Shown: positions 1-32,045 of the stretch, piece after piece | Numbering within the stretch: position 1 is the stretch's first letter | How the letters are laid out: every line of letters starts with the position of its first letter | Origin: Lachnospiraceae bacterium | GTDB lineage: Bacteria; Bacillota; Clostridia; Lachnospirales; Lachnospiraceae | NCBI GenBank assembly: GCA_017480565.1 | Contig: JAFVAL010000015.1 | Location: 1-32,045 of the forward strand | Direction: 5' to 3' | DNA length: 32,045 bases | Translations under genes and position numbers: made by a program | Notes under the pieces: model-generated | Seen by the model: only the letters and a program-made list of their open reading frames with translations | Databases searched by the model: none | What the model was told of the DNA's origin: nothing

Positions 1-6
1 CATGAT

Positions 7-35
7 ACCGGCTTGGCAATGCCAGGCCGGTTTTT
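7..35 (+). terminator. Rho-independent terminator of an upstream gene
   Basis: CCGGCTTGG (8-16) pairs with CCAGGCCGG (22-30), with one T-G pair and a five-base loop, and is followed by TTTTT at 31-35. The ribosome site of the next gene (AAGGAG, 40-45) starts five bases after the T-run, so this hairpin most likely ends a transcript that began outside the window. Confidence 0.75.
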
Positions 36-56
36 CATCAAGGAGATACCGGAAGT

Positions 57-686
57 ATGAGAGGATTAAAACGAGAGTTTTTAAGGGTACAGGACGGTGA
101 GAAGCTGCATTACGGAGGTAATCAAGCCTGGGATCCGAAAAAAGGTGTACAAAAAAGCGCCTGCGGGCCTGTGGCGGCTACTGATGTGATCTCTTTCCTG
201 GAAGGCCGCTCACAGATGGATCGGTCGGAATTTATGAAGAAAATGACGCGGCTTAGGCGAAGTTATTTCCCGATCGTACCTTATCTGGGAACCCATGGCC
301 CGGGACTTGCCTTTGGCATGAATCTGTATTTTTGGATTCATAAGATGCCTTATAGAGCCGGCTGGGGATTATCCGCTAAAAAACGCGATGCAAGGATCGA
401 TGCGATGCTTGCTCAAAATATTCCGGTTATCTTATGTATCGGAAATAATTTTCCGCGTTTCTGGCGCAATGCAAAACTGACACTCTACCGAAAAGACTAC
501 AATGGATTTCATCCGTATTCGAAGACAAAAGCGCACTTTGTGATCGTGACCGGCATGGATGAGAGCTGGTATCGGATCTCCTCTTGGGGGAAAGAACTCT
601 TTATCAACCGTGCGGAATTCGAGACATTTGCGAAGAAGGATAGCTGCGCACCTTTAAGTAATATAATTTGGATTAAGAGAAAATAG
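57..686 (+). CDS. C39/papain-like cysteine peptidase-fold protein
   Basis: This 209-residue protein has the layout of a C39-like papain-fold cysteine peptidase. A Q-x-S-A-C-G-P segment (Gln32, Cys36) would supply the oxyanion Gln and nucleophile. A later HFVIVTGMD segment (His160) is followed by a tyrosine, a serine and a WG pair, as in C39 domains where the active-site His starts a strand-turn-strand. No signal peptide or membrane segment is visible, so it should be cytoplasmic or exported by another route. It is not fused to an ABC transporter, so it is not a bacteriocin leader-processing exporter. AAGGAG at 40-45 lies 11 bases before the ATG. The next gene has its own promoter, so this is probably monocistronic. 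The fold assignment rests on motifs only; activity and substrate are unknown. Confidence 0.6.
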   Translation: MRGLKREFLRVQDGEKLHYGGNQAWDPKKGVQKSACGPVAATDVISFLEGRSQMDRSEFMKKMTRLRRSYFPIVPYLGTHGPGLAFGMNLYFWIHKMPYRAGWGLSAKKRDARIDAMLAQNIPVILCIGNNFPRFWRNAKLTLYRKDYNGFHPYSKTKAHFVIVTGMDESWYRISSWGKELFINRAEFETFAKKDSCAPLSNIIWIKRK

Positions 687-694
687 ATATTTGG

Positions 695-723
695 TTGACA
701 TCCGTAAAGTTTAGGAATATACT
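695..723 (+). promoter_or_regulatory. Sigma-A promoter of the cps-sortase operon
   Basis: TTGACA (695-700), a 17-base spacer and TATACT (718-723) give an almost perfect sigma-A core promoter. Transcription should begin near 730, leaving a leader of about 30 bases before the chosen ATG at 759. Confidence 0.85.
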
Positions 724-758
724 GGGAATGATTGAAAGAAATGAGGTGCATCATTAGC

Positions 759-1493
759 ATGAGCGAGAGATTAGATCTGGTAGATCTTCATACACATATT
801 CTTCCCGGTGTCGATGATGGATCCTCCTCCATGCAGGAGACGCTTGAGATGGTGGATCTTGCTTATCGCGAGGGTGTTCGCACAATCATTGCAACCTCTC
901 ATTTTGATCATGAACGCAGCTATGGCATTTATCCTTACCGTGAGATTTTTGCCAAGGTGCAGCAAGAAGTAGCTAAGAGCCACCCGGATATGCAGCTTTA
1001 TCTTGGAAGTGAGATCTTGTATACCTACGGTGTGCTTGATGATTTGGCATCGGGTGATGCTCTGACGATTGAAGATACGAAGTACATTCTGGTGGAATTT
1101 TACCCGGATGAACACTACAGTGAAGTCTTTGGAGCATTTCAGAAGCTGCGCAGAAGCGGGTACAAGCCGATTTTGGCTCATGTAGAGAGAGTGGATTGTC
1201 TCTGGAAACAGTGGGACCGTATGGATGAACTAAAGTCCATGCATATCCTGTTTCAGATGAATACAGAAAGTATCATTGGTTCAGTTTTTAACGGGCCTGT
1301 GAGGTACTGTAGAAAATTGATTAAAGAAGGATATATTGACTTTATGGGCACGGATATGCATAATAAGAAGAGCCGTGCGCCAGTCTATAGAGAAGCTGCT
1401 GCATGGATTGAAAAAGAATGTGGCAGGGAAGTCTGCGAAGACATTTGCAGGAATCATGCATTGGCCGTAGTGGAAGGGAAACGGCTTGCCTGA
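759..1493 (+). CDS. cpsB: CpsB/CapC-family PHP-type tyrosine-protein phosphatase
   Basis: The 244-residue protein belongs to the metal-dependent PHP-fold phosphatases (CpsB/CapC/YwqE) that dephosphorylate the tyrosine-rich tail of Gram-positive BY-kinases. It opens with DLHTHILPGVDDG (first metal-binding HTH at residues 11-13) and later shows TSHFDH, the strand ILAHVERV and GTDMHN, the ordered His and Asp ligands of the family. Length fits the usual 240-260. The ATG at 759 is chosen because AGGTG at 744-748 lies 10 bases upstream and it places the PHP motif at the usual distance from the N-terminus; upstream TTG (732) and ATG (741) in frame are possible. It is the first gene behind a strong promoter and is followed by its expected partners, the adaptor and kinase. 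Confidence 0.9.
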   Translation: MSERLDLVDLHTHILPGVDDGSSSMQETLEMVDLAYREGVRTIIATSHFDHERSYGIYPYREIFAKVQQEVAKSHPDMQLYLGSEILYTYGVLDDLASGDALTIEDTKYILVEFYPDEHYSEVFGAFQKLRRSGYKPILAHVERVDCLWKQWDRMDELKSMHILFQMNTESIIGSVFNGPVRYCRKLIKEGYIDFMGTDMHNKKSRAPVYREAAAWIEKECGREVCEDICRNHALAVVEGKRLA

Positions 1494-1532
1494 GACTGCA
1501 AAAGCCAAAGATAAAGGAGTTTGAGGAACAGT

Positions 1533-2276
1533 ATGGAGAATAAGTGGCAGGAAGACGAGATTGATCTGCTGGAACTTTTAGACGTCTTAAGAAGAAAGTT
1601 TCTGGTGATTCTTCTCGCATTGGTGCTTGGTGCCGGTGTGATGGCATCGTATACCATCTTTCTGGTAACGCCGATGTATGAGTCGACATCGATGTTATAC
1701 ATCTTAACCTCTTCAACGAGTATTACATCGCTTGCAGATATTCAGCTGGGTACACAGCTGACCAACGACTATGCGATCCTGGTGAAGAGTCGTACCGTTG
1801 TAGAGCCTGTGATTGAGAATTTAGGGCTGAATATGTCGTATGAGACTGCGAAGAATATGATTAGTATCGAGAACCAGTCCAATACGCGTATCATTTATAT
1901 CACAGTCAAGAGTGATGTGCCGCAGACGGCCATGAATATGGCGAATGAACTCGCTGCGGTCACGGCTGAGAAGATGGCGGAGGTCATGAAGACCGATGAG
2001 CCCAGTATTGTGGATCACGCCGTGCTTCCGACAAAGCCGGTAAGCCCGAGCCTTAAGAAGAATATTGCAATCGGTGCTTTAATTGGTGCCGTGCTTGCCT
2101 GCGCGGTCATCATTATCCAACATCTGCTGGATGATACGATTAAGACAAGCGAAGATGTGGATAAGTATCTGCAGCTGACCACCCTTGGTGTGATTCCGGT
2201 CAAAGAAGGCGAGCAGACGACGCGAAAGAAGAAAAAGAAGAAGGCACATCGTTCTTCTTCCAGAAAGGCAGGGTAA
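1533..2276 (+). CDS. cpsC: Wzz/CapA-type chain-length determinant and kinase adaptor
   Basis: This 247-residue protein has the Wzz/CapA topology: a short cytoplasmic N-terminus (EIDLLELLDVLRRK), a first membrane helix at about 22-45, an extracytoplasmic domain with a conserved MYESTSMLYI strand, and a second helix at about 177-197 preceded by the proline-rich PTKPVSPS. In Gram-positives the cytoplasmic C-terminus of this adaptor activates the separate BY-kinase encoded next door. Here that C-terminus ends in an unusual basic tract of one Arg and six Lys followed by AHRSSSRKAG (residues 231-247). The ATG at 1533 is preferred over TTG at 1521, which lies one base after the AAAGGAG ribosome site. 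The kinase gene begins three bases after its stop codon, so the two are translated together. Confidence 0.9.
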   Translation: MENKWQEDEIDLLELLDVLRRKFLVILLALVLGAGVMASYTIFLVTPMYESTSMLYILTSSTSITSLADIQLGTQLTNDYAILVKSRTVVEPVIENLGLNMSYETAKNMISIENQSNTRIIYITVKSDVPQTAMNMANELAAVTAEKMAEVMKTDEPSIVDHAVLPTKPVSPSLKKNIAIGALIGAVLACAVIIIQHLLDDTIKTSEDVDKYLQLTTLGVIPVKEGEQTTRKKKKKKAHRSSSRKAG

Positions 2277-2279
2277 GCG

Positions 2280-3005
2280 ATGATTGATATCGAGTTAAAA
2301 AACATCGAAGAACCTGATTTTCGAACCGATGAGGCGTATAAGCAGCTGAGAACGAATCTGATTTTCTGCGGCGATGAAGTAAAGACCATCGTTTTTACCA
2401 GCTGCCATGAGAATGAAGGTAAGTCAGAGGTTTCCTTCCAGGTGGCAAGATCCCTTGCAGAAGCCGGTCACAAGGTCTTATTGTTAGACTGTGATATTCG
2501 AAAGTCTGTTTTGACCTCGCGTTATGAAGTTGAAAAGAAGGTGGATGGCCTAAGCGATTTCCTCGCAGGCCGTGCAACTCTTGACGATATTTTGTGCAAG
2601 ACTAATATCCCGAATCTGTTGATGGTATTTGCAGGAACGAATGTTCCGAACCCGGCGGATTTGTTAGCAAGCAAGCGTTTTCCGCCGCTTCTTGAGGGCT
2701 TTAGGCAAGCACTCAATTATGTGATCATTGACTGCCCGCCACTGGGCGTTGTCATTGATGCCGCAGTCGTCGCAAAGTATGCGGACGGTGCGGTAATTGT
2801 TATTGAAAGCAACACAAATAGCTATAAAGTTGTACAGGGTGTTAAGGACCAGTTATCCAAGAGTGACTGCAGGATTCTTGGCGCAGTGATCAACAAAGCC
2901 GAACGTCAAAGCAAGGGCCGATATGGCGGTTATTATGGGGACTACTATGGCGGCTACGGCTATGGCAAAAGATCAGAAGCCTCACCCTCGAAAAGCAATG
3001 AATAG
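2280..3005 (+). CDS. cpsD: CpsD/CapB-family bacterial tyrosine kinase
   Basis: The 241-residue cytoplasmic BY-kinase carries a Walker A-like loop SCHENEGKS (41-49), a Walker A' strand LLLDCDIRK (67-75) and a Walker B strand YVIIDCPP (147-154), in that order. The EAYKQLRTNL helix (18-27) is the family's oligomerisation motif. Its C-terminus is a tyrosine cluster, GRYGGYYGDYYGGYGYGK (213-230), with seven tyrosines, the usual autophosphorylation site that the upstream CpsB phosphatase would reverse. The family phosphorylates itself and polysaccharide enzymes and works with the upstream adaptor to control chain length and export. The ENEGKS form of the P-loop differs from PGEGKS but keeps Gly-Lys-Ser. 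No polysaccharide synthesis genes follow, so its targets are not evident here. Confidence 0.92.
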   Translation: MIDIELKNIEEPDFRTDEAYKQLRTNLIFCGDEVKTIVFTSCHENEGKSEVSFQVARSLAEAGHKVLLLDCDIRKSVLTSRYEVEKKVDGLSDFLAGRATLDDILCKTNIPNLLMVFAGTNVPNPADLLASKRFPPLLEGFRQALNYVIIDCPPLGVVIDAAVVAKYADGAVIVIESNTNSYKVVQGVKDQLSKSDCRILGAVINKAERQSKGRYGGYYGDYYGGYGYGKRSEASPSKSNE

Positions 3006-3042
3006 CTAGGTTGCTATTATGGAGAAAGGAGGAGTTTTCACA

Positions 3043-3570
3043 ATGAAGAAAGCAAGACGTGTCGTCGCACTTTTATTAGCTCTGGTCCTGACATTAGCGA
3101 TCGGCGTTTCCGCATCCGCAGAGGACAACTATAAGCAGAAAGTTCTGGATTATATGGCATCTGAGGCAGCAAAGGTAAACGTTCCTGAGAGCAATGCAAG
3201 ATATCAGAACGCTGTATCGTCTGTGAAGAACTACACCGGCAATTTTACCGAGGAGCAGTACAACGCAGCGATCGCTGAGATCGATTATATCAGAGACCAG
3301 ATTGCTGGTAAGGGCAATTATGAAGGTGTTGCTGCTATGAACGCATCTGATAAGGAAGCATTCTTTAGTTCTCTTGGCAAACACTTAGAGGACAGCGCTG
3401 CAAAGGTTGGCGTTACCGTTGGTTGGAAGACCGATGGTCATGGTTGGGTGATCAACCCGATCAAGCAGACCGGTGCTAGCTTTGGTTCCACTCTTGTACT
3501 GATTGTTGCAGCAATCTCTGTACTTGGTGGTTGCGCTGTTTACGCTCGCAAGAAAGAGTTATTCGCATAA
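3043..3570 (+). CDS. Small secreted protein with sorting-signal-like C-terminus
   Basis: I do not recognise the family. The 175-residue protein begins with a clear signal peptide (MKKARR, a hydrophobic stretch, then SASA-ED, cleavage near residue 26). The mature part is about 110 residues, rich in Ala, Asn, Lys and Glu, probably helical. The end has the architecture of a cell-wall sorting signal: NPIKQTG at 138-144, a hydrophobic helix at about 149-169, and a final ARKKELFA. No LPXTG is present; KQTGAS is the nearest match to the LPQTGS-type signal known for some class D sortases. The ATG at 3043 is used because AAAGGAGG (3023-3030) sits ahead of it. A sortase gene starts five bases after the stop, which makes this its likely substrate. 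The anchoring is inferred. Confidence 0.75.
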   Translation: MKKARRVVALLLALVLTLAIGVSASAEDNYKQKVLDYMASEAAKVNVPESNARYQNAVSSVKNYTGNFTEEQYNAAIAEIDYIRDQIAGKGNYEGVAAMNASDKEAFFSSLGKHLEDSAAKVGVTVGWKTDGHGWVINPIKQTGASFGSTLVLIVAAISVLGGCAVYARKKELFA

Positions 3571-3575
3571 GGATT

Positions 3576-4280
3576 ATGCATCATAAAAACCGCTGGCCAG
3601 TGGCATACATTTGTATGCCACTTGGTTTTATCTTAATCGGAATTTTAATTGCTTTTGCGGGGCTGCAACCGGTCGGAAAGCAATTAGAAGGCGATCTGAT
3701 TATGTTGTTTCATTCCGGGGAAGGCTATTATATCGGTCAAGTGGAGAAAACTTTGGAAGATGAGACCACCACAGTGGTCAAAGAACCGACGACGCTTGAA
3801 GATCCGGAGGAAGACATCCTGCTGACACGCGATGAGCCGAACATCGGTGAACAATATGGAACGATCGCATGTGATCGAATTGGACTGAAGGCACCGCTTT
3901 ATTTTGGTGATAATGATGTAGTGCTTGACTGGGGAGCCGGTACATTTCCGGGATCCTGGATTCCTGGCTGTGGCGGGACGACGTTGATTGCCGGTCACAA
4001 CGGGACTTATTTTCATGTGTTAAAAGATGTGGAAGTGGGAGATGCTTTCACAATTGCAACAGAATATGGTGATTATGAATATATTGTCTCTGACTTTACG
4101 GTGGTAAATGAGACTGAGATAGAAGCTTGCAGGCTTGATTCGGACGAGGAACAGGTTGTACTTTATACCTGTTATCCGTTTTATCGCATCTCCGGTCGAA
4201 GAACCCAGAGATTCTTCGTTTATCTGGAAAAGGTATCCGGTCCGAGAATTGAGCTGGAGCATTATTTTCTGAAGGACTGA
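3576..4280 (+). CDS. Class D-like sortase
   Basis: This 234-residue membrane-anchored transpeptidase has an N-terminal helix (about 9-29), a variable acidic linker with a threonine run (57-88), and the catalytic barrel. The triad is visible: His141 in LIAGHNGTYF, Cys199 in LYTCYPF, and Arg212 in RRTQRFFVYLE. The TCYPF signature fits class D/E-type sortases better than class A or B. Sortases cut a C-terminal sorting signal and attach the protein to the wall or to another protein. The start at 3576 is the first in-frame ATG after the upstream stop; its AAGG overlaps that stop and has a short spacing, suggesting coupled translation. Position right after a secreted protein with a sorting-like tail points to a dedicated enzyme-substrate pair. 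Confidence 0.9.
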   Translation: MHHKNRWPVAYICMPLGFILIGILIAFAGLQPVGKQLEGDLIMLFHSGEGYYIGQVEKTLEDETTTVVKEPTTLEDPEEDILLTRDEPNIGEQYGTIACDRIGLKAPLYFGDNDVVLDWGAGTFPGSWIPGCGGTTLIAGHNGTYFHVLKDVEVGDAFTIATEYGDYEYIVSDFTVVNETEIEACRLDSDEEQVVLYTCYPFYRISGRRTQRFFVYLEKVSGPRIELEHYFLKD

Positions 4281-4289
4281 GGTGGCAAT

Positions 4290-5129
4290 ATGAGCGGCAA
4301 AAGAAAAGAACGTAAGGTTCTGATGGTGATTCTTGCTGCCATGATGGCCATCGAACTGACGGCACTTGGCGTTGCATTTGCAATCTTAGGCGGCGGAACC
4401 CTTCAGGCGCAGACAATGAGAAGACTCAACGAGAGTGATTACTATGCTCTGCAGACCGACGAACTGGTAAAGGAGACAGATGCCATTTCTGAGAGAGCAG
4501 GGATCACTGGCTTTTCCTCCAGGGTGACCTTCGAATCCGAAGATGTCACAAACGAGATCAGAGAGTTTACGGCCAATCGGATTAAGGGAAGCACCGAAGA
4601 GTTAAAGGAAGACGTTTTAAAAGAACAGCTGAAAGCAGATTTATACGCTTTTCTCGAGGAGAATCAGATCAGCAAAGGAAGGCTTGATATGTCAGCCTTG
4701 GATCTCTATACCATGCAGGTATTTCGCCTTTATGATCAGATCGTTGATAACTCCTTTGTCAATTATTATGCAGGACTTCGAAGCCGTGTTTCGCAGATTT
4801 GTCTGATTGTGATTCTTGCGATGGTCTTCTTTTTGATCGTCTGCATTTTGTTCATCTATGGTCTTGTGAAAATGCGACGGAAGACGATCTCTTATCTGAT
4901 TCGTGCACTGATTGCGGCGACTGTTTTGATCGGTGGTTCGTCGTTATATGGGTATCTATCCGGCTGGTATCAGACCATTCCTGTGACGCCTGCTTTTATG
5001 GCTGGATTTGCAAAGAGTTATATCAACGGTATCTTTGGTGCAGGAATGATTGTCAGTGGTGTATATATCGTTCTCATTGTGATCTGTGCAATTGCTATGC
5101 ATGTGATTTCACAGAAAAAATCAAAGTAA
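4290..5129 (+). CDS. Uncharacterised multi-pass membrane protein of the sortase operon
   Basis: I do not recognise a family. The 279-residue protein has a basic N-terminus (MSGKRKERK), a first membrane helix at about 10-35, an extracytoplasmic region of about 130 residues rich in charged amino acids and predicted helix, then three more membrane helices at about 169-192, 203-221 and 243-271, and a short basic tail (SQKKSK). No catalytic motif stands out. GAGGTGG lies a few bases before the ATG and the gap to the sortase is nine bases, so it is the last gene of the operon before a strong terminator. A role in presenting or positioning the sortase substrate is possible from context only. Confidence 0.75.
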   Translation: MSGKRKERKVLMVILAAMMAIELTALGVAFAILGGGTLQAQTMRRLNESDYYALQTDELVKETDAISERAGITGFSSRVTFESEDVTNEIREFTANRIKGSTEELKEDVLKEQLKADLYAFLEENQISKGRLDMSALDLYTMQVFRLYDQIVDNSFVNYYAGLRSRVSQICLIVILAMVFFLIVCILFIYGLVKMRRKTISYLIRALIAATVLIGGSSLYGYLSGWYQTIPVTPAFMAGFAKSYINGIFGAGMIVSGVYIVLIVICAIAMHVISQKKSK

Positions 5130-5136
5130 GTTGTAG

Positions 5137-5166
5137 TCCCGACTGCGCAGGCAGTCGGGATTTCTT
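5137..5166 (+). terminator. Strong terminator of the cps-sortase operon
   Basis: TCCCGACTGC (5137-5146) pairs perfectly with GCAGTCGGGA (5151-5160) around a four-base loop, followed by TTTCTT. It lies seven bases after the stop of the membrane protein gene. Confidence 0.9.
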
Positions 5167-5192
5167 CATCTGTGGGTTTTCAAAATTACGTA

Positions 5193-5221
5193 TTGAATAA
5201 AAATTACTCATAGGGTATGAT
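5193..5221 (+). promoter_or_regulatory. Promoter of the nfeD-SPFH genes
   Basis: TTGAAT (5193-5198), a 17-base spacer and TATGAT (5216-5221) form a good sigma-A match, 33 bases before the nfeD ATG and directly downstream of the preceding operon's terminator. Confidence 0.75.
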
Positions 5222-5254
5222 AGAGGAAATAGATCACAGAAAGGAGAACGTGAG

Positions 5255-5710
5255 ATGGAACCTTGGATCTGGTTGGTTTTGATGGTTGTTTTGGTGATCA
5301 TTGAACTGTTGACGGTTGGACTGACAACGATCTGGTTTGCGGCTGGTGCACTGGTTGCTTATCTGTGTACACTGCTTGGTGCGAATCTTGCAGTACAGAT
5401 TATTGTATTTCTTGTCGTCTCTGTGGTTCTTTTCCTTCTGACGAGACCGATCTTGGTGAAGAGGCTTAACAAGAGCCGTACGAAGACCAATGTGGATAGT
5501 TTGATCGGACAGGAAGCACGGGTTACAGAAGTGATTGATCCATTTCGGGGGACCGGAACTGCGATGTTGGATGGCAAGGTCTGGACAGCGCGCAGCAAGA
5601 ATGATCAAGTGATCGATGTTGATACTAAAGTGAAAGTACTTGCCGTCGAAGGCGTGAAGCTGATTGTGGAGGCGGTTCCCGTCAGTTTGTCCGAAGATGC
5701 AAAGGCTTAA
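5255..5710 (+). CDS. NfeD-like membrane protein
   Basis: The 151-residue protein is a short (NfeD1b-type) family member: two or three closely spaced membrane helices in residues 4-65 (MEPWIWLVLMVVLVIIELLT onward), then a soluble OB-fold domain starting at about residue 83 (SLIGQEARVTEVIDP) and containing GKVWTARS, a typical NfeD strand. It lacks the N-terminal ClpP-like protease domain of long NfeD proteins. NfeD1b proteins are nearly always encoded next to an SPFH/stomatin partner, as here, and are thought to help organise membrane microdomains. AAAGGAG precedes the ATG by a normal distance. The SPFH gene starts 24 bases after its stop. Confidence 0.9.
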   Translation: MEPWIWLVLMVVLVIIELLTVGLTTIWFAAGALVAYLCTLLGANLAVQIIVFLVVSVVLFLLTRPILVKRLNKSRTKTNVDSLIGQEARVTEVIDPFRGTGTAMLDGKVWTARSKNDQVIDVDTKVKVLAVEGVKLIVEAVPVSLSEDAKA

Positions 5711-5734
5711 GAGCATTGTTAAAGGAGGAAAGTG

Positions 5735-6649
5735 ATGCAGTACGTTTGGATTGCAGTTGTTGTTATTTTGGTTTTGATTTTAATTTCCTGTATCAAAGTA
5801 GTTCCGCAGGCACAGGCATTTGTCCTTGAGCGTTTGGGCGGCTATCAGGATACCTGGAGTGTTGGTGTTCATTTCAAACTGCCAATCATTGACCGTGTGG
5901 CAAAGCGCGTGATTTTAAAAGAGCAGGTTGTTGACTTTGCACCGCAGCCGGTGATTACGAAGGATAACGTTACGATGCGGATCGATACCGTTGTCTTTTT
6001 CCAGATTACAGATCCGAAGCTTTTTGCTTATGGTGTTGTCAATCCGATCATGGCAATTGAGAACCTGACCGCTACGACACTTCGTAACATCATCGGTGAT
6101 CTGGAACTTGACCAGACCTTAACTTCCAGAGAGATCATCAATACAAAGATGCGTGTCGCATTGGATGTTGCAACTGACCCTTGGGGCATCAAGGTCAACC
6201 GTGTTGAGTTAAAGAACATCATCCCGCCAAGTGCGATCCAGGAAGCCATGGAGAAGCAGATGAAGGCAGAGCGTGAGAGACGTGAAGCGATCCTTCGTGC
6301 AGAAGGTGAGAAGAAGTCTGCAATCCTTGTAGCAGAAGGTAAGAAAGAGTCTATGATTCTGGAAGCTGAGGCTGAGAAGGAAGCTGCAATCCTTCGCGCA
6401 GAGGCGAAGAAGGAAGCAACGATCCGTGAGGCAGAAGGTCAGGCAGCGGCGATCCGTGCGGTCCAAAAGGCAAACGCAGAAGGTATTGAGTACCTGAATG
6501 AAGCGAACCCGAAGGATGGTGTTTTGACACTTAAGAGTCTGGATGCATTTGCCAAGGCGGCAGACGGCCAGGCAACGAAGATCATCATTCCTTCTGAGAT
6601 TCAGGGAATTGCTGGTCTTGCCAAGGCAGTTGCAGAAGCTGCGAAGTAA
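5735..6649 (+). CDS. SPFH/Band 7 (stomatin-prohibitin) membrane protein
   Basis: This 304-residue protein has one N-terminal membrane helix (about 4-21), an SPFH/Band 7 domain (about 22-180, with VVPQAQAFVLERLG, DNVTMRIDTVVFFQI and GIKVNRVELKNI), then a long charged coil from about 175 to 250 and a C-terminal oligomerisation-like region. It is closest in layout to the QmcA/stomatin branch rather than flotillin. SPFH proteins form large membrane rings or scaffolds and often regulate proteases or membrane order. The coil contains five consecutive 11-residue units, listed separately. The ATG at 5735 is preferred to GTG at 5732 because AAAGGAGG (5721-5728) is six bases upstream. It probably forms an operon with nfeD. 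Confidence 0.92.
   Translation: MQYVWIAVVVILVLILISCIKVVPQAQAFVLERLGGYQDTWSVGVHFKLPIIDRVAKRVILKEQVVDFAPQPVITKDNVTMRIDTVVFFQITDPKLFAYGVVNPIMAIENLTATTLRNIIGDLELDQTLTSREIINTKMRVALDVATDPWGIKVNRVELKNIIPPSAIQEAMEKQMKAERERREAILRAEGEKKSAILVAEGKKESMILEAEAEKEAAILRAEAKKEATIREAEGQAAAIRAVQKANAEGIEYLNEANPKDGVLTLKSLDAFAKAADGQATKIIIPSEIQGIAGLAKAVAEAAK
6281..6445 (+). repeat. Five in-frame 33-bp (11-residue) repeats in the SPFH gene
   Basis: Residues 183-237 fall into five 11-residue units: REAILRAEGEK, KSAILVAEGKK, ESMILEAEAEK, EAAILRAEAKK, EATIREAEGQA. The Ile-Leu pair and the AE step recur at fixed positions. An 11-residue period is the mark of a hendecad coil. Confidence 0.85.
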
Positions 6650-6668
6650 GTTAGATAACGATCGCATC

Positions 6669-6697
6669 AGGCAGTGGGTATTATGCTCACTGCCTTG
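6669..6697 (+). terminator. Hairpin after the SPFH gene, weak terminator
   Basis: AGGCAGTG (6669-6676) pairs perfectly with CACTGCCT (6688-6695). The following bases (TGTGTT) are only moderately T-rich, so it may be leaky and allow read-through into the next gene, for which I found no clear separate promoter. Confidence 0.5.
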
Positions 6698-6734
6698 TGT
6701 TAGATCGAATGGTTGTGAACTTAGGAGAAAATGA

Positions 6735-7058
6735 ATGGAACAGATTTTATGCGTCTCGAATTCCTATGAAAAGAAGTATTATCTGGATCCGAAGTTTCAG
6801 GGGCTTCCGGAAGCTGTCAGGCAGGAGTTGCAGATCCTTTGTGTTCTCTTTACCGAAGAAGTGGGAGGAATTCTCACCGTTTCTTTTGAGGAGGATGGAT
6901 CGATCTATCTAATGCCGATGGCGGAAGAGGAAGATATTTTATATGACGAGATTGGCAGTGCACTAAAGATTGGTCAGATGCGCAGAGATCACAGAGAGCT
7001 CTTCGAGTCACTGGAGCTGTACTATCAGTTGTTTATCAAAAAGGAAGAGGAGGCATAA
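6735..7058 (+). CDS. Small conserved protein, DUF6145-like
   Basis: This 107-residue acidic soluble protein has no signal peptide or membrane segment. From memory it resembles the uncharacterised DUF6145 family of Lachnospiraceae (pattern: NSYEKKYYLDP, then LPEAVRQELQILCVLFTEEVGG, then LYDEIGSALKIGQ and LESLELYYQ); I could not check this. The highly regular phrase FTEEVGGILTVSFEEDG suggests a compact alpha/beta fold. AGGAG (6723-6727) lies seven bases ahead of the ATG. An ATG at 6731 is in another frame. It ends six bases before coaX and its last codons supply the coaX ribosome site, so the two are probably co-translated. No function can be assigned. Confidence 0.8.
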   Translation: MEQILCVSNSYEKKYYLDPKFQGLPEAVRQELQILCVLFTEEVGGILTVSFEEDGSIYLMPMAEEEDILYDEIGSALKIGQMRRDHRELFESLELYYQLFIKKEEEA

Positions 7059-7064
7059 GCATCT

Positions 7065-7835
7065 ATGCTGTTGGTGGTAGATATCGGGAACACGAATATC
7101 ACAATGGGTGTTTATGAGGGTGAAACTTTAAACGGTCCCTTTCGCATGACAACCAAGACTAAGAGAACGTCCGATGAGTACGGTGTTCTCTTGTTAAGTA
7201 TGCTTTCTTCTCGCGGCATTGCGCCTGCGCAGATCCATGCAGTGATCATTTCATCTGTCGTACCTGCGATCATGCATTCTTTCCACAATGCGATCCGTAA
7301 GTATCTGCACGTGGAGCCGATCGACGTCGGACCTGGGACCAAGAGTGGCATTCGCATCAAGATGCCCAATCCCAGAGAGCTTGGCGCGGACCGGATTACG
7401 GACGCGGTTGCTGGATATACACTCTACGGCGGACCAGTGCTTGTGATTGATTTTGGCACTGCTACGACATATGATTTGATCGGTGCTGACGGTAGTTTTG
7501 AGGCGGGAATTACGTCTCCAGGCATCCGTATCAGTGCAAATGCACTTTGGAATGAAGCCGCCAAACTTCCTGAAATCGAGATCAAAAAGCCGGTTTCCAT
7601 TCTAGCAAAAGATACGGTTACTTCGATGCAGGCCGGACTCATTTACGGGGCGATCGGTCAGACAAAGTACATCATCAGTCAAGTAAAAAAAGAGGCAGGA
7701 CTGGATTCTTTGTTTGTGGTTGCGACAGGGGGGCTTGGGAAGCTGATTTCAGAAGCAGTTGAGGAGATTGATCAGTATTATGCAGATCTGACCTTAAAGG
7801 GGCTTCGCATCATTTACGAGAAGAATTGTGGGTAA
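7065..7835 (+). CDS. coaX: Type III pantothenate kinase
   Basis: CoaX phosphorylates pantothenate in the first step of coenzyme A synthesis. The 256-residue protein shows the ASKHA-fold signatures: the N-terminal phosphate loop [12 protein letters not shown] (Asp6), the substrate motif GPGTKSGI followed by [12 protein letters not shown], the second Asp strand [13 protein letters not shown], the GITSPGI loop, and the late VVATGGLG. Length is normal for the family. The ribosome site (GAGGAGG) lies inside the end of the upstream small gene. The dus gene follows with essentially no gap; coaX followed by dus is a common Firmicute pairing. Confidence 0.95.
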
Positions 7836-7836
7836 G

Positions 7837-8820
7837 ATGGAGAAAGAGTTTTTCGTTGGAAATGTAAGAATTCCCGGCAGATTCATCCTCGCGCCGATGG
7901 CAGGAGTGACGGATCTGCCGTTTCGTCTGTTGTGCAAGGAACAAGGTGCGGATCTGATCTACACAGAGATGGTGAGCGCAAAGGGAATTATGTACAATAA
8001 CAAGAATACCGAGGCCTTGCTGCGTGTAGAGGAGGCCGAACGACCGGTTGCCCTGCAGCTCTTTGGCAATGATCCTAAGATCTTAGCAGAGCAGGCAAAA
8101 CGGATCGAGGAGCGGCCATTTGATGTGCTAGATCTGAATATGGGCTGTCCGGTGCCAAAGGTGGTCAATAACGGGGAAGGTTCTGCCCTTATGAAAGATA
8201 CGAAACTTGCCTGGGAGATTGTGCATGAGATCACGAAGGCAATTCAAAAGCCTGTGACCGTGAAAATCCGGAAAGGGTTTGCGGCAGATGATAACAATGC
8301 GGCTTTCTTTGCGAAGGTGTTGGAGGATGCCGGCGCAGCGGCGATCGGTGTTCATGCAAGAACCAGAGAGCAATATTACAGCGGAAAGGCAGACTGGTCG
8401 GTGATTCGTGAAGTCAAAGAAGCCGTGCATATCCCGGTTTTTGGCAATGGCGATATCTTTACGCCTCAGGATGCGAAGCAGATGTTTCAAGAAACCGGAT
8501 GTGATGCGGTGATGATTGCCCGCGGTGCGAGAGGAAATCCCTGGATTTTTGCGCAGATGAAAGCGGCATTTGAAGATGGAAAAGATTTGCCGCAGCCTTC
8601 TTTTGAAGAAATGACACAGATGCTTCTTAGACATGCAAAGATGCAGTGTGAGTTAAAGGGAGAATTTGCAGGGATGCGGGAGATGCGAAAGCATATCCAG
8701 TGGTATACCGGAGGATATCCTCATTCTTCGAAGCTCAGACAGATGACCGGAGAGGTGAAAACCTATGAAGATCTGGAACAACTGATCGAAGCATGGAAGG
8801 AAAAGATGGAGAGAATCTAA
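7837..8820 (+). CDS. dusB: tRNA-dihydrouridine synthase, DusB type
   Basis: This FMN enzyme reduces uridines in tRNA to dihydrouridine. Its TIM-barrel signatures are clear: RFILAPMAGVTDLPFRLLC near the start, VALQLFGNDP, LDLNMGCPVPKVV with the catalytic Cys104, PVTVKIRKGF, AIGVHARTREQYY, PVFGNGDIF and DAVMIARGARGNPWIF, the last binding the FMN phosphate. The 327-residue length is normal. Two starts are possible: ATG at 7837, one base after the coaX stop, or GTG at 7828, which overlaps coaX by eight bases; neither has a strong ribosome site. The ATG is chosen because MEKEFFVGNV matches the usual family N-terminus. Translation is probably coupled to coaX. Confidence 0.93.
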   Translation: MEKEFFVGNVRIPGRFILAPMAGVTDLPFRLLCKEQGADLIYTEMVSAKGIMYNNKNTEALLRVEEAERPVALQLFGNDPKILAEQAKRIEERPFDVLDLNMGCPVPKVVNNGEGSALMKDTKLAWEIVHEITKAIQKPVTVKIRKGFAADDNNAAFFAKVLEDAGAAAIGVHARTREQYYSGKADWSVIREVKEAVHIPVFGNGDIFTPQDAKQMFQETGCDAVMIARGARGNPWIFAQMKAAFEDGKDLPQPSFEEMTQMLLRHAKMQCELKGEFAGMREMRKHIQWYTGGYPHSSKLRQMTGEVKTYEDLEQLIEAWKEKMERI

Positions 8821-8839
8821 GGAAAGCTGTAAGAATCGC

Positions 8840-8868
8840 TTGCATTTTCAAAGTGAATAGAGTAATAT
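8840..8868 (+). promoter_or_regulatory. Promoter of asd
   Basis: TTGCAT (8840-8845), a 17-base spacer and TAATAT (8863-8868) fit sigma-A. Transcription would begin near 8875, just ahead of a 10-bp leader hairpin. Confidence 0.75.
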
Positions 8869-8882
8869 ATGCTGCATAACGA

Positions 8883-8909
8883 CAAATGTCTTTCCAGAGA
8901 AGACATTTG
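8883..8909 (+). promoter_or_regulatory. Perfect 10-bp hairpin in the asd leader
   Basis: CAAATGTCTT (8883-8892) pairs exactly with AAGACATTTG (8900-8909) around seven loop bases. No T-run follows, so it is not an intrinsic terminator. It would lie at the extreme 5' end of the asd mRNA. It does not resemble a lysine riboswitch, which is far longer. Confidence 0.65.
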
Positions 8910-8935
8910 CCGGGAATGATGGGGGAATCATAGGA

Positions 8936-10021
8936 ATGGCAGAGAAGTTAAAAGTAGGAATTCTTGGCGGAACCGGTATGGTTGGACAGCGGTTTATCTC
9001 TCTTCTTGAGAATCATCCGTGGTATGAAGTGACGACGATTGCAGCGAGTCCTAGAAGTGCAGGGAAGCGCTACGAGGACGCTGTGGGAGATCGCTGGAAG
9101 ATGCAGACACCGATGCCAGAGGCGGTCAAAGACATCATCGTGATGAATGTAAATGAGGTCGAGGCTGTCGCAGAGAAGGTGGATTTCGTCTTTAGTGCGG
9201 TTGATATGAGCAAGGACGAAATCAAGGCGATCGAGGAAGCTTATGCAAAGACAGAGACACCCGTGGTGTCAAATAACAGTGCACATCGCTGGACACCGGA
9301 TGTCCCGATGATTATCCCGGAGATCAATCCGGAGCATGCAGAAATCATTCCTTTCCAGAAGAAACGTCTGGGGACAACACGAGGATTTATCGCTGTGAAG
9401 CCAAACTGCTCGATTCAGAGCTATACGCCTGCGCTTCATGCATTAAAAGAATTCGGACCGAAACTTGTCGTTGCAACAACCTATCAGGCGATCTCCGGGG
9501 CAGGAAAGACGTTTAAGGACTGGCCGGAGATGGTGGAGAATATCATTCCGTTCATCAGTGGTGAAGAAGAGAAGTCAGAGCAAGAGCCGTTAAAGATCTG
9601 GGGTCATATCGAAAATGGACAGATCGTGAAGGCAGATGGTCCTGTAATTACTTGTCAGTGCATCCGCGTTCCGGTGTTAAATGGTCATACAGCGGCTGTT
9701 TTTGTGAACTTTGAGAAGAAGCCCACCAAAGAAGAAATCATCGCTTGCTGGGAGAATTATGTGGGAGAGCCGCAGAAGCTAGGTCTTCCTTCGGCGCCGA
9801 AGCAGTTTATCCGTTATATGACAGAAGACAATCGCCCGCAGGTGAAGGCAGATGTCGAGTTTGAGCGTGGCATGGGAATCTCCATGGGACGTCTTCGTGA
9901 GGACTCCGTTTTTGACTATAAGTTTGTCGGCCTTTCTCACAATACCGTGCGTGGTGCCGCAGGCGGCGCAATCCTTTGCGCAGAACTGTTGACGGCGAAA
10001 GGTTACATTTCAAAGAAATAA
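8936..10021 (+). CDS. asd: Aspartate-semialdehyde dehydrogenase
   Basis: Asd reduces aspartyl phosphate to aspartate semialdehyde, the branch point to lysine/diaminopimelate, threonine and methionine. The 361-residue enzyme starts with the NADP-binding GILGGTGMVGQRF (residues 8-20) and carries the active-site Cys158 in KPNCSIQ and the catalytic His251 in LNGHTAA. The length and the TTYQAISGAGK segment fit the long Asd class shared with archaea and fungi rather than the E. coli type. It stands alone between its own promoter and terminator, without other lysine or threonine genes. The ATG at 8936 is the first codon of the MAEKLKVGILGG start; the ribosome site is a moderate GGGGGAA. Confidence 0.96.
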   Translation: MAEKLKVGILGGTGMVGQRFISLLENHPWYEVTTIAASPRSAGKRYEDAVGDRWKMQTPMPEAVKDIIVMNVNEVEAVAEKVDFVFSAVDMSKDEIKAIEEAYAKTETPVVSNNSAHRWTPDVPMIIPEINPEHAEIIPFQKKRLGTTRGFIAVKPNCSIQSYTPALHALKEFGPKLVVATTYQAISGAGKTFKDWPEMVENIIPFISGEEEKSEQEPLKIWGHIENGQIVKADGPVITCQCIRVPVLNGHTAAVFVNFEKKPTKEEIIACWENYVGEPQKLGLPSAPKQFIRYMTEDNRPQVKADVEFERGMGISMGRLREDSVFDYKFVGLSHNTVRGAAGGAILCAELLTAKGYISKK

Positions 10022-10034
10022 TATTTAATTTCTA

Positions 10035-10067
10035 AAGAGTTCCGTTTCATCCGGGACTCTTATTTTA
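10035..10067 (+). terminator. Terminator of asd
   Basis: AAGAGTTCC (10035-10043) pairs with GGGACTCTT (10053-10061), including one T-G pair, around a nine-base loop, then ATTTTAG. Confidence 0.75.
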
Positions 10068-10107
10068 GTCATAAGAAAAATGAATAATTCATTGATACAA
10101 GATCTTG

Positions 10108-10136
10108 TTGACGAACGTTTTTCGTTCTGCTAGTAT
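10108..10136 (+). promoter_or_regulatory. Promoter of uraA with internal inverted repeat
   Basis: TTGACG (10108-10113), a 17-base spacer and TAGTAT (10131-10136) form the core promoter. The spacer holds GAACG (10113-10117), TTTTT and CGTTC (10123-10127), an inverted repeat placed where a bound repressor would block RNA polymerase. The leader to the ATG is only about 60 bases, too short for a purine riboswitch or a classic PyrR attenuator. Confidence 0.7.
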
Positions 10137-10202
10137 TTGTTACGGCTTAAAACTACATAAATTGTATCCATGAAAAAGCATTCCATAAGGGAGGACTTTA
10201 CA

Positions 10203-11549
10203 ATGAAGAATGATGAAGCTATTTACGATGCAAAGACATTGGGTACCGGTAAGGTTCTGGTACTTGGCCTGCAGCACATGTTCGCTATGTTCGGTGCTAC
10301 CGTTCTGGTCCCGATCCTGACAGGCTTAAGCGTTTCCGCAACACTGCTTTTTGCGGGTCTTGCGACTTTGTTTATGCATTTTGTCACCGGACGTAAGGTT
10401 CCGGTATTCCTGGGATCCTCTTTCGCTTTCCTTGGCGGATATTTCGCAGTGAAATCGATGGCGGTAGAAGCTGGTCTTACCGAGTCTCAGGGGCTTGTCT
10501 ATGCAAGCGTTGGTATTGCTTGTGCGGGTCTTTTATATCTGATCCTTGCACTGATCTGTAAAGCCATCGGTGCTCACAAGGTCATGAAGTTCTTCCCGCC
10601 GGTTGTCACTGGCCCGATCATCATCGCGATTGGCTTAAACCTTGCACCTTCTGCAATTAACAACTGCAGCCAGAACTGGTGGATTGCTTTAGTCGCAATC
10701 GTCGTTGTTATCGTGGCAAATGTCTGGGGCAAGGGCATGATCAAGATTATCCCGATTCTGCTTGGTGTGCTTGCTTCTTATCTTGTCGCAGCATTGACCG
10801 GTAACGTTGACTTTACCGCAGTGAAGGAAGCTGCATGGGTTGGCCTTCCGGTTGCGGCAGAGAATACGGTTTTCTCCCTTGTGGGAAATGTAAACTCCGG
10901 CTTATTGGTTTCTGCCATTATCACGATCGTTCCGATTGCATTTGCAACCATGATGGAGCATGTCGGTGATATCTCCGCTATCAGCGGTACGGTTGGCAAG
11001 GACTTCATCAACGATCCTGGTCTTCACAGAACCTTAATCGGCGACGGTGTCGGCACCACGATCGCAGCGCTTTTCGGCGCACCGGCAAATACAACTTACG
11101 GCGAGAATACCGGTGTTCTGGCTCTGACCAAGGTTTATGATCCGCTTGTCATCGAACTTGCAGCGGTTTATGCAGTGATCTTAAGCTTCTGCCCGAAGTT
11201 TGCAGCGATCATCACAGCAATGCCTGCGGCAACGATCGGTGGTGTTTCTATCATCCTGTACGGTATGATTTCCGCAATCGGTGTCAGAAATGTCGTTGAG
11301 AACAGCGTTGACTTCCAAAAGAGCAGAAACGTCATCATCGCAGCTCTGATTCTTGGCCTTGCGATTGGTATCAGCTACTCCGATGCAGGCGCAATCGCTT
11401 TCAATGTTGGCTCTGTAACCATCAGCCTTTCCGGCCTTGCGGTTGCTTCCATCGTTGGTATCGTGCTGAATGCACTGCTTCCTGGAAGAGACGATTCGCA
11501 TGCAGAGAAGCCGAATGACAAGTTGTCCGCTTCTCTTGGTAAGTATTGA
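10203..11549 (+). CDS. uraA: Uracil/xanthine-type permease, NCS2 family (UraA-like)
   Basis: This 448-residue membrane protein belongs to the NCS2 nucleobase:proton symporters and matches the uracil branch. The first helix carries LGLQHMFAMFGATVLVP with His25, equivalent to the conserved His of UraA. The substrate-binding region has ATMMEHVGDI (Glu and His) and the paired GAPANTTYGENTGV, both typical of uracil permeases. About 14 hydrophobic segments follow one another through the chain. The ATG at 10203 is used because GGGAGG lies ahead of it; the longer frame from 10170 has no ribosome site. It has its own promoter and terminator and is not in a pyr operon. Uracil specificity is likely but inferred. 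Confidence 0.9.
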   Translation: MKNDEAIYDAKTLGTGKVLVLGLQHMFAMFGATVLVPILTGLSVSATLLFAGLATLFMHFVTGRKVPVFLGSSFAFLGGYFAVKSMAVEAGLTESQGLVYASVGIACAGLLYLILALICKAIGAHKVMKFFPPVVTGPIIIAIGLNLAPSAINNCSQNWWIALVAIVVVIVANVWGKGMIKIIPILLGVLASYLVAALTGNVDFTAVKEAAWVGLPVAAENTVFSLVGNVNSGLLVSAIITIVPIAFATMMEHVGDISAISGTVGKDFINDPGLHRTLIGDGVGTTIAALFGAPANTTYGENTGVLALTKVYDPLVIELAAVYAVILSFCPKFAAIITAMPAATIGGVSIILYGMISAIGVRNVVENSVDFQKSRNVIIAALILGLAIGISYSDAGAIAFNVGSVTISLSGLAVASIVGIVLNALLPGRDDSHAEKPNDKLSASLGKY

Positions 11550-11572
11550 TTTGATCATAGGATGTATTTTTT

Positions 11573-11613
11573 CAAGACCATTTCTCTGAAATAGAGAGAT
11601 GGTCTTGTTTTTT
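11573..11613 (+). terminator. Strong terminator of uraA
   Basis: A 15-bp stem forms from 11573-11587 and 11593-11607 (outer arms CAAGACCAT and ATGGTCTTG, with one T-G pair inside) around a five-base loop, followed by TTTTTT at 11608-11613. Confidence 0.93.
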
Positions 11614-11633
11614 GACATGAAATTCGGTATGAT
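11605..11633 (+). promoter_or_regulatory. Candidate promoter of the ABC transporter operon
   Basis: TTGTTT (11605-11610) and TATGAT (11628-11633) are separated by 17 bases. The -35 element overlaps the uraA terminator's stem end and T-run. A nearby TTGACA at 11612 is only 10 bases from the -10 and cannot pair with it. Confidence 0.55.
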
Positions 11634-11676
11634 AAACGCGACTGGAAATTTCATAGGGAAAAGGAGAAATGTATCC

Positions 11677-13287
11677 ATGAAGAGAACTTGGCTTACATTG
11701 ATCACTGTCGTTTTATTATTCGTCACTGCACTGAGCGGATGCAAAGGCGGTAAGAAGGAAGAGGAGACGACACAGACTTCGACCACGCAGACGACGATCA
11801 CTGAGACAACGTCGAAAGCAGAAACCCAGTCACAGGAAGAGACCACGGAGAAGCAGCCGGTTTACGGCGGTGAGATCACCGTGGGAATTCAGCAGGATAT
11901 TGACAGTCTTGACCCACACAAAGCAGTAGCGGCAGGAACTAAGGAAATCCTATTTAATGTCTATGAAGGGCTTGTAAAGCCTGATGAGAATGGCAATCTC
12001 GTCCCGGCAATCGCAGAGGACGTCGTGATCTCCGAAGATGGATGTGAGTATACATTTCCCATCAGAGAGGGTATCCAGTTTCACGATGGAAGTACTGTGA
12101 CGGCTGAGGATGTGGTATATTCCTTAAAGCGTGTCGCCGGTCTGCTTGATGAGACGGATCCTTCCGTCGTCGTGGATTCGGCGTTTTCTCATGTTACGGA
12201 GATTTCTGCAGAAGATAATGTTGTCAAGATTGTGCTAAGCGCAGCCAATACCGAACTGCTCGGTTATCTGACCTGTGCAATCATCCCTGCAGGAAATACA
12301 ACCTGTGACAAGACCCCGATCGGAACCGGCCCTTATAAAGTGGCTTCCTATCAGGCACTGGAGAAGGTCGTGCTTTCCAAGAACACGAATTACTGGGGCG
12401 AGGAACCGTATCTGGATACTGTAACATTTAAGATTGTAGCGGATTCTGATACCGCAACGACACAACTGCTTGCAGGCTCCATCGATGTCTACGCTTATCT
12501 GACCTATGATCAGGCGGCAGAACTGGAAGGAAAGTTCCGCATCGAAGAAGGCAGCATGGGACTCGTACAAGGCATTTTCTTAAATAACGAGAGTAAGCTC
12601 TTCTCCGATGAGAGAGTTCGTCAGGCAATCAATTATGCGGTGGATCGTCAGGGCGTTCTGGATATGATTGCCAACGGCAAAGGCGCCGTGATTGCGACCG
12701 ATATGTTCCCGAGCTTTGGTACTTATTACAATGACGAGACCGAAGAAGTCTATCCGCATGATCCTGCAAAGGCGATTGAGCTCTTAAAGCAAGCCGGCTA
12801 TCCGAACGGTATTTCTTTTGAGATGATCGTTCCTTCCGGTTATGAGTATCATATCAATACCGCGCAGGTGATCATTGACCAACTCAAAGAGGCAAATATC
12901 AACGTCAAGATGCAGAAAGTGGATGATTCTTCCTGGCTCAAAGACGTTTATCAGGACCGTAACTACGAAGCATCGCTTTACGGCCTGGCAGCTAAAGTCG
13001 TCGTGCCGAGCCGTGTCTTAAGTCGTTATGCATCGACCGCGAGCAATAATTTCATCAATTACAAGAATGCAGAGTATGATGAGATTCTAGCCAAAGCAAT
13101 CGCAAGCATTGACGATCATGAGAAGCAGGAACTCTACAAACAGTTAGAGGCGATGTTGACAGAAGATGCAGCATCCGTTTATCTGCAGGATCCGGCACTG
13201 CTTGTTGCAGTCAACCCGGAACTGGAAGGATATAAGTTCTATCCGATTTTCGTGCAGGACGTAGCAAGTCTGCACTATATGCAGTAA
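11677..13287 (+). CDS. Oligopeptide-type ABC transporter substrate-binding lipoprotein
   Basis: The 536-residue protein is a family 5 (SBP_bac_5) solute-binding protein. It starts with a lipoprotein signal (MKRTWLTLITVVLLF, lipobox ALSGC, Cys22), followed by a Thr/Glu/Ser-rich linker to about residue 60 and the binding domain. Family signatures include YGGEITVGIQQDIDSLDPH, ILFNVYEGLVKPD, EYTFPIREGIQFHDGS and TAEDVVYSLKR. Members bind peptides, nickel, opines or sugars; this one follows the peptide-type pattern but the ligand cannot be read from sequence. The ATG at 11677 is chosen because AAAAGGAG lies nine bases ahead; the open frame extends to 11599 through the terminator region without a ribosome site. 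It leads an operon with two permeases and a fused ATPase. Confidence 0.93.
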   Translation: MKRTWLTLITVVLLFVTALSGCKGGKKEEETTQTSTTQTTITETTSKAETQSQEETTEKQPVYGGEITVGIQQDIDSLDPHKAVAAGTKEILFNVYEGLVKPDENGNLVPAIAEDVVISEDGCEYTFPIREGIQFHDGSTVTAEDVVYSLKRVAGLLDETDPSVVVDSAFSHVTEISAEDNVVKIVLSAANTELLGYLTCAIIPAGNTTCDKTPIGTGPYKVASYQALEKVVLSKNTNYWGEEPYLDTVTFKIVADSDTATTQLLAGSIDVYAYLTYDQAAELEGKFRIEEGSMGLVQGIFLNNESKLFSDERVRQAINYAVDRQGVLDMIANGKGAVIATDMFPSFGTYYNDETEEVYPHDPAKAIELLKQAGYPNGISFEMIVPSGYEYHINTAQVIIDQLKEANINVKMQKVDDSSWLKDVYQDRNYEASLYGLAAKVVVPSRVLSRYASTASNNFINYKNAEYDEILAKAIASIDDHEKQELYKQLEAMLTEDAASVYLQDPALLVAVNPELEGYKFYPIFVQDVASLHYMQ

Positions 13288-13305
13288 TGAATGGAGGATA
13301 ACACC

Positions 13306-14247
13306 ATGAAGTACGTTGCAAAAAAGATTTTGGTTCTTTTTGGTACGCTTGTGGTGTTATCCTTTCTTGTTTTTGTCGCCTTCCAGGCGGTCAAAGGCGA
13401 TGCTGCACTCTCTCAGTTAGGAGACAATGCGACGAAAGAGCAGGTGGAAGCACTGAGGGAAGAACTTGGGTTAAATGACTTCATTCTGGTGCGGTATGGC
13501 AGGTGGCTTTCCGGTGCCGTGCGCGGTGATTTTGGAAATTCGTCCAATTACAGTATGACCGTCAAAGAGCTCATGCGAGATAAGATTACCGTGACCGTGC
13601 AACTGGCAATGATTTCTCTCGGGCTCATTTTGCTGATTGGACTTCCGATCGGGATTGCCTCCTCTGGTATCCGAAGCACAGCAGGAGATATCGCAGCGGG
13701 AGTTTTCAATCAGATTGTGATGGCGATCCCTCCATTTTTCTTGGGCATTTTTATCACGTGGCTCTGCGGACTGGTGCTTGCCTGGTTTACACCCGGCGGG
13801 TACGTAAGTCTTTCAGAGAATTTCAAGGAAGGAATTCATTTCTTATTCTTTCCTGCGCTTGCCATCGCCATTCCGAAAGCATTTATGCTGATTAAGTTTA
13901 TCCGTGATTCGATGGCCGGACAGAAGAGCATGGGCTATGTGCGCACGGCGAGAAGTAAGGGAAACAGCCATGGGCGTGTACTCTACAAACATATGCTCAA
14001 AAATGCTCTGATTCCTGTGATTACCTTTTTCGCGATGATTGTTGCGGAAGTGTTTGCAGGGAGCATTGTGATCGAGCAGGTCTTTGGCGTGCCTGGCATC
14101 GGACGTCTCTTGGTCGTCTCGATTGCAAACCGTGATTTCAATGTGATATTGGCAATTGTACTCTACATTGCGGTGATTGTTCTTACAGCGAATGCCGTGG
14201 TAGATGTTTTATATCATATTCTGGATCCCAGAGTATCCTTGGAGTAA
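13306..14247 (+). CDS. ABC transporter permease, DppB/OppB type
   Basis: This 313-residue inner-membrane permease has the OppB/DppB order: an N-terminal helix, an extracytoplasmic segment with LREELGLNDFILVRYGRWLSG, then about five helices. The cytoplasmic coupling loop is visible as YVRTARSKGNS, the EAA motif that contacts the ATPase, followed by KHMLKNALIPVIT. The VFGVPGIGRLL segment near the C-terminus is also typical. GGAGG (13293-13297) fixes the start at 13306; the ATG at 13291 lies before the ribosome site. It pairs with the DppC-type protein encoded next. Confidence 0.95.
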   Translation: MKYVAKKILVLFGTLVVLSFLVFVAFQAVKGDAALSQLGDNATKEQVEALREELGLNDFILVRYGRWLSGAVRGDFGNSSNYSMTVKELMRDKITVTVQLAMISLGLILLIGLPIGIASSGIRSTAGDIAAGVFNQIVMAIPPFFLGIFITWLCGLVLAWFTPGGYVSLSENFKEGIHFLFFPALAIAIPKAFMLIKFIRDSMAGQKSMGYVRTARSKGNSHGRVLYKHMLKNALIPVITFFAMIVAEVFAGSIVIEQVFGVPGIGRLLVVSIANRDFNVILAIVLYIAVIVLTANAVVDVLYHILDPRVSLE

Positions 14248-14251
14248 GGCC

Positions 14252-15046
14252 ATGAAGAGAGAAAAAACGTATCGAATTCTTGGCCTGGCGATTCTGGGCA
14301 TTGTCTTTTTGTTTGCATTAATCGGTTGGATCCATACGCCTTATGATCCGGATAAAATGAATGGGCAGACGAAGTTTTTAGCGCCTTGTCTGGCACATTT
14401 GTTTGGCTGCGATCAGTTTGGCAGAGATGTCTTTTCGCGCGTTGCGGTAGGCTGTGGAACGACCTTTTTGATCAGTGTCGCGGTGGTCTCGATCGGTGCC
14501 GCGCTTGGCACACTGCTTGGTGCCTTTTCCGGCTATATCGGCGGTGCATTTGATCGTATTTTGATGCGCATCAGCGATATCATCGCATCTTTCCCAAGTA
14601 TTTTCCTGGCACTGGTGATGATCGGTATTATCGGCACAGGAACGCCCAATCTGATCGTTTCCCTGGGCATTGTTTTTATCCCGACTTTTGCACGTGTCGT
14701 GCGCAGTGAGTATGTTGTGCAAAAAGAGCTTGATTATGTCAAGCATGCAAAGCTGATGGGAACAGGCATACTTCGAATCATGTTCATACACATTTTACCG
14801 AACTGCCGCAGGAGCCTGCTTTCTACCTTGACAATCGCGTTTAATTCTGCGGTGCTTGCGGAGGCTGGCATGAGTTTTCTTGGCCTTGGTGTGCAGCCCC
14901 CTACCGCGAGTCTCGGACGGATGCTCTCGGAAGCGCAGTCAAACCTCCTACGTGCGCCTTGGGTTGCGATCTTCTCGGGACTATTTATCTTGTTTGCGGT
15001 GCTTGGCTTTGGCCTGCTTGCGGCTTCATTTTCAGAGAGGAGTTAA
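14252..15046 (+). CDS. ABC transporter permease, DppC/OppC type
   Basis: The 264-residue second permease shows the OppC/DppC features: a first helix near residues 8-26, a CDQFGRDVFSRV segment before the membrane core, and the coupling motif YVKHAKLMGTG followed by HILPN. SFLGLGVQPPTASLGRML near the end is a hallmark of the DppC branch. It is slightly shorter than many members (about 280-300). The start at 14252 is four bases after the dppB-like stop and has GGAG upstream in that gene's last codons, implying coupled translation; the ORF could extend to 14204 but without a ribosome site. Confidence 0.95.
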   Translation: MKREKTYRILGLAILGIVFLFALIGWIHTPYDPDKMNGQTKFLAPCLAHLFGCDQFGRDVFSRVAVGCGTTFLISVAVVSIGAALGTLLGAFSGYIGGAFDRILMRISDIIASFPSIFLALVMIGIIGTGTPNLIVSLGIVFIPTFARVVRSEYVVQKELDYVKHAKLMGTGILRIMFIHILPNCRRSLLSTLTIAFNSAVLAEAGMSFLGLGVQPPTASLGRMLSEAQSNLLRAPWVAIFSGLFILFAVLGFGLLAASFSERS

Positions 15047-15049
15047 GTC

Positions 15050-16585
15050 ATGGCATTTTTAGAAATGAATGGGCTGACGCTCTCAGTACCGGAAGCGGGT
15101 CGTGGTAGGAAAATCGCGGCGGATCAGATCACATTTTCCATGCAGGAGGGTGAGATCTTAGGAATTGTCGGCGAATCCGGCTCTGGCAAATCCATCACCG
15201 CGCTATCGATCCTTGGGCTCAATGCAGAAGAGATTCAGATCGAGGCAGGATCGATTGTTTTTGAAGACGATGAACTTTTAGATAATAAAGAAAAAGACTG
15301 GCTTGCACTTCGTGGAAGTCGGATTTCCATGATCTTTCAGGAGCCGATGACTTCGCTAAATCCCGTGATGAAAGCGGGTCCACAGGTGGAAGAAATGCTT
15401 TTGCTGCACGAGCCTGCGCTTGCCGAAGAGCAAAGAAAATCGCGTGTGCTTGAGATCTTTGCGGAAGTGGGATTAAAAGACCCGGAGGAAGTGTTTGATC
15501 AGTACCCACATCGTCTCTCTGGCGGTATGCAGCAAAGAGTGATGATCGCGATGGCGATGATCTGTAAGCCAAAGCTGTTGATTGCAGATGAACCGACCAC
15601 CGCGCTCGATGCCTCGGTGCAGGATCAGATTCTTGCATTGATGCGCAAGCTAAATGAGTCTTACGGCGTGAGTATTCTGCTCATTTCGCATGATCTACGC
15701 GTCATTCACAGTATCTGTTCTCATGTACTTGTCATGAAAGCCGGACGGATCGTGGAACAGGGAGAGATTGAAGCGGTTTTCTATCATCCAAAGGAAACCT
15801 ATACCAAGAACCTTCTGGCTGCGATTCCAACGTCCACAGAAGATGATTTTTTAAAGAGAGAGCAGAATCTTTCCCAAGAGGCGGAGGTTACCTTTGCTGT
15901 GAAGGATCTTACAAAGTCATTCTTAATTAAGGGAGAGCGTCTGTTTGGACCTAAGACGAGACAAGTTATTTTTCAGGATCTTTCGTTTGAAGTTAAAAAA
16001 GGTGAATTTGTGGGACTACTTGGGGAAAGCGGCTGTGGAAAATCAACGCTTTGCAAATGTATCTGCGGCCTGGAGATGCCGGATGTGGGGGAGATTACAT
16101 TTCCACAAGCGGTGCGAGAGAATCGCAAACCCCGTATCAGTATGGTCTTTCAGAATCCTTACAGCAGTATGAACCCTGTGAAAAAGGTGGGTTGGATCCT
16201 AGAAGAGCCATTGCGTCTCTCTCATGTGCCAGCGGAAACAAGAAGCGCGCGTGTGAAAGCCATGATGGAGAAAGTCGGGCTTGACGAGACATTTGCAAAA
16301 CGCAGAATGGATCAGCTCTCCGGCGGACAACGTCAAAGGGTCGCCATCGGGCTTGCTCTTATGGAAGAGCCAGATCTTGTGATTTTAGACGAGCCAGTGT
16401 CAGCGCTGGATGTGACGATTCAGGCCCAGATTCTTGCGCTTTTAAAACAACTCAAAAAAGAACTGGGATTGACATTTTTGTTTGTATCCCATGATAAAAA
16501 TGTAGTTTATGAGGTGTGCGATCGGATTTTCCGTATGGAAGAAGGGTCTCTTCGGGAAGTGACCGGGAAGGAGAGCGAGCAATGA
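15050..16585 (+). CDS. Fused DppD-DppF-type ABC ATPase (two nucleotide-binding domains)
   Basis: In peptide ABC systems the two ATPases are usually separate proteins; here one 511-residue chain holds both. Domain 1 (about 1-262) has Walker A GESGSGKS (41-48), a Q-loop at QEP, signature LSGGM (156-160) and Walker B LLIADEP (176-182). Domain 2 (about 280-511) has Walker A GESGCGKS (325-332), QNP, signature LSGGQ (423-427), Walker B LVILDEP (443-449) and the switch histidine in FVSHD. The NLLAAIP segment at 254-260 is where separate DppD proteins normally approach their C-terminus, so the join is a short linker. Both sites look catalytically complete. The start is three bases after the permease stop. 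The system should be an importer. Confidence 0.95.
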   Translation: MAFLEMNGLTLSVPEAGRGRKIAADQITFSMQEGEILGIVGESGSGKSITALSILGLNAEEIQIEAGSIVFEDDELLDNKEKDWLALRGSRISMIFQEPMTSLNPVMKAGPQVEEMLLLHEPALAEEQRKSRVLEIFAEVGLKDPEEVFDQYPHRLSGGMQQRVMIAMAMICKPKLLIADEPTTALDASVQDQILALMRKLNESYGVSILLISHDLRVIHSICSHVLVMKAGRIVEQGEIEAVFYHPKETYTKNLLAAIPTSTEDDFLKREQNLSQEAEVTFAVKDLTKSFLIKGERLFGPKTRQVIFQDLSFEVKKGEFVGLLGESGCGKSTLCKCICGLEMPDVGEITFPQAVRENRKPRISMVFQNPYSSMNPVKKVGWILEEPLRLSHVPAETRSARVKAMMEKVGLDETFAKRRMDQLSGGQRQRVAIGLALMEEPDLVILDEPVSALDVTIQAQILALLKQLKKELGLTFLFVSHDKNVVYEVCDRIFRMEEGSLREVTGKESEQ

Positions 16586-17337
16586 AGAAAAGCAGTCTTT
16601 GGATCTCTCTGATTGCGATTGTCTTGGTGCTTTTGCTTGCCTCCGAGGTTCGATCGCTTTTAGAGAAGAAGCGGCCAGAGGAGACGACAAAAGAGTCTAA
16701 CGAGGCGATGACAGAGACGACAACGGAGTTTGACGAAATCTATGAGAGCATCTGGTTTGACGCAGATATCGGGCGGTTTGTGCTGCCGGAAGAGGAAAAG
16801 ACAAAAGCTTGTGGTGAAATAGAGCTTCCCGAAGAGGTGTTATCACTTGCGACCACAGATAACTTGCTTGATATCTTGTTTGACTATCCGTATCTTGTTG
16901 TTCCTTATTCATCCAATAATGAGCAGGAAGAATTTGAATCGTTATGTTTCTATTTCAATGGAGCAAAAGAGCTGATGACAAGAGTCGATCTTGCGAGTGT
17001 CGTCATCTCCTATCTGGAAGAAAAAGAATTGGTATACGATAAAGAAGATTTTCTTTCTATGCCACGGGGTGTTCTTTTGGAAAAGATTGCTGCTCAGCCG
17101 GAGCTTTTAAAACAGCTTGACGAAGATGGTGTACATCGGCTTTTGAATGCGATTGATCTTCATTGGGAAGATATGCTGGATTATTATGGATCTTCAGATC
17201 AAGAACGTAATCTAACGATGTTTGAGCGGTGTTTTGAAAAAAGCGGTGGAAGAACTTGGTTCTACCAAAACCACTGGGCTTTGACAAACGATGAAGAGGG
17301 TTTTCAGCTGACCGTGATTGAAGGTGCAAAGAACTAA
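16582..17337 (+). CDS. Uncharacterised membrane-anchored extracytoplasmic protein
   Basis: No confident family. The 251-residue protein has a short N-terminus (MKKSS), one membrane helix at about 6-24, a Thr/Glu-rich stretch to about residue 52 and an acidic extracytoplasmic domain. It lacks a lipobox and obvious catalytic residues. A segment reading LATTDNLLDILFDYPYLV, then FESLCFYFNGAKELMTR, recalls a domain I remember from uncharacterised secreted proteins of Clostridia; this is a recollection, not a search. Its ATGA overlaps the stop of the fused ATPase gene by four bases, so it belongs to the transporter operon. It could be an accessory surface protein of the importer. Confidence 0.75.
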   Translation: MKKSSLWISLIAIVLVLLLASEVRSLLEKKRPEETTKESNEAMTETTTEFDEIYESIWFDADIGRFVLPEEEKTKACGEIELPEEVLSLATTDNLLDILFDYPYLVVPYSSNNEQEEFESLCFYFNGAKELMTRVDLASVVISYLEEKELVYDKEDFLSMPRGVLLEKIAAQPELLKQLDEDGVHRLLNAIDLHWEDMLDYYGSSDQERNLTMFERCFEKSGGRTWFYQNHWALTNDEEGFQLTVIEGAKN

Positions 17338-17358
17338 GTTCGGTACATCTGCAAACGC

Positions 17359-17387
17359 TTGACAAATGAGGCCGCATTGCCTATAAT
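17359..17387 (+). promoter_or_regulatory. Perfect consensus promoter of thrS
   Basis: TTGACA (17359-17364), exactly 17 bases, TATAAT (17382-17387). This is the strongest promoter in the window and drives the T-box leader. Confidence 0.93.
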
Positions 17388-17393
17388 CGTCCT

Positions 17394-17628
17394 CAGTAAA
17401 TCGTTGATGAGGAGAGTAATCAGTTTTGGCTGTTCCAGAGAGAGATGCGTTGGTGTGAGCGTCTTACATCCGGATTGATGAAGACCACCTCGGAGAGACC
17501 TGTGAACAGGTACGGTGATTCCGTTATCATCTGAAATGAGTGGCCGCAGTTGCGGCAAGCAGGGTGGAACCGCGTATTACCTACGTCCCTTGCATTACAG
17601 GCAGTAGTGCAGGAAACGTAGGTTTTTT
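17394..17628 (+). promoter_or_regulatory. T-box riboswitch leader, threonine specifier
   Basis: The leader between promoter and thrS contains the conserved T-box AGGGTGGAACCGCG (17561-17574), whose TGGA pairs with the free 3' end of uncharged tRNA. Near the 3' side of Stem I the segment GAAGACCACC places ACC, a Thr codon, at 17484-17486 followed by the expected purine, so the specifier matches tRNA-Thr. The competing terminator is CCTACGT (17580-17586) with ACGTAGG (17616-17622) plus an inner stem, then TTTTTT (17623-17628). Uncharged tRNA-Thr would favour the antiterminator and thrS expression. The specifier assignment is by position and codon match. Confidence 0.93.
17580..17628 (+). terminator. 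T-box attenuator terminator
   Basis: CCTACGT and ACGTAGG form the base of the stem, TTGCA-type inner pairing with TGCA extends it, and six T residues follow. It lies 32 bases before the thrS start and is the regulated half of the T-box. Confidence 0.9.
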
Positions 17629-17660
17629 GCATTGTAGAGAAAAGAGAAAGGATGACAACC

Positions 17661-19436
17661 ATGACCAAAGAGGAGTATCAAGAGTTTTATTTGAGCGTTT
17701 ACCGTCATTCCCTTTCGCATATTCTTGCGAAGGCTGTGATTGAGATTTTCGGCAAGGAAAATGTACAGTATGCGATTGGACCGCAGATTGCGGACGGTTT
17801 TTACTATGATTTCCTGCTGCCGCGCAACATCACGCAGGAAGATTATAAGCTGATCGAAGATAAGATGACCGAGATCCTGCGCCGCAAAGAGGATTGGAGA
17901 GTAGATGAAGTCTCCAAGGAAGAAGCTCTCGCGATGTTTGCAGATCAGAAGTTTAAGAAGGAACTGATCGAAGAGATGCCGGAAGAGGAGAAGATCACGG
18001 TTTATCATACCGGCGATGATTTCGTCGACCTTTGCCGCGGACCTCATGTCTCAAATTCCAAGGAGCTTCTTGGCGCAGCCTTCCAGATCAAGTCGGCTTC
18101 TGGTTCTTACTGGAGAGGTGATGAGCACCGCGATCAGCTGCAGAGAATCTATGTCTATGCGTTCCCGAACAAAGATGAACTGAAGGCACATTTGGCTCTG
18201 ATTCGCGAGGCAATGGAGCGTGACCATAAAAAACTGGGCAAGGAGTTAGAACTGTTTATGTTTGATGAGACCGCTCCTGGTATGCCTTATTTCCTTCCCA
18301 GAGGCTGGGCACTCTTTAATGCACTGTTAACCTTCTGGAGAAAAGAGCATATCAAGTACGGGTATCAGGAGATTTCTGCACCGATCTTAAACTCTAACCA
18401 GTTATGGCAGACCTCCGGTCACTGGGGACATTACAAAGAGAATATGTTCCTGGTTCCAATGGATGAGAATACCATTTACGCGGCGAAGCCGATGAACTGC
18501 CCGAATGCGATTATGTCTTATAAGAGCAAGCTGCGCAGCTATAAGGACCTTCCGATTCGTTTCTCTGAGACCGATGTCATTCACAGAAAAGAGAAGTCCG
18601 GGGAGTTAAATGGTCTGTTCCGCGTGCAGATGTTCCGTCAGGACGATGATCACACCTTATTGATGGAAAGCCAGATCGAGGAAGAGATCGATAAGATTAT
18701 GGAGCTTGCCGGCAAGATCTACGGCACCTTTGGCCTTGAGTATTCCGCAGAGCTTTCGACCAGACCGGATGATTTCATGGGCGATATTGAGCTCTGGAAT
18801 AAGGCAGAAGCTTCCTTAAAGGCAATTCTTGCAAAGCGTTACGGCGAGGGGAACTTCGAGATCAACGAAGGCGATGGCGCATTCTATGGTCCGAAGATCG
18901 ACCTTTCCATGAAGGACTGCCTTGGCCGTGAGTGGCAGATGGGTACGATTCAGCTGGATTTCCAGCTGCCGCTGAACTTCGATCTGAAGTATCAGGCGAG
19001 CAATGGCACACTGCAAAGACCTGTTATGATTCACCGTGCAATCTTCGGATCTTACGAGCGCTTCATCGGTATCATCATCGAAAACTTTAAGGGATCCTTC
19101 CCATTCTGGATGAGCCCGAAGCAGGTTGGTATCGTTCCGATCAAGCCGGAGCACAATGCGTATGCAAAAGAGATCGAAGACCTTCTGATCGATCTCGATA
19201 TTCGTGTTGAGGCAGATTACTCCGATAAGAACATGAAAGAGAAGATCAAAGAGTACAGAAAGTACAAAGATCCTTATATCATCGTTCTTGGCGACAAGGA
19301 AGTGGAGAACCGTACGGTATCGGTTAACATCCGTGGTAACAAGCAGATGAACAATGTACCGCTTGATAAATTTGTTGAGATTTGTCAGAAGATGAATCGT
19401 GAACACAGCTTAGAGCTGATCGATCAGGCAGATTAA
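17661..19436 (+). CDS. thrS: Threonyl-tRNA synthetase lacking the TGS domain
   Basis: ThrRS charges tRNA-Thr and edits Ser-tRNA-Thr. The 591-residue protein begins almost directly with the editing domain: HSLSH (16-20) with Cys125 and His129 in DLCRGPHV. The class II catalytic core follows, with the zinc ligands Cys280 (MNCPNA), His331 (QDDDH) and His458 (MIHRA), and motif 2 around FSETDVIHRKEKSGELNGLFR. The anticodon-binding domain starts near KQVGIVPI. The usual N-terminal TGS domain of about 60 residues is absent, and the T-box terminator only 32 bases upstream leaves no room for it. AAAGG at 17647-17651 favours ATG 17661 over ATG 17652. Regulation is by the T-box. Confidence 0.96.
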   Translation: MTKEEYQEFYLSVYRHSLSHILAKAVIEIFGKENVQYAIGPQIADGFYYDFLLPRNITQEDYKLIEDKMTEILRRKEDWRVDEVSKEEALAMFADQKFKKELIEEMPEEEKITVYHTGDDFVDLCRGPHVSNSKELLGAAFQIKSASGSYWRGDEHRDQLQRIYVYAFPNKDELKAHLALIREAMERDHKKLGKELELFMFDETAPGMPYFLPRGWALFNALLTFWRKEHIKYGYQEISAPILNSNQLWQTSGHWGHYKENMFLVPMDENTIYAAKPMNCPNAIMSYKSKLRSYKDLPIRFSETDVIHRKEKSGELNGLFRVQMFRQDDDHTLLMESQIEEEIDKIMELAGKIYGTFGLEYSAELSTRPDDFMGDIELWNKAEASLKAILAKRYGEGNFEINEGDGAFYGPKIDLSMKDCLGREWQMGTIQLDFQLPLNFDLKYQASNGTLQRPVMIHRAIFGSYERFIGIIIENFKGSFPFWMSPKQVGIVPIKPEHNAYAKEIEDLLIDLDIRVEADYSDKNMKEKIKEYRKYKDPYIIVLGDKEVENRTVSVNIRGNKQMNNVPLDKFVEICQKMNREHSLELIDQAD

Positions 19437-19439
19437 TCA

Positions 19440-19481
19440 AAAAACTGGGCTGCAAAAGTTGAAAAATATTTTTGCAGCCCA
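19440..19481 (-). terminator. 12-bp hairpin after thrS, T-run on the minus strand
   Basis: TGGGCTGCAAAA (19446-19457) pairs perfectly with TTTTGCAGCCCA (19470-19481). On the plus strand the hairpin is followed by ATGAAAATTA, not a T-run; on the minus strand it is followed by GTTTTTTG. It therefore reads as a standard terminator only for leftward transcription, though it is placed at the end of thrS. Confidence 0.6.
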
Positions 19482-19493
19482 TGAAAATTATGC

Positions 19494-19522
19494 TTGCAAA
19501 ATGAAATGCTCTGATATATAAT
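19494..19522 (+). promoter_or_regulatory. Promoter of tRNA-Gln
   Basis: TTGCAA (19494-19499), a 17-base spacer and a perfect TATAAT (19517-19522), ending 30 bases before the first base of the tRNA. Confidence 0.85.
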
Positions 19523-19552
19523 ACCATTTGTGTCGAGGGACACAAGATATTT

Positions 19553-19624
19553 AGGGCTATCGCCAAACGGTAAGGCAACGGACTCTGACTCCGTCATTTC
19601 AAGGTTCGAATCCTTGTAGCCCTG
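19553..19624 (+). tRNA. tRNA-Gln (anticodon CTG)
   Basis: The acceptor arms AGGGCTA (19553-19559) and TAGCCCT (19617-19623) pair fully. The anticodon stem ACGGA/TCCGT encloses the loop CTCTGAC, giving anticodon CTG (19585-19587), which reads CAG. The T arm has the standard GGTTCGAAT core. The 3' CCA is not encoded (GCTTT follows). It is a single tRNA gene with its own promoter and terminator rather than part of a tRNA array. Confidence 0.95.
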
Positions 19625-19632
19625 CTTTCATG

Positions 19633-19666
19633 TAGGATTGCTGTTTTGGATAGCAATCCTATTTTT
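19633..19666 (+). terminator. Terminator of tRNA-Gln
   Basis: TAGGATTGCT (19633-19642) pairs exactly with AGCAATCCTA (19652-19661), then TTTTT. Confidence 0.92.
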
Positions 19667-19672
19667 GTGCTT

Positions 19673-19708
19673 AAAAAGAAAACGACGGGCTGTCTTTAGA
19701 CAGCCCGT
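19673..19708 (-). terminator. Terminator of the TerB-like gene (minus strand)
   Basis: ACGGGCTGTC (19685-19694) pairs with GACAGCCCGT (19699-19708) around TTTA. Read on the minus strand, the stem is followed by a T-rich run (complement of AAAAAGAAAACG), so it ends the leftward gene six bases after its stop codon. Confidence 0.88.
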
Positions 19709-19713
19709 TTGCA

Positions 19714-20175
19714 TTATTTTAAAACATCCATCAACTCATTAATGAGTACTTTCTCAGAGAACCTTACTTCACCATCGCATGCTGTGACAAACTTGCAGAG
19801 TGCTTTTAACATCTCGCGGTAGGTATCGGCAAGAGATGGGTTCAAATCATATAAGGTACGAATGCTTTCCGGCACAGTTTCGGTAAAAAGATCCGGAAGG
19901 CGTTCCCAGCATTCTTCATAGACTTCTTCCAGTTCGCCAGGCGTGTAGTGGAAGCCAAGTGCTTCATTCATAAAAGAAACTTCCTGCTCGTCAAACTTTC
20001 CATCTGCTGCGATGAGCTTGACAAGAACACAGGAGATATCATTTGCAAAATACATATCCATCTCACCGAGTTCTTCGGTCGGCCAGAGACCTTCCTGTTC
20101 CAGAGCGTCACAACTGATCAGAAGTTCATCATAATGATGCTTAAATGCAAGCGCATATTGTTCGTAATTACTCAT
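19714..20175 (-). CDS. TerB-like (tellurite-resistance-type) protein
   Basis: This 153-residue acidic soluble protein is the only convincing minus-strand gene. It has the TerB/DjlA-N signature VLVKLIAADGKFDEQEVSFMN at about residues 51-71, and a second, similar acidic turn, ACDGEVRFSEKVLINE, near the C-terminus, so two metal-binding-like half-repeats are present. TerB-like domains are all-helical and often bind metal or act as adaptors in stress systems; none of the other ter genes is nearby, so resistance to tellurite should not be assumed. On the minus strand AGGAAGGA precedes the ATG at a good distance. Both neighbours point the other way, so it is monocistronic. A TATACT lies upstream on the minus strand, but I see no good -35. 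Confidence 0.75.
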   Translation of the reverse strand: MSNYEQYALAFKHHYDELLISCDALEQEGLWPTEELGEMDMYFANDISCVLVKLIAADGKFDEQEVSFMNEALGFHYTPGELEEVYEECWERLPDLFTETVPESIRTLYDLNPSLADTYREMLKALCKFVTACDGEVRFSEKVLINELMDVLK

Positions 20176-20324
20176 GATAAAAAAATCCTTCCTGTCGAAA
20201 TTGTCTATAAGTACTTAATTTCTTTTAGTATAGCAGATCGGGGTATAAATGGGAAGAGATTCTTCTGAATGAAAAGATGATGAAAATGTTATGACAATGT
20301 TTTGGTAATAATTTGGTGAGGAAA

Positions 20325-20337
20325 ATGAGTAACTCAT
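20325..20337. promoter_or_regulatory. Perfect 6-1-6 inverted repeat upstream of the transketolase promoter
   Basis: ATGAGT, a central A, then ACTCAT: a perfect dyad 33 bases before the -35 element of the transketolase promoter and about 150 bases upstream of the divergent TerB-like gene. Position and symmetry fit an operator, but no regulator is identified. The rest of the 287-base divergent region holds the two promoters' sequences and otherwise shows nothing I can name. Confidence 0.4.
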
Positions 20338-20370
20338 GAAAAAATTCTCGGGGAAAAGGTCAATTCCTGC

Positions 20371-20399
20371 TTGTATTTCCTGCGAGCTTTGTTTATAAT
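20371..20399 (+). promoter_or_regulatory. Promoter of the transketolase-transaldolase genes
   Basis: TTGTAT (20371-20376), a 17-base spacer, TATAAT (20394-20399). Transcription near 20406 would leave a leader of about 57 bases. Confidence 0.8.
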
Positions 20400-20462
20400 G
20401 AATATATCTGGGTGAAGTTTGCCAATATCACCATTAAGAATCATGGAAGGAGAGTTTTCAAA

Positions 20463-21281
20463 ATGGCAAATGTGAAGTTGCTTAAAGAAAAAGCAAAAGA
20501 GATCAGAAAATTAACCCTGAGATGCATTGGCACTCTGGGAGTCGGTCACGTCGGAGGATCGATGTCGGTCTGCGAGCTTCTGTCTGTTCTTTACTATGAC
20601 AAGATGAGAGTAGATCCGAAGAACCCGAAGTGGGATGACAGAGATCGTCTGGTCGTATCGAAGGGACATGCAGGCCCTGCAGTTTACGCTACACTTGCAA
20701 GCAAGGGCTTTATTCCGATTGAGCAGTTAGATACCTTGAATCAGCCTCATACGGATCTTCCCAGCCATTGTGATAAGAATCACACGCCCGGCATTGATAT
20801 GACGACCGGTTCCCTTGGACAGGGCTTTGCAGTTGCTGTCGGTATGGCTGCCGCAGCGAAGATGGATCACAGAAACTTAACGATTTATACGATCGTTGGT
20901 GACGGCGAGTGCCAGGAAGGCCAGATCTGGGAGTCCGCACTGTTTGCTGGCAACTATGGCCTTGATAATCTGATCGCATTTGTGGATTACAATAAGATGC
21001 AGTGCGATGGTTATATGTCTGCAATCTCCGACATGTATCCTTTTGATGATAAGTGGAAAGCATTTAACTGGTATGTTCAGGTGATTGACGGCCACAATGT
21101 GGAAGAGATCGCTAACGCGATTGATAACGCAAGCAAGGTGAAGAGACCTTCCGTTATCATCATGAACACCGTCAAGGGCAAGGGTGCAAACTTCTGCGAG
21201 AACCTTCCTACCTGCCATCACATGACCGTAACGGAAGAGATGTGGAAGAACGCTGTAGCAGCATTAGACCAGGAGGATTGA
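20463..21281 (+). CDS. Transketolase, N-terminal (TPP-binding) subunit
   Basis: The 272-residue protein is the first half of a split transketolase. It carries the GHVGGSMSVCELL and SKGHAGPAVYATL loops, MTTGSLGQGFAVAVGMA, and the thiamine diphosphate/metal motif GDGECQEGQIWE followed about 20 residues later by FVDYNKMQ. It ends after the ligand-lined IMNTVKGKGANFCEN segment. The chain stops where the pyrimidine-binding domain of a one-piece enzyme would start; that domain is the next gene. The pair transfers two-carbon units between sugar phosphates in the non-oxidative pentose phosphate pathway. AAGGAG (20447-20452) is 10 bases before the ATG. Confidence 0.93.
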   Translation: MANVKLLKEKAKEIRKLTLRCIGTLGVGHVGGSMSVCELLSVLYYDKMRVDPKNPKWDDRDRLVVSKGHAGPAVYATLASKGFIPIEQLDTLNQPHTDLPSHCDKNHTPGIDMTTGSLGQGFAVAVGMAAAAKMDHRNLTIYTIVGDGECQEGQIWESALFAGNYGLDNLIAFVDYNKMQCDGYMSAISDMYPFDDKWKAFNWYVQVIDGHNVEEIANAIDNASKVKRPSVIIMNTVKGKGANFCENLPTCHHMTVTEEMWKNAVAALDQED

Positions 21282-21285
21282 GACT

Positions 21286-22230
21286 ATGAAGTACGAAGAG
21301 AAGATGATGAGAGCGGTTTATACCGATCTTTTAATTGAAGCAGCCAATCATGACGATCGTATCGTTGTTCTTGAGGCCGACTTAAAGGGTGCTTCCGGAA
21401 CTCAGCCTTTCTTTGAAGCGCATCCGGATAAAGCTTATAACATTGGTATCAGCGAGGGTGCTCTGATTGCAGGCGGTGCTGGTATGGCAGCGATGGGCAA
21501 GGTTGTATTTGCGGATACATTTGCCGCATTTATCACCAGAAGAGCACATGATCACATCATGCTTTCTGTTGCTTATGCACAGAACAAAAACATGAAGATC
21601 GTCGGTACTGACCCGGGCATCACCGCAGAGCTTAACGGCGGAACTCATATGCCGTTTGAAGATGTTGCGATTATGCGTGTTATTCCGACCATGACGATTT
21701 TCGAGCCTTGCGATGCTTGGGAATTAAAGAAAGCGTTCCCGCAGATCCTTGCGCATGAAGATCCGATCTATATCCGTTTAAACCGCAGAAATCCTCTGAT
21801 TGTCCATGATGAGAATTATGAGTTTGAGCTTGGCAAGGCAGATCTGATCAAGGAAGGTAAGGATGTTACACTGATCGCTTCCGGTATTTTGGTTGAGCAG
21901 GCGATTCTGGCAGCGGAAGAACTGGCAAAGGAAGGCATTGATGCAGAAGTCATCAATATCCACACCATCAAGCCTTTAGACTGCGAAGCAGTGGTTGCTT
22001 CTGCAGCAAAGACCCGTGCGGTTGTGACTGCTGAGAATGCAAATGTGATCGGTGGTCTTGGCGGCGCTGTGGCTGAGTGCCTCGCAGAGAAGTGCCCGAC
22101 CGTTATGAGAAGAATCGGTGCGCAGGATCGTTTCGGCCAGGTTGGTCATCAGGATTTCCTGTTAGAAGAGTACAACATGACCGCAGCTGATATCGTAAAA
22201 GCAGCAAAAGAAGCAATTGCAGCAAAGTAA
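21286..22230 (+). CDS. Transketolase, C-terminal subunit
   Basis: The 314-residue second half holds the pyrimidine-binding domain (about 1-165, with VLEADLKGASGT, NIGISEGALIAGGAGMA and the Glu of ISEGA that activates thiamine diphosphate; also FADTFAAFITRRAHD) and the transketolase C-terminal domain (from about 185, with DVTLIASGILVEQA and TAENANVIGGLG). It begins four bases after the first subunit gene, using the AGGAGG at 21271-21276 inside that gene's last codons, so the subunits should be made in equal amounts. Split transketolases are common in Firmicutes and archaea. The sister enzyme family is DXP synthase, but the two-subunit layout and the transaldolase neighbour argue for transketolase. 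Confidence 0.93.
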   Translation: MKYEEKMMRAVYTDLLIEAANHDDRIVVLEADLKGASGTQPFFEAHPDKAYNIGISEGALIAGGAGMAAMGKVVFADTFAAFITRRAHDHIMLSVAYAQNKNMKIVGTDPGITAELNGGTHMPFEDVAIMRVIPTMTIFEPCDAWELKKAFPQILAHEDPIYIRLNRRNPLIVHDENYEFELGKADLIKEGKDVTLIASGILVEQAILAAEELAKEGIDAEVINIHTIKPLDCEAVVASAAKTRAVVTAENANVIGGLGGAVAECLAEKCPTVMRRIGAQDRFGQVGHQDFLLEEYNMTAADIVKAAKEAIAAK

Positions 22231-22268
22231 TAATTTAAGCATTAAGATACAAGAATGGAGTGATTGTC

Positions 22269-23360
22269 ATGAGCGAGTTTTTAGGAAAGTTACATGAAGG
22301 TACTGTCAAGTTCCCTCAGACCCATATCTGGATGGATACCTGTGCAGTGGAAGCATTGGATTACGGCCTTGAGAGAGGCATTGTCGGCTGCACATCGAAC
22401 CCTGTGATTATCGGATCTGTTATCAAGGAAGAGATGCCGATCCTGTTAGGAAAGGTCAAAGAGCTGATCGAAGAGATGCCGACCGCAACCGAAGAAGAGA
22501 TTACCTGGGCACTTATTGACTATATCGGTGCTGATCGTTCTAAGAAGCTTCTTCCGATCTTTGAGGAGAACAAGGGTAAGAAGGGTCGCCTTTCCATCCA
22601 GGTCAATGCAAAGTATTACAGAAGCCCTGAGAAGATCTTAGAGCAGGCAATTCATCTGAATACGCTTGGCAAGAACATGCAGGTTAAGATGCCTGCTTCC
22701 GCAGCCGGTATCAAGGCGATGGAAGAAGCTACCTATCATGGCATTTCCATCAACGCAACGGTTTCCTTCTCTGTCGCACAGGCAATCGCAGTTGCTGAGG
22801 CAGTTGAGAGAGGTCTTGCAAGACGTCGTGCGGAAGGTCTTCCTTGCGATGAGATGGCTCCGATCTGCACCATCATGATCGGTCGTGTCGGCGACTGGAT
22901 GAAGAAAGATTATGCAAACCGTGGTGTTGAGCCTGAGAATCCGGAAGCAATCGAGTGGGCAGGCGTTGCTGTCATGAAGAACGCTTATAAGATCTTCAAA
23001 GAGCGTGGATATGAGTGCAGACTGTTAACCGCAGCGTATCGTAATCCTCAGCAGTGGTATGCATTCCTTGGTGCAGACTTAAGCGAGACCATCCCTTACA
23101 AGTGGCATAAGGTCTTTAACTCTGATGAAGTTGCTGATATTGAGATCAAGAACTACATCGATGAGCCTCTTGAGGCACCTTATATGGATTGGCTCCTAAC
23201 ACAGCCTGAGTTTGTTAAGGCTTATGATCCGGAAGGTCTTGCTGTGGAAGATTTCGTGAAGTACGGCGCGTTCCAGGCAACTCTGGATGGCTTTATCAAG
23301 GGTTATGAAGAGCTCCTTGGTATCATCCGCGATATCATGATCTATCCTGAGAAGCATTAA
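22269..23360 (+). CDS. Transaldolase-family protein
   Basis: This 363-residue TIM-barrel protein is a long transaldolase-family member. The Schiff-base lysine is likely the one in NMQVKMPASAAG; the surrounding GISINATVSFSVAQA strand and the early HIWMDTCAVEAL and VGCTSNPVI segments match the family (D, TSNP, K, NAT motifs). It is longer than the compact 215-residue (MipB/TalC) type and differs from E. coli TalB, so exact specificity is inferred. It would interconvert sugar phosphates by three-carbon transfer, complementing the upstream transketolase. The ATG at 22269 is used because GGAG ends 9 bases upstream; GTG at 22260 overlaps the site. A 38-base gap from the transketolase gene suggests one operon. 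Confidence 0.88.
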   Translation: MSEFLGKLHEGTVKFPQTHIWMDTCAVEALDYGLERGIVGCTSNPVIIGSVIKEEMPILLGKVKELIEEMPTATEEEITWALIDYIGADRSKKLLPIFEENKGKKGRLSIQVNAKYYRSPEKILEQAIHLNTLGKNMQVKMPASAAGIKAMEEATYHGISINATVSFSVAQAIAVAEAVERGLARRRAEGLPCDEMAPICTIMIGRVGDWMKKDYANRGVEPENPEAIEWAGVAVMKNAYKIFKERGYECRLLTAAYRNPQQWYAFLGADLSETIPYKWHKVFNSDEVADIEIKNYIDEPLEAPYMDWLLTQPEFVKAYDPEGLAVEDFVKYGAFQATLDGFIKGYEELLGIIRDIMIYPEKH

Positions 23361-23383
23361 TCAATCGAATGTGATCTAACCGT

Positions 23384-23417
23384 AAGGCGCTTTCGCAAAA
23401 GCGAAGGCGCCTTTATC
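23384..23417 (+). terminator. Terminator after the transaldolase gene
   Basis: A 13-bp stem joins AAGGCGCTTTCGC (23384-23396) and GCGAAGGCGCCTT (23401-23413), with one T-G pair, around an AAAA loop. The following TTATC is a weak T-tract, so some read-through into the nucleoside hydrolase gene 18 bases further is likely; that gene has no clear promoter of its own. Confidence 0.75.
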
Positions 23418-23434
23418 GTGTGAGGAAAATCAAA

Positions 23435-24364
23435 ATGAGTTACTTTTCCCAAAACTATTTCTATCAAGTGCCTGCAAATAAAAAGCTGCGTGTGATTGTT
23501 CACACGGACTGCAAGAATGAGGCGGATGACCAGTTTGCGCTGGCGCATCATTTGATGACCGAGAAGTATGATGTCGTAGGAATTATTGCGGGTCATTTTA
23601 ACGACAATCCGCAGGAGTACGGTGTCGGGAATACTGCGAAGGCAAGCTATGATGAGATCCTAAAGATGCTTGATTTGATGGGATTATCCGGCAAGTATCC
23701 GGTCGCGATGGGTTCTGCCTATCCGATGAAAGATTGTACCGATCTGATTGAGTCGGAAGGCGCAGACATGATCATCGCAGAGGCCTTAAAGGACGATCCG
23801 AGACCCCTTTATATCTGCTGTCAGGGTGCAATCACAGATATCGGTTGTGCGATTTTAAAAGAGCCTGCGATCTGCGAAAAAATGACCGTGATCTGGATCG
23901 GCGGCGGCATGTATCCGGACGGTTGCAAAGAGTTTAATCTGAGAAATGATATCGCTGCGGCCAACATTTTGTTCTCGTCTAAGACAGAGGTGTGGCAGGT
24001 GCCGATCAATGTCTATAAACAGGCTGCCGTATCTTTGGCGGAGCTGCAGGTCAGAGTCAGACCTTGCGGTGAGGTTGGCCGTTATCTGTTCGAGCAGATG
24101 GTTGATTATAATAATAAGACGTTAAAACCTCATTGGCCGCATGGGGAGACCTGGGGACTCGGTGACCAGGCGACCGTGACACTTCTTCTAGATGAGAAGG
24201 AGCGGTTTAATTATGACCTGATTCCTGCACCTTACATTTTACCGGATATGTCTTATGACTTTACACCGGAAAATCGTCCGATTCGTGTGTATCATACGAT
24301 TGATGCGAGACTTACGATGGAAGATTTTTATGCAAAGCTTGCGATCAATTTCGGCAGCAAATGA
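23435..24364 (+). CDS. Nucleoside hydrolase-like protein
   Basis: The 309-residue protein resembles the inosine-uridine nucleoside hydrolase fold, which cleaves nucleosides into base and ribose using a calcium-binding Asp cluster. The N-terminal motif here reads VHTDCKNEADDQFALAHHL (22-40) rather than the textbook DTDPGIDDA; Asp25, Asp31 and Asp32 are in register. Downstream are YICCQGAITDIGCAIL, VIWIGGGMYPDG and EFNLRNDIAAANILF, all familiar family segments, the last near the second metal and ribose site. The altered loop, with KNEA inserted before the DD pair, is closer to the DUF1593-like branch, so substrate is uncertain. GAGGA (23422-23426) precedes the ATG. It sits between transaldolase and apt. 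Confidence 0.85.
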   Translation: MSYFSQNYFYQVPANKKLRVIVHTDCKNEADDQFALAHHLMTEKYDVVGIIAGHFNDNPQEYGVGNTAKASYDEILKMLDLMGLSGKYPVAMGSAYPMKDCTDLIESEGADMIIAEALKDDPRPLYICCQGAITDIGCAILKEPAICEKMTVIWIGGGMYPDGCKEFNLRNDIAAANILFSSKTEVWQVPINVYKQAAVSLAELQVRVRPCGEVGRYLFEQMVDYNNKTLKPHWPHGETWGLGDQATVTLLLDEKERFNYDLIPAPYILPDMSYDFTPENRPIRVYHTIDARLTMEDFYAKLAINFGSK

Positions 24365-24386
24365 GTCTAAAACCTTATATTTACAG

Positions 24387-24420
24387 GAAAAACACGTGAC
24401 CGATGGGTTGCGTGTTTTCT
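24387..24420 (+). terminator. Probable terminator of the nucleoside hydrolase gene
   Basis: AAAACACG (24389-24396) pairs with CGTGTTTT (24411-24418), 25 bases after the stop codon. The 14-base loop and CTTACT tail make it imperfect, but the TTTT of the 3' arm can serve as the U-tract. Confidence 0.6.
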
Positions 24421-24436
24421 TACTATTTGCTATAAT
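24408..24436 (+). promoter_or_regulatory. Promoter of apt
   Basis: TTGCGT (24408-24413), a 17-base spacer, TATAAT (24431-24436). The -35 overlaps the 3' arm of the preceding terminator. A small stem, GCAGAA (24455-24460) with TTCTGC (24470-24475), lies in the leader. Confidence 0.75.
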
Positions 24437-24512
24437 ATATTTTTGTTATTGACAGCAGAATCTAGACAGTTCTGCGAAGAAGTTCTGTTCAAGTTCCGAA
24501 GGAGTTTTTACC

Positions 24513-25037
24513 ATGAAAAAAGTAGAAGATTATGTCATGAGTATTCCGGATTTCCCGGCACCGGGAATCATTTTCAGAGACGTCACAAGTGTGATCCAGG
24601 ATGCAGACGGCCTTCAGCTTGCCATCGATGAGATGCAGAAGAGACTGGAAGGGCTTGATTTTGATGTGATTGCAGGTGCAGAGTCCCGTGGTTTCCTGTT
24701 TGGCATGCCGATCGCTTACAATTTACATAAGCCGTTTGTTTTGATCCGTAAGAAGGGTAAACTTCCTCGTGAAACCATCGAGAGAACCTATGATCTTGAA
24801 TACGGTACTGCAACCATCGAGATGCATAAAGATTCGATCAAGCCTGGTCAGAAGGTTGTCATCATCGATGATCTGATTGCAACGGGCGGCACGATCGAAG
24901 CAAGCGCGAAGCTGATTGAAGAGCTTGGCGGTGAAGTTGTCATGTGTCTGTTCCTTATGGAGCTTGCCGGCTTAAACGGCAGAGAAAAACTGAAAGGATA
25001 TGACGTAGAATCTGTCATTTGCTATCCTGGTAAGTGA
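24513..25037 (+). CDS. apt: Adenine phosphoribosyltransferase
   Basis: Apt joins adenine and PRPP to give AMP. The 174-residue protein has the normal bacterial length and signatures: DFPAPGIIFRDVT near the N-terminus, VIAGAESRGFLFG, the flexible KGKLPRETIERTYDLEYG hood, and the PRPP-binding VVIIDDLIATGGTI. AAGGAG lies ahead of the ATG. In many Firmicutes apt precedes rel, as here, though the recJ gene often found before apt is replaced by a nucleoside hydrolase gene. It has its own promoter; a hairpin without a T-run separates it from rel. Confidence 0.96.
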   Translation: MKKVEDYVMSIPDFPAPGIIFRDVTSVIQDADGLQLAIDEMQKRLEGLDFDVIAGAESRGFLFGMPIAYNLHKPFVLIRKKGKLPRETIERTYDLEYGTATIEMHKDSIKPGQKVVIIDDLIATGGTIEASAKLIEELGGEVVMCLFLMELAGLNGREKLKGYDVESVICYPGK

Positions 25038-25043
25038 AAATAC

Positions 25044-25070
25044 CACCGGACAATCTTTCATTGTCCGGTG
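25044..25070 (+). other. Perfect 10-bp hairpin between apt and rel
   Basis: CACCGGACAA (25044-25053) pairs with TTGTCCGGTG (25061-25070) around TCTTTCA. It starts seven bases after the apt stop and is followed by ATATGC, not a T-run. It could slow or partially stop transcription, or be a processing or mRNA-stability element between the two genes. Confidence 0.7.
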
Positions 25071-25129
25071 ATATGCATATATTCATGTATGAAATTGGAA
25101 ACTGTGATTTGCTTGGGGGAGAGATCACA

Positions 25130-27442
25130 ATGGAAGAAGATACGAAACAAAAAAGTGTAAAAGACTTAGATAAGATTGAACGCGAATTGGAGGCTCCTGC
25201 GGATTTTACATCGCCTGAGACCTTATATGAAGAGTTGAAGACTGCGATTCGCGCTTATCATCCGTCCACAGATTTTTCGCTTCTGGATAAGGCGTATGAG
25301 GTTGCTTATACCGCCCATAAAGACCAGAAGAGAAAGTCGGGAGAACCTTATATCATTCATCCGCTTTGTGTCTGTATTATTCTTGCGGATCTGGAGCTTG
25401 ACAAGGAGACGATCCTGGCAGGCTTGCTTCATGATGTCGTAGAAGACACTTCTTTAACCTACGAGGATGTGAAAGATCAGTTTGGTGAGGAAGTTGCCAA
25501 CCTGGTCAACGGTGTCACAAAGCTGACGCAGATCAATTATGATGCGGATAAGGTCGAGGTGCAGGCGGAGAATTTGAGAAAGATGTTTCTTTCCATGGCG
25601 AAAGACATTCGCGTGATTATTATTAAGCTTGCCGATCGTCTGCATAACATGCGTACGCTGGAATATCAGTCACCGCAGAAGCAGAAGGAAAAGTCCAGAG
25701 AGACGATGGATATCTATTCACCCATCGCTGCAAGGCTTGGTATTTCCAAGATCAAGGTGGAACTGGATGATTTATCCTTAAAGTATCTGGAGCCGGATGT
25801 CTACAATCAGTTGACGGAACTGCTGCACGAATCTGAACAGGAGCGTACGGCATTTGTGGATAAGACGATTGCGGAAGTCAAGGAACATCTGGAAGAAGCA
25901 GGGGTTCGTGCGCGGGTCGATGGCAGAGTCAAGCATCTGTTCTCCATTTACAAAAAGATGGTGAACAAGCAGAAGACCCTGGATCAGATCTATGATCAGT
26001 TTGCGATTCGCATCATCGTGGATGATTTGAAGGACTGTTATGCAGCGCTCGGTATTATTCACGAGATGTATACACCGATTCCGGGCAGATTTAAAGATTA
26101 TATCGCGATGCCGAAGCCGAACATGTATCAGTCGCTTCACACGACGCTGCTTTCTTCCGATGGCAGACCGTTCGAGATTCAGATCCGCACCTACGAGATG
26201 CACCGGATCGCTGAATACGGTATCGCTGCGCACTGGAAGTACAAGGAAAACCGGGAAGGCAAGCAGACGACAGACAGTGAAGAAGCAAAGCTTACCTGGC
26301 TTCGTCAGATCCTGGAGTGGCAGAGAGATTTGGATGATAACGCAGAATTTTTAAGCCTGATCAAGAGCGATTTAAACCTGTTTTCGGAAAATGTTTACTG
26401 CTTCACCCCGACAGGAGATGTCAAAACCCTGCCTGCCGGCTCGACACCGATCGATTTTGCTTATAGCGTGCACAGCGCGGTTGGCAATAAGATGGTTGGC
26501 GCGCGCGTGAACAATAAGCTTGTCCCGATCGATTATACGATTCAGAACGGTGACCAGATTGAGATCATAACCTCGCAAAATTCCAAGGGTCCCAGCCGTG
26601 ATTGGCTTAAGATCGTCAAGAGTACGCAGGCGAGAAACAAGATCAATCAGTGGTTTAAGTCTGAGTTTAAGGAAGAGAATATTACGCGCGGTAAAGATTT
26701 GATTGCAGATTACTGCAAGGGCAAGAATATCGCGTTAAATGAGCTGATGAAGCCGGAATTTGTGGAAAAATGTCTGGCGAAGTACGGCTTTAAAGACTGG
26801 GATTCCATGTGTGCGGCGGTTGGCCATGGTGGCTTAAAAGAGAGCCAGATCGTCAACAAGCTGTTGGATGAACAGAAAAAGAAAGAGAAGAAAGAGATCA
26901 CTGACGCGCAGATTATGGCTGCGCTGGGGGATCCGGATACCGATGAGAGCCAGGTGGTCAAGCCTGCCCGCTCGAAGAAGAAAAAGAGCGGGATTACCGT
27001 GGAAGGCATTCATGACCTTGCCGTGCGTTTTTCCAGATGCTGCAACCCGGTGCCGGGTGATGAGATCGTTGGCTTTGTCACGAGAGGCCGCGGTGTTTCG
27101 ATCCATCGTACAGATTGTGTGAATATCATCAATCTGCCGGAGATGGAACGGGAGCGTCTGATCGATGCAGAGTGGAGCCTGCCGAAGGATATCAAGCCTG
27201 AAGATGCACTCTATGCCGTTGAGATTCAGATTTATGCAAACAACCGTACGGGAATGCTTGTCGATATCTCGAAGATATTTACCGAAAATCAGATCGATAT
27301 GAAGTCGCTTAACTGCCGCACAAGCAAACAGGGAACAGCGACGATCAGCATCGGATTTGAGGTGGGAAGCGTCGAGTTCTTAAATTCGATTATCAGTAAG
27401 GTGCGCAGTGTGGAAGGCGTACTGGATATTCAGAGAGTGTAA
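25130..27442 (+). CDS. relA: Bifunctional (p)ppGpp synthetase/hydrolase, RelA/SpoT family
   Basis: Rel makes and degrades the alarmone (p)ppGpp. The 770-residue protein has the full long-RSH layout: hydrolase domain (about 50-200) with His101-Asp102 in LLHDVVEDT and an intact LADRLHNMRT, synthetase domain (about 250-370) with RFKDYIAMPKPNMYQSLHTT, TGS (421-482, FTPTGDVKTLPAGST), a helical region, a zinc-finger-like domain with Cys637-Cys638, His659 and Cys663, and a C-terminal ACT domain (about 694-770). The RFKD sequence (320-323) fits the RxKD motif of bifunctional enzymes, and the HD motif is intact, so both activities should be present. The ATG at 25130 follows GGGGGAG; the ORF's longer version from 25034 runs through the apt stop and the hairpin and is rejected. 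Confidence 0.97.
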   Translation: MEEDTKQKSVKDLDKIERELEAPADFTSPETLYEELKTAIRAYHPSTDFSLLDKAYEVAYTAHKDQKRKSGEPYIIHPLCVCIILADLELDKETILAGLLHDVVEDTSLTYEDVKDQFGEEVANLVNGVTKLTQINYDADKVEVQAENLRKMFLSMAKDIRVIIIKLADRLHNMRTLEYQSPQKQKEKSRETMDIYSPIAARLGISKIKVELDDLSLKYLEPDVYNQLTELLHESEQERTAFVDKTIAEVKEHLEEAGVRARVDGRVKHLFSIYKKMVNKQKTLDQIYDQFAIRIIVDDLKDCYAALGIIHEMYTPIPGRFKDYIAMPKPNMYQSLHTTLLSSDGRPFEIQIRTYEMHRIAEYGIAAHWKYKENREGKQTTDSEEAKLTWLRQILEWQRDLDDNAEFLSLIKSDLNLFSENVYCFTPTGDVKTLPAGSTPIDFAYSVHSAVGNKMVGARVNNKLVPIDYTIQNGDQIEIITSQNSKGPSRDWLKIVKSTQARNKINQWFKSEFKEENITRGKDLIADYCKGKNIALNELMKPEFVEKCLAKYGFKDWDSMCAAVGHGGLKESQIVNKLLDEQKKKEKKEITDAQIMAALGDPDTDESQVVKPARSKKKKSGITVEGIHDLAVRFSRCCNPVPGDEIVGFVTRGRGVSIHRTDCVNIINLPEMERERLIDAEWSLPKDIKPEDALYAVEIQIYANNRTGMLVDISKIFTENQIDMKSLNCRTSKQGTATISIGFEVGSVEFLNSIISKVRSVEGVLDIQRV

Positions 27443-27453
27443 TTGGTGATTGT

Positions 27454-28104
27454 ATGCATATGTATCAGATGTGCCTTGGTGTGATTGCGACCAATGTTTA
27501 CTTCTTAGTAAATGATGAGACAAATGAAACCGTGATCGTGGATCCTGCTGATCAGGCTGAAAAGATCATGGATCATATCGCGTCAAAAGGGTTGATTCCG
27601 AAGGCAATCTATCTGACGCATGGACATTTTGATCATATTCTGGCATGTGAGGATCTGAAACGTGCGTATCATATTCCGGTCTATGCTTTGGAAGATGAGA
27701 AGGAGACTTTGGCAAATCCTGGGCAGAATCTGACGGAGTGGTACTCGGATGTCTTTACGATCTCCATGGAGGCAGATCGTTGGCTGAAGGATGGAGAGTA
27801 TCTTGACGTGGCAGGCCTTCCCTGTGAGGTCATTGCGACACCAGGTCATACGCCAGGCGGCTGTTGTTATTATTTCCCGGAGGAGAAGATACTGGTCTGC
27901 GGAGATACCTTGTTTGAGGGAAGCTACGGGAGAACCGATTTCCCGGGCGGCAGTTTTCGTAAGCTGCATCAGTCCATGCTGCGTCTTTTTACGCTTCCGG
28001 ACGATGTCATTGCTCTTCCGGGACACGGATCTGCAACGACGATCGGGACGGAGAAGAAGTTTAATGCGATCAATGAGGAGGGGAGTGCAACATGGTTCGA
28101 CTAA
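27454..28104 (+). CDS. Metallo-beta-lactamase-fold hydrolase (glyoxalase II-like)
   Basis: The 216-residue cytoplasmic protein has the complete metal-binding set: THGHFDH (HxHxDH), ATPGHTPGG, CGDTLF and LPGHG. It belongs to the short YcbL/glyoxalase II-like group, which often hydrolyses thioesters such as S-lactoylglutathione, but its substrate cannot be read from sequence, and many Clostridia lack glutathione. The ribosome site is weak (GGTGAT); the ATG at 27454 follows the rel stop by 11 bases, with an alternative ATG at 27460. It overlaps hemZ by 13 bases. An MBL-fold gene between rel and hemZ is a recurrent arrangement in Clostridia, from memory. Confidence 0.92.
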   Translation: MHMYQMCLGVIATNVYFLVNDETNETVIVDPADQAEKIMDHIASKGLIPKAIYLTHGHFDHILACEDLKRAYHIPVYALEDEKETLANPGQNLTEWYSDVFTISMEADRWLKDGEYLDVAGLPCEVIATPGHTPGGCCYYFPEEKILVCGDTLFEGSYGRTDFPGGSFRKLHQSMLRLFTLPDDVIALPGHGSATTIGTEKKFNAINEEGSATWFD

Positions 28105-29561
28105 AAATGAACCGCGAAGAGTTCGCTTACGACTGCATTTCCTTGATCAAAGCCTTCTATCCAAAGGAAAAGATTCTGCTGCACGGAGACGATGAGGGCG
28201 TGACGACCGAGATCGTGCTCGATCGGTTTTTAGAAGGAAATGTCCATGAGATTCGAATGACCCTCTCAGAAGAGCAGACGACTAGAAAGAGCAGATTTGT
28301 GACAATTGAGGGGGATGAAAATTCTCTTGAAAATAAGCGTCTGCTTCGCATGGCGTATAAAGATCTGATCTATGAAGTGCTCTCAGAGGCAAAGCAGGAG
28401 ACGCTTCCCTGGGGGACATTGACTGGCGTTCGCCCGACCAAACTTCCTTACAGCTGGTATCAGGAAGGAATGACGGAAACTGAGGCTGTAAATCGACTGA
28501 TGACCGAATATCGTGTCAGTCCAGAGAAAGCACAAACCGCCGCGCAGATTGCGATGACGGAGCGGGAGCTTTTTGCCGGGATCGATGTGAGTAAAGAGAT
28601 CAGTATCTACATTGGAATTCCGTTTTGTCCGACGACTTGTTTATATTGCTCCTTTACGTCGTATCCGATTGCTGAGTATCAGAATCTGACGGAGGCGTAT
28701 CTTTCGTGTCTGTTCCGCGAGATCCAAGCGGTTTCGCAGATGACTAAGGGGCGCAAGGTCACAGCAATCTATATCGGTGGCGGCACACCGACCTCGCTTA
28801 CTGCGGATCAGCTGCGAAGACTGCTTCACACCGTGCGAGAGAATTTCGATTTGAAAACGGTGCGCGAGTTTACTGTAGAAGCCGGTCGCCCAGATAGTGT
28901 GGATTTTGAAAAGCTTCTAGTGCTTAAAGAAGAAGGCGTAACGCGCATCTCGATCAATCCGCAGACAATGAAACAGGAGACCTTAGATCTGATCGGCAGA
29001 AGACATTCCGTGGAAGATGTCAGACGAGCCTTTGCGCTCGCAAGAGAGGCCGGACATGATAACATCAATATGGATCTGATCCTGGGGCTTCCCGGGGAAA
29101 ATGCAGACGATGTCTCTGCGACACTTTCTGAGATCGCAACGCTTTCACCGGAAGATCTGACAGTGCATACATTGGCTCTTAAGAGAGCCTCCCGACTTGT
29201 CAGAGAGATCGACCGCTATGAGGATCTGACACCTACAGATACGGTGGAGAGCCTGCAAAGAACGATTACATTTGCCAAAGAACATGGCTACCGGCCATAT
29301 TATTTATACCGCCAGAAGAACATGGCGGAAAACCTGGAGAATGTCGGCTACGCAAAACCGGGTCATGAAGGGCTGTATAACATTCTGATCATGGAGGAAA
29401 TGCAGACCATTTTGGCTTGCGGGGCGGGCGCGACGTCGAAGTTCGTCTATCCGGAGCAAAACCGGATTGAGCGTGCGGACAACGTTAAGAGTATCCGGGA
29501 TTACATTGAAAGAATTGATGAAATGATCGACCGTAAGAGAAGAATGCCTCTTGGGGGATGA
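28092..29561 (+). CDS. hemZ: Radical SAM coproporphyrinogen dehydrogenase-like protein HemZ
   Basis: The 489-residue protein is a HemN-superfamily radical SAM enzyme of the HemZ type. An N-terminal domain of about 165 residues precedes the iron-sulfur motif CPTTCLYC (Cys179, Cys183, Cys186), then SAM-binding YIGGGTPTSL, EAGRPDS, MDLILGLPGE and a C-terminal domain with KRASRL. HemZ is proposed to act in anaerobic haem synthesis, but many anaerobes keep hemZ without a haem pathway, so the true role here is open; no other haem genes are in view. GAGGAGGGGAG directly upstream is a very strong ribosome site; the start overlaps the upstream gene by 13 bases. Confidence 0.93.
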   Translation: MVRLKMNREEFAYDCISLIKAFYPKEKILLHGDDEGVTTEIVLDRFLEGNVHEIRMTLSEEQTTRKSRFVTIEGDENSLENKRLLRMAYKDLIYEVLSEAKQETLPWGTLTGVRPTKLPYSWYQEGMTETEAVNRLMTEYRVSPEKAQTAAQIAMTERELFAGIDVSKEISIYIGIPFCPTTCLYCSFTSYPIAEYQNLTEAYLSCLFREIQAVSQMTKGRKVTAIYIGGGTPTSLTADQLRRLLHTVRENFDLKTVREFTVEAGRPDSVDFEKLLVLKEEGVTRISINPQTMKQETLDLIGRRHSVEDVRRAFALAREAGHDNINMDLILGLPGENADDVSATLSEIATLSPEDLTVHTLALKRASRLVREIDRYEDLTPTDTVESLQRTITFAKEHGYRPYYLYRQKNMAENLENVGYAKPGHEGLYNILIMEEMQTILACGAGATSKFVYPEQNRIERADNVKSIRDYIERIDEMIDRKRRMPLGG

Positions 29562-29578
29562 TTTCACTAGGAGGACGC

Positions 29579-30244
29579 ATGAATCGTATCGCAAAGTTGC
29601 TGGCCGATGAGGCCGGACTACCTATGATTTGTGATTTATCGGATGAATTGTCGCACGGTGTGCTGGTGAGCAATCTTGCCTACCGTCTTGCAAAAGAACT
29701 GGAACTTCCAGAAGATTTTTGCTATCATATGTCGGTGGCGGGGATGATGCATGATGTTGGGAAACTGGAGATCTGGCAGTACCTGCATCAGGATGAAGAT
29801 CAGAGGCTTGAAATCGAGCGTACAAGATATACCAGAACGCATCCGACGCTCGGCTACTTACGACTTTTAAACGAAGGATTTGATCCATTTGTTTGTGAAG
29901 CCGTGCTGCATCACCATGAGAATTATGATGGGACGGGGTATCCTGATAATCTAAAGGGGGAGGAGATTCCCCTGGGCGCTCGGATACTTCGCGTGTGCGA
30001 TGTGTTTGCGGCTCTCGTTTCAGACCGTCCTTACAGGAGAGCTTTTTCAACGGAGACCGCGATGGAGCTTTTGATCGACGAGGTCGAACATTTTGATATG
30101 TGGATCTTCCTGGCATTTCAGCGCGTGGTTGCTGCGCCGGAGTTTAAGGAGATTCATTTATTGATCAAAGATTATAACGAAGGATACAATCGGATCCGGG
30201 AAAGTGCCAGAAGGCAACAAATAGAGGGGGAGGAATCTGTATGA
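29579..30244 (+). CDS. HD-GYP domain phosphohydrolase
   Basis: This 221-residue protein consists mainly of an HD-GYP domain, with no visible sensor domain. It has [11 protein letters not shown] (His58-Asp59), the [12 protein letters not shown] signature (111-122), and [34 protein letters not shown] proteins hydrolyse cyclic di-GMP or related cyclic dinucleotides; the characteristic GYP and the [14 protein letters not shown] helix are present. The ATG at 29579 has GGAGG at 29570-29574; the ATG at 29558 overlaps the hemZ stop and has no site. Its ATGA end overlaps hisS by four bases. The insertion of an HD-GYP gene between hemZ and hisS looks unusual. No diguanylate cyclase is nearby. Confidence 0.9.
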
Positions 30245-31494
30245 TTACACAAAGACCGAAAGGAACGCAGGATTGGTACGGGGAAGCGATGCACAAGCGA
30301 ACCGTGATCGAAAAGATGGCAAGTGAGCTCGCAGAGTCCTACCACATGAAAGAGATCATCACGCCTGCATTTGAACATACCGTACTGTTTCAGAGAGGTG
30401 TTGGGGATACCACGGATGTTGTGCAAAAAGAGATGTACACCTTTGAAGATAAGGGCGGAAGAAGTATTACTTTAAAGCCGGAAGGCACTGCGGGTGTGAT
30501 CCGTGCTTATCTGGAAAATAATCTCTATGCGGAGAGTGGTCCGACGAAGCTTTATTATGTGACGCAGGCATTTCGTTACGAGCAGCCGCAGAGCGGAAGA
30601 CTTCGTCAGCATCATCAGTTTGGTGTGGAGTTTATCGGTGCAGAGAGTCCCTTGGCGGAAGTCGAACTGATCACACTGATCACAACCCTGATCTCCAGAC
30701 TGGGACTTAAGGATGCGAAGCTTCACATCAATTCGATTGGCTGTAAAAAGTGCCGGAAGAGCTACAACGATGCGCTTCTTGCCTATTTAACGCAGCACGA
30801 GAGTGAGCTTTGCTCGACCTGCCGTGAGCGTATGAAGAAGAATCCGCTGCGCGTCCTGGACTGCAAGGTGCCGACATGTAAAGAGATTGTCAAGGATGCG
30901 CCTCGTACGATCGATTATCTGGACGATGAATGCAGAGAGCACTTTGAAGAGCTTCAAGGCCTGCTGACTGCAATGAATATTCCTTACGAAATTGATACCG
31001 GCATCGTCAGAGGCCTGGATTACTACACGAAGACTGTGTTTGAGTTCGTCAACTCGGAAGGCTTTACGCTTTGCGGCGGCGGACGTTACGACGGTCTGGT
31101 GCACGAGATCGACGAGAAGCAGGACATTCCTTCCGTCGGCTTTGGTATCGGCATTGAGCGTATCATTTATTTCCTCGAAAAAGAGGGCGTAGAACTGCCT
31201 GCAGAGAAGCCTGTGGAACTTTATGTCGGTATCCTCGGCCAGGAAGCAAAGGCAAGAGCTTATCAGATCGTTACGAAACTGCGTCACGCTGGTGTCATTG
31301 TCGAAACTGACTACATGAACCGCAGCGTGAAAGCGCAGATGAAATATGCAAATAAGATCGGTGCGAAGAATACCGTGATTCTTGGAGAAAATGAACTCGC
31401 AGAGAATAAGGCTGTGGTCAAGAACATGGAAAGTCATGATCAGACCGAAGTGGCACTGGATCGCATCGTTGATTATTTCTTAAAAACAGAGTAA
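30241..31494 (+). CDS. hisS: Histidyl-tRNA synthetase
   Basis: The 417-residue class II synthetase charges tRNA-His. Signatures are [14 protein letters not shown] at the start, [12 protein letters not shown], the motif 2 region [16 protein letters not shown], the HisA loop [13 protein letters not shown] and motif 3 GFGIGIERI, followed by the anticodon-binding domain from about residue 325. The Cys-rich segment ([17 protein letters not shown], then two more Cys) in the insertion region is typical of Firmicute HisRS. The ATG overlaps the upstream stop (ATGA), after GGGGGAGG. The order rel ... hisS-aspS is a conserved Firmicute cluster. Confidence 0.97.
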
Positions 31495-31512
31495 AAGGGA
31501 AGGGAAAATCTT

Positions 31513-32045
31513 ATGGCAGAGTCAATGAAGGGCTTACACAGAAGCCATCGTGCGACCGAGGTTTCCAAAGAAAACCTTGGTCAGGAAGTTGTTGTCATGG
31601 GTTGGGTGCAGAAGCGCCGTAACTTAGGAGGCATGATTTTTGTCGATTTGAGAGACAGAAGCGGCCTTTTGCAGATCGTATTTGATGAAAATGAAGTCGG
31701 TACCGACGGTTTTGAAAAGGCCGGGAAGTTAAGAAGTGAGTTCGTGATCGCGGTGCGCGGCAATGTAGAACTGCGTGACGGTGCGGTCAACGAGAACTTA
31801 AAGACCGGTGAGATCGAAGTGCGTGCAAGAGAGCTTCGCATTTTATCCGAGGCTGAGACGCCTCCGTTCCCGATTGAAGCAAATTCCCAGACCAAAGAAG
31901 AACTGCGCTTAAAGTACCGTTATCTGGACCTTCGTCGCCCTGACATTCAGCGCATCCTGATGCTTCGCTCCAAAGTGGCGAATTCCGTGCGTCAGTTCTT
32001 GTCAAATGAAGGCTTCTTAGAGATCGAGACCCCGGTTTTGATGAA
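31513..32045 (+). CDS. aspS: Aspartyl-tRNA synthetase, 5' part only
   Basis: This is partial: 177 codons plus two bases, running off the right edge. The translation, from ATGGCAGAGTCAATGAAGGG, includes MKGLHRSHRATEVS, the N-terminal anticodon-binding OB-fold (GQEVVVMGWVQKRRNLGGM, FVDLRDRSGLLQIVF), the connecting ILSEAETPPFPI, LRLKYRYLDLRRP and the start of the catalytic domain, FLEIETPVL (class II motif 1). It is the bacterial AspRS type. The ribosome site is AGGGAAGGG in the 18-base gap after hisS, so it belongs to the same operon. Discriminating or non-discriminating character cannot be decided from this fragment. Confidence 0.93.
   Translation, partial: MAESMKGLHRSHRATEVSKENLGQEVVVMGWVQKRRNLGGMIFVDLRDRSGLLQIVFDENEVGTDGFEKAGKLRSEFVIAVRGNVELRDGAVNENLKTGEIEVRARELRILSEAETPPFPIEANSQTKEELRLKYRYLDLRRPDIQRILMLRSKVANSVRQFLSNEGFLEIETPVLM

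Follow-up and report, generated by a model that had tools for sequence, protein, structure and literature searches.

The 32,045-nucleotide window analysed here, one whole contig of a Lachnospiraceae bacterium that begins about 0.7 kb 5' of the operon described below, carries six genes that appear to unite a CpsBCD chain-length/phospho-switch with a three-gene wall-anchoring unit (the trio). From comparative evidence, we consider the chances even that this operon combines the CpsBCD phospho-switch with a trio displaying polysaccharide, and that a hairpin within the sortase gene sets an excess of the sortase substrate. The features are as follows:

695..723, + strand: promoter-like site TTGACA-17-TATACT, 11/12 matches
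759..1493, + strand: cpsB, PHP-type tyrosine phosphatase; PF19567 (CpsB_CapC) 234 bits
1533..2276, + strand: cpsC, chain-length determinant/kinase activator; PF02706 (Wzz) 56.4 bits, cut-off 25.5
2280..3005, + strand: cpsD, BY-type tyrosine autokinase with a Tyr-rich tail; TIGR01007 206 bits, cut-off 108
3043..3570, + strand: small secreted protein, probable sortase substrate, with an N-terminus resembling a signal peptide and a tail at the C-terminus
3460..3474, + strand: predicted sorting motif IKQTG, in a low-confidence linker preceding the membrane helix in the structure model
3576..4280, + strand: sortase, nearest class D, then class C; PF04203 70.2 bits; His141, Cys199 and Arg212 conserved
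3585..3638, + strand: conserved RNA element within the sortase gene, at its 5' end, with an A-rich stretch, a stem (3599-3622) and a U-run
4290..5129, + strand: four-helix membrane protein with a helical cap; predicted structure, pLDDT 91.4
5135..5162, + strand: operon-end hairpin; -23.3 kcal/mol, z -5.7

The six genes, all unbroken open reading frames, are laid out as one predicted operon from 695 to 5162, with a promoter-like site in front, a hairpin at the end and gaps of 39, 3, 37, 5 and 9 bases from cpsB to the membrane-protein gene. The promoter scan returned 16 promoter-like sites, compared with 7.8 in shuffled sequences, and the site at 695-723 scores best. Open reading frames and family matches agree with the gene identities given in a preliminary description of this DNA, and its account of a single operon with a promoter and tight spacing likewise stands. 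Its mention of one terminator fits the end hairpin, which has a weak T-run and is absent from the output of the consensus terminator scan, but is probably incomplete, because a second strong hairpin followed by a U-run (3599-3622) lies inside the sortase gene.

Matches to PF19567, PF02706, PF13807 and TIGR01007 all exceed their cut-offs and mark the first three genes as a CpsBCD BY-kinase module. Within its own genome, CpsC is the sole match to PF02706 at E<=0.01 and CpsD the sole match to TIGR01007 at E<=1e-20.

The small protein consists of a helical domain (residues 30-121), a flexible linker, a C-terminal membrane helix and a basic end. LPXTG-type anatomy, i.e., export signal, C-terminal motif, membrane helix and basic tail, was recognized by eye in the sequence and in the structure model; the LPXTG model TIGR01167 gave the small protein 11.6 bits, under its cut-off of 15.9. 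A relative of this protein adjoins the sortase in 71 of the 78 fetched loci and is fused with it in 7 more. The signal [I/V/A/M/L]-[K/N/R/H/Q/A]-x-T-G is found in 71 of the 73 separate substrates, mostly as [I/V][K/N]xTG and most commonly as [I/V]-K-x-T-G, and none of these 71 motifs has Pro at position 2. This recount supersedes a first automatic motif pick of 61/73, which had chosen other T/S-G pairs in 9/73 and none in 3; IAVTG and AALTG among the 71 are later picks, taken as standing behind VKATG (L092) and IKNTG (L115). The two substrates outside the motif end in IKQTD (L101) and IKAVG (L132). Judged by its sequence, the predicted sorting signal of the small protein is unusual in having no usual proline.

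The sortase domain scores 59.2 bits with TIGR01076 (cut-off 39.35), and in alignment A1 the catalytic residues H141 and C199 are invariant and R212 is conserved to at least 90%. This sortase had been described as dedicated to the small protein. Because two further sortase-fold genes in the same genome score over the cut-off, that term rests on synteny and the fused genes, which suggest that the small protein is probably anchored by the neighbouring sortase.

No family matched the membrane protein. Its predicted structure, taken together with a profile of 18 Lit sequences selected for a Lit motif, tentatively suggests a fold like that of the lipoprotein transacylase Lit; the Pfam Lit model, run on the same genome, matches the true Lit gene and not the trio membrane gene. 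The catalytic residues His85 and His153 of Lit (PMC8275575) have no conserved counterpart in the trio membrane proteins. Among 43 members, there is a single column with a common His, located in a W-K-H-R loop, and the window protein has Arg there. We place this loop on the cytoplasmic side, so that it would not correspond to Lit's outside histidine pair.

The RNA element in the sortase gene is real, as covariation and synonymous-codon tests show. Its covariation score was 0.373 versus 0.155 (sd 0.012) in shuffles, of which 0/500 were as high, and slid versions reached at most 0.102. Because the underlying alignment A4 (38 sequences) had been chosen for pairing, covariation was recounted on the unselected set of all 67 distinct segments, giving 0.309 versus 0.169, with slid versions at 0.193 or below. 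The pairing covaries at first codon positions. Here the need to keep a stem clearly limits the residues at two sites of the protein at the same time. The synonymous-codon test, which omitted 12 of 81 sortase records without a locatable peptide, yielded a mean z of -2.33 for 69 genes versus -0.15 for 771 control segments (p 3e-21), so that the native hairpin exceeds the stability expected from synonymous codons. Not every trio sortase gene has it, because in 25 of the 69 over 15 of the 300 synonymous shuffles reached the stability of the native segment. None of the 7 fused genes has z below -2, compared with 43 of the 62 others (p 6e-4, a value that ignores kinship between loci), and the RNA model matches the sortase start in only 10 of 18 trio genomes, 9 of these 10 having helped to build it.

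With a stem-loop followed by a U-run, the element resembles an intrinsic terminator, but it could also act as a DNA operator or as a stabiliser of an mRNA 3' end. The palindrome TGGCAT...ATGCCA forms its core, and at the sites that the RNA model detects it also matches the opposite strand, though less well. The U-run is partly dictated by the peptide, because among 30 stemless segments 15 share the run of at least 4 T in 6 bases, and there is published precedent for U-tract pairing that also affects transcript stability (PMC9045158). On the other hand, at least 4 T in 6 bases follow at the stem's 3' end in all 37 distinct hairpin sequences, the stem covaries out to 14 pairs, and 4 of the 6 inspected matches outside the trio sit just past gene 3' ends, like ordinary terminators. 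We therefore regard a role as operator or stabiliser as rather unlikely. A terminator-like hairpin may keep the substrate above the sortase enzyme in amount, and the element is suited to the study of how a substrate:enzyme ratio is controlled.

The full trio is present in 76 of the 78 fetched loci, as separate genes in 69 and with substrate and sortase fused in one open reading frame in 7; the remaining 2 have no membrane gene in the fetched stretch. Three loci with a sortase and no membrane protein (L050-L052) were excluded from this count. Carriers are Lachnospiraceae, Ruminococcus and Coriobacteria records, both isolates and MAGs; Catenibacillus scindens and Lachnospira multipara are among the cultured ones. 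The unit is clade-restricted, since just 2 of 398 genomes surveyed across the phylum, its own included, have the membrane protein. In 42 of the 78 loci, cpsC/cpsD lie within 10 kb of the trio, in three arrangements (downstream 24, divergent 14, upstream 4). Across 299 family genomes, TIGR01007 (E<=1e-20) was found in 18/18 with the trio sortase versus 148/281 others (Fisher p 1.6e-5, kinship ignored), or 17/17 with the own genome left out, and sortase and BY-kinase are within about 5 kb in 12 of the 18. A genome of the same genus (G234, 83% complete) has neither trio sortase nor TIGR01007 kinase. The survey thus bore out the proposed link to cps genes: the trio did not prove unlinked in relatives, because its association with the BY-kinase is real and conserved. 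At the same time, the trio is an independent unit, since 36 of the 78 loci lack cpsC/cpsD within 10 kb, although contig ends truncate many of them.

This independence is what speaks for a stand-alone role, in which the trio would anchor a small adhesin or envelope protein that has nothing to do with capsule, and its co-location with cps would reflect a shared 'surface' neighbourhood or island. Several full-length trio loci without cps stand, as judged by eye, among housekeeping genes. Against this, the co-occurrence in genomes, the three different arrangements with cps and the finding of a second sortase class among cps genes all weigh against it, leaving the stand-alone role a minor, though genuine, possibility. 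The preliminary description noted that there were no sugar genes and that the sortase stood in their place. Indeed, a BLAST search seeded with 12 proteins detected none in the 32-kb window, which starts about 0.7 kb before the operon, so the window does not show the polysaccharide genes that a CpsBCD capsule locus has in the same cluster. However, this absence is only local, because sugar genes of the Bac_transf or CapD type occur in the stretch at 29 of the 42 cps-linked loci (0/36 of the others), and the genome's own polysaccharide cluster lies on a separate contig, C67.

It had also been proposed that the kinase controls anchoring, i.e., that CpsD/CpsB phosphorylation times the action of the sortase or the membrane protein, with polysaccharide uninvolved. 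The tight operon and a window without sugar-gene matches would suit this proposal, as would L108 and L110, which are cps-linked, have long flanks and also show no sugar-gene matches. Nevertheless, the sugar genes in most cps-linked loci, the many trio loci without nearby cps genes and the comparison with M. gnavus, where the data run in the opposite direction and the sortase serves capsule display (PMC13121745), make it improbable. Finally, the CpsBCD genes might be relics of a lost polysaccharide cluster with which the trio merely travels, and relatives do keep these genes together with sugar genes (L056, L059, L066). Yet all six reading frames are intact, and the genome, which has a sugar cluster elsewhere, gave no other CpsC or BY-kinase match, so we think this very improbable.

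A wall-anchored protein serving surface-polysaccharide display is, by analogy, probably the best reading. The small protein would be exported, and the neighbouring sortase would cut its [I/V]KxTG signal and join it to the wall, as anatomy, synteny and fused genes suggest. By analogy with M. gnavus srtB4, the anchored protein and its four-helix partner would display or hold a polysaccharide of CpsBCD-determined length, as acceptor or tether; in this genome, the module and the known sugar cluster lie on different contigs. The terminator-like hairpin would stop part of the transcripts just past the substrate gene, leaving substrate in excess over sortase. The preliminary description also offered a second option, in which protein becomes joined to a polysaccharide synthesised elsewhere; this agrees better with the evidence than anchoring timed by the phospho-switch. 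In our view, little is established about the attachment of capsules to the cells of gut Firmicutes, and the trio supplies candidates for the capsule carrier, the anchoring enzyme and a partner. In the literature searches made for this analysis, no title or abstract dealt with the trio. We suggest, as a doubtful idea, that it represents a sortase system of a class not described before, its signal being [I/V]KxTG and proline-less, with one private substrate, a Lit-like partner, a protein-anchored capsule of CpsBCD-determined length and a carrier:enzyme ratio set by a terminator within sortase codons.

Class D and C sortases resemble the window enzyme in their domain with His, Cys and Arg and provide its best class models. 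They differ in that the window sortase is below every NCBIfam class cut-off (class D 83.8 bits versus 165; SrtD 87.4 versus 140), with class B absent among its model matches, and in that its substrate signal has no LPxT proline. Exosortase A (XrtA) of Gram-negative exopolysaccharide systems also couples a protein-sorting enzyme to a chain-length protein and a BY-kinase, and NCBIfam models of XrtA systems gave sub-threshold matches to the window's cpsC and cpsD. The exosortase fold is unrelated to sortase, however, and the window operon has a classical sortase. SrtA belongs to the GspA/LcpA system of Actinomyces oris. In GspA/LcpA biology, a protein anchored in the cell wall receives a glycopolymer, and an LCP enzyme is used (PMC6381275). 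We rejected LCP as a usual partner of the trio: among the 98 loci L034-L053 and L056-L133, some of which share a genome, LCP genes turned up in 2 with a narrow profile and in only 3 (L099, L114, L127) with a five-sequence profile, and the LCP genes of the own genome sit on contigs other than that of the operon.

The closest functional parallel comes from M. gnavus, where Obana et al. (2026, PMC13121745) report that deletion of srtB4 loses the displayed capsule and complementation restores it, and that mutating the cluster's LCP or tyrosine-phosphatase gene likewise causes a defect; they do not explain why the sortase is essential for display. As in the window, the sortase gene lies beside a BY-kinase/phosphatase pair, there also with sugar genes. 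L154, a locus whose gene order fits this cluster, differs from the window: its sortase is class B (TIGR03064 186.6 bits over 153.75), its small protein has an SPETG tail, an LCP enzyme is present, and no four-helix partner was detected there by profile. The M. gnavus sortase, judged via gene order, is thus apparently class B and different from the window sortase; we rejected SrtB4 as its orthologue, and because of this class and the LCP enzyme, the srtB4 phenotype serves as an analogy only. For the hairpin, the nearest comparison is with clostridial ABC importers, in which transcripts of the membrane partner are reduced by a stem-loop past the gene for the secreted protein (PMC9045158); in that study, terminators were sought between genes, whereas here the hairpin lies inside the following gene, where it covaries at first codon positions.

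The genome from which the window derives is a 2.78-Mb assembly of 76 contigs, and the window is its complete contig C4. The preliminary description had proposed one operon that joins a BY-kinase module to a sortase and its likely substrate, and this anatomy was confirmed, with gaps of 39, 3, 37, 5, and 9 bases (5' to 3') between the six genes:

695-723: promoter-like site that matches the consensus at 11 of 12 bases
759-5129, plus strand: cpsB, cpsC, cpsD, secreted protein (175 residues), sortase (234 residues), and membrane protein (279 residues), in this order
5135-5162: strong hairpin at the operon end

This arrangement suggests that the six genes are co-transcribed. They are followed by genes for NfeD and SPFH proteins and then by genes that, by eye, have general housekeeping functions. 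The absence of sugar genes beside cpsBCD also held within the window, which starts about 0.7 kb 5' of the operon: BLAST with 12 seed proteins found none. The ORF upstream of the operon (57-686) is C39-peptidase-like and scores 22.6 bits against PF13529, just under the cut-off of 24.

A profile of 16 sortases, searched against a bacterial and archaeal genome collection, retrieved 359 relatives, the best 80 of which gave 78 loci. HMM scans of these loci show that the trio of small secreted protein, sortase, and membrane protein is conserved: 69 of the 78 carry the three as separate genes in this order, seven have substrate and sortase fused in one ORF followed by the membrane protein, and in two the membrane gene was absent from the retrieved stretch. 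Single-ORF fusions occur at loci L064, L073, L078, L079, L089, L093, L121, and L046. The membrane protein, whose function in the trio is presumptive, was detected in only 2 of 398 genomes of a phylum-wide sample. L067 and L070 are two trios spaced about 4.5 kb apart, just one of which directly adjoins cpsBCD, and at L040, L047, and L048 the trio is preceded by larger proteins (406-519 residues) that by eye look secreted and Ig-like.

According to its predicted structure (overall pLDDT 78.3), the small protein is built like a typical sortase substrate, with an export signal, a helical domain (residues 30-121, pLDDT mostly 85-95), the motif inside a low-confidence linker (138-149), and a membrane helix (147-170). 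The sorting signal itself is unusual. Its Thr and Gly are invariant among 42 aligned members, and [I/V/A/M/L][K/N/R/H/Q/A]xTG was found within the last 75 residues of 71 of the 73 separate substrates, none of the 71 motifs having proline at position 2; the exceptions end in IKQTD (L101) and IKAVG (L132). P-x-T-G occurs anywhere in the last 75 residues of just one of the 73. The window protein scored below the cut-off of the NCBIfam LPXTG model, which 9 of the 42 members match at E≤0.1. The window sortase exceeds the cut-off of the general sortase model but passed none of the class models, classes D and C being nearest, and its catalytic His, Cys, and Arg are conserved. It probably anchors the small protein to the wall.

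The trio is associated with both BY-kinase genes and sugar clusters. Among the 78 loci (best 80 of 359 relatives), 42 have cpsC or cpsD within 10 kb of the trio. In 24 of these the cps genes follow the trio on the same strand, in 14 they are divergent, and in 4 they lie upstream of it, which is also the arrangement in the window; L121, counted among the 42, has a weak cpsD match only (E 4e-12). Neither gene was found within 10 kb in the other 36, many of which end at contig ends. Sugar genes are present at 29 of the 42 cps-linked loci versus none of the remaining 36. In a family check, sortase matches at E≤1e-10 occurred in 33 of 299 genomes, 18 of which, including the window's own, were trio genomes (sortase at E≤1e-22 plus a membrane-protein partner). 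A TIGR01007 kinase match (E≤1e-20) was found in all 18, versus 148 of the 281 others (Fisher p 1.6e-5, phylogeny ignored), and in 12 of the 18 sortase and kinase lie within ~5 kb of each other. The same-genus genome G234 (83% complete) has neither a trio sortase nor a TIGR01007 kinase. The earlier interpretation, that the phospho-switch may regulate surface protein attachment or that protein may be attached to a polysaccharide made elsewhere, is supported in part, as far as the link between the genes goes.

The window contains the sole Wzz match (PF02706, E≤0.01) and the sole TIGR01007 match (E≤1e-20) of its genome. Contig C67 carries a sugar cluster with consecutive genes for a CapD-type enzyme, a DegT aminotransferase, a sugar transferase, three glycosyltransferases, a flippase, LicD, and a nucleotidyltransferase. 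On contigs other than C4 there are also two LCP genes, and C5 and C63 carry two further sortase-fold genes that score over the cut-off. The C67 cluster is headed by a 470-residue protein (L139:4129-5541) that resembles, by eye, a divergent chain-length protein and matched no Pfam family at E 1e-5. Another sortase-domain ORF, on C5 (L054:4904-6328), has by eye a signal-peptidase-like start and adjoins a 1461-residue protein.

The sortase gene itself contains a conserved RNA element:

3599-3622, plus strand: stem with U-run inside the sortase gene, beginning 23 bases past the gene start

The stem comprises 14 pairs and is 94.8% paired across 38 sequences (37 distinct), with both-side changes in 8 of the 14 pairs and a covariation score of 0.373 versus 0.155 in shuffles (0 of 500 as high) and at most 0.102 in slid versions. 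As these sequences were selected for pairing, the count was repeated on all 67 distinct segments, giving 0.309 versus 0.169 in shuffles (0 of 200) and at most 0.193 in slid versions. Pairs 13-40 (UA 13, AU 10, CG 6, GC 5, GU 1, other 2) and 16-37 (AU 26, CG 8, GC 3) fall on first codon positions, so that the amino acids change in concert. When the peptide was fixed and codons were redrawn by local usage (300 shuffles per native segment, 60 per control), the 69 native segments had a mean stability z of -2.33; controls gave -0.15 (771 neighbouring-gene segments) and -0.24 (276 segments elsewhere in the sortase gene). Values below -2 were found in none of the 7 fused genes versus 43 of the 62 others. 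In nine records, mostly Ruminococcus, both the peptide and the sequence of the stem differ, although the stem's position is almost unchanged.

Within the 1.28 Mb of loci, the RNA model matched the plus strand at the sortase starts of 40 of 79 sources, 38 of which had built the model (L071 and L128 are new), at two weak sites elsewhere (L083:1752 and L122:1044), and in no fused gene. In the 299 genomes, the ten strongest matches were all sortase starts of trio genomes, nine apparently being model members re-found, and 8 of the 18 trio genomes had no match. Four of six inspected weaker off-trio matches lie just beyond gene 3' ends, the fifth (L195) is close to the end of a contig and overlaps no called gene, and the sixth (L192) falls inside a permease gene, as described below. 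Four or more T among the 6 bases at the 3' end of the stem were present in all 37 distinct hairpin sequences, and also in 15 of 30 segments without a stem, because the peptide favours such codons. The element may act in transcription termination. In clostridial ABC importers, internal terminators keep the binding protein above the permease (PMC9045158). The off-trio match L192 (2249-2305, G123:C5) is a similar hairpin near the 5' end of an ABC-importer permease gene, which immediately follows the importer's binding-protein gene (genes named by eye); the hairpin lies inside the permease gene, where it encodes a similar peptide, LAYLALMP, and is seemingly the same ratio-setting trick. A LoaP antiterminator gene is located inside the cps cluster of L034 (5874-6497, minus strand; NF033641 over cut-off) and likewise of L085 (BLAST); LoaP might override the internal terminator.

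The trio may have a capsule-related role. In M. gnavus, the surface capsule requires the sortase srtB4 and also LCP and tyrosine-phosphatase genes that belong to the srtB4 cluster (PMC13121745). The retrieved loci include an alternative capsule module whose gene order fits the srtB4 cluster:

L154:8000-12674: cpsC, class B sortase, LCP, small protein with SPETG tail, cpsB, cpsD

A 19-pair hairpin lies between its cpsC and class B sortase genes. If L154 is M. gnavus or kin, then sortases of two different classes have each come to accompany CpsBCD along with a small anchored protein, which would support the idea that surface polysaccharide needs an anchored protein in both systems. In A. oris, a wall-anchored protein is glycosylated by an LCP enzyme (PMC6381275).
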